From positions 1 through 63,403 of the IMG/VR virus record IMGVR_UViG_3300037882_001548: a stretch of DNA of 63,403 nucleotides, one strand, 5' to 3'. Origin of the DNA: a virus. Positions 1-63,403 of this stretch are shown here, in pieces. Position 1 is the first letter of the stretch; each line of letters begins with the position of its first letter. The notes beneath the pieces are model-generated. The model did no database searches, was not told the DNA's origin, and worked only from the letters and a program-made list of their open reading frames with translations. The translations under genes were made by a program, and so were the position numbers.

Positions 1-2
1 TG

Positions 3-149
3 ATAGGCACTCGATCGCCCACAGTGGAGCAAGCTTACCTTATTGAATTGCATACTCATGGTATGGTTAAGCCTTACGACTTTATTTCACTAGAAAAGAA
101 AAAGGAATTAAATGAAAGAGCTAAGGCACTATCAAGTTCAAGCAATTAA
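3..149 (+). CDS. 3' end of an unknown gene (partial at window edge)
   Basis: An open frame runs in from the left edge and stops at TAA 147-149, giving about 48 residues rich in Lys and Glu and ending in a short serine run. It overlaps the ATG at 112 by 38 bases. I recognise no family. It belongs to the first ~510 bases, whose codon choice (AGG, GGG, CTC) and Shine-Dalgarno usage differ from the rest of the window, so it may come from a different genome. It could also be a chance open frame. Confidence 0.3.
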   Translation: MGTRSPTVEQAYLIELHTHGMVKPYDFISLEKKKELNERAKALSSSSN

Positions 150-510
150 GGACATAGATGAGCAGTTTAATAAAGGAAATAAAAGGGTTATTTTGCATCT
201 CCAAACTGGAGCAGGGAAAACTCTTATTTCTACTTATCTTTTAAGAAGATCTATTGAGGCTGGTTTAAGGTGTCTTTTTGTTGTTAGAAGAAGAGAGTTA
301 GTTCATCAAACTTCTAGAGTTTTCAATGAAGAGGGTTTAAGTCATGGAGTTATTATGGCAGGAGAGCCTAATAAACCTCACATGCTTCTTCAAATATGCT
401 CTATAGATACTTTGAGAAACAGACAGCTTCCAGAAGCTCAATTTATCGTTATAGATGAAGCTCATGACTCTAATTCCGCAGCCTACAGAAATTTAATGAG
501 TCATTATGAT
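112..510 (+). other. N-terminal fragment of an SF2 (DEAD/DEAH, UvsW/SSL2-like) helicase
   Basis: Residues 1-133 carry a Q-motif-like start, Walker A (QTGAGKT, residues ~32-38) and the Walker B box DEAH (residues ~115-118). The match stops just where the TATP motif III region should follow. The start at 112 has a good Shine-Dalgarno (AAAGGA about 6 bases upstream), unlike any other gene here. Codon use also differs (AGG, GGG and GGA against CGT and GGT downstream). This looks like DNA from another source joined at about 511. Confidence 0.7.
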
Positions 511-2568
511 ATCACTTCTAAAAAACAAATAGCTAAAACAAATACTTATGCCTATCGTATAAATAATTTAGATAGAAAATTATTAAAAGATAAAACAATA
601 GATTCTTCATATATTATAAATTCAAAAGAAAAAAGAAGAAGTTTTTTAGCTGGATTAATTGATTCAGATGGTTATTTAAGTATTAATAAAAATAAAACAT
701 CACAATATTATGAAATAACTTGTTATAAAAAATTAACAGACAAAATAATAGATATTTGTAAATCGTTAGGGTATCGTATAGGGTTTAAGTCTTATGCTAC
801 ATATGATAGAATTACAATCAAAGGTAATGACTTGCATTTAATACCAACAAAAATAATAAAAAAGAAAGCGTTGCTTATGGATTCAATTGAATATAATTTA
901 TCGCCTATATCTGAATGTAAAGAAATAGGCATATCTCAATATATTGGTATTCAATTAAGTACGCCTCTTTTTTTATTAGACGATTATTCAATTGTACATA
1001 ATTGCGGGATGTTCTCCAACTTAATCGAATCAAAGAACGCTATGGACGAAAATACAAAGCATGGTTCTACTCAAAAGTTCGGAACAATTATAATGGTGGG
1101 CACAGGGGGAGATATGAGTAGTAATGGCGGTACATACGATTCTCATAGAATGTTTTATGATCCTGATACATATGAAATATTGGCATTTCAAGATGAGTGA
1201 GAAAAACGTGGACGCATAGCTTACTTTATGCCCGCTTATTACGGTTTAAATCATCATAGAGATAAAGAAGGTCGTATTAACATTGTTGCAGCTACGGAAG
1301 AATTAAACCGTGAGCGTGAAATAAAACGCAAGTCTAAGTCAGGTAGACAGGCATTAGATAACTTAATTCAATATCACCCACTTGTACCAAGTGAGATATT
1401 CTTATCTCGTGAAGGTAATATATTTCCTGTATTTGAATTAAAAGAACGACTTAATAAAGTAGAGCAGCTTAATGCACAAGCATTACTCGAAAAGAAAGTA
1501 ACCTTGTCATTTGATAGCAGTCAACCAAGTGGAATTAACTATAAAATTGATATATCCAATAAATTAACAGCTGTAAATGATTATCCTTGAAAATCATCCA
1601 GTGATAAAGAAGGTGCTGTCGTTATTTATGATTTCCCAGAAACAAATGAATTGGGTAAAACACCCGAAGGTTTATACATAGTATGTCATGACCCTTATAG
1701 AATTGATAGCGCAGAAGGTGAATCTTTATCGGCTACTATTGTTATAAAGACAAAGAAGTATTTCAGACAATATGGACATGATGAAATAGTTGCTGTGTAT
1801 TATGGTAGACCCAGTCAAGGTAGAGAAGTGGTGAATGAAAATTTAATGAAACTTGGTATGTTCTATAATGCTAAAGTTCATTTTGAAAACAACGTAGGTA
1901 ACGTAAAAGAATATTTTGAGAAAATGAAAAAGCTATCTATGTTGGCTAAATCACCTACGACAATATTAAGTAAAAAAGCATCTTTTGATCAAGGAGAACA
2001 AACCAATAGAGGTATATCTATTAGTAATCAGCATATTAAAGAAGAAGCGCTATCTTATGTAAGAGACTGATTACTCGAAGAACGCGGTATATATGAAGAG
2101 CGTTCTGTGATAGAATACAAAGACAAATTTAATAATACTAAACGTAAAGTTAAAGTTGTACAAAAAGATTTATCAGGTGAAGAGATAAATCAAGAAAGTG
2201 AAGATTTTCAAACACGTAAAGTATTGCGTAACTTAGACTTAATTGTCGATAAAAAATTATTAGGTGAACTCATAGCCTATAACATGAAAGGTAACTTTGA
2301 TGCTGTATCAGCACTTTGTATAGGTATTGCTGGTATGGAAGATACGTACAATAAACATACTTTATTATTAGGTGAAGAAACACAAACATCAAATGAATTA
2401 GATTTTTTAATCTATAATAAAGCACAATTTGGGCAAGATTTATATGTACTACGAAAAACAGAAGAGATAAACAATCGCATGCTCAATGAAATAAACCAAC
2501 AAAACGGTAATGGCAACTACATTGATACTGAATCATTAGAATACCAATTTTCAAAATTAAATATATAA
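112..2568 (+). CDS. Chimeric ORF: DEAH helicase head, intein C-terminal half, terminase large subunit C-terminal half
   Basis: One continuous frame of 818 codons once in-frame TGA at 1198, 1588 and 2068 is read as Trp. Residues 1-133 are the start of an SF2 helicase. Residues ~134-297 are the C-terminal half of an intein with a LAGLIDADG-type endonuclease motif. From Cys at 1003 onward the sequence is the C-extein of a phage large terminase, the ATP-driven DNA packaging motor, with its RNase H-like nuclease domain (an Asp in the HDPYR motif near 1690 is a candidate metal ligand). The terminase ATPase domain is absent. The position directly before the portal gene (1-base gap, TAAcATG) supports the terminase call. 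The helicase part does not belong in this gene, so I read the whole as an assembly chimera or recombination product rather than a functional protein. The TerL portion is secure; the fusion is not. Confidence 0.75.
511..1002 (+). other. C-terminal half of a TerL intein with LAGLIDADG homing endonuclease motif
   Basis: The motif LAGLIDSDGY (near 640-670) is block C of a LAGLIDADG homing endonuclease. The segment ends in a typical intein C-terminus, a hydrophobic stretch followed by VHN, with Cys as the first C-extein residue (codon 1003-1005). The intein N-terminal splicing blocks A and B, with the catalytic first Cys or Ser, are missing because the sequence switches to helicase at about 511. 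As written it could not splice. A full intein in the true terminase gene is the likely original state. Confidence 0.75.
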
Positions 2569-2569
2569 C

Positions 2570-5029
2570 ATGTTTCCAAAACAAAGATTATCTTACAAAG
2601 ATAAAATAAAAGACAATCAAAAATGAGCAGAAGACTGTATTAAATACATTTGTACATATTCTAATGCGTATTCAGGTACAAACGATGATGGTGATCATTA
2701 TCACAGCAGAGCATCTGAGGAATATCGCAATAAAGTTATCAATTACAAATTGTATAACAATCAGATTGACCAAAAAGAATTTGAGAGAGAATGTAATCCA
2801 TGAGGCTTAGAATTGGGTCAAACAAAAGATATTATTCAATCTTACAATAAAGCACCAACTAAGATACAAGCTATACTCGGTGAAGAACTTAAAAGACCTT
2901 TTGATTATATTTGCGCAGTAATAGACAACGAAGGTGTTAAGTTAAAGCAAGAGTCTTATAATCACGAATTAAAACACATTATTGAAAAAGATGTTCAAGA
3001 ATTTTCACAAAAATTACGTGATGCAATACAACATCAAAAAATAGACCCTAAGGATTTAGAGCAACATTTATCAGAAGAATTCAATGATTTAATTCCACAA
3101 ACCAAAATAAATAAATTCAAGTATTCATCTTATCAAGATAAGAATGAAATGATGAACGCTAAACTATTAAAGTTTATCACACGTTCTCAGAATATACAAG
3201 ATAAGAAGAATGATGCTTTTAAACATGCTATGTTATCAGGAGAAGAACTCTTGTGAGTAGGTATTCGTAACAATCGTTTTGTTATTGAGGTACTTAATCC
3301 ATTGAATACATTTTATCATAAGTCACCCGAATGTAAATTTATTGAAGATGGTTTATATGCAGGTTCACGCTATTATACAACTATATCGGATGCACTGGAT
3401 ACGTATCAAGATTATTTAACCACTGACCAAATAGATAGGTTAGAAAGTTACATGAACAATGGTAATGTTGTAGACCCACGAGATGCACCTGATGGAGAAG
3501 TCAGATTCTCTAATCGTAGTAATTTAAATGCTGGTCATTTTTTAGGTAGTGGTCATATGACTGCAACAGAAGGTTCATACGGACAAAATACTTATCATGA
3601 TGTATTAATTACGCATGTAGAATGAAAATCTCAACGCAAAGTAGGTTTTTTAACGTTTACAAACGAGTTTGGTGAATCAGAAGAAGTTATAGTCGATGAA
3701 GATTATGTCATCCCTAAAGACGCTAAAAAGAGTCGTGTACAAACAATTGGTATGAATACTGAATTAATTGATTGAGTTGATCCAATTACAGGTCAATCTT
3801 ATTCTATGCATTACAAATGAATACCCGAAGTATGAGAAGGTGTGCGTATAGGAGGTGATATTTATTGCTGTATTAGACCTAAACAATATAAAAGTGTAGA
3901 TTTAGATGATCCTTTTTCAATTGAGTTGGGTTATAGAGGTGTTATTTATAATAACATGAACGCTATCAATGTATCTATGATGGATAGAATGAAGCCTTAT
4001 ATTTACTTATATATGATTGTAGTACACAAGCTTAAAAAACTTATTGCGCACGATAAAGGTAAAGTATTTCATTTTGATACGTCTATGATACCAAAAGAAA
4101 TTGGATTAGATAAAGCGTTGCATTATTTAGATAATATGAATATTGACTTTTATAATCCATTAATGAATGCTGAACAAGCAGGTCAAGCACAGCGTGGTAA
4201 AGTAACTTCGGCTACGGATAGAAGTAATATGCAGCATATACTCAACTATGTACAATTAATGCAAGCGATTGACAATGAAATTTCAGATGTTGTTGGTATC
4301 ACAAGACAAAGAGAAGGTCAAACCAACGCAAGTCAATCCGTAACAAATGCACAGCAAGACTTAGTGCAATCTTACAATGTAACTGAGATATATTTTAATT
4401 TACATAATAAAGTGTGAGAGCGTGCTTTAGATTATACACTGGGTATAGCTGTACCATTTTATAAGCAAAATAATAAACTTATTCAGTATGTCTTGGATGA
4501 TTTGACTATGGAGACAATCAATATGTCAGAAATAGATGGCGATAGACGCGTTAAAGTATTTGTGACTAATTCTATCAATGAAAATAAAATATTCAATCAA
4601 TTACAAGCATGGGGTCAATCACTTATTCAAAATGACAAAGCTAATTTATCACATCTTATTACAATTCTCGAAGGGCGTTCAGTAGCTGAAATCAAAACAG
4701 AAATCAGAGCATTTGAAGCAGAATCAAATCAACGTGAGCAGCAAGCACAAGAAGCACAAATGAAAGCTGCACAAGAAGCTATGGCATACCAAAGAGAAAC
4801 AGATGTTATGTTGGAGCAAATGAAAACAGATAGAGAAATACAAAAAGCTGAAATATCCAGTTTTGCTTTTCAAAAAGACCAGGACATTGACGATAATGGT
4901 ATTCCTGACCAATTAGAGACAGATAAATTTATACATGACCAATACGTCGATGAACAGCAATTAAAGCTTAAAAAGCGAGAATTAGATATTAAACAGCAAA
5001 TAGCAAACAAACCTAAACCAGGTAAGTAA
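2570..5029 (+). CDS. Portal protein
   Basis: 819 residues after reading eight in-frame TGA codons as Trp (for example 3254, 3623, 4415). The portal is the dodecameric ring at the unique head vertex through which DNA is packaged and the tail attaches. The call rests on position directly after TerL and two genes before the major capsid gene, on the length, and on a long Gln/Glu/Lys-rich helical C-terminus (about residues 700-800), all as in crAss-like phages. I see no simple catalytic motif, as expected for a portal. The ATG follows the TerL stop by one base, suggesting coupled translation. Confidence 0.8.
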
Positions 5030-5067
5030 CAAAATACATTTTAAAAAGACACAGTTAAATAAATATG

Positions 5068-5124
5068 TTTACAATAAGGTGTTAATAAAAAATTAATAAA
5101 TTGATAATAATACCTTATTGTAAA
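5068..5124. promoter_or_regulatory. 13-bp perfect inverted repeat in the portal-scaffold gap
   Basis: TTTACAATAAGGT at 5068-5080 is repeated inverted at 5112-5124 with a 31-base AT-only-like spacer. The stem is AT-rich and lacks a following T-run, so it is less terminator-like than the others here. It could be an operator, an RNA processing site or a weak terminator. It sits just upstream of a TAAACTAAAT motif and the next start. Confidence 0.4.
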
Positions 5125-5142
5125 TAATATAATAAATAAAAT

Positions 5143-5152
5143 TAAACTAAAT
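5143..5152 (+). promoter_or_regulatory. TAAACTAAAT motif, candidate phage promoter or leader element
   Basis: Exact copy of a decamer also found at 21580, 33396 and 50217, each in an intergenic gap upstream of a late gene. Here it lies 11 bases before the ATG at 5164. Whether it acts at transcription or translation is not shown by the sequence. Confidence 0.35.
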
Positions 5153-5163
5153 ACATATATATT

Positions 5164-6243
5164 ATGGATAACGAATACGAAGAATTAGATGAATTAAGTT
5201 TCTTTACAAAAGAAGAAAAGAAAGCACTATCACCTGATATACAAGAAATTGATACCACATTAAAAACTGATTCAGAAGAAATCGACACTGTAACTGATGA
5301 CGAAATTGTTATTGAGCAAGTTGAAGATAAAACTGAACAAATAGATGGTGATGAACCACTTGATACAAACAGTTCTATAAATAATTATTATGAATTTCTT
5401 GTAGAACAAGGCTTACTTGATGTAGAAGAAGGTTATGTTTTTGATGGTAAGGAAGAAAGTTTAGAAACATTAAAAGCACAAACTTTTAAAAATCAAAGAC
5501 AAGAATTATTCAATGAAATTTGAAATAATCTTAAACCAGACTTTCAAAAAGTATTACGATACGGTTTAGAAGGTGGTGAGAATCCTATGGAGGTATTAAA
5601 CGCATCAATCAATTGATTAGATGATGTCGATTTAACCAAAGAAGAGAATCAAATAAAAGTCATTGAAGCCAACTTAAAAGAAACAACATCTTTTTCAAAA
5701 GAAAAAATTGATAAGCTTATTAAAAGCTTCAAAGATAATGATGAATTATCAGGTGAAGCATACGATGCTCACATGGAGCTTCAAGAAATTGCTAAAACAA
5801 AAGAGGCTGATCTTATAACAAAAGCTAAGTTACAAAAGCAAGCCGAAGAACAACAAAATGTATTATTTGCAAAACAAGTCCAGCAAGCAGTTGTCAATAC
5901 CGATATTATTTCTAAGGAAAGAAAAGGAAAAGTAGCTGCGTTTATAGTTAATCCTGTAAATAAAAATGGCAGTGTTCAAACAGATATTACACGTGTTGTC
6001 AATAATATTTTAGCTAATCCAAATCATATAGTACAATTAGCTGATATACTATTTGATTACGATTTTGAAAAAGGTATTCAAACGGATAGATTTATCAAAC
6101 AAGGACAAATTAAGTCAATTCAATCACTGAAAGAAAAATTAGATAATAAGTTGGGTTCAGCTAAAGCTAACTCAACAAGCCGTAATAACGGATCTAATAA
6201 ATCAGGAGATTTAAATTGGGATGATTTTCTTAAAAACTGATAA
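5164..6243 (+). CDS. Acidic, coiled-coil protein upstream of capsid gene; probable scaffold
   Basis: 359 residues with TGA at 5521, 5614 and 6238 read as Trp. The N-terminal ~75 residues are strongly acidic, the middle (about 150-235) is helical and Glu/Lys/Gln-rich, and the C-terminus is Ser/Asn-rich ending in a short Trp-containing tail. That composition and the place immediately before the major capsid gene fit an assembly scaffold that is lost or cleaved as the head matures. The apparent stop TGA at 6238 is followed directly by TAA, so TGA most likely encodes the last residue. No enzymatic motif is visible. Function is inferred from position and composition only. Confidence 0.6.
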
Positions 6244-6263
6244 ACATTAAAGAAAAAATAGAA

Positions 6264-6279
6264 AGTCTGAAATAAGACT
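6264..6279 (+). terminator. Small hairpin before the major capsid gene
   Basis: AGTCT and AGACT flank a 6-base loop and are followed by A-rich sequence. It may be a weak terminator or a 5' stabilising stem of the capsid message. The stem is only 5 bp, so this could be chance. Confidence 0.25.
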
Positions 6280-6307
6280 AAATAAAAAAGAATAATAAAA
6301 AATAACT

Positions 6308-7789
6308 ATGTTAAAACGTTCACAATTAATTGTTAAAAAATACGAAGGTTTCGGTGGTAATTTCATTGATTCACAATATATGGGTCAATCATATGAAATG
6401 GGTAAGCCTCACATGATTCAAAGACCTTTACAAATGGTATTCACAGCAAAGAACGATATCTTTGAAAGAAAACCGTTAATGGCTATGATGGCTAAAATGG
6501 GTGGTACAAAAGAAATTGATACTGAAATTTATGGTTGGAATTTACAAGGTGCTGATACTAAATTTGCACGTATTGTAGAAGTATTAGACCCTACAAACTT
6601 AACACCAGGTTTAAATAATACAACATTTAGAATTAAATTAGACGTTGATTTTTACGCATCTCCTGAGGTTTTATTGGGTGCAACTCCTGATTATCCATTG
6701 ATGATTATTGATGGTCCAGTACAAGATGGTGTAGGTTATGTTTACACAGTACGTATTCAATCAGATAATCCAGCATTATCATATCCAGTACAATACTTAC
6801 AAGTAGGTGCTGAAATCTCTAAAGGTTGGACAACTGTATCATCAGAATATAACTTCGAGCGCGGTGGTTCTCAGTATCCAGGTGCATTTAAGTTACAATC
6901 TCAAATATCTGCATTTGGTCAAGAATATACTGTTACAGATAAAGCTATGCGTGAGCAAGGTCGCTTAGGTATTGATTTCCAATATGAAGACATTAATGGC
7001 AAGAAAACATCAATATCTCGTTTTATGCCGATGGTTGAAGCAAAATTGTACGATGAGTTATATAAATCAATTGAAGCTCAATTAACTTATGGTACTAAAT
7101 CAACTATTGCTGAAACAGCTAATAAATATGTTAAACGCACAGGTCCAGGTTTACGTCAACAATTATCTGACGGATGGATTGAGTATTATAGCGGTGCTTT
7201 AACAACTAAAAGATTCCAAGATTACTTAATGTCTATTCATCACACACGTACAAACGAAGGTGATAGAGATACAATAGGTATGACAGGTACATTAGGTGGA
7301 TTTTTATTTCATCAAATGTTACAAGGTGAAGCACGTTCATTCTTTACATTAGATACAAACTATGTTCAGAAAATTGCTAATTCATCAGGCTCATCTACAC
7401 AAGCGTTAAGCTTTGGTGCTGAATTTAAAGAGTATCATGGACCACAAGGTATCACAGTAAAATTAACTAAGAATTCTAATTATGATTCCCGTAATTTCTG
7501 TCGTATTGCGCATCCAACCAATCCTATGTTCCCAATAGATTCTATGCGTATTACATTCATGGACTTCGGTAAAACAGAAGGTGAATCAAATATTCAAATG
7601 CTTAAAATAAAAGATTTCTACAAAGACGCTATTGTTTTAGGTATGCATGGACCAAATGGTCCAATCAAAGGTGGTCAACCAGTTTCATTAGCTATTTCAG
7701 GTTATTCTAAGCATGTTGATGATAGCGCAGGTATTGTTGTTTATGACGCATCTCGTTGTGGTGAATTAATCTTCGATACTGAATATTAA
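6308..7789 (+). CDS. Major capsid protein
   Basis: 493 residues, the usual length of crAss-like major capsid proteins, which have an HK97 fold and form the icosahedral shell. The protein is mixed alpha/beta with no membrane segment or Cys cluster, and contains long Gly-rich strands typical of shell proteins. It lies after the scaffold-like gene and is bounded by hairpins on both sides (6264-6279 and 7831-7877), as expected for a strongly expressed unit. All three Trp codons are TGG and none is TGA, in contrast to the neighbouring portal. The start has an A-rich leader and no Shine-Dalgarno. Confidence 0.85.
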   Translation: MLKRSQLIVKKYEGFGGNFIDSQYMGQSYEMGKPHMIQRPLQMVFTAKNDIFERKPLMAMMAKMGGTKEIDTEIYGWNLQGADTKFARIVEVLDPTNLTPGLNNTTFRIKLDVDFYASPEVLLGATPDYPLMIIDGPVQDGVGYVYTVRIQSDNPALSYPVQYLQVGAEISKGWTTVSSEYNFERGGSQYPGAFKLQSQISAFGQEYTVTDKAMREQGRLGIDFQYEDINGKKTSISRFMPMVEAKLYDELYKSIEAQLTYGTKSTIAETANKYVKRTGPGLRQQLSDGWIEYYSGALTTKRFQDYLMSIHHTRTNEGDRDTIGMTGTLGGFLFHQMLQGEARSFFTLDTNYVQKIANSSGSSTQALSFGAEFKEYHGPQGITVKLTKNSNYDSRNFCRIAHPTNPMFPIDSMRITFMDFGKTEGESNIQMLKIKDFYKDAIVLGMHGPNGPIKGGQPVSLAISGYSKHVDDSAGIVVYDASRCGELIFDTEY

Positions 7790-7830
7790 TCAATAAAAAG
7801 AACAAACAAAATAATATAAAAAACCAAATA

Positions 7831-7877
7831 CCTCATAATTCGTGTACATCTAAAAAATGTACACGAATTCACTGAGG
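7831..7877 (+). terminator. Terminator-like hairpin after the capsid gene
   Basis: A perfect 13-bp stem AATTCGTGTACAT / ATGTACACGAATT with a 7-base loop is extended by CCTCA / TGAGG outside. It ends a few bases before a short TTTAAAAAA run. It is placed to insulate the capsid message. Confidence 0.6.
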
Positions 7878-7915
7878 GACTTTAAAAAATATGAAAAGTA
7901 AAAAAATATTTAACA

Positions 7916-8893
7916 ATGGACAAACTAAACAATAAAGTAATAGTGTATACCATACCGTCAAAACAAAGTGCCGTAGGTTTACATAATTTAGTATCTGACA
8001 ATGGTCGTCTTTTAAATAAGACTAAGTTTGGATTAGCGTGTGATGCTTTCAGTATATTATCTTCATCAAGTGTAGGTGGATTAAAAACAGGATTATATAA
8101 ACCGTGGTTTGAAAACGGAGAACCTGTTAAAGATGATAAAGGATATCAATTAACACTTCAAGACAAATACGAAAAACAATTTAATTTAGAAAAAGGTTAT
8201 TTAACAAATAAACCACAACAATCAGGTAATTTTGATGATAAAGCGACATTTATTCAAAACTTTAAAATGGTATTCAATGATGGCGCTACGGTGTTTGATT
8301 TAAACACATTAGATGGTGTTGTAGGATATCATGCAATGTTAGAAAGTAAATATATTGCTAATTCTGAAAAAGAATGGCGAGACCACAAATGACCACAAGC
8401 AAAGTATTATATTGCTCTTGAAAACGAAGAAGCTGAAATAAAATCTCAAAAGTATGCGATTAAATCAAAAGCTTTTGCTAATTTACATGACAGCGCCATG
8501 ACAGATAGTGCCAAACATAAACTGTGTGCTATCTTAGGTAAAGCACCTTCTAATACAGTTGTTAGTACAGATGTTATCAATAATACATTACATGAATTAA
8601 TAGATAAGTCATCTACTACACAAGATTCTGATATTAGTAAAATTACGGAACTATTTAATCTATTAAAAGACGCTAAGGGTAAATTTGAATTTGAAGCACG
8701 TTTTTTATTAAAGCAAGCACTTGATGCTCGCTGTGTATTTGAAAAACAAGGTAGTTATACATGGATAAGAAATACAGGACCAATTATTATTGGTGACACT
8801 TATACAGAAGCTGTGCAATTTTTCTTAGATCCTAAAAAAGATACATTAGTCAAAGATTTGACTAATGAAATAAAAGCAAAAACATATAATTAA
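7916..8893 (+). CDS. Structural protein of unknown role downstream of major capsid
   Basis: 325 residues with TGA at 8390 read as Trp (next to Lys, in a helical stretch). It begins with a short beta-type region and continues as a mostly helical, charged protein. No known domain or motif was recognised. Its place between capsid and connector-type genes suggests a virion or head-assembly protein. It starts at ATG 7916 right after the hairpin; an upstream ATG at 7891 is in another frame and closes after 14 codons. Confidence 0.6.
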
Positions 8894-8904
8894 AAATATA
8901 CAAT

Positions 8905-9648
8905 ATGTCAGTTAAAGAAATGCATTACGATTTTTTATTGAAATACGACAAGGTAGCTTCAAATCAAAGACGTAATTATACACCTGTTGAAATAGATTGG
9001 TTTCTGAATGAAGCGCAAAATGTATTTAAAAAACAACGCTTATTTGGTAATAATTCTAAGCAAACAGGATTCGAGGAAACTCAAAAACGCATTGATGATT
9101 TAGCTGTATTTCATGTTAAATATCCAGCACAACCTAAATCGACAGTTATCAAACACGATGATGTTGATGGAATTAAATTATATGAATTAAGATTAAATTC
9201 TTTAAAATATGAATATGAATACTTCATTAAAGGTTTTGTAACAGTACTTAAAAACAACTGTAAAATAAAAGCTAAAATGATACTTATTCAGAATGATGAT
9301 TTTGAAGAAAATATTAAATCTGCATTTGGATTAGATGAAGAAAATGTATTTATTAATTTTGGTAAATCTACTCAAGATAATGGATTAAATGATTTAAAAT
9401 CTATTTATATTTATTCTAAATATGATATAGATGAATCATCTGTTATGATAGAATATATTAAATCGCATGTACGCATTAATTATGAGCCATATGTTTATTT
9501 AGATAATTTATCGTATCCTGCAACAGATTCTCAATTTGCTAAAACAACACATACTGAAATAGTAGATATAGCAGTCATGCTGGCTACTGGAATAACAGAT
9601 AATCCACAATACAATGTGGCAAAAGAAAAATTGCTTGTCAACGAATAA
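8905..9648 (+). CDS. Probable head-tail connector or tail ring protein
   Basis: 247 residues, starting 12 bases after the previous stop. The N-terminal 60 residues contain a helix with the pattern EIDWFLNEAQ that I associate with small connector or ring proteins of crAss-like phages, followed by beta-rich sequence. No catalytic motif is present. The call is from position (just after capsid genes) and this N-terminal pattern. It could equally be a minor head protein. Confidence 0.5.
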   Translation: MSVKEMHYDFLLKYDKVASNQRRNYTPVEIDWFLNEAQNVFKKQRLFGNNSKQTGFEETQKRIDDLAVFHVKYPAQPKSTVIKHDDVDGIKLYELRLNSLKYEYEYFIKGFVTVLKNNCKIKAKMILIQNDDFEENIKSAFGLDEENVFINFGKSTQDNGLNDLKSIYIYSKYDIDESSVMIEYIKSHVRINYEPYVYLDNLSYPATDSQFAKTTHTEIVDIAVMLATGITDNPQYNVAKEKLLVNE

Positions 9649-9685
9649 GTAATTTATATACATATATAATAAAACAATTTATAAA

Positions 9686-11044
9686 ATGTTTAAAAAATCA
9701 AATCGTAGAGCTTTCGCTAATTTCTTAGTTAATAAAAGAGGCGTGGCTATTTACAATACACCAAACACTACATTAACAGTACCTTCTACAAATGCAATAG
9801 TTGTTGCTGATGGTTCTATTGGCTTTTTTGACGCATCAGGTATGGGTTCAAAAGCAATCAATACATCATTAAATAACACGACTACATTAGCGCAGTCACC
9901 TGAATTTTTTATCTTACAAGGTAATGAAAACTCAGCTACACCGTGGGTTAATAATTCTACTGGTCCACTTTGGACACGTCCTTACGAGCGTTCTAACACA
10001 ATCGAAGGTCAAGGTATTATCAGTGTAACCAAGCAGTCTTACGCTAAACCTACACATTCTACGTGGGTAACAGGTGGTCCTGCTGGTGCTATTGTCGCTC
10101 AACCAAACAAAACATATCAATTGGGTGTTGCTTTTAGAGGTCATCAAATGGAAGAGTATTATTCTACAGAAGAAGCGTTGTATGTAAATGCATCATTTAC
10201 AACACCTGATTATGTAACTTTAGCTACACCACGTCCATTAGACCATATGATTCAAAACTTGTTGTATACATTTAATCGTAATTCATCTGAGTTAACAATC
10301 AACGCTGTAAATTTAAGAGGTAATTATCCAGTCATTGCATTTGCTGTTGATACAACAGGTGCTACGGGTACACTTATTTCTTCATTGACTGCTAATACGT
10401 TTTTACCAGTAGTTAATACACCAAACGGTGTAAAAGGTATTTATTTGACTTCTGATATGGTTGATTCATTAAAAGCAAGTATTACTGCATCAAATGCTAA
10501 TATTCCAGGAGCATCAATTATTACAATTGATTTAGCTACTGCGGGAGCACTTGCAGGTGGTAATGCCAACGCATTTATGACAATGGCTTTAGACAATCGT
10601 CCGGCATATTTTGATTATGGTACGAAATTTAAAAACCAAATCATTGTAGGTTTAACTTCTGGTTTTGACTCATCTGTTGTACGCAATAAAGAGTATTCAT
10701 TTGCATTTGAAGGACAAGGCACAGGTGTTCAATTAGATCGCATGTATCGCAATGACCACGGTCAGCGTAAATATGATTTAATTAATGTTGAGCATCCTAT
10801 TGTAGAATTCCCGTCACCTATTGACAAGACAGATACTTACAATATGTATGTTATCACACATCAAGCATCTCAAAGCAAAAGTATCAATCAAGGTTTTGAT
10901 TTCTTCCATAAAGAAATGATTTTAGTTCCTACATTGGTTAAAGGAGTTGTTGATGTTGCTGCAAATCCACAAGTAACTGCATTAGATTCATTCTTAAACA
11001 CTTATTTAGCTTCTGCTAATAAATCAGGTGTAACAGTAATATAA
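9686..11044 (+). CDS. Major structural protein, possibly auxiliary capsid or tail surface protein
   Basis: 452 residues, Thr/Asn/Gly/Ala-rich and predicted mainly beta, with no transmembrane segment. The composition suits an exposed virion protein. It has its own short leader and is followed by a strong terminator (11072-11110), so it is probably expressed at high level. All Trp codons are TGG. I do not recognise a named domain. Alternatives are a head decoration protein or a protein that anchors the fibres encoded next. Confidence 0.5.
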   Translation: MFKKSNRRAFANFLVNKRGVAIYNTPNTTLTVPSTNAIVVADGSIGFFDASGMGSKAINTSLNNTTTLAQSPEFFILQGNENSATPWVNNSTGPLWTRPYERSNTIEGQGIISVTKQSYAKPTHSTWVTGGPAGAIVAQPNKTYQLGVAFRGHQMEEYYSTEEALYVNASFTTPDYVTLATPRPLDHMIQNLLYTFNRNSSELTINAVNLRGNYPVIAFAVDTTGATGTLISSLTANTFLPVVNTPNGVKGIYLTSDMVDSLKASITASNANIPGASIITIDLATAGALAGGNANAFMTMALDNRPAYFDYGTKFKNQIIVGLTSGFDSSVVRNKEYSFAFEGQGTGVQLDRMYRNDHGQRKYDLINVEHPIVEFPSPIDKTDTYNMYVITHQASQSKSINQGFDFFHKEMILVPTLVKGVVDVAANPQVTALDSFLNTYLASANKSGVTVI

Positions 11045-11071
11045 TCGCTTAAATTTAAAATATTAAGATAT

Positions 11072-11110
11072 AGGGAAGGTAATTAAAACTCACCTTCCCT
11101 TATTTTATTT
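11072..11110 (+). terminator. Rho-independent terminator
   Basis: AGGGAAGGT (11072-11080) pairs with ACCTTCCCT (11092-11100) and is followed by TATTTTATTT. It is a classic 9-bp stem with a T-rich tail 27 bases after the preceding stop. Confidence 0.8.
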
Positions 11111-11141
11111 ATAGTATATAAATTATTAAAGACACAATATA

Positions 11142-12305
11142 ATGCAAAGAAAAATATATTTACCAGGTAACATCAATACCACACAGGCTACTACTACATT
11201 TAATGATGTAGTCGGTATACCCCCTAATGGCAATATTGATTTAGATCGCTGGATTCAATTTCAATTAGACAACGGTTATATTCTTGCTGGTGGATCAGGT
11301 TCTTTTACAACTGTTTCTATGACGATAGGTGCTACAACATATCCTATAGGGACGCCAGTGCAAACGATATTAACAGCTTTAAATACAGTATCTTCACCTA
11401 CTACAAGTACTGTATTAACAACAGCAGCTATTACAGTAGGTGCTACTGTATTTGCTATAGGAAGTACAACACAGTCTATATTAGCTGCATTGGCTAATAC
11501 AATGAATAAGACAACAACTGCTATGACTATAGGTAGTACAACTTACCCTATAGGTACAACAGTACAGACTATTTTAGACGCTCTCCAAGCAGACAAATGA
11601 AATAATACAGGTAATGCAGGAACTGTACAAGCGACTAATTTTATAGGTACTACTGATACGGTAGGGTTATCTATAAGAACCAATAATCTTATTAGACAAA
11701 CAATTTTAGCAAATGGTGATACTGGTTTTAATACTATAACACCTAATAATAAAGTTGAAATAGATAATGTTACACCCAATACATCAGGTTTAAGATTGAC
11801 ACGTTTAACATCGGCATCACCTACTTCAACAGGTGGAGCAATAGGTGTCGATGCTAACGGAGATGTTGTTAGAATTGCAGCAGCTACTTCTGGCGGACCA
11901 TTAAGATTGCAATCTGGTGTAGCTGACATTAAATATTTTGCTTTAACAGGAACACCTGTTGTTACTTTTAATAATACTGCAGGTGTAGGTACAATTGCTG
12001 TAACTGGTGGAACTATTGAATTAGATAGAGTACAACTAACTTTAACAAATACTGATTTAAATTCAAATGCTTATACGCTTGTAGCACCGACTACTCAATC
12101 AGGTACATTTGTTCAATACCCGCATGTAGAAAAATGGGATAGGCAATTAGATGGTTTACCAACAGGCGGTTTTGAACACATTAATGATAAAGATAGTAAT
12201 CCTCAAATACAAGTTGACGCAGCTACACCAGGAACAAGTATTACAGTGAAAGTAATCAATATTAATAATATGAATACAAACTGTGCTTTAGTGTATAAAT
12301 TTTAA
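11142..12305 (+). CDS. Fibre or fibre-adaptor protein with three internal repeats
   Basis: 387 residues, with TGA at 11598 read as Trp just after the repeat region. Residues ~60-150 hold three degenerate copies of a repeat with the pattern TxGxTxxPIGTxxQxIL(x)AL. The C-terminal half is Thr/Gly/Asn-rich beta sequence with a pattern, around residue 220 (near 11800), seen in Bacteroidota phage and prophage tail proteins (short stretch RLTSASPTSTGGA). No enzymatic motif is visible. It is the first of a run of receptor-binding or fibre genes; host recognition is inferred. Confidence 0.6.
11319..11588 (+). repeat. Three in-frame degenerate repeats of ~21 codons
   Basis: Copies begin at about 11319, 11430 and 11523. 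The third and first are the most alike at protein level (MTIG-TTYPIGT-VQTIL). Spacing is 111 and 93 bases, both multiples of three. Confidence 0.6.
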
Positions 12306-12335
12306 TTAAATAAAAATATAAAAATAATAAAAATC

Positions 12336-15300
12336 ATGTTAAAAAAATTAATTAATTTATTACAAATTACATTATTGCTGTTTGTAGCAAATTATACGCA
12401 GGCACAAAGTAATTTAACAGTTGCTTTAAAATATCAAGTATTTGGTACACCTACTATCAGCGGTAATAATTATACGATTAATGGTACAGTAAATGATGTC
12501 AATGGTGTTTGAAATGCAACCAATGTAGCTATAGGAGACTCTGTATTTTATTTGAATACAGGCATCATATATCCTATGGTTGTAACAGCTATTAATTCAG
12601 CTTCTGGTTCTGTATTAAACGTAACGGTTCAATCAGTACCACCTCTTGTATCTACATCAGGTACAGGTAATGTAGGCGGTCAATTGGCTATATCTCGACC
12701 TACTACGAATGATGGTTGTTCAGTTCCCAGTGATTTGAATGAACCACTGAAATGAGCTATGGAAAATAGAAATCGTCAATGGCGTACTAAAACAGGTCCT
12801 CCAGAAATCACAAGCGGTACAACAGAGCCTAATTTAACGATAACTACTGCCGCTAAAATTGGAGATAAATATATACAAACAAGCGATTCAATCACTTGGG
12901 TTAAAACAGGTGCTACTACTTGGGCAGTAGAAACAGGTATAATCAATAGAACAACAACACCTGTTTTTCAAGGTATTCTTGCTGTTCAAACAATTGGAGG
13001 TATTACATATATTCGTAAAAATTTAGGGCTTCGTTATCCAACAATGAATAATAATGTATTTTATTGGAATGATGCTGCCAATGCTTATGAATGTAATAAT
13101 TTTATTAGTGCTGTTGACCCATTGTTTTATAAGGTTAATGGTGCTGTAGGAGTTCAAGATACCTTGTTAGTAAGAAGTTATACAGTATCTAATACATTTC
13201 CTGTTGTAATAAAAGATTTTAATTTAAATACAGCAGTATGAGAAGAGCGTAGTACAAAAGCTGAAACAAGTATATCAGCTACGATTCCTACATCATCAGC
13301 AGGTATGAAAGACGGAGATTTCATCAGAACAAAAAATGCAACAGATAGTGTATTATGGCAAGTAGTTGGTACAAATAAATTTAAAGCTATTGGAGTTTTT
13401 TACAAATCCACAGAACCTGTTAATACAGCTACTAATGATTATACAAGTGCGATTTGGCAAAATCCAAGCATTTCAGTTGTTGCTGGAGAAACAGTTGATT
13501 TTACATACCAAAATAATAGGTGGGTAAATGATAACCTAAATCTTGAAAATTACGGAGCAAAAAAAGACGCTAATTCAAGAGCGGCATTACTGCAAAATAT
13601 TTCACTTTCAAAAGTAATAAATGTTAAATCGGGTAATTATCTGATTGAATCAGAGGTTTTAATTAATAAAGACAGCTTACATTTTAAAGGCGAACAAGGA
13701 GCAACGTTTAAATTTAATACTTCATCACAGCAACGAATGTTTCGCTTAGAGTCAAAAGGGGTAGTTTTTGAAAATATCATTTTTGACGGCAACGATAAAG
13801 AGGTGCTTTATAGCCTTGTATATGCTCATAATAATGCTACCGTAAAATTTGTAAATTGTAAATGGATCAATGTGAAAGGTGTTCACGCAAACGGATTCAA
13901 TAATACAACTAATGTTCAATATGGTTTCCAAATGTCAACAGAAGGGGCGGAGGTTGATATTGAGAACTCAGAATTTAAAAATATTACTAATACTAATTTA
14001 GTCAATATTGAAGGGGTTGGTTTTTGTGGGGGTATTGCTACAATATTTGATAACTTTATAGAACCTGCGGTTCAGTTAAAATCGGCGGTTTTGAATGTGT
14101 CTAACACCAAGTTTTCAAACATTCAAACAATTATGAACACGGGATTATCAGTAGCGGATAATATAAAATATGATGATGCAGACGGCATCAGATTTTATAG
14201 TGAAAAATTATTTACCGTAAATTCTTTTATCAGCGATTGCACGTTTGAAAATATTTCAAAGCGAGCTGTTAAAAATAGTGATGTTAAAGGAGTAACTATA
14301 TCTAATATAAAAATATCACATTATAATATGCCTTATCCAATGGTGAATCCTGTCAAAATTGCATCACGGATGACTATTAATAACTTAGATTTTAAGTCAG
14401 ACCAGCCTTGTGAAATATTAATACAAATACACACTTCCTCTGATATTGCGGTTACAAACGTTACAGCAAACAAAGTTAAATATGGAATTGTTTTTACGCC
14501 TTTGACGGCTAATGACACAATAAGAAATATTTATTTTGATAATATTAAGATGGATACTGTTTTGATAAACGGCACTATTAGTTCTACGGTACATGCAAGA
14601 GTTGACAATATAAAATTTAATGCTTTGTTTATAAATGGTATTGGGGCCACAACAATCGGATTTGCTCCTCCCGTTCAGTCTGATAATAAAGAATTTTATA
14701 CTTTAACAAATTCTTTCTTTAAAAATAGTGCTGTTAAAATTTCTGGAAATGGCAATGTTGATAATATAAATATATTAATCGACAATCCTTTATTCAAGCC
14801 TACTTTAAACGGTGTATTGGAAAGTAATACTGTTTCTGTAAGTGATGTAAAAATGAAAGTTGAAAGTATAGACTTGACTTTTAAAACCGCAAGTAATTTT
14901 CTAATGTATTTCTACGGAACTCAAACAACTGTCAAAGACATAACGCTTACGGTTGCTGATGCCGTTGCCGTTTCAAGCTATGAGGCAGCCTTAAACGGCA
15001 GTTACTCAAGCTATGAAAATATAACTTATAACGGTATAGGGAAAATGATGTTTGGCTGGTTTTCAAACGCGAATCCAATTAAGAAAACAATATTTACAAA
15101 TGTTGTAAGACGAACTATAAATCAACTCCCTACAATAAACTTTTTAGAGGCTTATCTGATAGACAGTTGTAGAATGAACAGTATTATTGATTATTCGCCT
15201 AAAAACAACGGGTATGTTATTTACTTGGAAAATAACGCTAATAATAATAGATTAAACAAAGTAGTCGGCTTAATGTCAAGCCCAATTAATAATGCTGGTA

Positions 15301-15590
15301 CTAATAATATTGATGAAGGTTCAATATTAATTTCAGCACTTCCAAAAGGGGTAGCTACAACTATTTTAGGTACAACTCAAACAGTTACTTTAGATATAGC
15401 TCCAGCAATAGGAACAGATGCGAGTAGATTTGAAGTGGTTTTAGAAGTGGCAGGTAATAGACAAGTACAGTTTCCTATTTCATTAGATGCTACAACAGGT
15501 TATACGCTTAGTTTTAGTGGTACAACAGTAACAGTTGTTTTTGTTAATTCAGTAGCAGCAAGTGGTAAAATATATGTAAATCAACATTAA
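12336..15590 (+). CDS. Tailspike with signal peptide and right-handed beta-helix (pectate-lyase-like)
   Basis: 1,084 residues with TGA codons in the first third (near 12510, 12753, 13239) read as Trp. Residues 1-24 look like a Sec signal peptide: a KK start, a hydrophobic core and an AQ-type cleavage site. From ~400 a NYGAKKDA motif starts a right-handed beta-helix of the pectate-lyase superfamily, running to ~1,000 with Asn- and Ile-rich rungs. A small beta domain ends the protein. Such spikes bind and often cleave host capsular polysaccharide; no catalytic residue can be assigned by eye. From 13305 on all Trp codons are TGG and GC-richer codons appear, suggesting that the helix domain was acquired from a standard-code source. 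Confidence 0.75.
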
Positions 15591-15603
15591 AAATAATTAA
15601 AAA

Positions 15604-15638
15604 TTATAAGGCGTGACTTAAAATCTCACGCCTTATAA
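15604..15638. terminator. Hairpin between tailspike and next fibre gene
   Basis: TTATAAGGCGTGA pairs perfectly with TCACGCCTTATAA around a 9-base loop. No strong T-run follows, but the A/T-rich outer stem could serve in either direction. Confidence 0.6.
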
Positions 15639-15656
15639 ACTATAAAAAATACAACT

Positions 15657-17363
15657 ATGAAAAAAATATTAATATTGTGTTTTACCCTGTTTTCGTTGGG
15701 GTTGAATGCTCAGTTTATTGTTCAGTCTCCTACGGTTACAAGTCTAACTTCGGGACGTGTTATCGCATTGCTTGACCTTGCATCTGTTACACATATCAAT
15801 ACAGACCCTGGCACAAAGATACCATTTACGGGTACTATCTACACAAACGGAATGACTACCAATGCGGGAAGCATTACGCCAAGTCAAACAGCTAAATATA
15901 GGGCTGATTGGTTGTGTGTGTCTCCAAGTACGGAATTTCTCGCAGATGGTATTTTTCATGTTGTGCAAAACGGTGTTAGTGTCGGTCAAGTTTCATACAA
16001 TATGAACGAGGCAAGTGCGGTAAATCAATGTGCTGGTTTTATAGATGTTGATTTAATAGCAGGGCAAGAAGTTAGCTTACATTATCGTACACGACATACG
16101 ACAACAGACGGCATCGGTTGGGATAGAGGTAGTTATTTTCAATTGACGCAATTACCTACTGCTGTTGCACCTGTTATTGATGCGGTGGCGGAGTATGGGG
16201 AAAATAATGGTATAACTGATAATCAAACTGTTACAACAACATTAGCTGATGTTGCTGGTTCTTCTTTCACATTACCAAGTGCAGGTGTATGGGAAGTTAA
16301 GTATGTAGTTGAAACAAATGTTACAAGTACCAATATGACAGTTGGTTTATACACATTGAGTAACATTCTTTTAGCAAATTCACAATCGCTTAGTGGAGGA
16401 CAAAGTACCGTCAGGGGTATTGCTTCTCAAATTTCATTTATAACCACAACAGGCTCAGAGGTTTATAAACTTCGTGCTTCTGTAAATACAGGGACAGCGA
16501 CTATCATAAACGGTAATATAGCTGGGTTACAATCTAATTCAAAAATTACTTATCAGAAAATTGCAGGTGGTTTACCTTCAACTGGTCAAACAGTAGATAA
16601 ACTTCACGTAAGGCAGAACACAACACAAGGAGCACCTACTGTTAATACTATTATTAATCTTGAAGGTATTGTAAGTGGGAACATTCCTTTTGCAAACAAT
16701 ACAGTAACTTTAGAAGCTGGTAAAACTTATTTGTTGGAAGGAACTGGGGCTATAATGGCAGGGGGTTCTTCTGCTTATGGTACAAGATTTTTTAATGTTA
16801 CGACTGGACAATTTTTTGGAGAGAGTAGTTATGCTATTTCACCAAATAACGGTAACACAGCTACGTTTGTTAGTAGAACAGCTGTTGCTGAAATTACACC
16901 AACTGTAACAACACAAGTGCAATTAAGAGTTGACCTTTTAGCTGGTGCTGCTGGAACTATTGGCGGTTCTAATTTAGTAAATACTGGCAACGGTGCTGGG
17001 TCTAATCAAGACCCTAATGGTGCATCATGGGTTAGAGTTACACAACTCGGTTCAACCTCTAACACAGTAGGAACTCTACCAGCAGTAGACCAATCATCAG
17101 CAGGATACTTTGACATAGGAAATATGCGGATGCAATGGGGTTCAACAGGAAGTGTAGGTTCTGGTTCTTTTATTACACTTCCTGCACCATTTGCAAATTC
17201 TAATTACGCAATAACTTTAACACCTTTTGCAAGCGGTACAAGAATAGCAAGTGTTTTTTCTACAACGGCTACTACTTTTCAAGTAACTGGGTGGGAAGTA
17301 AATTCACCTGTTGGTGGTATTGCAGTAAATGCAAAATGGATTGCAATCGGTCAACGTCCATAA
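15657..17363 (+). CDS. Tail fibre protein with signal peptide and WIAIG-type C-terminal domain
   Basis: 568 residues. The first ~18 residues form a Sec-type signal peptide (KK, hydrophobic core, NAQ). Beta-rich, Thr/Ser/Gly-rich modules follow, two of them jelly-roll-like with similar wording around residues 170-300 and 310-450. The last ~90 residues resemble the gp53-like C-terminal domain of phage tail fibres: Trp-Gly start, LPAPFANSNYAI-type strand and a WIAIG ending. That domain forms the trimeric tip in other phages. All seven Trp codons are TGG. It is probably a receptor-binding protein of a fibre acquired by exchange. Confidence 0.65.
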   Translation: MKKILILCFTLFSLGLNAQFIVQSPTVTSLTSGRVIALLDLASVTHINTDPGTKIPFTGTIYTNGMTTNAGSITPSQTAKYRADWLCVSPSTEFLADGIFHVVQNGVSVGQVSYNMNEASAVNQCAGFIDVDLIAGQEVSLHYRTRHTTTDGIGWDRGSYFQLTQLPTAVAPVIDAVAEYGENNGITDNQTVTTTLADVAGSSFTLPSAGVWEVKYVVETNVTSTNMTVGLYTLSNILLANSQSLSGGQSTVRGIASQISFITTTGSEVYKLRASVNTGTATIINGNIAGLQSNSKITYQKIAGGLPSTGQTVDKLHVRQNTTQGAPTVNTIINLEGIVSGNIPFANNTVTLEAGKTYLLEGTGAIMAGGSSAYGTRFFNVTTGQFFGESSYAISPNNGNTATFVSRTAVAEITPTVTTQVQLRVDLLAGAAGTIGGSNLVNTGNGAGSNQDPNGASWVRVTQLGSTSNTVGTLPAVDQSSAGYFDIGNMRMQWGSTGSVGSGSFITLPAPFANSNYAITLTPFASGTRIASVFSTTATTFQVTGWEVNSPVGGIAVNAKWIAIGQRP

Positions 17364-17395
17364 TCAATGAAAAAGATAGTATTAAAAATAAAAAT

Positions 17396-18985
17396 ATGAA
17401 AAAAATAATTTTATTATTGACAATCTTAATACCGATATTAGGTTTTGGGCAATTTGTAAATAATAGTCCTCAATTAACACAAGCGCAAATAGATAGTTTT
17501 TCTCGATTGGATTCGAGTGGAAACTTAAAAGGTGGTGCTATTAATAATTGGGAATTACCTTCTATTATTAATCCCCTTAGTAATCAAAAAACATTGACTG
17601 TGGCTATAAGTAAAGGTTCGATGACAGAGGCGGCACTTACTGATTCTGTTGTACTTTTTGACCCTATCACAAAATCTTATAAGCGAATGTTGGGTTCAGA
17701 TTTAAGAGGAACTCAATCAACTGTAACAGGAAATGAAATAGTTTTTAACAATTGGGATAAAAATTCGGCGGATGATTTTAACGGAGTTTATGGAAATTTA
17801 ACAGGTATTCCTTTAAGTTTTACTCCCTCAGTACACAATCATACTATTGCAGATGTAACAAATTTACAAAATAGTATTGATGCTAAGTTGAATGTTACTG
17901 ATACAAGTTTATACAATTCAAAATCTTTAACACTTGCACAATTAGCAACCAAACAACCACTTGGAACATACGCAAGCGGTACGGGTTCAGCAACAGGTAT
18001 TAATACAGGTGACAATGCCGCTAATACGACTTATGCAAATGACTATCGAGCAGCAAACTTTATAGCGGGTACAAATTATCTTGCACCTAATGGCAATGGT
18101 AGTGCTTTGACAGGATTAAGTCAAAGTCAAATTGCTAACTTATCTACTGATTTAGCAAGTAAGCAAGCAACTTTAACAGGTTCTGAAACTATTTTCAATG
18201 GTTGGGATAAAGACGCATCTAATGATTTTAGCGGTGCGTTTAGTGCATTAACGGGAATTCCAACAACTTTTGCACCCGCTACACACACGCATACAATAAG
18301 CGATGTAACAGGATTACAAAGCGCAATAGATGCGAAACAACCTAATTTAGTTAGTGCAACTAATATAAAAACCATTAACGGTAATAGTATTTTAGGTGGT
18401 GGCGATTTGGCAATAAGCGGAATATCGCAAACCGTTTTAAACGATACATCAATAGCGATTAGAAATAATTTGAATTTAAAAATAAGTGCGTCAGATACAT
18501 CTACAAATTATAAGGTGATGACTCGTGCTAAAACAGATGCTCTATACGTGCCTACTCGTTCTTTTGTAGCTGGAGGAAGTGTAAATTCAACAACTACACA
18601 AGCAGCTATGTTACAATCTGATTTTGCAGTTATAGCGGGAGGGCGTTATCGTTTCAAATATCAAATTAGATATTCCTCAGCAGCAACAACAACAGGTGCA
18701 GCATTCGCTTTGTTCGGTAATGCGGATGTAATATCGGCTTCAATCATTCAAACAAATGCTAACAGCACCACATCTTTAACACAAAGTTTTTCTGGGACTA
18801 TTGCAGCAGCAACTCCTTTTTTAACATCAACATCTTCAAAGTTAACAAACAATGTTGCTATTATTGAAGGTGAAATTGTGGCAAATGCGAACGGGTTTTT
18901 TCAATTGTATTTTGCAAGCGAAGTGGCTGCATCGGCTATTACAATATTAGCTACATCAAGAAAAGAATTTTTAAGAATAGAATAA
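17396..18985 (+). CDS. Tail fibre protein with signal peptide and duplicated module
   Basis: 529 residues from ATG 17396, chosen over an upstream in-frame start because it begins a signal-peptide-like sequence (KK, long hydrophobic core, GFGQ). Two 56-residue modules contain the fibre pattern H-x-H-T-I-x-D-V-T-x-L-Q-x-x-I-D-A-K. A NIKTINGNSILGGGDL motif, common in phage tail fibres, follows at about residues 325-340. The C-terminal ~130 residues are a beta-type globular tip. All Trp codons are TGG. The role in host attachment is inferred. Confidence 0.65.
   Translation: MKKIILLLTILIPILGFGQFVNNSPQLTQAQIDSFSRLDSSGNLKGGAINNWELPSIINPLSNQKTLTVAISKGSMTEAALTDSVVLFDPITKSYKRMLGSDLRGTQSTVTGNEIVFNNWDKNSADDFNGVYGNLTGIPLSFTPSVHNHTIADVTNLQNSIDAKLNVTDTSLYNSKSLTLAQLATKQPLGTYASGTGSATGINTGDNAANTTYANDYRAANFIAGTNYLAPNGNGSALTGLSQSQIANLSTDLASKQATLTGSETIFNGWDKDASNDFSGAFSALTGIPTTFAPATHTHTISDVTGLQSAIDAKQPNLVSATNIKTINGNSILGGGDLAISGISQTVLNDTSIAIRNNLNLKISASDTSTNYKVMTRAKTDALYVPTRSFVAGGSVNSTTTQAAMLQSDFAVIAGGRYRFKYQIRYSSAATTTGAAFALFGNADVISASIIQTNANSTTSLTQSFSGTIAAATPFLTSTSSKLTNNVAIIEGEIVANANGFFQLYFASEVAASAITILATSRKEFLRIE
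17720..18337 (+). repeat. Two 168-base in-frame repeat modules in a fibre gene
   Basis: Copies at 17720-17887 and 18170-18337 have exactly equal length and encode parallel 56-residue modules starting TVTG / TLTG and ending IDAK. They are separated by 282 bases. The DNA has diverged, so this is an old or exchanged duplication. Confidence 0.65.
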
Positions 18986-19015
18986 CATTATATATAAATA
19001 TATTAAAAAAACAAA

Positions 19016-19324
19016 ATGAATGATTTAACTTTCAAAACACTATTCTTAGGCTTTCTGGGGGCACTTGGTACAATTGTAGCTGCTTATATAGGTAAGTTAT
19101 TATTAACGCCTAACGAACGAATAAAACAGCTTAATGAGATTATAATACAGCATACTGAACTGATTCATGATTTAACAAATCAAGTGAGAGAAGTCATTAC
19201 TGAAAATTCTATTTTAAAGAAAAGAATTTCTGAATTAGAAGATGAGTGTAGATTGCTGAGAGATGAAAACAATATATTAAAGCTTAAAATAAATTCTAAT
19301 TATGATAATAACAAAGACAAATAA
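19016..19324 (+). CDS. Small membrane protein with coiled coil
   Basis: 102 residues. Residues ~8-30 are a hydrophobic segment, probably a transmembrane helix. The rest is a heptad-rich, charged coiled coil with Leu and Ile spacing. This layout occurs in inner-membrane spanins and some holin partners, but I see no decisive motif. It ends by overlapping the next gene by 23 bases. Confidence 0.55.
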   Translation: MNDLTFKTLFLGFLGALGTIVAAYIGKLLLTPNERIKQLNEIIIQHTELIHDLTNQVREVITENSILKKRISELEDECRLLRDENNILKLKINSNYDNNKDK

Positions 19325-19718
19325 TTACACATACATTATAGATTTACCACCTGCTATAAAAGCCTTATATACATCAACATCTGTTCAGTTAAATAAGGTA
19401 GAGTTATCTCAGACTCTACCTTATACTGTAACTTTACCTACAGGCATAAGCGAAGTTAAAATTACATTAAAAAGTGCAAATGGTTCGTATGAAGAAAAAG
19501 CATGTTTTTTATATGATGATAATTTACAATGTAATTTAGCGACACACTTGGCAGCTCTGGATAAAGAAAAATTAACTAATACGCAACTACCTTATTTATA
19601 TTATATGTTAAAAGAAGGTACTACAGATATAAACGATTGTGGATGTTATTGTGATTACTTATTGAAAATATATGAAGACATAAATAAACAAATAAACAAT
19701 TCAGATTGTAACTGCTAA
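19302..19718 (+). CDS. Cys-rich protein of unknown function
   Basis: 138 residues. The N-terminal half is beta-type; the C-terminal third has a CGCYC cluster and a terminal CNC. Seven Cys in a phage cytoplasmic or virion protein is unusual and could bind metal or form disulfides. It overlaps the previous gene by 23 bases and is followed after one base by another Cys-containing protein. No family was recognised. Confidence 0.55.
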   Translation: MIITKTNNYTYIIDLPPAIKALYTSTSVQLNKVELSQTLPYTVTLPTGISEVKITLKSANGSYEEKACFLYDDNLQCNLATHLAALDKEKLTNTQLPYLYYMLKEGTTDINDCGCYCDYLLKIYEDINKQINNSDCNC

Positions 19719-19719
19719 C

Positions 19720-20523
19720 ATGAAAATATCAACAGCTTTAGATAAATTAAAAACATATTACGAAAAACGTAAAATAGGTATTGATTGTAAAGAATCAAAA
19801 GATAATACTAAAGAGCTGGTATTACAAAATTGATTGAATACAATTGACTGCGAAATAGAAGAATGTATAGAATGTAAATTTAATAAAGTAATTGATGTAA
19901 ACTGTACACCTACAATTAAACCATGTTTATTTACATTACCCAATATAACAATATCTCATAATTCATTTACCAACAAAGTGCATGTTAAATTCAATATTAT
20001 TACAACACTATCAGAAATACCGAAAGATGATAAAATAGAATTATTATTTATAGTAAATGGTTCTATTGTAAGCACTGATATTGTCAATCTAAGCGTAGAT
20101 AAATATTATTCTATGTCAGCTACTGATTACATAAATAAAACTATCCAAATAGCTATTAAATCTAATAATTGTTATAGTATTTCTACTCCTACTAAATTAG
20201 GTATAAAAACAATTCAATTAGGTACTTTCAATAATTGTTTTTTATATACAAACGAAGCTTTAATAACAGCACCTTTAATATTAACAAATGTAAATTTAAA
20301 TCAAATATTTATAAGTAATATAAACTTATTTGTAGACGGTATTCAAAATACAAATTATACAGTAGTTATAAATTCTTTAGGTACGTTAGTTATTACTTAT
20401 CCAAGTTTATCAGCTAATCAAGTAATAACAGGTTTCATAGAGTTTCAGCAATACGGAGATACTGTACCATTTTCACATATAGATTTTACAACCAATCAAA
20501 CAGATAATTTATACTGTTCTTAA
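19720..20523 (+). CDS. Beta-rich virion-type protein with N-terminal Cys cluster
   Basis: 267 residues from ATG 19720, with TGA at 19831 read as Trp. The N-terminal 40 residues are helical. A Cys-rich stretch (C-x-x-x-x-C-x-x-C, then two more) covers about 40-70, and the remainder is beta-strand-rich with a fibre-like feel (repeated Asn/Ile/Thr). It starts one base after the preceding stop. Function unknown; it may form a complex with the Cys-rich protein before it. Confidence 0.5.
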
Positions 20524-20546
20524 CAATAAATCAAACACTTTTATAC

Positions 20547-21557
20547 ATGCTCACTTATTTCATATTAACATTGATAATTCTGGTAATATTGACATTACTT
20601 TTTTATTTCATTATATTGAACCCTGTTCCTACTATTGCAACTAAGCATCCAGAAAGCGACACAATAAACAAACAAAATAACAAATTCATTGATACGGTAA
20701 GTAATACAGAAGCTAATGTAATACGTCAAAATATGAAAACAGGTAAGCAAACTAAATACTGCTTAGCTTTCGGTTTGAATAAAATAAACCCTGATGTATA
20801 TAATGGAAGTAATGGATTATTATATGGTGCTGTAAATGATGCTAAACATATAACTGATTACTTAAAGAAAGAAAAAGAATTTGATGTCGTTAAGTTATTT
20901 ACAAATGAAGAAGCTTCAATACAGTCTTTTATAAATGCTTGAAAGTCAATTACAAATAACTTAAAAAAAGATGACGTGTTTGTATTATATATGTCCAGAC
21001 ATGGCATCATGCTTCCAAATAATACAATGGATGATGATAAAGAAAAATCAGGTAAAGATCAAGCAGCCGTAATGTATGATGGTTGTATATTAGATGATTG
21101 TATCGGTAGATTAATTCAATCTTTACCAGAAATTACATTTATATACATCAATGATTCTTGTCATTCTGAAACACAATATAAACTATTACCTGATTTAATT
21201 GATGGTAAATTAACAATCAGTAAATCATTAAGTAAAGATTATGTACCGAGTAAAAATAATATACTTGATATAGTTCAATTAGAATCTTTGTTTACAAAAC
21301 AAGATTATAAACAAAGATGTACTGTTATATCACTTGCATCATCTTTAGATACACAACCATCACTGGATGTTCAATTGAATGGTGTAGCACAAGGATTATT
21401 TACTGGCACATTACTTAAAATACTTAGAGACAATCCTACTATAAGAGTTAAAGATATTCAAGCTCAACTCAGAAAACAAATAGGTTATCAACAAACACCT
21501 GTTGTTCAAATAGAAGGCTTAAATACTAAAAAAGTAAGTTCTTTAAAGCTATTTTAA
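20547..21557 (+). CDS. Membrane-anchored caspase-like cysteine protease (peptidase C14 / metacaspase type)
   Basis: 336 residues, with TGA at 20940 read as Trp. Residues 3-28 form one strong transmembrane helix. From ~70 the protein follows the caspase/metacaspase p20 order: a strand with FGLN, an L-x-x-A-V-N-D-A helix, then a strand ending in SRHG (His152, candidate catalytic His; SGHG is usual) and a second strand ending in NDSCHS (Cys205, candidate nucleophile; DCCHSG is usual). The small-subunit region with an LASS strand follows. Caspase-like enzymes cut after Arg, Lys or Asp. It sits in the lysis region, two genes before the endolysin. Possible roles are controlling lysis, processing virion proteins, or acting on host defence; none is shown. 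The fold call is fairly strong, the activity is inferred. Confidence 0.8.
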
Positions 21558-21579
21558 TATTAAATAAACAATAACTAAA

Positions 21580-21589
21580 TAAACTAAAT
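21580..21589 (+). promoter_or_regulatory. TAAACTAAAT motif
   Basis: Second exact copy of the decamer, 22 bases before the ATG at 21611 and directly after a near-copy (TAACTAAAT at 21572-21580). It would drive or support the 21611-22713 pair. Confidence 0.35.
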
Positions 21590-21610
21590 TAAAAATAATT
21601 ACATACACAC

Positions 21611-22081
21611 ATGGGAAAATTACTATTAAGTGTATTACCACTTAAAACAATATTAAACTTTATCTTTAATACAGAACAATTTCAAAATGCCATCATATAT
21701 TTATTTATGAAACCTTTTGAAAAAGTAAAAGATAAAAATCCAGCTTTATATAAAGCGTTAAATGATTATGTTATAGCATTCGCTAAAATACCATCTATTC
21801 AAACAGACGATAATCCAGACAACGTTTCACAATATATTGATTTATTTAAATTATCACAAGTAGAATCATTAAATAAAAATTTACAAGATTCTAACTCTAT
21901 GTTAACAAAAGCGATGAATGCGACGGTAGAAACTAAAAAAGGATTAATGTTAGACTTAGGTATGATTACACCAGCTAAACAAGAAACATCAACTGCTGTC
22001 AATATTGAAAGCTTAAAAAAATATAGTGCGCCAATTAAATCAGTTACACCATTAACAGGTGGTTCTAAACGTAAAAAATAA
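21611..22081 (+). CDS. Small protein of unknown function between caspase-like protease and endolysin
   Basis: 156 residues. The N-terminal ~35 residues are hydrophobic with two short amphipathic or membrane-leaning stretches; the centre is helical and the C-terminus ends in a basic Gly-Gly-Ser-Lys-Arg-Lys tail. The stop overlaps the endolysin start (TAATG at 22079-22083), so the two are translated together. Position suggests a holin or lysis regulator, but the hydrophobic part is weak for a holin. It could also be a minor virion protein. Confidence 0.5.
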   Translation: MGKLLLSVLPLKTILNFIFNTEQFQNAIIYLFMKPFEKVKDKNPALYKALNDYVIAFAKIPSIQTDDNPDNVSQYIDLFKLSQVESLNKNLQDSNSMLTKAMNATVETKKGLMLDLGMITPAKQETSTAVNIESLKKYSAPIKSVTPLTGGSKRKK

Positions 22082-22713
22082 TGGATATTAATTACACAAA
22101 AAAAGTAATATCATCAGCCAAAGCATTATGTCGATTAAAACCTAAATCATTAGACAAGCAATTTAAAGCTGACGAATTTCATACCAAAGGATTAGAGGAT
22201 ATTTTTGCAACAGCATTATCTTATGTAGGTCAACAAGAAATACCAGGTAATCAAGGATTTAAGAATCCTAAGTTTGAAGACGAAATGACAAATGTAGGTT
22301 GGTTAAAAGGAGAAGCATGGTGTGCTACATTTGCTAAGTTGGTATTTAAAAAAGCTTATGCTGATAAACCTACAACACAATTAGAACTTGAAAGATTGTT
22401 TTCTAAATCAGCTACTCAAACATATTCTAATTTTGATAAGTCAGATTGGAAAACACAAAATCCAGATGGCACACCTATTAAAAAACCAGTTAAAGGTGCG
22501 TTAGCTGTATGGCGACACGGAGATTCTTGGGCAGGTCATATCGGTATTGTTATTGAAGTTAATTTAAAACAAGGTTATTTTAAAACAATAGAGGGTAATA
22601 CAAATGCGTTTGGTTCAAGAGAAGGTATTCAAGTGGCTGTTAAAGAACGAAAGATGTCACAGCCTTATTCAGATAAAGGATTAAATTTAATTGGTTTTGT
22701 TTATCCTAAATAA
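22081..22713 (+). CDS. Endolysin: CHAP/NlpC-type peptidoglycan amidase
   Basis: 210 residues. Candidate catalytic residues are Cys81 in WCATFAKLVF, His153 in GHIGIV and a polar partner in EGNTN (171-175), the order and spacing of CHAP/NlpC-P60 cysteine amidases that cut peptide stems or bridges of peptidoglycan. The ~45-residue N-terminus is basic, and I see no signal peptide or binding repeat. Translation is coupled to the gene before it. A terminator follows. Such a protein could alternatively be a virion-borne wall hydrolase used on entry. Confidence 0.75.
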   Translation: MDINYTKKVISSAKALCRLKPKSLDKQFKADEFHTKGLEDIFATALSYVGQQEIPGNQGFKNPKFEDEMTNVGWLKGEAWCATFAKLVFKKAYADKPTTQLELERLFSKSATQTYSNFDKSDWKTQNPDGTPIKKPVKGALAVWRHGDSWAGHIGIVIEVNLKQGYFKTIEGNTNAFGSREGIQVAVKERKMSQPYSDKGLNLIGFVYPK

Positions 22714-22745
22714 AATTTAGTTTAGTTTTAGTTCAATTAGTAGAT

Positions 22746-22790
22746 AGGGTTGTCGTGGTGTATATCTCACGCAACCCTTTTCTATTTTAT
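22746..22790 (+). terminator. Rho-independent terminator after the endolysin
   Basis: AGGGTTG plus CGTG pairs with CACG plus CAACCCT (22768-22778), with one bulged T, followed by TTTCTATTTTATT. It closes the lysis unit. Confidence 0.75.
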
Positions 22791-22839
22791 TAAATGTGTA
22801 AATTAATAATAGAATATATTAAACAAAAAATTAATTAAA

Positions 22840-23526
22840 ATGACTAATCTTAGAAAACATACGGATGCACTTAAAATAATCATAGGTCGGTCCAGACCAT
22901 CAGATGATTTTCCTTATTCATCATCTTTTTTATCACATCTTATATACAGTATAGGTAGTAAAGTAATGAAAGATAAAATGGATAAAGAAGGTATGTTATC
23001 AGAATTTAATTATACTTCTTTTTGTATAGACTTAATTGATTCAACATTTGCACAGTGTGCGTGTGTAGAACAAAAAGGATGTACAGTTAAGCGTAGTTCT
23101 ATTAAATTACCCAATGTATTATCACCACAATCATCAAGTGTTAAAGTGTTAAATTTTAATGGCGAGACAATAGATTCCATTAATCCTGATTTATATAAAT
23201 ATTCTAAATACAGTGAAGATAAATATACAGGTTGATTAATACATGATGATTATTTATTTATCATTGGTGATACTGATATAGAACATGTTATATTTAAAGC
23301 TATCATAACTGACTTAACAGCTCTTGAATCACTCAATACATGTAATAATGAGGGTAATAATAAAGGTATCTGTATGATGCTTGAAAACGGCTTTAAAATA
23401 GACGATGATTTAATTGAAGAAGTATACAAAAGAGTTTTACGCTTATTGGGTTATAATTTCAATACTAATTTTGCGAAAGATACCAAATCAGATAATTATG
23501 ATAACACGACCCATTCCAATATATAA
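22840..23526 (+). CDS. Probable tail ring/adaptor protein
   Basis: 228 residues with TGA at 23233 read as Trp. It is a compact mixed protein with no catalytic motif. It is the first of three similar-sized genes directly before the muzzle-type gene, matching the ring-protein genes of crAss-like phages that build the barrel between portal and tail tip. It overlaps the following gene by 29 bases. Confidence 0.55.
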
Positions 23527-24118
23527 ACCAATTTATAAAAGTTTAAAACATCGTTTTTTTAAAACATTACCTTTTAGATTTGACTTTCATAATTCTAATA
23601 CATGAAGTATGATATGAAGTTACAGTGATATTTGAACATTATACGCATTGGATAAAATGTACACTAAGCAAGAAATTAAATTTGATAAAAAAGAATTTGA
23701 TGGATTTACATCATACTTTCACAATTATATATTAGCCAAATCAGTTGAAACAGGAAGAGTTTATCAAATGCCTTATGATGCAGGTTACATAGCTACACTA
23801 ACTTACGCATCAGTAGATACAAAGAACTTTAATTTCTTAGATTTAATGGATACTGAAAAAGCGACAGAGTATAAAAAATTACTAATGCTTTCTAATAGAG
23901 TACCTCGTATAAGTTATTTAAGAGTTAAAAATATAGCTAAAGAATACAATTTAGATAAATCAGATTATTTTAGTATGGATTATCTTAAAACAGAGAACAT
24001 GAAAACATTTAGAAGAACTGTAGACATAGATAATTTCAATGTATTTCAAACATACTTACAAAAAAAACATTTACCTAAACTGGTGTATGTACCTAAATCA
24101 ATTAAAACAAAAGCTTAA
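23498..24118 (+). CDS. Probable tail ring/adaptor protein
   Basis: 206 residues from ATG 23498, with TGA at 23603 and nearby (three more within 40 bases) read as Trp. The Trp-rich stretch around residues 36-47 is only seen with the recoded table. The N-terminus is basic and Pro-rich. The start overlaps the upstream gene by 29 bases and the stop overlaps the next start (TAATG at 24116-24120). No domain recognised; role from position. Confidence 0.55.
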
Positions 24119-24927
24119 TGAAAACAAATTATGTACCCATACAGTCAGTGCTTTTAGATTTATCTTTAATGGTTGATTCATCTCAATGAAATGAATATGC
24201 TGTAAAAAATTGAATACTTAAAGCACTACGTAAAACAAACACCAATGCTGTATTAGAACAAGTTCAGTGCATCATGAGTATAGAACAACATAAGGGAGAA
24301 CTACCAAAAGATTACAAATACATCAATCAATTATTCTATATAAACCCTTTTAAAATAGGTTTAACTAAAACAGTAGAAGAACAAATTAAACGTTGCTTAA
24401 ACAGTCAAAAAATACCGTCTACGCTGCTTGCTAATATTAAAAAGAAAAATGCATTAGAACCGATGCGATTAAGTATTAGTAATAGTTTCGGTTATGATAA
24501 TGTAAATTGCTGTGAATATGATTATAAGATAAATACAGATGGTGTATTAGATACAACACTTAAAGATGGTTACGTATTAATTTCTTATTTACGTTATCCT
24601 AAATCTAATGTAGGTGATGTATTAATTCCAGACAATGAAGATTTAAAAGAAGCACTGTATCATTACTGTATGTATAAACTATTGGAATCTAAAATAGGTT
24701 TAATTGGCAGCACAGATTATAATAAAATTAGATTTATGCGTGAAGAACGTAATTTTCATTTATCTCAATTTCAAGTATTGAAAACAAAAGCAGCCGGCGA
24801 TTTAAATATGCCTGATGAACAAGAATATGAAAACATTATGCAAAATCAAAATAGATTAATACCTATTCAAAATATGAGTAGTTCAGGTTTTTCAAGATAT
24901 GGTCGACATATTCAAAGTAACATATAA
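24118..24927 (+). CDS. Probable tail ring/adaptor protein
   Basis: 269 residues with two early TGA codons (24187, 24211) read as Trp, in a helix NEYAVKNWILKALRKTNT typical in my memory of crAss-like connector proteins. It continues with a K-D-Y-K-Y-I-N-Q strand and an IPDNEDLKEALYHYCMYKLL helix, again the pattern of these ring proteins. The Ser/Gly-rich C-terminus probably reaches into a neighbour. Translation is coupled to the gene before it. Confidence 0.6.
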
Positions 24928-24943
24928 ATTCAACTAAATAAAT

Positions 24944-27900
24944 ATGAACAATTCAGAAAAAATATTAGGCAATAATGTATTTCAAAAAGGTATGAATACG
25001 GATAGCTCAATTGCGTTTAGTGATGATAGTGCTTATTATTATGCGCTTAACAGTGTACTTGAAACAAGTGAGGGTGATCAAGGTGCTATAAGCAACGAAA
25101 TAGGTAATTTGATATGCTGTGACTTAAAAAAAGATTATAAAATCATAGGTCATAAACTGATGACAGACGATACATTCTGTTTATTTTCTACAAATAATAT
25201 AAGTTCTGAAATAGGTATATTTGATAGTAAATTATGTAAGTATACTGTTGTTATAAATGATGTATGTTTAGACTTTAATAATTGTTTTCCTATATCCGCT
25301 TTATTTAGAATTAAAAATGGTTGTGATAGAATTATATATTTCACAGACAATAGAAACGTATATCGCTCAATTAATTTAGATGATATCAAATCTTATTATG
25401 ATGGATCTAATTTAATATGCTCTCGATTAAATTTTTCACCCGATGTTAAATGCGGTAATATTGAAGTATCTGAAATAAAAGAATCAGGTGGTGAATTATT
25501 ATTAGGCAGTTATCAATTTTTTATAAGATATTTAGATGCTGATTTAAACAGTACTAATTGATTATACAGCACACAACCTGTATCTATTATAAAAGATTCA
25601 TCAGACTTATTATACAGTGAAATAAGCGGAGGTAAAAATTTAATTGATAGTACAAACCAAATCGGTGTATATACGCCTACAAGTAAAGCAATTACTCTTA
25701 AAGTCAATAATTTAGATACATCTTTTGTATATTATCAATATGCTATCATAGAAAAAACACAAGGTATTAATACAATATCAAATGTAAAACTATCTAACTA
25801 TATTCCTATAACACAATCTACTTATACGTACACAGGTACAAATACAACAGGTAATATAAGCATAGATGATATAATTATAGACAGTTCAGTAATTGAAAAA
25901 GTTAAAACACATGTTCAATCAGACAATAGGCTTTTTTTAGGTAATCTAAGAGATTTAAAGACATATGATTGAATTAAAGTACAACAAGCAGCATTGGATA
26001 TTAAAGTGTCTTGAAAGTCAAATAAAGTAGCTAAAGAAGCTAAAACAAAAGGCGACCCTAAGATGAGTATTACTTATGATAACAAATCATACATGCGAGA
26101 TGAAATATACGCATTTGCTATACGAGGTCGTTTTGCAAATACAAAGACAACACCTTGTTTTCATATTCCAGGTAGACCTTCTATTCAATCATCAAACTCT
26201 AATTATAACAATTGAGTTAATTTAGGTAATTTAAATAACATATATAATTTAACTAATACTGTTACAGCAACTAATGCTTTAGATTATCAAGTAGCTGGAT
26301 TAAGAGAAGTTGTATTATCAGTGTCACAAAATGATTGAGATAAAGTTATCATAAATAGTACAACAAATAGAACTATACCAAATCAATTTAATTTATCTAC
26401 TTATATAGATAATATAAAAGCGTTATCAATAAATACAAGTGAACCAAGATGGAAAATATTTAATACGGGTATTGTTACGGATGTAGATAATACAAATGGT
26501 ATTTATAAAGGTCAGTTGGCTTATTATGAATCATCTGAATTATATCCAGATGTACAAGACTGTGATGGTCAAAAATTATATGGTGCGCTTACAGGAACGC
26601 CTATCAGACATCATAAAATAATTGATGGTAATAGTTTTCCGCATATGACAAGAGATTATGATAAAGGTCATATATTACCTATATCATTAGAATTTAATAT
26701 ACAGTCATTCATAACAAACCTAACAACCACATATCCTGATTTAGTATCTGATATTATATGTTGGGAAATAGTACAAGCAGAAAGAACTGAGGATAATAAA
26801 ACTATTTTAGATAAAGGCATAACTACATTTAGAGAAGCTTCTCAATATTATTATGGCTCTACTTTAGATAAAAGAAGTTTTATACAAAGTAGCAATGAAA
26901 CAATTCATGGTGCTAATAATTCAACACTACTTAATACAGATACTGTTAGATTTTATTCACCTAAAACACTTTTAAAAAAGAACCTTAATCCAAGTTATTA
27001 TAAAGTAGAAAACGCATCACTTTTTCAAAATTGAATGCCTATGGATTGGGATTTTGATTATGTTAATACACCATCTTTAACAGATAGAGTTGGTTTTTAT
27101 AAGTATGCACAATCGACTAAAGAACCTTATGATAATATATCGCATTTATGGTCAGATTATTTAGATGGCATACCCATAGCCAAAGACCCTAATGCAACAA
27201 ATAACCGTATTGTATTTCCTTCTAATATCAAAATAGATGCTACAACATATATAGACAGTGTAAGTAAATATGAACCATATGCTTTTACACAAGCCAGCTT
27301 AGGAGATTTAACAAGTGGTCAAGTACGTAATTATAATTATTCACCACACTGTTTTCAAATCAAAGGTAGGTTCAGAGATTTGTTTGGTATCAACGGTACA
27401 AATACACAAATAGACAAACCGATGATTACGTACGGTGCATTGAAGAAAAACATAGAACCGTATAATGAATTAACAAGTATTACATATTTTGATGTAGCGC
27501 AAACTAAAACAGGCAATACAATTGAAGTACGTGGAGGTGATACTTTTATTACACCAATGGTTGTTGAATTAGCTAATAGAGGTGCTGGATGAAAAGGTGC
27601 TCCTGGAGAATGAAATCAAAACTTTCCAGCTAATACTGATGAAAATTATAGAAATCATCATCAATTTATATTCACGTATGTAGAAAGTGATATTAATTTT
27701 GGATTAAGAAGTAATTCTAATAAGAATCCGTTGTTTGATGATGAAACGAAAGACTTTGATGACTATACTGATGGTAGATATTTTTCACATTTATGACCGT
27801 ATTTAAAAACAATCAATGATACGCATCCAGTAGGTAATGTAAATTATACTAATATTATAGTACCTGCTATGACTAAGTATTTTTTATTTCAAAAGAAGAT

Positions 27901-29461
27901 TAGTCTTATAGATAATCAACAGCAGTTAATCAATCAGTTTATAGATTATAATCAAGATTATTCTAATCATGGTTATAGTAAACCTTATTATAGCTTACCA
28001 TTTAATTTTGATTATTGTAAAGATTGTCAAAATACTTATCCTAATAGAATAGTATACTCAGAAAAGAGTTTTCAAGAACTGCGTAAAGATAGTTATAAAA
28101 ATATTAAACCTAATAATTACGCAGACTTAAATGCTGCATTAGGTGAATTAAATCATTTGTTTTTAGACAAAGATAAATTGTATGCCTTGACAGATAAATC
28201 ATTGGTATTTATACCTATTAAAGCACAAACAATTAAGACAAATGATGCGTTGGTATATTTAGGTACAGGCGATATCACATCTATACCACAACAAGCTATA
28301 ACAACAACAGAGTTTTCTTATAGCGGTACCAAAGATTATTTAACAGTTCAGAATACAGAGTTTGGTACAATATATTATAATAAAGATAATAGAACTTTAT
28401 TTATGTTGTCCGATGGACTTAAAGAATTAACGATGAAAGGTATGCGTAGATTCTTTAAAAAACATGGTGGATTAAATATCAATAAAGATATGATTGATAT
28501 TTACATGAGAGAATATCCTTTTAGCGATAAATATTATTACCAAGATGGTATAGGTTTTACATCGGGTTATGACCCGTTGAATAAAAGATATTTGTTAACT
28601 AAAATAGATTATAGATTAACTAATTTGGCTAAAACTAAAATAGCTGATGGTTTATTAGAATTTGATTTTGTTACTAAAAAATGAATGTATGTTGACGACA
28701 TTAATAATCCAATATCTATTTCAATTGAAATGCGTTACTGACCAGATTTATTTAAAAATATAAGCTGAACAGTAAGCTATGATTTAATCAGAGATTGTTT
28801 TGCGTCGTTTCATTCTTACATACCTGAATATTATTTAACCAACAATAATACTTTTTTTACTTCTAAGAGTATATCAGCAAACAAAGGTGATACAAGTATA
28901 TGGAGACATAATGTAGGCTTATATCAAACATATTATGGTAATAAATTTAAACACGTATTATGGTTTAATATGAATGAGTCTGGTTTTCAAGTTAAAGTAT
29001 TTGAAAGTATTCGATTATTTACTAAAACATGATTGCCTGTAAATAATACATTTAATAGAATAGAGAATAAAACGTTTAATTCTGTTATCGCATTTAATTC
29101 TAAGCAATCAACTGGTCTTCATTTAATTAATGTGGTTAAACCAAATAACGGATTTAATTTACCAACTACACTAAATACCAATATCCAATGTAGTTATATT
29201 GAAAATGCTTTTTATTTTTCTAACTTACGAGATTATGCGACCAAAGCAGGCAATGATGATAATCCAGTAAATCTATTATGAGATGATGATTATTTCTTTG
29301 GTGAAGAAAATTTATTGAATACCAACTTTAATAAATCACCATTTGAATTAGAACGTATGCGAGACCAATATTTATCGGTCAGATTAGAATCACTGCATTC
29401 AGAAAATTATAAACATTCAACAGATTTAATATCTACTAAAAATAACATATCTTTTAGATAA
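24944..29461 (+). CDS. Tail muzzle/stabilisation-type protein (~1,500 aa)
   Basis: 1,505 residues as a single frame once 14 in-frame TGA codons are read as Trp; without recoding it falls into seven or more pieces. Size, beta-rich repetitive sequence and place (after three ring-type genes, before cargo genes) match the crAss-like tail muzzle, the long protein that encloses the tail end and guides ejection. Early residues contain the pattern NNVFQKGMNTD, which I associate with these stabilisation proteins. No catalytic motif is visible. TGA clearly outnumbers TGG for Trp. The leader holds a near-copy (AACTAAAT) of the intergenic decamer. Confidence 0.7.
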
Positions 29462-29462
29462 C

Positions 29463-31469
29463 ATGAAAAAGAACACAAAAAAAACAATAAATAAAAATAT
29501 GTATGCTACTGGTGGACCATTAGATATGTTGAATAGCATAGCACCATTGACATCAGCTATTCCAGGTGTAGGTACAGCACTTAACGCATTTACATCAGGT
29601 ATTGGTGTAGTTAATTCAATTGCTGACTTGATTACACCACAAGCTAAGCAACCGACAAGTTATAAAAATACAGATGCGTTTGGATATGCTATGGGTGGAT
29701 TAATTGACCCACCCAATAAAGATAAAAATAAATCTTTACCATTTGCAGATGAGTTACTTAAACGAAGCTTAACAACAACTAATTTAACACGTAATGTAGC
29801 AGCAAAAGTAGGTGGTAAATTAATTACACCTGCCGTTACGGTAAATGAAGCTATTAAAGGTAATTATTTAAAATCTATGTTTAGTGCTGTTCCTTTTCTT
29901 ACAGACGGCTTAGACGCAGCTGTTCCTGGATGAGATTCTAAAGAAGCTAATGAACATATTGGTAAAAGTTTTAGTTCTTTTCCTGAACTAATGAAAACAG
30001 CATACAACGAAACTAAAAAAACTTTTGGATATGAAACAGGTGGTCAAATGAAGCAATTAAATTCTGGTGCTATGCAAGTTACAGGCGCACCAAATGAAAT
30101 AGATGGTAATCAAATTAACTATAAAGGGCAAGATATAAAATTAGATTATAATGAAGTCTTGGATACTGACAAAGATAGGGTTATATCGGATAAATACTTT
30201 AATCCGTACACAGGTAAAAAAATAAGTGAAGAAGTAAAAAGCGTAGAAAAAAAGATAGGCTTTTTAGAAAAAAATCGTACGAATGATGTCATTAGTAATC
30301 GTACTAAAGAGATGATGAATAAACAAGTAGATGGTCTATACAGCATACAAGAAATGGTAGCTAACGCAAGTGGTGACAGACAGCAATCACAACAACCCAT
30401 GCAACAACCAGAAGGCTATGCTTATGGTGGTGGCATACCTGATTTAAATATGATGGCTAATGCACTTAAAAAAGTACCTAAAGAAATAGGTGTACCGAAT
30501 GGTGACCCATATAATATGTTTAATATGGTGAATTCAAATGCTAAAATTTCACCTCAATTACCTTTAAGTTATTCTGCTCAAAACGTAAATAAAAGTAGAG
30601 CATACAGCTCTATTCCAAATACATATAATACCAACCCTGTTAATCCCAACGGTGAAACATTTGACTCTACTAATAATTTAGTTAATATGTTACCACAGCG
30701 TAATTTTAAAGTAGGTCAGGATACATTTAATATGAATACATCACCACAACAAGTTACAAGTCAAACACCTTCTCAATATACGGAAATTCCTAACTTAAAA
30801 GAAAATATACCATTTGTACCACCAAAAGTTAAAAAGCCAGGATTCTTATCAGATGGTGATAAAATATCAATGTATGGCGGCATAGCATCTATGATACCAA
30901 AAGCTATTGAAGCATTTGATAAAGTACAAGTAGAACCTTATCGCTTACAGAATACACCTATCACACAGCAACAACTTGACCCTACACAAGCATTATATAA
31001 TTCTAATAAGGAATATAGAGATATGCTTTATAATGTAAATGAAAACAGTGGTACAGTAGCTGGTGCTAACGCTATGCGACAAGCTGCGTTCTCATCTAAG
31101 TTAGGTGCTGACAATAATATTATCAGTGATTACAGTGAGAAAAATAAGGGTTTAATGACACAGTACGAAGAAAGACTTGCGCAGCGTCAAGGAGCTAATA
31201 ATCAAAGTATGAATCAAACAGATGATTTAAACTCACGCAATCGTGGTGTAGCACAGCAAATGCGTATGGGATTCTATAATGATATTGCAGGCATGGCTAA
31301 ATTCTTAGGTACAGCTAAAAATCAAAGACAGCGTGATGAAATGATGATTCGTTTACGTACTAAGTTATCACCAGAAATATGGGCTAATATGTTAAAGGAT
31401 GATCCTGAATTAGCCAGTCAATTAGGTGGATTAGGTGTAGTAGATAATAAAACTAAAACGACAAAATAA
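29463..31469 (+). CDS. Cargo-type internal virion protein with YxxGG motifs
   Basis: 668 residues with TGA at 29931 read as Trp. The pattern Y-x-x-G-G occurs four times, at about residues 14, 75, 190 and 319, each at the edge of a low-complexity or Ala/Gly-rich stretch. Residues ~23-60 are hydrophobic and small-residue-rich. The C-terminal half is Gln/Asn-rich and helical. Position after the muzzle and before the polymerase polyprotein fits a crAss-like cargo protein that is packed inside and ejected with the DNA. The repeated motif may be a processing or docking site. Confidence 0.55.
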
Positions 31470-33394
31470 TGGGTATTAATAGATACATGAATTATGTTCC
31501 CACTGATTGGAACATAAAACCATATGACTTTCCTGTAGAAGCATTGTATAATACACTGGATAAACTACAAGCTAAGTCAGACCAAAATTATGGTGATTTG
31601 AATGTCATACCTGATATGATTAAAGCAAATGCTTTAGACCCAGATAAAGGTATTGTAACAGAAGTGCAGAAGTCATTTCAAGACCGTATAGATAAACTTA
31701 TTGCATCAGGTAATGGAGATTACTCACAAATGGGTAAAGACGTTGTAGGGCTTAAAAGAGACCTTAAAAACGAAATGACTAAAGGTAGACTTAAAGCAGT
31801 AGAAGGTGAATACAATAGATTCCAAGCCAATAAGGAATCTTTACAAAAACAATATGAAAAAGGTGATATCAGCGCAGATGATTTACAACGAGGATTATCT
31901 TACAGCTTAGGTAATTATAAAGGTATAGGTCAAATAGACCCTGTTACAGGTATATACAATACATATAAAGATTTATATATACCTAAATTTAATGCTGACA
32001 AAACATACGATGATGCTTTAGATAAAGTTAAGCCAGATTCATTAAAAACTGGTCAGTGGTCGCAATCACCAGATGGGAGATGGTTTATGAAGAACACAGT
32101 ATCCAATGAGGTGTTAAGTGAAGATAAATTATTTAATGGTACACTTGGTTATGTAGCGAATAATAAAGAATATAATGATTACGCTCGGTTTCAAGATATG
32201 ATAGGCAATAAAGATTTCAAACAACAAACACTTGGTGCTATTGGTGCTAAAGCTCGGTTAAGGTCTTATACAAAGCAAGAACTTGACCAAGATATGAAAT
32301 ACAATCAAGCATTAGCTGATGATTTAAGTGAAGCTGGACGTAATCGTAGACATGCTGAAAAACAAGCACAAGACCAAATGTTATTTGGACCACAAGTATC
32401 AGGAGTTATGCCAATAGATATAAATAATTTTAATGCCCCTGCTGACCCTATTGATTTTACTAAAGAAATATCAGCTAATAATTTTATGGAAAATAAAAGA
32501 TATCCTTTATTATTTGGTGAAAAAACATTGAGTAATTCACCACTTAGAGCAAGTGCCAATAAAGAAAATTTAATAAGAAATTCTAAAAATCAAACATTAG
32601 ATGAGAATCATCCAGCGTACAAAGACAATCATTTATATCAAGCAGCATTATCTAAAACTAAATCACAATTAGCCAATGATTATAAAAACGTTGTTCAGTC
32701 TAAGAATCCACAAGTTAAAAAAGATTATGATGCTAAATTAGCTAAGCAGTTAACTCATAATTATGAATTACTTAACCGTACACAAAATTTCAATAATAAA
32801 GGTTCTGCTATGAGTGCTGATAAATCAGAAGAAGTCGGTAATCAAGTATGGCAAAATAGACATCATTTAGTTGTTCAAGAAATTGATGAAAATGGTAAAC
32901 CATCAGGTCGTAAGCTGAAATTAAATGGATTAGCTAAGTTTGATGAAGATGGTGCTAAAATGGTTAGAGATGGTAAAATAGGTGGTATAACCAGTACACT
33001 TCCAATTACAACAGGTGTATTCGGTACAGTATTCCAAGTAGGTGGTAAACGTTATATATCAGAACAATTGATTCCTAAAGAATTACATCCTGTCATGGAA
33101 AGAGAAGCACAACTCGGTAGAGATTTATTGATAAATGGCAAAAAGAATTATGTTCAGTTACCATATCTTAATAATGGAACGCCAATGGAAATTACAACTG
33201 AAATACTTGATGATGGTCAAGTAGTTCTTAAATCAAAAGATGTGAATGGCAAATCTTATGCACCTATAACATTTGGTGATTTTACTAAGTTATCACAACA
33301 ATTTCATGAAGATGTCAATCCAATGTTTATGGATAACAGACGCAAAGAAAAAGATATGCAATTCCAAAGAGGTAATCAACCTTACTCAGAATAA
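31469..33394 (+). CDS. Cargo-type virion protein
   Basis: 641 residues, highly charged and helical, no membrane segment and no TGA codon. It begins with a Tyr/Pro/Trp-containing N-terminus and has an ordered beta-type domain near residues 470-600. Translation starts by TAATG overlap with the previous gene, so the two are made in fixed ratio. The role as internal or tail cargo is inferred from location. Confidence 0.5.
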   Translation: MGINRYMNYVPTDWNIKPYDFPVEALYNTLDKLQAKSDQNYGDLNVIPDMIKANALDPDKGIVTEVQKSFQDRIDKLIASGNGDYSQMGKDVVGLKRDLKNEMTKGRLKAVEGEYNRFQANKESLQKQYEKGDISADDLQRGLSYSLGNYKGIGQIDPVTGIYNTYKDLYIPKFNADKTYDDALDKVKPDSLKTGQWSQSPDGRWFMKNTVSNEVLSEDKLFNGTLGYVANNKEYNDYARFQDMIGNKDFKQQTLGAIGAKARLRSYTKQELDQDMKYNQALADDLSEAGRNRRHAEKQAQDQMLFGPQVSGVMPIDINNFNAPADPIDFTKEISANNFMENKRYPLLFGEKTLSNSPLRASANKENLIRNSKNQTLDENHPAYKDNHLYQAALSKTKSQLANDYKNVVQSKNPQVKKDYDAKLAKQLTHNYELLNRTQNFNNKGSAMSADKSEEVGNQVWQNRHHLVVQEIDENGKPSGRKLKLNGLAKFDEDGAKMVRDGKIGGITSTLPITTGVFGTVFQVGGKRYISEQLIPKELHPVMEREAQLGRDLLINGKKNYVQLPYLNNGTPMEITTEILDDGQVVLKSKDVNGKSYAPITFGDFTKLSQQFHEDVNPMFMDNRRKEKDMQFQRGNQPYSE

Positions 33395-33395
33395 C

Positions 33396-33405
33396 TAAAC
33401 TAAAT
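33396..33405 (+). promoter_or_regulatory. TAAACTAAAT motif upstream of the giant gene
   Basis: Third exact copy, 48 bases before ATG 33454 in a 59-base gap. A related TAAACTAAT lies near 33428. Confidence 0.35.
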
Positions 33406-33453
33406 TTATAAATAATATTATATATTATAAACTAATAGATTCAAAAATTACAC

Positions 33454-36400
33454 ATGGAACCAAAGCTCGAATATACACCTATCAATGGTTTTGCTACACC
33501 ACCTACGGGGGGAGATAAACTAAGGTATACACCAATCACTCAACCATTGAGTGACTCTTATGATTCTCGATTAATAAAAGTTAAACACGATTCTAAATAT
33601 GACGCTGGCTATAACCCACTCACTATGGGTAGTCAGGAAGACTATCGGTCATATAAGCAAGGTAGTATGAATAAATGATTGGCTGCTGTACCTCGTACAT
33701 TAAGCTCTATCGCACTTAAAACAATGGGGGGTATTCATGACTTTGGTGCTGCCGCAGCAACGCTCGCATCTAATGTAGGTTCTGTATTCACAGGTGGAGA
33801 TGGATTAGAATTAGCCAACTTATTGGATAACCCTTTCCGCAATGGTTTAGACCAAATGGAAGAAAGCATGAAAGAAGCTATTCCCATTTATAAATCAGAT
33901 GCTTATACCAATGGTAATTTCTGAGGTCGTATGAAAACAGCTGATTTTTGAGCCAGTGATGCGATGGATGGTTTAGCTTTTATGGCTTCGTCTATTGTAG
34001 GTAGTAGAGGTGTGGGTAATTTAGTGCAAGCAAGTGGTCTTAGCTCTAAATTAGCTGCAAAGAGTGCTGCAAAAATAGCCGCAGGTGAAAGTGTGGGTAT
34101 GTACAATCAATTGAATTTATTGGCAGCTAATTCTGGATTAGAGCGTGGTTTAATGACAACATATTCTACACTATCAGAATCAGCAACAGAAGCTTACGGT
34201 GTACAAAAAGAGATTAAGGAAGAGCTTAATCAAAAGAGGGAGTTGGGTAGACAAGGTATAGCTGAATATAAAGCATTTGCTGATATGACAGACGAACAAA
34301 TTAAAAGTAAAGCAGCTAATGCAGCCGCTAATACTTTTGGTGCTAACATGATGATTTTACCTTTTTCTGGATGAATGGAATCAGGATGGGCGCTGCGCAA
34401 AACGGCTGATAAAGCAAACGACTTTAGACGAGGTATTCATGCCGCAGAGCGTGGTGTAGAAGGAGCTGCTGTAGACCAATTGGGTAAAAAAAGTATGCGT
34501 AATACAGCCAAAGCATTTTTAGAAGGTTTTGCTAAAGAAGGTGCTTGGGAAGAAAATATACAAGAATCAGTATCTAAATACTATAAGCAGTATGCAGAAG
34601 CAGAACTTGGTAAGGATGATAATATAGATAGCATAGGAGAAAACTACGCACGCGGATTAAAAGGTTTTGCACAAAATATGTTCGCTATGACAGGCTTAGT
34701 GGAAGGTACTAAAAAAGGTACAACAGAAGATGACGCATCAGCTGCTATTATGCTTGGTGGTGTTATCGGAGGACCAGCTAATATGATTTCATCTATAACT
34801 GAACGTGCACGTAAAGACACTGCTTACAACGCACAAAAACAAGGTTGGTGAAAGAATTTTGATCAAGCATCTAAATATGCTAACGCACGACTTATTGCTA
34901 ATCACACTAATCCTTTGATTAAACAGCAATATGAAGTAGACGAAGAATATCAAGATGGTGAAGAAACTAAGACACGTAAGGTAACAAAAGAAGCGTGGGT
35001 ACCAAGTCCCGATAGTGAAGCTAAGATGGATCCTCGTAAAGCTGACGTTATGCGTACTCGCTCTATGGGTTTAATGCTTGATGAATCACATGACCAAGTA
35101 GCATCACTTGAAAACAATCGCTATTTGAGTACACTCAATGATGACCACGCACTCTATCAATTTGCATATGATTTAGAAAATAGTAGTATGATGGCTCAGA
35201 TGGATGAGACAGACAGAGAACTCATCATAGAAGATATGATGAACAATCACAATGATAAGAATACGGATACAACATCACTTAATCAACTCAAAGGAGATGC
35301 TAAGCAGCGTATCGCTAAGTTCAGAGAAATGGTTAAACAAGCCAATATGGAAGTTAAGAATACAGAGACTGAAACTGACATGATGGATGCTGATGAGAAA
35401 AATCTATTTAATACTTATGCAGATACGTTAAAGAAAGTATTAGGTTTAGAAAAACTTAAACGTCATTCATTTAATCGGATGCGTCAGCGTACAGATATAT
35501 CAGATAAAGCACGTGAGCAGTTAGATAAAGCCATCGAAGACTCTCAATTGTTTGAAGACAGTTTTAAGATGATTAACAATCCGACTGATTCAGGCATGAC
35601 ACGATTTGAAGAGTGGAAAAACTTAACAGCCATTGCTGAACCAGGAGGTAATGCTTTTGAGACTCAAATGAATGATGAAGTGTTAAAGCAGTCTGATAAA
35701 TACCGATTAGTCAATGGTAGTCAACCAAGTATGCGTGAATCTATATTCTATGACTTAGTTGCAGCTAAGGATTTAGCCAATGAATTAGAAGATAAATTGG
35801 CGGATATAGATAAGGTTGACCCTGCGGATGTAACTGAATTAAGCAATCAATTAACGATGGTTAAAAATATGCTTAATGACAATACTGGTATTAAAATGCA
35901 CGCTTTGAATAAAGATGTATTAGATAAAGTCAATCGCTTACAAGATGTTGTCAATAAATCAAAAGCGACAGTACAAAAACAAATTAATGACAACAATGAA
36001 ACATTGGCTTTAATTGATGATTATGATGGATTAGTACAAAGTGATAATCCTGCAAGATTTGATATAACAGATGATTTTTTAGCGCAGTTAGAATCTATGG
36101 GTGTTGATACATCTACAGCTGTTGATGACAATTACGCTTTATCAGAAGAAGCGCTAAATACATTAAGAGAAGAATTACAACGTCAAAATGAATGATACCA
36201 GTCACAATATATTAATGAATTAGAAAGTTTTGACTTTGCAAATATAAGTGATTATGCTAAGCAGTCAGTTGCTTACAATGAGGCTATTCGTGAAGCTGCT
36301 AAAAAAGGCATCAAGGGATTAAATAACTTTGCATTTTTAGAATTTTTTAAGAATAGTACAAAAGATGTCCAAGATTTATTGCGTAAGTTTCTAAGCGAAG

Positions 36401-39400
36401 CCTATGATAACATAGGTGAATTAAAAGAGGATTATGAAGTTGATATTGACATTGAAGTATTAAAAAATTTAAAAGAACAAATTGAAATAATTCAAGCTTT
36501 TGTCGATAAAGAAAAAGCGACACCCAATGATAATCATTATAGTAAAGATACAATAGACGGTATTGAAAATGGTTTCAGAACATATGACGGTAAAACCAAC
36601 TATCGTAATTACGATGGTCGTCAAATGGGTACTGCTGAAATGTTACTACATATAAATCAATTAATTACACTATACAATGCGCAGTCAGAAAAAAGACTTA
36701 AAGATATTCGCGATTATCAATTAGCTCAGGAAAATAGTAGTGCTGACAGCATTATGGAATCTGATAAAATAGATAAAACTATTCGAGATATAGCTGTAGA
36801 TGGTTTAAATGATGATGTTGTAAATGCCTATGAAGAGCATATAATAATTAATACTGTTGATCCTGACTTATCTGAAACAACAATAGAATCTAAAAAGAAT
36901 ACATTTCCTTCGTTTATGGCGCTACTTAATAGATTAGGTGTACTGAAACCTAAGAATATATCAAGTGTGCTTAAAGAGAAGAAAAAGAATATCATTGGTA
37001 CACTATTAAGTAATGCTGATAAAAAGATAAAAGGTTATCTTAAAATATCTACGGACAAAAAAACAGCTGTAGATATGGTGTTGTCATATTTCACGCAGTC
37101 ATCTAATTATGGGCTTGTTGATTTTGGTGGTGACTTGTCTAATAAATTAGTGAATGGTACATTACAAAATGAATTTGAAAGACATAAGGATATTACAACA
37201 TTACTTAAAACAGCTAAGTCAAGTAAATCAGACAAAGACTTTATAAATAAAGAATCTAAACAAGAGTTCATTAAGTTCTTGACAGCTATGTTACAACTTG
37301 AAAACTTAGAGATGTTAGAACGTATTGCGACTAATCCACTTGTTATAAATAAAGTCATAGAACAGTTTCAGAAACAAGAACCAGGTAAGTATCCAACATA
37401 CCAACAAATGTTGGCTATATTAGATATGATATTGACGGTTAAAGAGATTAAAACTAAATCTTTGTATACACCCTTCATAAATATCGCAGGCGTAGCTGGA
37501 GCTGGAAAAACATCAATAGTTGTAAGAACTGTTATAAACTATTTAGAAGCGGAAGGTACGGTAGATAAGAAGACATTGTTTGTAACAGGTCATACAGTAA
37601 CATCAACCAAGAATGTTCAAAAAGTATTAACAGATACTGAAACAGTTACGCAGAATTTGAACGCTTTATTAGAAATGTCCGATGAAGAATTTGGTAAATT
37701 GTCAGCTGTTGTCATAGATGAATCATTTGCTATTCCCATTGAATATTTCAATGCGCTGGAAACAAAGATGAAAAAAGCGAAGATAGATAAACTACCTGTT
37801 TTACTATTAGGTGACCCCTCGCAAACAACAAATAATCCAGGTACAGCTTTTCAAAATAACATTGACCGCACTAAAAGCATTAAGGCACTCACACTTAATT
37901 ACAGAGCTATTATTCCAAGTATCCGAAGCTTTGCTAAGTTATTTGATAATTCTAACTCACAGGTCAAAGAAACGATGACTGTTGCTAATGTAGAAGAATC
38001 TGACTTGATATCAGATACATCTATTATACCTAAGGGTAGTATGGTCGGTAAAGATAGTATAGTGGCGATTGTAGCTGCACAAAAAGCAATTAGACCTGAT
38101 ACAACCAGAGCTATTATTGTAGCCTCAGAAGCAGCTAAATCACCTTATTTAGCATTAGCAGATAAGCATACATTAATTTTAACACATGTAGAAGCACAGG
38201 GTGAATCTTATGATGAGGTGTATTTTGACTTTAATGAGAAACAACGTACATCCGCATTGATGTTTGAAGGTGGTAAAATTGTTATTCGTGATGTTGCCAT
38301 CAGTGAATTGGCTTTTACGGTGCAAGGTAAAGCAAATCGCTATTATAATTCGATTGCCTATACAGCACTCACACGTGCACGTAAATTTTCGTATATGCAA
38401 GACAATACGTTGACGAATAATCATATGAAAGATGATAATGTGAATAGTTCTGTCAATAATTTAACGGATGAAATAGCGCACAATACAACAGTATTTAAAG
38501 AGTTTATGACAGACTTAAATACATCAGCTGAAATGTTAGATGTAAATTATAAGAAGTCATCTGTAAAGGTCAGTAATCAATCTACACAGGCAGCAGCTAC
38601 CGAAAAAGATGATGCTAAAACACCTACTAATCATGCGCCTGATATACCTATAACAGATGATGAAAATGTATCGGAAGATGAGTCACTTGAAAAAGATAAT
38701 GAAGATGCTGTAACTGAATCAGAAGCACCAACACTTGAATTAGCAGAAGACATAGCTAAGGAAGATGATGAAGAAAATATAACCAATAAAAAATCAGAAG
38801 CTAAAACAATAGATAAAAAAAAGAAAGCTAATAAAAAAGGAAAGACTCCGTTATTATCACAGCTTAAAGATAAAATAATAGAATTGTTTTATCCAGCAGA
38901 TATTCATTTTACAGGTGATTTAACAGCACAGGAAATACAGAACTTACTGGATAAAAATCCTAATTATATACCGACAACTGTTCAAGACGATGAAGGTAAT
39001 AATTACATGCCTGTAGGTCAAGGTATTCGTGCTATTTATGTCACAGGTGGTTCAAGCTTTATGATTAGACTTATGGCACCTGTTAAAGATATGTCAGGTC
39101 AATTAGTAACCAATAAATATATTGAAGTAGGTGTATTATCAGAAAAAGATATCTTTATGGAAGACGGTGTAACGCCTCGTCATAAAGATTTATTTGAAAT
39201 TTATATACAAGCTGATACTGAATTTAAAGGAAAGAAAACAGCTATATTCCCAGGTGGTTACGATAAGACAAAAGTACAGACCATTCAACCTAAGCATTTA
39301 ATTGGTCCTGCGTTTAATGTAAAAGAGAAGTCTTCTATGAAGTTTACTTATCTGAATCAAGATGGTAGAACCAAAGAAGAAGAAGCTATTAGCAATCCTA

Positions 39401-42400
39401 ATAATTATACGTTTGACAATGAGATGACAAGGTCTATTCATGCGTACGAACAAGGTATGATGAAGTTGCCTTATAATCAAAAACATAGTATTGAAGTACC
39501 TTTAACGCTTGTAGATGATAAAGGTAATGTATCCATTAATCCGAAAGCACTCAAAGAAGGGTTAATTACCATTTGGGTAGGTACGCAGCAATTAGCTGAC
39601 TACGGGGATATTCGTGCGGAGAAAGGTAAATATAACTTTTCTGCTCGTACAGCCAAAGTTATTCGTAAATGAAAAGGATTACCTTTACTTATCATAAAGT
39701 CTCCTAAAATTAAAAGAAAAGACGGTACAGTGTCATCTCACAATCAAGCACATGTCATACCACTTATTCCACCTAAGATGACAAATAAGTCCATTGAACA
39801 TCAGACGATCAGTGAACTTGTTGATTTATTAAAAGAAGCAGTTACAATGTCAAGTAATAATGGAGCACCTATATTATTTGATGCGAACGCTAATAATCCG
39901 CTGGGTATAGATTTCTCTAATCCTGTATTTGTACAAACACTTGAAACAATTGCCAGCTTATATACAATTAATAGCGAAGGCAATAAAGAATTTAATGCGT
40001 CTAATCAAGAAATACAGGCGTTACTTATTGCAGAACTCATGCAAAAGTTTGTTGCTGTGCGTCAAAATAAATTACAAGAATGGGCTACCAATCCGTGGTT
40101 GCAAGGTTTGTTATATGGTAAAAATGACAAAGGTGAAGAAAACAGTTCAAGTAACTGAGTACGCAAACAATATGTACCTGAAATAATTAAAGATGATAAT
40201 ATTGAAATATTTAAGAAATTAATTGACGTATTATATCATCCAGAAAATACAGATTATAAATTAGCATTAACATCATTTATATCAGAATTAAATAAAGATG
40301 ATAGTAAACGCAATCCCATATTTAATCCGATAGCAGATGGGGAAAAAACACATAATATATCTATTCGCAATACCAATCAACTGGTTATTCAAGTTAAGCG
40401 TGATGAGGTAGGTGGTTATGAGTGGCACTCTTATAAACTGACAGATAAGCAAATAGGTAAAGTAAGTAGTTTCTTAAAAGCTCAGAATGCAGGTAAAGAG
40501 AATTTAGACGTTACCTTAGAAGAATTAAATGCAATTATGGCTGATGAAAAACTCATGGGTGATTTATTAGGTAAAGGTGGTCAAATAATTAACAGTACCA
40601 GTAAAGGTAATGAAAAAGTTAAAACAAAGAAACTTTCGCACAGGTCTAATAAATATCAAACAGCGCTTAATTCAGTAGCACGTCAGAATAGACTGATTGC
40701 CAACAAACCATCTCGTATAAAAATTAGTTTATTTTCATCTAAAAAAGATGAGAAAGTCAAGAAGAAAAACAGAGCACGCTCATTATTTTCTTTTGATGCA
40801 CAGCGCAGTCAATTATGGGGCACACTTAAAAAAGAAGTTAAAGCATATAAAAACTGAGAACTCGATGATAAAAAATCATTGGATGGTTTCATGTACCAAC
40901 ACGGATACGATGACCAAGCACTTGACATGCTTATTGATACCATGATTAGTGAAGGTATTATCACACAAGATGAAGCAAATAAATTCTTAGCGCAGTATGC
41001 TGACCAAGCTACGTCACCGTGAAGTAATGAAAGATTAGAAGATGTATTAAATGACCCGACATTAAATGAACCTATATCACTGTCACCAACAAAAGATATG
41101 AGTGGTGATACGAAGATTAACAATGCGACTAAATTAGATAGAATTGCTAAGGGTGAAAAGATGTCTATGGCGGATATTGCCGATGCTATGCAAAACGCAG
41201 AAGGTAATGATATAAAGATGATTTTTGACGCTTTAAGCGATAAAGCACCAGCATTAGTAGAAAATGTCGAACCAACTAAGATGTCTATTTACAGAGCTGA
41301 TTTAGTGAATAAAGAAGAAGCTATTACAACCATTGAAGATGTATCTGCTGAAATACAAAATCTTACACCACAAACAGAAGCACCAAAAGAACGTAAGGCA
41401 AAACCTCGAATAAATGACATTGATTTATCTGTTACTAAAGATGATGTTGAATTTAGTAAAGATATTAATAATAAATCTATTATTTTAGGTAGAGAAATGA
41501 CAGAATCAGAAGCTGTATTATATCTTAAAAGATTAACACCGCAATTACCGTTTAAGAATAGATTAAATATATTTTTAAAACAATTAATTGGTAAATCTTT
41601 AACAGCTAATGATTTAAACAACGTTCAGTTTCTATCTCGTGCACAAGTAGTGCATAGAGACAATGGAACAAAGCAAGTATGGGGTTTTGTCAGTCAAGGT
41701 GCAAGAACTATTGTATATGACATAGATGCAAATGGTAATAAAGTATTTTATGCGAATACAATATCACATGAATCTTTTCACAACGTATACCGTCATTATT
41801 TGACAGCTAAGGAGAGATTACATGTAGAGTCACTTATTAAGTCACGTGCTATAAAAGACGGGGTAGAAGTAATATCACCTATTGAAATAGAAGAATATGG
41901 TGCTGATTTGTTTGAAAAATATGCGAAAGATAAATTCAGAACTAAAATAAGTTTATTCGATAAAATATTAAGTTTCTTAGGTTTTACAAAAGAATACAAT
42001 AAAGATTTAGACAGTGTATTTGAAGCTATTGATAAAGGTACTATAAAGAATAATTATTTTTATGACGCTACTGAATCAAATAGTTCTGCTATCGCTTTTA
42101 TGGAAAAAGATTTATCTGATTTCACAGATTTAGATAAAGTAATTAAATCAAAAGATATTGTATCGCAATATTTAACGCAGCTATTATATCAAGGTATACA
42201 AGAAGGTAATAATAGATTTTTAGTCACGAGTGCTGAAATATTACCGATGTTACAACAAAAAGCTATTTCTGAATACGGTGTTTTAAATGATTGACTTATA
42301 TGGGCCAATGAAGAAGGTGAATATCTAAACAATAAAATAGCAAACAACGAAGCGTTATCAAAAGAAGAAGCTGCTGATTTAAAAGAAATCACCAATGATT

Positions 42401-45400
42401 ATAAAAGTGTAAAAACTAAAAGACAGTTTTTACATAATTTAATTACAACTGTAAAAACCAATTCAAACAATGATATTGTAACAGAATCAAGTTTTAAGAA
42501 CTTAAATATCATAGCTTCATTGATTATAGGTAGTTTAGAAAGAAATGCTGATGATATATTTACTTTTGATAATGAAGAAATTGATTTAGATAAAATTGAT
42601 TTATCTGAATTAGGCGACATTAACTTAAAAAAAGAAATTCAGAGTTCTGAGGATATTTCGCAAGAAGCGACACTTCATGCAAATATGAAATTATTCTTTG
42701 CTACCATTCCTGATAAAGATAGAGCTAAATTACGTGACGAAAAAGACAATACTAAACTATCATCATTTAAGTTTATAGATGCGCGTTTCGCATATGCTAA
42801 ATCACTGGAAATATTTAAGTTGTTTGAGATGAATAATCGTACAAACAATGATTTATTGCAGCAATTGGACAACATTGCTAAAACCATGAAGATGAATTTC
42901 TCTGGTACTTTTCTTATGGCTGCTGTCAAAGATGCTATACGTAGAACAATACCTACTAAGAACAGTTCACCTTATGAAGTATTTGATGTATTTGATAGCA
43001 ATAAAGTAGTTATTATACCACTGGATAAAGTAATACATGAGCGTACAGATCCAAAAAATGATAAAAGTTCATTATTCTATACGTTTAAAATGAATCCTGA
43101 TGTAGACAACAACGCATTACCTAATTCGGGTGATGAAGCCTTAGCAGCATGAAATAAGCAAGATATGTTACTGCGTCAAAATAATATGACATTGTCTACG
43201 TTATTAACTATTTTAAAAACAGAAGGTCGTGATTCAGAAAAACTTAAAAAAGATGGTAAGTTTATATTTGATACATTTACTTTATTACAAGCATTTGATG
43301 AAACAGCAAATGTAGAAATTGAAGAAGCTGTAACAAATGATGATGGTACTATTATACCCGCTAAATATACACTTAAAAAAGAGTATAAAGTAACAGGTTC
43401 TCGTATAGGTACATTCTATAATTTAATCAACCAATTTGATGAGTACAATGAGCAAACAGGTACAGGTTTGTCAGTAGATGAGTTAAACAATATGTACCGT
43501 ATGACTGAGCTATCACAAGTCGTAAAAGGTTTTCAGAATGTTATGGGTTCTATGACACGTTTAAATTTCCAAATTGCGACAACAGAAAAGAAGTTTGGTC
43601 GTCAAATAGAAACACGTCTTATGGCTAATAAAGATGATACAGGCAGGGAGAAAACAGAATCTACATTTGTCAATGTATTAATCAGAAGATTCAGTAATTA
43701 TTCAAGTTGGGCAGATTTAGAAAAAGCAGCCAGTAATGCCAAAGAAGACTCTTTTGCTAAAGGTATGTTACAAATATACAATTATGTAACGCAGCCTGGT
43801 GATAAAACAGTAGTATCAAAAAATACAATTACAATTAAGAATTTCTTAGAATTGGCTGGATTGACTTCGGATGATTATCAAATTGCTGATAATATGACAG
43901 CCATAGGTATATCTGATATTACGTTTATACTTTCTACAATCGCCGAACAGTTGGGTAAAGAAGAAGTTAATATGGCTAATTTTGAAGGTGAAGTAGCAAG
44001 TAATATTATTACAATTCATGAAATACTTCTGAATACACTTAATACTAAAATACCGACATTTATAGACAAAATATTCAGAGAAACGAACTATGCTCGTGAA
44101 AAGATGATGGTTGCCGCAGATGGTAAAAAAGTAGTACGTGATATACTTGCTACGCATTTAGATAAAGTTATGAAACAATTGATGAATTTTCATAAAGAAT
44201 CTTACTATGATGTAGAGTCTTATCTGAAAACACCCATGATGCTTTTAAATGGTTTCGTTAATAAATCAGCTACATACAGTAATACAATTCAACGTATATT
44301 CACATATGATGCACATCGTAATGAAAATACGGGACTTGTAAAAGTACGTAAAAATGAGAATAAAGCAGAGTATTATAGACGTGAATTCATCGGATATTTT
44401 ATAGATGCTATATCCACAGCTGCATCCAGTGCACCTACTTACATGCAGTCTTTTTATGACTTAGAAGAACGTGAGAAAATGAAAGCTGCTCAAGTTAAAG
44501 TCTTATCAAAAGAAGCGACTAAAGACGGATTAAGAGCTATTATCAGACAGTTAAAAGCACACAATAAAGGTTTATCTCAATGAGGTGCTGACCCTAAGCA
44601 GCGTTTTAATAACTTTCAATTTAAAGACAAAGATGGTAATGATATTATGACAAACCAATTTGTCGATTCAGCCAGTGTAGATGAAATACTACGTGTCACT
44701 GAAAATAAGTTAAATGATGAGATAAATCTTTTAATGCGAGAGTTATTAGAAGAACAAACATTATTTGACCATGAATTATTTTCTAAAATAGCATCACTGA
44801 ATTCAACAAATAAATCTTGGAATTTAGGTGAAAAATACTTTGAAGCACTGCGTGAAAAAACAGGTCAAGGTAAAGATAGAAAAGAAGGTTTTATTGTACA
44901 AGATAAAAAGCGTTATGTGTTAACTACAGAAGACGCTAATAAGTTCATTAGACCTATTATAGAAGCGTATGTATATAACAATTATGTCAACGGTTATTTC
45001 TTAAATCAGGTTGTTACTGGACCATTTGCTTTATATAAAAATGGTAAAGTGATTGTTAAACGTTTAGCTGGTGCTACAGGTGCTGGTCATATGCAGTTAA
45101 TCAGTCATTATGATGAGCGTACTAAAAAATTCAGTATTGGATCTAAGGAAAAGTTCAGTGTATTGATTGTCAAAGATGTTGTTGGTGCTAAAAATGAAAA
45201 AGATGATGATGTAGAAGCATATAAGAAAAACAGCAGTATACAAAGATTCTTACGCAATATGTTTATTGGTAACAAACAATTATCTGAATCAGAACTCATA
45301 GACGTAAATAACGAAATTGACGCTATACTTAAATATTATTCTGATAAAGGATATGATATCACGGATGCTCAGGCATTTATGACAGTAGCACGTGAGGCAG

Positions 45401-48400
45401 ACATTAGAGCTGGTTTAAATGATAAGATGAATTTTTCAGGCATCGCTAAAAATATGTATTTTGGTATTGAGACAATTGATGTACAAAGACCAGAAGTATA
45501 TGACACAGAACAAAAAGCAAAAGATGCTTTAAAGAAAATAGTTGATTTAACAAGTGAAAATAATAAAGATGCGCCGCATAGTAAAATAGACACAATAGTA
45601 TCTACTGATGAAAATGGTATTGAAAAGACAACATATCAAATTACAACGGCAGAGCCTATTACATTTTATTTAAAGAACTCTCACATTGTTTTAACAGATG
45701 ATTTGGTTAATAAATTTCCTCGTCTTAAAGCCATTAAAAACTTTCTTGAATATCAAGATGATGTTCATCAACCTATTGGTGAGTTGGTATTTGAAACGGG
45801 TATTAAAGTAGGTAAGCCTAAAAATAATCCGACATTTGCTGAATTAACTGAAACAACAGACAACGAATCTATTGGTGCAAAACGTACAGAGTTAATGAAT
45901 AGAGGTACTAAGATATTATCTTTATCTAATGTCAATAACAGAATACAATTTAACCCTCAATCTGATTTAGTTCTGACTAAGAATAAAATAGCATTATTCT
46001 CTCAAATCATGTATTTCATTAATACGGGACAGAACAAGTCATGGAGAGCTGATGAAGCGTATCAAGCACAAGGTTATTTGTTAGAAAAAGGTTTACTTGA
46101 ATTTGAGAAAAATGTAGGTTCATCACCTGTCGAATTTGATTCATTTATTAAGAAAGAATTAGCTAAATCACCAGAAGCTGCTCATTTATATGAATTGATG
46201 GTTAACGGTTTATCGGCTAATTCATTATTGATGGATAAGAAAATTATAACACTTTTAACATCTAATTTATCTAAAACACAGTTCGGTAAATTACTAAAAT
46301 TTAAAGGTGGTAAATTTACATTGATGACGGCAGAAGGCAGTGATGTAACAGAATCAAGTATACGCTTTGATGGTAGAACAACTGAATTAGAATATCGTAT
46401 TCAAAAAACATTTACGTATGCGCGTGATGCAGATGGTAAAATCATATTTAATGACGAAGGTGAAGCAACGTTAAAAGAAACGCAAGGTATGGTTTCTGAT
46501 GCGTATTTACCTAAAGCGTTCTTTTATAACTTTAATAAAAAACACAACAAATGAGAAGTTAAATTAGAGTACGCTCATATTATTGAAGCCATTGAATCAG
46601 GTAAATCACTTGTAGACAGTTCTTTATTTTTAGGATTCCGTCTACCAAGTACAGAAATTAACTCAGGTATATTAATTAATGTTGCGGGATATCACACAGA
46701 AAACGATTCATCTATTATTGTACCTAAAGAAGTAGTACCTTTACATGGTTCTGACTTTGACGTAGACTCACTGTTTGTTATAACAAGAGAATCTATCGGT
46801 AAAGATGAAGCCAATGCTAACTGAGGTGAGATAAAAGCTGTACCTGATGTACCTGTTATAAATAACAGTGACCCTAATAAAATATCTATCCGATACAATA
46901 TGGTTAAAACAGATGAACTAAACTTCTCAGCAGGTTCTATTGTAGGTATGTATAAAACACCGACACCTGACGGTAAATCAGTTGAATTATTTGATAAAGA
47001 TAGATATTTGAAAGCGTTATATGCAAATAAAGAAGCAGCGCAGCAAATATTAAACGACATTCAAGTATTTATAAACGATAAGGATTTATATGTTACCAAT
47101 GCTGACAATAAAAAAGTTACGGATAAAGCAATTGGTGAACTTAAATCTTACATTGGTGTACTATCTAAATTAGAGAATAAAGTATTGCGTAATGTTATGG
47201 TAGAAAATACCATACAAGTATTATTTGATTCTAATAATTTAGTACGTATGACAACACCTATTTCTACGGAGTTTATAGATGGTAGCCCTGAATCAAATCC
47301 TAATTCTATAAAAGGTATATTTAGTGCTTTGGGTATTGCAGATGCTCGATTTGACTTTGAACCTAATTTATCACTCCGTTCAGATTCACAAAAGATGTTT
47401 AAAAATATATTTGATGGTGCAAGTCTTACGGGTATATTTGCCAACAGTGTAAAAGTATTATCTTATATCACACGTTCTGGATGAAGAAACGAAGAACCGA
47501 TGCTGAAAAATAAGTTTCATGTACGCATTGATGGTATATCACATGACCAAATGTCACAAGTAGAAAGACGTACAAAAGAAGAAATAGCAGCAGGTATTCC
47601 GCCTAAGCCTATTTGGGCTATCATGCAGATACTTGTTAACATTGCCATAGATAATGCTAAAGATATGTTATTGTACGCCATAAACGCAAATTATACGACT
47701 GCAAACGCATTGACTGCTGCTGTGACAATTGGTATTCCTTTTGAAAAAGCAGTGTTGTTAATCAATCAACCTGCTGTAAGATTATTTGATTTATTTGAAT
47801 ATCGAGGTAATCTGTCTAAAACAAGTGGTCAAGTAGTAACAGATGTTAAAAATATACTACGTTTACTTAAAACAGATTTAGATGTCAAGGGTGATGAACT
47901 ATTAACAAAATTAAACAATCAGAGTATTGAGGAATTAGATGATACAAATGATAATGAGAATGATGAAGAAAATACATCAATGTCTTTTGATACACTAAAT
48001 GAAATAGGAGATGAAACAGATGAATCTTACATAGATAAATCTAAATTAACAATAGGTACTTCAAGTAGTTTTGAATTGACAACAAAGCAAATGAAAGATT
48101 CTTTGGACAGTAAGACAAATAATAATAAAAGTGCTGTCATTATGAATTTAATTAAGATGCAAAATCAAGCGAAACAAGGTAAGATATCAAAAGAATTATT
48201 TTTAAATGAATTAAAAAAAGTTCAAAGTGATCCCAATATATTAACTATCTTATATCAAACAAAAGTACAATTAGAAGTAGCACGCACATTTAGAAAATTA
48301 GCAGCCATTGGTGAAGGATTAAAACAAACATCTACTATATTGACACCACTACGAGATTATACGACTCGATTAGATGAGCAATTGGATTTGAGAGAAACAG

Positions 48401-50214
48401 TTACTAAAATATTTCCTAAGTATAGAGCATCCAGTTACGATGGTAAAAACTTCTTTACATTCAGGGATAAAATGATGACTAAACGAGAAAGTACAAATTC
48501 AAATGACCAAGACCAAACAGCCGATGATTATCCTTTTGACATACCTAACTTTTTCAGTATTAATCCACACGTTAAATCATCGCTATTATCACTGTTTAAA
48601 GTCAATGATATTATCGAAGATAAATTAACACTACATAGTCCCGCACTGGATTATAATCTTAAAAAAATATTCAAGATGTATTTAGATGGTGTTAAATTTC
48701 AATCACTTGGATTCAGTGGACCTAATACAACGTATATTGAATTTAAAAGACGTTTAGCGGCAAGTTTATATACTAAAGTATTATATACATCATTATTGGC
48801 AAAAGGTATTATAAAAGAAGCTAAGGATTTTAAAACAATAGATGAAAATTACAATGTTAAGTTTCTTTCTGGTCACGAAGCATTTAGGCAATCGCTGGTT
48901 CTTAAATTAGAAGCGGTGATATTGGCTGAAAAAGAAAGAGTTGGTGCAGCCATAGATAAACAGTACAGCGATAAAATTGATGAACAGCAACGCGCTGCAT
49001 ACATCAAAGAATCCATGAATCCTTTTATTCGTAAATTATACATTAAAACCAATGGTGATATAACAATCAGCAATGCAGCTAATTTAGATACCTACGAATT
49101 AATACAGATGCGCAAATCATTCTTATCATTGAATGATTTTATGATAAGTGAGATAAAAGACAGTGAGGGTTTTATATCTTATAAAGCAGATTATATGCCA
49201 GGTATAACAAATTCACTTAAATCAGAAATGTATTTGTATGAAGCTATGTTTAATGGTTTAAATTATAGTAAATCTAATAGTTTAATGTTTATAGATTTAG
49301 ATACGATTAAAGAAGCAGACGATGCGTATGCGCAAGAACTTAAAAGATTTGAGATACCGTTTATGTTATCCGAAGGACCTATTCAAGATAAAGAAGTAGA
49401 TGAGATTATGAATCATGTGGATAATATCATGCGTAAAAATGCGTATAATTTAAGAGAGTTATATGCACAAAAGAAAGATTCGCCTGGTACAAAAGGTTAT
49501 TTAAAAGAAAACGTACGTAAAATTAAGTTACGTGTATCTAATAATGTATATACCATTAGAACAGGACTACGTCAATTAAAACTTCCTTTTGCTCATAAAA
49601 TAAATGATACAACGACATTAGTATATCATCCAGATATGATTTATATACCTGATATAAATACAATAACTAAAGAACTTTATGTGCCAGCACATTATGTCAG
49701 AGATTCACAAGGCAATGCTTACGTTAAAGTAAAATATATACAAGATAGAGGCGTGTACTTATATAAAAGTTTAGGTAAATCATCAGCTTATGTTCCTGTG
49801 AGTAGGAAGTATAATCGTAGTGAAACCATATTAGATATAGCCAAAGCAAGTATTCAGTATGAGCGTATAGTAGATGTTAAATATATGCCAGGAACAGATA
49901 ATATAGTCAGTGGTGCAATAGTAACACAATTAAAAGTGTCTGAAACTATAAAATCAGGTGAATACGTTAAATTATATAATAATTCTGATTTGGCAATGCA
50001 AGGTAGTGATTTTAAATGAGTTGTTATAACATGAACTGATTTGAATAAAAATTATGAAAATCCTGATGCTCAAAATGATGCGGGTAAGGGACTTTATAAA
50101 TATAATTTTACAGTTGTACCGAAAGACCAAGCAAAAATGTTGGACGTTATGTCTACAAATCACATTATTGATGAAACCAATATAGAAATATTTGAATCTA
50201 AATGTAAGTCATAA
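33454..50214 (+). CDS. Giant virion polyprotein: SF1 helicase, HExxH peptidase, crAss-type RNA polymerase
   Basis: 5,586 residues in one frame with 18 TGA codons read as Trp; I read through every inter-fragment gap and found no TAA or TAG. Residues 1-500 are Ala/Gly-rich cargo-type sequence. An SF1 helicase domain follows: Walker A GVAGAGKT (1346-1353), DE (1422-1423), LLLGDPSQT (Asp1454) and YTALTRAR (Arg1641). An acidic then Lys-rich linker covers about 1735-1800. HESFH (2772-2776) is a zinc-peptidase motif. The polymerase part has FETGIKVG (Lys4118) and the active-site DFDVD (Asp4434, 4436, 4438), matching the two-barrel virion polymerases of crAss-like phages. It probably travels in the virion, is cut by peptidases and transcribes early genes on entry. 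The polymerase call is strong; processing is inferred. Confidence 0.8.
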
Positions 50215-50216
50215 TC

Positions 50217-50226
50217 TAAACTAAAT
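50217..50226 (+). promoter_or_regulatory. TAAACTAAAT motif upstream of the second polyprotein
   Basis: Fourth exact copy, immediately after the stop of the giant gene and 8 bases before ATG 50235. Confidence 0.35.
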
Positions 50227-50234
50227 ATACACAT

Positions 50235-53200
50235 ATGTTTTGTAATATAAATAATAACAAACAAGGGGAGATTGAATCAGTCAATCTCCCCAATAATGAA
50301 CTATCCAAAGTATACCCTATTATGGCTAAGTTAAGTGGTCGTGTAAAAGGATACATGAATTATCAAAAAGTTCATAAACCACTGGCTGATAAAAATGACA
50401 GCACTGAAAAGACTGTCACAATGACTACACCATATCAATATGCGGTAGATGGTATAACTTTTCAAGTAGAGAATTCTGAATTAATTAATTTCGCAGAAGA
50501 CACTACATTAAATTCAGACAATCTGATAATTAGTACAAAAGAAGCTATTGATAGCGTTAATAATTTAGATATTTCTGATGAAACCAAACGAGTAAATCAA
50601 TTGCGTTTACTGCGTGATAATTTACCTATGAGTCAATTATTAAAAACATTAAGTAGTTTTTTCGATGATAAAAAAATAGACAACGAAACCAAAGATTTGT
50701 TGTCTATTTTGAGTCAATTAAAAACAGCTTTTGATAGAATAGGTCAAGATATGCCCGTTAACTTATATCAGTCTGTACAGGGAAGATTAATAAAAGACAA
50801 TCAAAGTAATTTATTAACTATAAAAGGACGTGTATTAAGTAGACCTCAACGCATTGTTAATGGTAAAAAAGAAATAGTCTATAATAGTTTAGAAGTAGCT
50901 GGTATGGAATTATATATGAATCCTTTTTCATCTGATGCAGCTATATCTAAGGAAGCACTTAAAACATTAGTTCATGAATTAACACACGTTCTAACACTAC
51001 AAGCATTAGAATCTGATAATGTATTCAAGCAAGATATTGAAAAATTATATGTGCAAGCGTTATCTAAATATAATAGATTAAAAGAATCTAATTCTATTCC
51101 TTATATGTATGGTATGACTAATATAAAAGAATTCATATCCGAATCTTTAAGCAATGCCCAATTTCAAAAGTTTTTAAATAATATCACAGATATTAATGCA
51201 AACGATAAAAATAATACTTCATTATTAAATCGTTTGAGTGAAGCTATTTTAAACGCCATAGACAGATTTTTATTAAAACTTAATATAAGTATCAACAAAG
51301 ATAGTGTTCTTGATTCAGTGTTTAAAAAAACGTTACTTAAAGTACATTCTCAAAATAAAATCAGTGAATCAAATGAAGCTATGACTAAACGTATGAAACA
51401 AATGGTTGAGTCAGGTGAATTCAGTGAAACAGATTTAGCATTGCAATCTGGTAAAAATAAGACAGATAATTTACAAAGTAATTCAGTTGTAGAAGATGAA
51501 TTAAATCAGATTAGAGAGAACGAAAAGAAAAAAGCAGATAAACGTAAAGATAGTTTTTCATCGTGAGAAAAGATTAAAGTTAAATTATCTAAAAACGCAG
51601 AAGATTTAACTGTTGATGACGCAGGTAGTATTTATCAATCTATCGAATCAGCCATTAAAGGCTTTGTATCTAATTTTGATCCTGATATAGAATCTATAAG
51701 AAGTCGATTTAAAAAGAGTGGTTTTACATCAGAATACGAATCCATCAATCATGATTGGGGAGAGCGTATATGGAAAGACACAGATCCTCTGATTAAAAAA
51801 GATATACGTGGTTTTGGTAAAGTCAATAAAGAAGAAGCTGTAGCCGCTAAGAATGCAGCCAACGCATCAGGTAAAGAAAAAGGTACAATTATAGGTAATA
51901 TGATTCAATTGGCTTTTACAACTGACCCTATTACTAAATCTACATTACAAGCCGCTATATTAGCTATTTACAGCGATAAAACATCTAAATGGTACGGTAA
52001 GTCTAATAATTTTCAATGGGTCACAGAATTAACCGCTACATTAGCTGATAGATGAAATTTAGGTAAAGATGATAAAGTAATGTTTGAAAAAGAATGAGCG
52101 TCACCCATTCTTAAACTCAATGGTCGCATAGATGGTCTGATACAAAGAGCTAATGGTATGCTTAGACTATTAGAATTTAAAACATCCAATGGTTCTTTTT
52201 TACATGATGGTTTTACTATGTTTAAATACGGTACAGTAGGTGCTAAGCAAATAAGTATGGATTCTCTAAATAGAGCTAAATTACAAGCTATAGCACCAGC
52301 ATTTGCGCTGATGGTTGAAAATCATGATTTTAGATTTGAGGGTATTGAAGTCAATTGATTTCCTAACGAGTCTATTGCATTTGATGTTAATACATCTAAA
52401 ATTGAAATGAGTCGTGAAGAAATTCAATCATACTTAGACATGATGCGCGCTTATTATAAAGCAGAGCAACCTGATGTATACGCTAAAATTAAAGATGTTA
52501 TCCCCATATGAAATGCTTCTAACTATACAAATGCTGTCGATAGCATAGACATTCAAGACAAATCAGGTAATCAAAAATTCAGTTCATCCGAAGAAGAATT
52601 TAAAAAGACTCTGGCTAATTTAAAAAAGAATGTGTTATTTGAATCTAATTTGACAAAGTATAAAAGTACGGCGGCAAGGCTTAATAGTCCTGATGTAGTC
52701 AAACGCAATTATGATATGTTAGAAAAAGATGTATCTCGTTTAATTCAAATTATGTCTGATGGCGGTGTCAATTTAGCTGACCAAGATTATGTTAAAGATT
52801 TCTCAGATATTCGTTTTTATACGTCCACTATGGCTAATACAGGTAACGCTGTGGTCGATTTATTTCATCAACTGTTTGAACAGCGCAGCTTGCTTGTTAA
52901 AGACGCTGTAATGAAAGATAAAGTAGCTTTTAACAAAGTATTCATGCCATATATAAACCAACAACGCGCTTTAAAAGGATTAGGTCCATTGAAACATGAA
53001 AATGATTTAAAAAAGTATTTATCTAAAACAAATACAGCTGAAATATATGGTAAACTGTATAAAGAATATGAAGATGATGAAGGCAATAAACGTAAAGGAT
53101 TATTTCGCAGTGACGAAGACTTAAATGACCCAATAAATGATTTAACAGATATAGATAAATCACTACTTAATTTTTTAAATAATCATTATGATACTTTCTT

Positions 53201-55466
53201 TGTAGGCGATAACGCACTACTAAATAAACCGTATACATATAAATTAGACTTCTTGAAACAAGAACAGACATTATCCGCTATTGATGTATACAACGGCAAT
53301 ACATATAATAGTTCTATGAATGAACGTGGTAGTTGGAATTATACACAACAAACACAAACCAATAAATCTAATGGTAAGCGTGATGTAGGATGGTTTCCTA
53401 AGTTTGCGCCGACAATGGATGAAATGTTAATGATGAATAGTTTGATTACTTATAAAACAGATGCTAATGGCAATCAAGTCATAGATAAATCATTCGCAGA
53501 TTATAAATTAGCAGAGCTGCGTCAAGTTAAAGGTATGGATAGATATTTATCTAAAGAATATTGAAAATTATGAGCTTTGTCTAATTTCACAACATTCTGA
53601 GAAAATGAATACAATGAAACAGGTAGAGATGACCAACATGCCGTTCCTGTAGTAGGTCTGGGTGGTAAAATCATCAATAACAATATGAATTATACGCTGG
53701 ATATAGAAATGCAGTTTAATAACTTTACGACACAAATGCGGCGTAAAGAACATATGGATGATGTATTTGTATTGGGTAAAGGTATGGTTCATTATCTGAA
53801 TGAGTTTAACAGTGGTGATTTAAAGTCTGGTCAAACAGGTAGTTTATTATCACGTTTTATTGATGCGCACGTAAAAGATAAAGTACAAGGACTGAGTGAT
53901 GAAGATAAAGACTTTTCATTCCTTTCACGACCTATTCAAATCAGAGCTTTTAAAAAAGACCCCAGTAGAATAGATGGACGTTACAGTCGTTATAATTTCT
54001 CTACACGTAAGTTTATTCAGTATATTAAACGGAGTGCTTCATCAGCCATTATGTTTGTATCTCCTATAAGTGGATTTGTCAATGCGATGCAGGCATATAC
54101 GGCATCTGTTAGAATGGGTGCCGCATACAGTGTCGCTAAGAATTTAGATGATAAATTTAGTTTATTTGGTACGGATGGTATAAAAGACATTCATGATTTT
54201 GGTGCTGGTGATTATCATAAAGGTTTAAAATTTGGTATGGATATACTGACTAAACCTTTACGGGGAGAAAATTTGAATGAAGATAAGTTATGATTAATCA
54301 GTGAAGCATTGAATTTTTTACCTGATAGCGCAGATTACAAGTTATCGTCATCTAATTTAATGGTTGGTTCATATCAGTGAAAAAAAGCATCTCACATGTA
54401 TTTATTCCATAGTGCTTTTGAAGAAGTGAATACACTTGCTGTACTGTATGCGCAGTTACAATCTCAAAAAGTAGTCAGTACAAATCCTAAGTGAAATGGT
54501 AAGTCTATGTTGGATATGTATACAGTTGTCGAGGGACAACTTAAATTTGCTTATGACGAGACAACAGGTGAAGAAGATTTATCTTTCAATAGAGGTTACG
54601 AACGTAGCTTAAATGGGGAGAATGTGGCCATTAGAGGCGTTACATCCAAAGAAGCGACTAAATTAAAACGGGTGTATGAAAGACTACAAGGTGGTTATAG
54701 GACGGAAGAAAAAACTATTATGGAAATGACGCTACTCGGTGAATTATTTTTACAGTTCAGAAAGTATTTACCGTCACTGCTTAAAAATATGTTTGGTTCT
54801 AAAAAAGATGATTATTCACTGGGTCGATATGTCACCAAAGAAGTGATAGATGGTAACATGAATCCCATAGAATTAAAAGAATGAAAAAGTAGACGCATAG
54901 AAGGTCGTTTTAATGTATTAGCGCATGGTTTAACACAAGTTATTAGAACACATCCTGTTGTACCTAAATCAGTACAGTCTTTTATGAATGGTAGTGCCAG
55001 TATGCAAAATTCTTATAAATGAGAAGATTTATCACCAGAACAGCGACTGGTATTCATAGATTTAGGTGTAACAATGGCTATGGTATTAGCACCTGCTGCA
55101 ATATTATTTACACGTTCTGGTGTAGATGACGATGATTCGTATTTAAAGATGTTACAACGTATTGCTGGTAATATATGGCAGCCATACAATCCATTTGAAG
55201 CATTGAGTTTCTTGACAAGCGTACCCGTACCAATGAAAGTATTTGCTAAGAAGCTGGGTGCTTATTCAGAACTCAGTAAATCACTACTACTTTATGCGAT
55301 AGGTAATGAGCAAGATGCGATGACACAAAAAGGTTATTTGAAAGGATTTAAAGAATCAGCACGTTATGCGGGTGGTGTTGTATCAGCAGGTTATAAACTG
55401 TGAGACTTCCAGATGCATCAGAAAAATGATTTGAATGATTTTATATTTGGTACTAAATTAAGATAG
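50235..55466 (+). CDS. Second virion polyprotein with HELTH peptidase and PD-(D/E)XK nuclease
   Basis: 1,743 residues with 14 TGA codons read as Trp, ending in TAG. HELTH (His247, Glu248, His251) is followed by Glu299 and Glu303 in an EFISESL helix, a credible third zinc ligand, so this is a gluzincin-like peptidase. Residues ~500-700 form a PD-(D/E)XK nuclease of RecB/Cas4 type: GRIDGLI (Asp633), then EFK (Glu647, Lys649). The rest is helical, charged, cargo-like, with a hydrophobic helix near residue 1,620. The neighbour suggests it is co-packaged with the polymerase. A hairpin lies at codons 11-19; an in-frame ATG at 50322 is an alternative start that would leave the hairpin in the leader. 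Confidence 0.7.
50265..50291 (+). terminator. Strong hairpin at the 5' end of the second polyprotein gene
   Basis: GGGGAGATTGA pairs perfectly with TCAATCTCCCC around a 5-base loop. It resembles the intergenic terminators in stem quality but lacks a T-run and lies inside the annotated frame, 50 bases after the giant gene's stop. It may be a partial terminator or attenuator. Confidence 0.5.
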
Positions 55467-55496
55467 TAAATAATTAAATCATTACGATGATAAAAA

Positions 55497-55540
55497 AAAG
55501 CCCGTACAGACGTTATGTCTGACGGGCTTTAATCGTATTA
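55497..55540. terminator. Bidirectional terminator between convergent gene blocks
   Basis: AAAGCCCGT plus CAGAC pairs with GTCTG plus ACGGGCTTT around GTTAT, with one unpaired A. An A-run lies on the left (a T-run for the minus strand) and TTT with AT-rich sequence on the right, so it can stop both the late plus-strand and the early minus-strand transcripts. Confidence 0.8.
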
Positions 55541-55557
55541 TCACAATAAAAAATAAA

Positions 55558-56205
55558 TTATTTATTCAATGTATCAGCGACAGATTGTCTTAATTTAATA
55601 CCAATGTGTACATAAGGAGTTTCTTTAATAAATTGATTAAAGAAGAATTTACTATTACCGTCAATTACGTCAACATGAGTAGAAGTAACAATTAACCATA
55701 ATGTATCTTCCGTACTATAATGATTTCCTTTAGCCTCAGATACATTAATATCAAACACATCACCAAATTCCTTTTGCAATGTAAGACCTATTTCAAGGTC
55801 AGTAACGCCTTCAAATTTATTTATCGGTGTATCACCTACAATTTGGTGATAGTACGCTTCAAAGATACGAAGATAGCTTCGCATAATGTCATTACCTCTA
55901 TTAGCGTCATCACTGAAACCAAAGCATTGATGATATGTATTGTCTGTCTTAGAAAACAGACAATACATACGATACATCTTAACAATGGCTAAGACATGAA
56001 TAAAGCAACAATTAGGTAGCATGAAAGTATTTAATGCAGAACCAGCACTTGTTTTAGCTTTGCTAATAATTTCAAAAAATTCAGCCAATGATTTGGATGT
56101 TAATAGATTATCAGTAACAAATCCATTTTGTTTTAGATTTGCTTGATTTTCATTTTGTGAAACACTATTAGTTTGCATTGATGTCCATTGCATAAACTTA
56201 GCCAT
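55558..56205 (-). CDS. Unknown protein, last gene of the minus-strand block
   Basis: 215 residues with no in-frame TGA. The N-terminus is Gln/Asn-rich; the core is mixed alpha/beta with a Cys-Cys pair and aromatic residues near 65-90. No family recognised. It is the terminal gene of the minus-strand run, next to the shared terminator. Confidence 0.55.
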   Translation of the reverse strand: MAKFMQWTSMQTNSVSQNENQANLKQNGFVTDNLLTSKSLAEFFEIISKAKTSAGSALNTFMLPNCCFIHVLAIVKMYRMYCLFSKTDNTYHQCFGFSDDANRGNDIMRSYLRIFEAYYHQIVGDTPINKFEGVTDLEIGLTLQKEFGDVFDINVSEAKGNHYSTEDTLWLIVTSTHVDVIDGNSKFFFNQFIKETPYVHIGIKLRQSVADTLNK

Positions 56206-56237
56206 ATTTTTGATTTATTTTAAATTGTTAAATAATA

Positions 56238-56906
56238 TTATTTTTGTTTATTAATTATATATTCAGTTAACCACTGATTCATTTCTTTCAGTTTATCACT
56301 TACTCGAACATCATCAGGTGTTGGGATGTACATGTAATCATATGTATAAGCATCTTTAGGATACTTACTCATTAATTCATTGTCATCCAGCGATGTATTA
56401 AGTGACGCTTCTAATGTTTTACGAAGCTCTTCGCCTTTAATCAATATCTGATGCTTCTTATTGATTATCTTTTCTCCATTGGATAGTAATAGTCAGTAAG
56501 CTTGTGAAGCATAGTCCAATAAATCAATATTTATTTCTGAATATCGACCATCATACATAGGCTCAACAACATCCTTTTTGATTTTTTCAGGAATATCTAA
56601 TTTAATCAATGTCAAATGTTCTTTACTATCTACATCAAAACTTTCATAAAAATTATGATTGCTTATAATATCGAATAAGAATTCATCAGACAATTGTTTA
56701 GAATTAAATGCTATAATAAATGTATTGTCTTTAATGAAGGTATTAACAAAACCATTCTTTGTGAATTGCTCAAAAGGAATAGTTTTTGTTATTCACGGTA
56801 ATACAAAGTGTGCACTGGGGTTAAGTGTACGCTTGTAATCTTTCTTTAAGTTCTTGTCTAAAAAAGTTTCGTAAGGTGTGTTCAGTAAATTTAGTTCTTG
56901 GTTCAT
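56238..56906 (-). CDS. Unknown early protein
   Basis: 222 residues from ATG at 56906, seen only when TGA codons at 56793-56795 and 56493-56495 (minus strand) are read as Trp. It is charged and mixed in structure, without a recognisable motif. Shorter fragments of this frame begin at non-ATG codons, so the merged gene is preferred. Neighbours are a small basic protein and a nuclease. Confidence 0.6.
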
Positions 56907-56963
56907 TATTTTATTAATTTTTTAATTGTTAAAAATATTTTAAAATTAGTGTTTTGAAAATAA

Positions 56964-57179
56964 TTATTGTGCTCGTAGTATTTCTCTATTGAGCTTTGCC
57001 GTAGCTACTTTATTAGCGTGGCGTACTTTGTTTCGAGCATCTTTGATTTTCTTTTGCTCGGCATACGCTGCTTTATATGCTTTCTTGTGCTCATTAACAG
57101 GTGGAATAACATCCAACTTGAACATACCTGGTGCGGTATCGGGGTAATTACTTTTTTCTAACGACATAAAACCTTTCAT
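56964..57179 (-). CDS. Small basic protein
   Basis: 71 residues, starting at ATG 57179 only two bases after the preceding gene's TAA. The C-terminal half is rich in Lys, Arg and Ala and likely a single long helix, which suggests nucleic-acid binding. A second ATG twelve bases in is an alternative start. No family recognised. Confidence 0.5.
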   Translation of the reverse strand: MKGFMSLEKSNYPDTAPGMFKLDVIPPVNEHKKAYKAAYAEQKKIKDARNKVRHANKVATAKLNREILRAQ

Positions 57180-57181
57180 AA

Positions 57182-58309
57182 TTAAATTCAAATTTGAAAT
57201 TGTTGTTTTGCCAATACGGCGGGAGCATTTCAGTAATTATTACTGATATGCCAATGTAAATCTTGTATTAATTCATTGAGCCCAGGATAATACGTATCTT
57301 TTTGTGTACAGCCAGTAAATCCTTGTTGAAGTGTGTCAGGAGTTACTTTATAAGCCATTACAGCTGAGAATTTACTATCTTTGGGTGTTACAATGAACAT
57401 GAATGGAAGTAGCTTGTAATCCTTAAAAATGCTTACTTCCAATATATTACTTATAGCTTGCTGATAAAACGCAGCTTGTCTAAAATAACCGTATTCATAA
57501 AAAGACTTCTTAAAATTATAGATATCAAATCCTTTCGTTTTTAAATCTATAATTTGAATCGTTTTATCTTCATGATTGACTTGAATCATATCTATCAAAC
57601 CTTTACACTTATGCGCTTTATCATCTACGATAAAGTCGAAGTATATGGGCTGCTGATAAATATTTTCAATGTGCTCAGGTACAACACGCTTATCGAAGTA
57701 TGATGCGAATCGAGATTCTTTGATGTTCTCCACCGCATTACATACACCCACGTAATCATCTGCATAAAGCGGCTTGCGTTTATCTGTACTTGCCGCTTTA
57801 TCTAAATGCAGTGACCAATAATAATCATAATAATCATCTTTAGATCAAAATGATTCTATGACTTTCTCTATGGATAGTTTATAACCCGCTTTGTTGTATG
57901 CCTTAGCATAATCTTCAAGTGACGATTCTTTTGTTATATTCTCAGGCAATGCTTCTATAAAAGCCAACATTAATCCTGTGGGCTTTATACCAGCAAGTAT
58001 TTTAAACTTTTCATGAAACTCTTTTTGAGAACCTGTAAGTAAGGTATCTACGGCGCTACCCATGATAAAGTAATTCTTATCTTCTTTATCTATATCTTCT
58101 TTATGAATCATTTTTCTAACAAGTAGCGGATGTGTCCGTACCAATCCCAATAGGGAGTTATTGATATAAAAGTCAGATAGTCGATAATTAAAATAAAAAT
58201 CTTCATCGATAATAGATTCTTCATGTTCTGTAAAAGGGTCTCATGGCTTAGACACTTTGAGATAATCTTTATTTCAAAGTGCTAATTCTTTTTTGAATGA
58301 AAATTGCAT
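57182..58309 (-). CDS. PD-(D/E)XK nuclease (RecB/Cas4-like exonuclease family)
   Basis: 375 residues with several TGA codons read as Trp (57845, 58241, 58274 and others). Asp240 in GLIDMI and Asp255-Leu-Lys257 in IIDLKTKG form the metal-binding D...(D/E)xK core; a downstream Tyr/Gln-rich helix (YFRQAAFYQQAI) is the usual QxxxY-type motif of this family. Such enzymes process DNA ends in phage recombination and replication. The apparent TGA stop at 57230 reads through to TAA at 57182, adding 15 residues and bringing the end to two bases from the next start. It starts by TAATG overlap with the HAD gene. Confidence 0.75.
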
Positions 58310-58845
58310 TATTCTGGTTTTTTATCTATTAATTTAGGTAGGTAATGGTTATTTTCACACCATTCTTCCACAGCCAACCAATCTACGAATGGTCGAGGAT
58401 GAATGTGTGTATCATAAATCAACGGGCATCCTAATGCAGCATCATCTATGTAAATATGAGCATATACTTTAGGTGATGTTGACCAACTATTCTGCATTTT
58501 GTTTATGTTAACATCATACAAATTAATACCGTGCGATTTAACAAAATCTACAGCATCAGTCAAATAAGTTATGTTAGACTGCATTGGTATAGAATGGTTG
58601 TGATGATTACCTGTAGCCAAAGACGCTTGATAATATGCTTTTGCAGCAGGCTCAGGTATTTCTTTATCCGCTCGCATTGTATGTAAGATAAGTCGATTGT
58701 ATTGTTGTAATCGCTTTAAAACACGTACTGCTTCGGGTACTGCTTTTGTAATGTGCGGAAAATCATAAAAACTGAAAGTACCATCAAAATCAAATAGTAC
58801 GGTGCGTTTTTGTATTATTTCGTCGTTAATTATTGAAGAATTCAT
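58309..58845 (-). CDS. HAD-superfamily hydrolase
   Basis: 178 residues. Motif I is FDFDGT (Asp19, Asp21), motif II-like LHTMRA follows, and YIDDAALG near residue 150 supplies the motif IV acidic pair. HAD enzymes dephosphorylate small molecules or nucleic acid ends using Mg. ATG 58845 is chosen because it precedes the DFDGT strand at the usual distance; it overlaps the upstream gene by 20 bases. The substrate cannot be told; nucleotide or DNA-end metabolism is a guess from context. Confidence 0.75.
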   Translation of the reverse strand: MNSSIINDEIIQKRTVLFDFDGTFSFYDFPHITKAVPEAVRVLKRLQQYNRLILHTMRADKEIPEPAAKAYYQASLATGNHHNHSIPMQSNITYLTDAVDFVKSHGINLYDVNINKMQNSWSTSPKVYAHIYIDDAALGCPLIYDTHIHPRPFVDWLAVEEWCENNHYLPKLIDKKPE

Positions 58846-59314
58846 ATCCTGATTTTTTCTTTTTAAATTTATTTGCTTCAAATTCATGATATTCTTCAAA
58901 GAATTTGAAATGATTTGAATATGACCAAAGTAATACGTATATTCCTTTGGTCATATCTTCATCAGATAATTGTTCATGTACACCAAACATATTTTTATTA
59001 CGAATAACCGATAATATTGTTTTATCCATTAAACCGCTTTTAAAATATTTATATACAGGTTGACCATCTAAATTGGCATCAGATATTTTAGATGCTTCGT
59101 TGTCTATATACCCTAATTGTTTGTACATAAAACACATGCGCTCATATACAAACTTATATAATTGTAAATAAATTACTTTACTTGAATATTTCTCAAGAAT
59201 GTTTCCTGATAAATAATACATAACCATACTACTTAATGCAGGTTCATGAAAACTTACTTCACGAATACTATTGAGAATACTTTTATTAAATTCTATTACG
59301 GATTGTCTATACAT
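58826..59314 (-). CDS. Unknown helical protein
   Basis: 162 residues from ATG 59314, which overlaps the stop of the upstream gene by 8 bases. Mainly helical, Tyr- and Met-rich in the middle, with a Lys-rich stretch before the C-terminus. No motif recognised. The overlaps on both sides place it in an operon with the cyclotransferase-like and HAD genes. Confidence 0.55.
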   Translation of the reverse strand: MYRQSVIEFNKSILNSIREVSFHEPALSSMVMYYLSGNILEKYSSKVIYLQLYKFVYERMCFMYKQLGYIDNEASKISDANLDGQPVYKYFKSGLMDKTILSVIRNKNMFGVHEQLSDEDMTKGIYVLLWSYSNHFKFFEEYHEFEANKFKKKKSGYEFFNN

Positions 59315-59756
59315 GATGCGGAGTCCAATTTGATTTATAATAACGTTTCCAGAATCTTGATAATGTACCACCTAATGGTGGAATTACTTTTGATTTTTCT
59401 TTAATAAAACAATGAAGGGTTATTGTTTCAAAAAATTTATCTTCAAGCAAAGGATCGTAGTTACGACTAATATGTTTATAACCTAAATTTATAAACTTAT
59501 AACCTTGTTCTAAGCGCATAACTTTAGACATTGTCCAAATATCTTTTATACACCATACTTCACCTTGTATGGGTCGTTTCAGTGATTTATTAGGATACAT
59601 GATAGGATAATATCCATTACTGTATAAACCATATCCGTTTATTTCTTCATGGCAAATAAATTCAGCATTGTTTAAAAAATGATTGTTAGACATACCTGAT
59701 TTAAGTGTACCATATACGAATAAATATAATGGGTATTTGATATCTTCTAATTTCAT
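59307..59756 (-). CDS. Gamma-glutamylcyclotransferase / AIG2-like protein
   Basis: 149 residues. The start FVYGTLKSG (Tyr15-Gly16-Thr17-Leu18) is the substrate-binding loop of the GGCT/AIG2 fold, and Glu83 in RLEQGY sits where the catalytic Glu of the family occurs (EGY pattern). Known members release 5-oxoproline from gamma-glutamyl amines. In a phage it could alter a glutamylated small molecule or protein; substrate unknown. It ends in TAG and starts by TAATG overlap with the upstream membrane protein. Confidence 0.7.
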   Translation of the reverse strand: MKLEDIKYPLYLFVYGTLKSGMSNNHFLNNAEFICHEEINGYGLYSNGYYPIMYPNKSLKRPIQGEVWCIKDIWTMSKVMRLEQGYKFINLGYKHISRNYDPLLEDKFFETITLHCFIKEKSKVIPPLGGTLSRFWKRYYKSNWTPHHV

Positions 59757-60115
59757 TATCAGATAAATTTAATGATGATTAAAACAATCAGTGATACAAT
59801 TAAACCTGTATAAAATCCTCTGAAATAGGATTTGGCTATGATGTTATCAAAACTACTTATTTCAGAGGACTTCACCATAAGAAATTCACGATATACTTTA
59901 ATTTGTTCGTACAGTCGTTTGGTAACAGCTTCGTTGACTACACCAGGATTGGTTGTTGCTGATGTAATAGCTCTACTTTTTATGAGCTTTTGGTGTTCTT
60001 CTTTCAATGTCTTAGTTAATATATTGCCCGCAGCCAATTGTGATTCTAAGTCATAAAGATAATCTGTCAATAATTTATTTACAGATTTGGGTAAAAAATA
60101 CTTAAATAATCTCAT
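59756..60115 (-). CDS. C-terminally membrane-anchored small protein
   Basis: 119 residues including a final Trp from TGA (59759-59761), followed directly by TAA at 59756-59758. Residues ~10-90 are helical and charged, and the last ~20 (GLIVSLIVLIIIKFIW) form a tail-anchor transmembrane helix. It may bring a partner to the inner membrane. No family recognised. The next gene starts by TAATG overlap. Confidence 0.55.
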
Positions 60116-60118
60116 TAT

Positions 60119-60337
60119 TTATACAGTAATTTGTAAACCGAATCTTGAATCTAAAGTATCATCAAAACCCTCAATAAAGTCACCAATATCTGTATAAATA
60201 ATTGAAGAATCATCTGATATACTTTTACTTATAACCGAACCAATATTATACATAAATGAAGATTCATCTAAGTCGTTTTCTATTGCTTTCTGCAAATCTA
60301 TAATAATTTTTTTTACCAATTCTTTTTTATTCGCCAT
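60119..60337 (-). CDS. Small acidic protein of unknown function
   Basis: 72 residues with a Lys-rich N-terminal helix and an acidic, Ser/Asp-rich C-terminal half. Its start overlaps the resolvase-like gene's stop (TAATG at 60335-60339), so it is translated with it. No family recognised. Confidence 0.5.
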   Translation of the reverse strand: MANKKELVKKIIIDLQKAIENDLDESSFMYNIGSVISKSISDDSSIIYTDIGDFIEGFDDTLDSRFGLQITV

Positions 60338-60786
60338 TATTTTATTAATTTTAATTGTTCTATAATATTAATAATTGTATCATCAACTTCTTTTTGATTA
60401 GAAGGAAGATATAGGTGATATACATAATCTGATTGATTGGTTATTCACTGTTTAAACAGTTTTCATCGAATATCAAAATCAGGCGTACGCATACCCTTAG
60501 TTTCTATGACAAACACATGATTTCTTTTTTTAATAAGAAAATCAGGCTTGTAAGACACTTTATTTACTTTGAATACATCTTGTCACTTCTTACGTCATTT
60601 CTCCTTAGAATCAAAATTAAATGCTTCTACAAGAACAAACGATTGTGATTCGTATTCAAATGCTACCATGCACTCTGTGAGTTTCATGGCACAATATAAT
60701 TCTAAACCAGAACGATAAGGACCTCATCGCTTGGTTTTATTATTAGAATTATACTTGTTGGTTAATGATTTAACTTTTTTAATCAT
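60337..60786 (-). CDS. T7 endonuclease I-like Holliday-junction resolvase
   Basis: 149 residues, visible only with TGA as Trp (five or more codons, so it is easily missed). Candidate metal-binding residues follow the endonuclease I order: Glu29 in RSGLE, Asp82 in YKPDF, and Glu95-Thr-Lys97 in VIETKG, followed by a Trp-Lys-rich helix. Family members cleave branched DNA during recombination and packaging. Spacing between Asp and ExK is slightly longer than in T7. It overlaps the SPFH gene's end by 8 bases and the next gene's start by one. Confidence 0.75.
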
Positions 60787-61339
60787 TTGAGTTTCTACCA
60801 TTTCTTTTACTCATAGACATTCCATCATATACGTTTGATGAACCATCCATAATGCGATATGTTCGTACTACGGCAAAATTAGTTATCTTAAAATATTCAA
60901 ATGTAATACCAAAATGTTCTTTTTCTAATTTATTAAGCACTTTTTGCTCTATTATTTGCGGTGTAATATCCACTAAACTATTAGTATATACACACTCCGC
61001 TATCTCTGACATAACCATGTTAACCAGGGTAGATTCAGGTTGATGCAGTGTATTATACAATTGCTTAATATCTGATACAGAATAACCAATAGCTCCACTC
61101 AAAGTGATATTTTTATCATCTTTGGTAGTCAATGTCTGTATAGGGAAACTGGTAATGCGTTTGCGAATAGATTGTACATAAACAGAATCTAAATAAGGTA
61201 TAATAAAATGCATACCACCATTAAGCGTTTTTACATTTTTACCTGCTCGCACACGTAGTCCAGATTCCCACGGTTGAATGATAATCCAGAACTTAAAGAA
61301 ACTAACTATTTGATTTATAAAATTTGAAATGTTATTCAT
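60779..61339 (-). CDS. SPFH / Band 7 domain membrane protein
   Basis: 186 residues. A short hydrophobic N-terminus (about 8-22) precedes an SPFH domain with the usual GLRVRAGK and GGMHFIIPYLDSV strand order and a helix ending near residue 165. The family (stomatin, prohibitin, HflK) forms membrane-linked rings and can restrain proteases. Its presence in crAss-like phages has been noted before. Role in infection unknown; membrane protection or organising replication are possibilities. Confidence 0.7.
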   Translation of the reverse strand: MNNISNFINQIVSFFKFWIIIQPWESGLRVRAGKNVKTLNGGMHFIIPYLDSVYVQSIRKRITSFPIQTLTTKDDKNITLSGAIGYSVSDIKQLYNTLHQPESTLVNMVMSEIAECVYTNSLVDITPQIIEQKVLNKLEKEHFGITFEYFKITNFAVVRTYRIMDGSSNVYDGMSMSKRNGRNSND

Positions 61340-61341
61340 TG

Positions 61342-61710
61342 TTAAATTAATTTTGCTTTTAATTCTTCAATTTGAGCATTGATTAATGCGTTATTTTTTA
61401 TTTTAAATTTTTCTTTTTTGTCAAATTCAGCTTTACGTAATTTAGCATCTTTTATTAGTTGTATACGTGCATTATATGCTTCATCTGATTCTAATTCATA
61501 ATAACATAAATACATACTTAACTCATTACAATAATTTCAGTCTTCGGAAATATCGTATTCTAAAAACATATTTTCTTTATTATAAAATTTTTGTAATTCT
61601 TGAAGTTTTGATATTGTATTTTCTAAATTTTGTGTAAAAATATGGTTATTGTTAATACTTATATGTTTTTTTATTTTAATTCGTTCTGTGTTATTTATTT
61701 CACTATTCAT
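61342..61710 (-). CDS. Charged helical protein of unknown function
   Basis: 122 residues, split by one TGA (near 61530) read as Trp. It is Lys/Glu-rich and helical with Tyr/Leu patches and a C-terminal coiled-coil-like segment. It starts 7 bases before the upstream primase stop (TAG 61703-61705) and ends three bases from the SPFH start. No family recognised. Confidence 0.55.
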
Positions 61711-62647
61711 TATTGATTAAGTTTTTTTTTAAATACTGTTTTACAGCATCTTTACCCAATATTTTATACATGCCTGAAATATCTTTCCCCTGCGGTACAT
61801 AAATACTGGGTATGTTATATAATTTTAAATATTTGTCTGCTATTTTTCTTCCTGCATTGTCATCATCCATAATACATATAATTGACTTAAATCGTTTCTT
61901 TAAATCTGTTATAATATCTTGATTAATCAACGTGCCTTCATTAACAGCACTGATAGCAGGTATATTAAGCGCATCCAGTGTCATTACATCTTTCAGTGAT
62001 TTAGTTATCACTAAACGCTTACCTGTTTGATTGAGTGTATCGTAGCCATGTACATAGTCTGTCTTTATACAGTTACGTCATTTATCTTTTTTTTGACTTA
62101 GCGGACGATACATCTTATAACCTACATTGGTTTCATAAACAAATAAAGGTTCGTTTATATCGGAAAGAAATACGCTATTTTGCGATGTAGCGAAAAAAGA
62201 ACAACTGCGTACATTAAATTTACGAAGTTGTTTAGCTGTTATGCCAAATTGATGCCAATAAGCTACTTCTGACTTGTTTCACCGTTTTAGCTGATATTCC
62301 ATCTCAATCGGTGTAGATACAATCAAAGGGTCTTCGTATGAGTCATATATGATATCGGATTCTAATAACCCAAAATCAGATATAACCATATCTATGACAC
62401 CGTGATAGCCTTTATCAGGGTACAGTGACATCAATGCACTTAATCAATCATATCCCTTACGATTGGCAAAATCATGGAATATAGGATAACCTTCGGTCGA
62501 TTGAAAAAAATAACAATCAGCCGACTTATCTATACGAAAAGGTGAAGTAAATCCTTTTCGATACGAGAAAAAACCCAAGTAACGTTTAAATATGTTACTT
62601 GGGTTAATTCTTTGTTCAACTCATTTTTTTCTTGTTATTTGATTCAT
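61703..62647 (-). CDS. DnaG-type DNA primase (TOPRIM)
   Basis: 314 residues with TGA codons at several places read as Trp. The N-terminal ~100 residues resemble the primase zinc-binding-type domain without Cys ligands (SPFRIDKSADCYFF, then HDFANRKGYDWLSAL). The TOPRIM part has VITKSLKDVM and IMDDDNAGRK, the latter the acidic metal-binding strand. The first TOPRIM strand lacks the usual Glu (Thr-Lys-Ser instead), a variation also seen in other phage primases. It would make RNA primers for lagging-strand synthesis. It ends in TAG. Confidence 0.75.
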
Positions 62648-62656
62648 TGTTATATT

Positions 62657-62917
62657 TTAATCTTCTTCGTTGATTTCTAAAAAATCGTTTCGTATAAGAC
62701 TATCTAATTGGTCATACACTTCATCGAATTCTTTTTGTATTTCTTCTGATTTATATACATAAACCTCAGAAGTATCTTCATCAGATAAACAAGTTAAATC
62801 GGATATTTTACAATTACATTTTGCCGCAACAATGAAATCAGCTAATTGGCATACGAAATACATGTAATCAGAATATGCTGTACCGTCTTGTTTTTGTATT
62901 TGTTCTATAATTGTCAT
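62657..62917 (-). CDS. Small acidic protein
   Basis: 86 residues from ATG 62917; longer starts upstream overlap the next gene and are less likely. Strongly acidic C-terminal half (Glu/Asp-rich), with a Cys-x-Cys in the middle. No family recognised. It lies 9 bases before the primase start, so it is probably in the same transcript. Confidence 0.5.
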   Translation of the reverse strand: MTIIEQIQKQDGTAYSDYMYFVCQLADFIVAAKCNCKISDLTCLSDEDTSEVYVYKSEEIQKEFDEVYDQLDSLIRNDFLEINEED

Positions 62918-62921
62918 CTTT

Positions 62922-63403
62922 TTAATTATATTTTTTACCAGATATTGCTTGCATAAAACTATTTTCATCAAATCCGTGTCGATTGCGTATTTGATTGTTT
63001 ATTTTATTTTCTTTTTGTTCTTTTTCACGACGCAATTGTTTCTCTTTTTCTTTTCTTAAATTAAAATCAACCATAGCAGCATTGATTAAATTATTAGCTT
63101 CTTCTCTTTTATTAGCTTCTAATTCTTTTTGTGCTTTTGCATCAGCTTTATTTTTTTCATAATTGATTTTCTTAACATATTTGTACATCGCTTTTTTATT
63201 ATCAAAAGCGATACATTTAGATAAATCAATTATTTCTCCCTTATACGTAATATAATCATATTTATCAGGATTAAGAAAATAATCAGCTTCTAATTTAGTT
63301 AAAAAAGAACGATGATTTATTTGATGATTTAATATATGTATTTTAATAAAATCATCAAATGAAAGCATTCGTTTATCAAAAAAATTTTTAGATGTTTTTT
63401 CAA
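62922..63403 (-). CDS. Lys/Glu-rich coiled-coil protein, probably continuing beyond the window
   Basis: At least 148 residues from an ATG at 63368, but the frame stays open to the window end for 11 more codons (no stop), so the true start may lie outside. The last ~80 residues are a long charged helix rich in Lys, Glu and Arg. No family recognised. Confidence 0.5.
   Translation of the reverse strand, partial: EKTSKNFFDKRMLSFDDFIKIHILNHQINHRSFLTKLEADYFLNPDKYDYITYKGEIIDLSKCIAFDNKKAMYKYVKKINYEKNKADAKAQKELEANKREEANNLINAAMVDFNLRKEKEKQLRREKEQKENKINNQIRNRHGFDENSFMQAISGKKYN

Follow-up and report, generated by a model that had tools for sequence, protein, structure and literature searches.

Prokaryotic caspase-like proteases have been discussed as tools of the host for cell death and anti-phage defence. 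To our knowledge, a protease of the caspase kind is not a part of holin, endolysin and spanin modules. Amongst described proteins, the one most similar to the protein analysed here is GSU0716 of Geobacter sulfurreducens (3bij), which is encoded by a bacterial gene, starts directly with the catalytic domain and has no membrane anchor. The type II metacaspases of Arabidopsis (MC4 and MC9) share the caspase-like fold and possess a type II linker domain. In AtMC4, the pocket around Lys225 comprises Asp137, Ser84, Asp352 and Ser350 (PMC7206013). Virus-encoded metacaspases have been reported from medusavirus and Heterosigma akashiwo virus 01 (HaV01; PMC6450098), and the klosneuviruses likewise encode C14 proteases; the hosts of these giant viruses are eukaryotes. 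A literature search of open-access papers retrieved no report of a phage caspase, and the word caspase is absent from a survey of jumbo phages (PMC7824862). Similarly, the significant structural matches to our protein in BFVD all derive from viruses of eukaryotes, nearly all of them giant-virus metacaspases, with no bacteriophage protein amongst the matches at E ≤0.001.

The gene described below encodes a protein whose fold and family are known; what is new is that a crAss-like phage carries a copy that is both recoded and membrane-anchored. Its whole catalytic domain superposes on GSU0716 (VIA-align 2: Z 31.0, 246 residues, 2.4 Å), with which it shares the G-L-N-x-(I/V)-(N/D)-P-x-x-Y opening, the His/Cys dyad and the acidic pocket, whereas SGHG and DSCHSG of GSU0716 are replaced by SRHG and DSCHSE. 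Alignment with Arabidopsis metacaspases 9 and 4 gave Z scores of 24–25, and with caspases and the paracaspase MALT1 of approximately 19. As in MC4 and MC9, the residues of a Lys/Arg S1 pocket are present, but the type II linker domain is missing, the acidic Ca-site motif is altered and the protein is phage-encoded and membrane-anchored.

Identity of the phage and reading frame of the gene

The window (the whole stretch of DNA analysed) is a virus record of 63,403 bases and is probably a fragment, since its relatives are 88–98 kb in length. Matches to the capsid family below and to two tail ring protein families (PF24228, 5e-24; PF25702, 4e-17) identify the contig as a Crassvirales phage, a relative of the crAss phages that abound in the gut.

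6308..7789, + strand: Crassvirales major capsid protein (PF23898, 8e-70), which identifies the contig

Amongst named phages, it is closest to those of the genus Fipvunavirus, which infect Flavobacterium psychrophilum, with a capsid identity of about 31%. The original prediction had assumed Bacteroides as the host; this was not borne out, as the nearest cultured relatives infect F. psychrophilum. A muzzle-like homologue of the crAss type was also detected in Leptolyngbya phage Lbo-JY46 (L005), though the stated host of that phage is a cyanobacterium. At 112–2568, the window contains a helicase-like (ResIII/DEAD) frame enclosing a homing-endonuclease domain (Hom_end, LAGLIDADG_3), an arrangement compatible with an intein.

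TGA terminates none of the 37 listed genes and makes up 74 of the 149 tryptophan codons on the + strand and 20 of 35 on the − strand. A single open frame of 5,586 amino acids, which we take to occupy the position of the giant RNA polymerase protein in crAss phages, contains 18 TGA codons and no other stop. Reading of TGA as tryptophan was previously known amongst crAss-like phages (PMC7886860). Despite the use of this code on both strands, the window yielded neither a tRNA nor a suppressor tRNA.

20547..21557, + strand: caspase-like protease gene, 336 amino acids with TGA read as Trp; ATG at 20547, TAA at 21555–21557
20940..20942, + strand: in-frame TGA at codon 132, decoded as Trp, located 5′ of both catalytic residues

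Under the standard code (table 11), this single TGA, on which the original prediction was silent, splits the frame into ORFs 20547–20942 and 20976–21557, whereas reading it as tryptophan gives one ORF of 336 codons. Recoding of TAG as glutamine leaves the two halves unjoined, and a pseudogene with a premature stop was ruled out because TGA is a sense codon across the genome. Tryptophan suits codon 132, since the corresponding column is occupied by I, L, M, F or V in 93 of 96 homologues. As the codon lies 5′ of those for His152 and Cys205, the full-length protein depends on the recoded translation of the phage; standard decoding would yield a membrane fragment of 131 amino acids that lacks the active site. 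The idea that the TGA acts as a safety catch for late expression was unsupported: the two strands use TGA to the same extent, giving no evidence of late-only gating, and the lysin gene nearby has five TGG codons and no TGA. A promoter and terminator scan returned nothing above chance level. The codon usage of the caspase gene resembles that of the neighbouring genes (r 0.91) which, together with the in-frame TGA and the flanking tail genes, indicates that the protease is the phage's own, as first suggested from the sequence.

Fold, active site and membrane anchor

The protein matches Pfam Peptidase_C14 (PF00656, clan CD) with an E-value of 3.2e-15 (56.9 bits against a cut-off of 21.4), residues 80–324 aligning with positions 7–227 of the 233 in the profile. 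A phmmer search retrieved GSU0716 at 2e-12 in addition to plant and yeast metacaspases, and a profile search gave an E-value of 3e-83; no PHROG profile matched the protein. An AlphaFold2 model built from the window protein together with 14 viral homologues (15 sequences in all) had a pLDDT of 82.2 and a pTM of 0.76, and a single-sequence model (pLDDT 45) was set aside. Structure prediction had been named beforehand as an outcome that could refute the assignment; the fold obtained is caspase-like, including both the p20 and p10 parts, in model residues 68–336, the full C14 domain being residues 67–336. The metacaspase-type identity originally proposed is thus upheld by the Pfam match and by the superposition on 3bij, and His152, Cys205 and the A-V-N-D-A helix lie exactly where they had been placed. 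In the model, the catalytic His152 follows the strand at 144–150 and Cys205 follows the strand at 197–202.

20547..20642, + strand: N-terminal transmembrane helix, residues 1–32; model helix 2–24, pLDDT >90
20643..20744, + strand: low-confidence linker and helix, residues 33–66; model helix 37–65, a spacer between membrane and catalytic domain
20991..21005, + strand: MSRHG strand, with Ser150 (S1 pocket), Arg151, His152 (CAT, 21000–21002) and Gly153
21150..21170, + strand: NDSCHSE, with Asp203 (S1 pocket), Cys205 (TGT, 21159–21161), His206 and Ser207
21321..21557, + strand: p10-like half, residues 259–336; Ser272 and Asp274 match the p10 contribution to the metacaspase S1 pocket

His152, Cys205 and Asp203 are retained in all 96 homologues, in line with the expectation that the dyad would be conserved, although this figure is partly circular because most homologues were fetched by motif patterns. 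The plasmid homologues, which were retrieved by tblastn alone, carry the same motif residues. By alignment with AtMC4, Asp203, Ser150, Asp274 and Ser272 are the counterparts of the acidic S1 pocket, and retention of these residues leads us to predict cleavage after Lys or Arg at P1. The protein is almost certainly a homologue of the C14 proteases whose active site is intact; judging from the dyad and pocket, it probably functions as a cysteine protease with specificity for Lys/Arg.

Several residues close to the active site are unusual. At position 151, the 96 homologues have Gly (90), Ser (4), Cys (1) or Thr (1) and never Arg, so the oddity of an Arg before the catalytic His, remarked upon at the outset, is real. 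Three of the four Ser cases are phage proteins (L063, L065 and L066), which suggests that the constraint on this residue is looser in some phage copies. No homologue in the set has Asn202, and Glu208 stands where Gly is almost invariant. In the acidic Ca-binding cluster (DxDE...D type), Asp162 and Asp171 are kept, N158, S168 and Q172 replace D, D and E, and the motif has a short insertion. The p20–p10 junction spans about 50 residues in this 336-residue protein, which does not correspond to the long linker of type II metacaspases.

The single N-terminal membrane helix that had been predicted is evident in residues 1–32, with a peak hydropathy of 3.19. This anchor is unusual: in the sequence preceding the domain, a hydropathy of 1.65, itself marginal, was attained in just two of some 100 homologue frames.

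Gene neighbourhood and distribution among phages

On the + strand, fibre-like genes are followed by genes starting at 19016, 19302 and 19720, the caspase gene, a 156-codon gene at 21611 and a CHAP gene at 22081, and then by ring protein 2, a gene at 23414, ring protein 1 and a muzzle-like protein.

19016..19324, + strand: 102-residue protein, one membrane helix followed by a coiled coil; spanin-like/holin-like architecture, no family above cut-off
21611..22081, + strand: 156-residue protein between the caspase and CHAP genes, no assigned function
22081..22713, + strand: 210-residue CHAP-domain peptidoglycan hydrolase (endolysin-like)
22840..23526, + strand: crAss tail ring protein 2, marking the phage late region
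24118..24927, + strand: crAss tail ring protein 1

The caspase gene had been described as sitting beside the endolysin gene; the two are indeed close but do not adjoin, as the 156-codon gene separates them. The arrangement resembles the lysis module of Flavobacterium phage Fpv1, in which a membrane protein near the lysin occupies the same slot, between the genes for fibre and ring protein 2, but there the slot contains a Phage_holin_4_1 gene and a gene for a DUF7103 membrane protein, and no caspase. In other relatives, the matching slot encodes small membrane proteins of two or three helices. No PF05105 holin was found in the window, nor any multi-helix membrane protein in the caspase stretch. 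Of the 18 crAss-like records tested, this phage alone has the CHAP gene. Since both the caspase and the CHAP gene are peculiar to it, this suggests that the phage may have acquired a new lysis module. A 'peptidase' in the equivalent place in Fpv1 (ANB40263.1; L003, 8224–9096) is not a homologue: it has no C14 or other Pfam match and its annotation is therefore doubtful.

We found the gene in one crAss-like genome only. Of 46 records from related crAss-like phages with the same ring, muzzle or capsid proteins, none contained a C14 domain, so the search at the same locus showed no conservation in the available relatives, all of which are distant (MCP identity ≤33%). Single-protein queries with the caspase, CHAP, muzzle or capsid protein revealed no close relatives; alignments reached relatives at 33–37% identity or less, and those searched had no C14. 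As a query, the window caspase gave no match at E ≤1 in 50,697 phage records, and two other phage caspases matched one of these, a 485-kb uncultured phage. A motif-guided scan of IMG/VR identified stand-alone caspases, most of them 260–300 amino acids long, on at least 14 contigs, and a phage terminase is present on seven of the 14, including a 476-kb contig and two of near 89 kb. Taken together, these counts show that phage caspases are rare, scattered accessory genes. Homologues are common in bacteria (393 of 590 pattern hits). The phage caspases form at least two groups on the tree, on which the window protein has an end branch of 5.9 changes per column on an open root split; hence neither the protein nor its donor can be placed.

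The neighbours of these phage caspases vary. In an unrelated phage with a terminase (L063), the caspase gene overlaps, or directly adjoins, the 3′ end of a small gene for an NlpC/P60-like lysin (7405–8750; phrog_1259, 1.6e-27, with weak Pfam support), which shows no similarity to the window CHAP protein by BLASTP. In L065, a relative of L063, the caspase is far from the lysin. Elsewhere it lies beside the terminase (L068), near a replicative helicase (L066) or beside a phage endonuclease (L073), and any link between caspases and lysis is accordingly not general. CHAP was rejected as a common partner, since it occurs on one of the 14 contigs and is not adjacent there. On another viral contig (L070, 2920–4551), a match to the RNA-binding protein family phrog_850 (1.5e-83) was observed a few kb from the caspase.

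Possible roles of the phage caspase

Our tentative proposal, which we hold at clearly less than even odds, is that the protein is a late inner-membrane protease that aids host shutdown or lysis. The N-terminal helix would tether the enzyme to the inner membrane of the host, and the catalytic domain would probably face the cytoplasm; the absence of basic residues before the helix and their presence after it point weakly in this direction. Being on the same strand as, and amongst, the structural genes, the protease is probably made with the late gene products. It would cut target proteins after Lys or Arg and, by cleaving membrane or cytosolic proteins of the host, or a lysis protein of the phage, when lysis is due, would help to end the infection. 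The protease may form a module with the single-pass coiled-coil membrane protein (19016) and the CHAP lysin (22081). For this phage we infer the link to lysis from gene position, as the caspase gene matches none of the lysis families (holin-like, spanin-like or lysin domain). The holin slot of Fpv1 and its relatives and the caspase adjoining a lysin in L063 favour a role in lysis, whereas the terminase, helicase and endonuclease neighbours of other phage caspases speak against it. The altered Ca site and the unusual Arg151 and Glu208 also weigh against the proposed role.

A rather unlikely, though credible, alternative is that the protease serves counter-defence, cleaving or mis-activating host defence proteins such as caspase/gasdermin systems, or acting at the membrane to disarm abortive infection. 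PADLOC includes a model for caspases, which implies that the C14 family occurs in defence loci, and this model matched our protein weakly (2.4e-5); moreover, the rarity and scatter of the phage copies are as expected of genes engaged in conflict, and their differing neighbours are compatible with the same interpretation. However, the gene lies in the late structural and lysis region, away from early genes, and neither a gasdermin nor any other defence partner was recognised amongst the scanned neighbours of the caspase, gasdermins being strongly divergent.

It is less probable still that a captured host-type caspase now acts outside lysis, for example in superinfection exclusion at the membrane, or is no longer catalytic. 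The substitutions near the active site (Arg151, Asn202 and Glu208), the changes in the acidic Ca site and the very long branch would all be in keeping with such a passenger, but the intact dyad and S1 pocket and the confident fold model argue for retained catalysis. Maturation of virion or tail proteins, with the protease working from the membrane or carried as cargo, appears improbable: although the gene is situated between those for fibre-like and ring proteins and is co-stranded with structural genes, the lack of C14 in all 46 related records implies that virion assembly in this group can proceed without a caspase, and a membrane anchor would be odd for a virion protease. Contamination with host DNA or a chimeric assembly, to which the absence of the gene from relatives might point, is already largely refuted and very improbable given the in-frame TGA, the phage-like codon usage and base composition, the tight spacing and shared strand with surrounding crAss tail genes and the source in a virus record.

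The crAss-like copy and the further viral contigs indicate that phages too carry caspase-type enzymes. More speculatively, tailed phages from several unrelated lineages might have captured metacaspase-type proteases of the stand-alone kind and turned them on the host cell as executioners or saboteurs, with the crAss-like copy, fixed in the inner membrane, joining or replacing part of the lysis module. We consider this broader idea doubtful; if true, captured phage metacaspases would be the phage counterpart of caspase-driven death. The gene opens the way to a direct test of phage caspase-type proteolysis in lysis, host takeover or counter-defence.

Small stand-alone caspase genes were also observed on cyanobacterial plasmids (L060, 24835–27089; L061, 30499–31197; L062, 25979–26524). 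The first of these is pCYAN10605.01 of Cyanobacterium aponinum, on which the caspase is three genes from a lysozyme-type gene. On a Saprospiraceae contig (L080, 4162–5741), which is possibly a mobile element, a stand-alone caspase of 247 amino acids follows a gene that, judged by its N-terminus, resembles one for a DNA cytosine methyltransferase.
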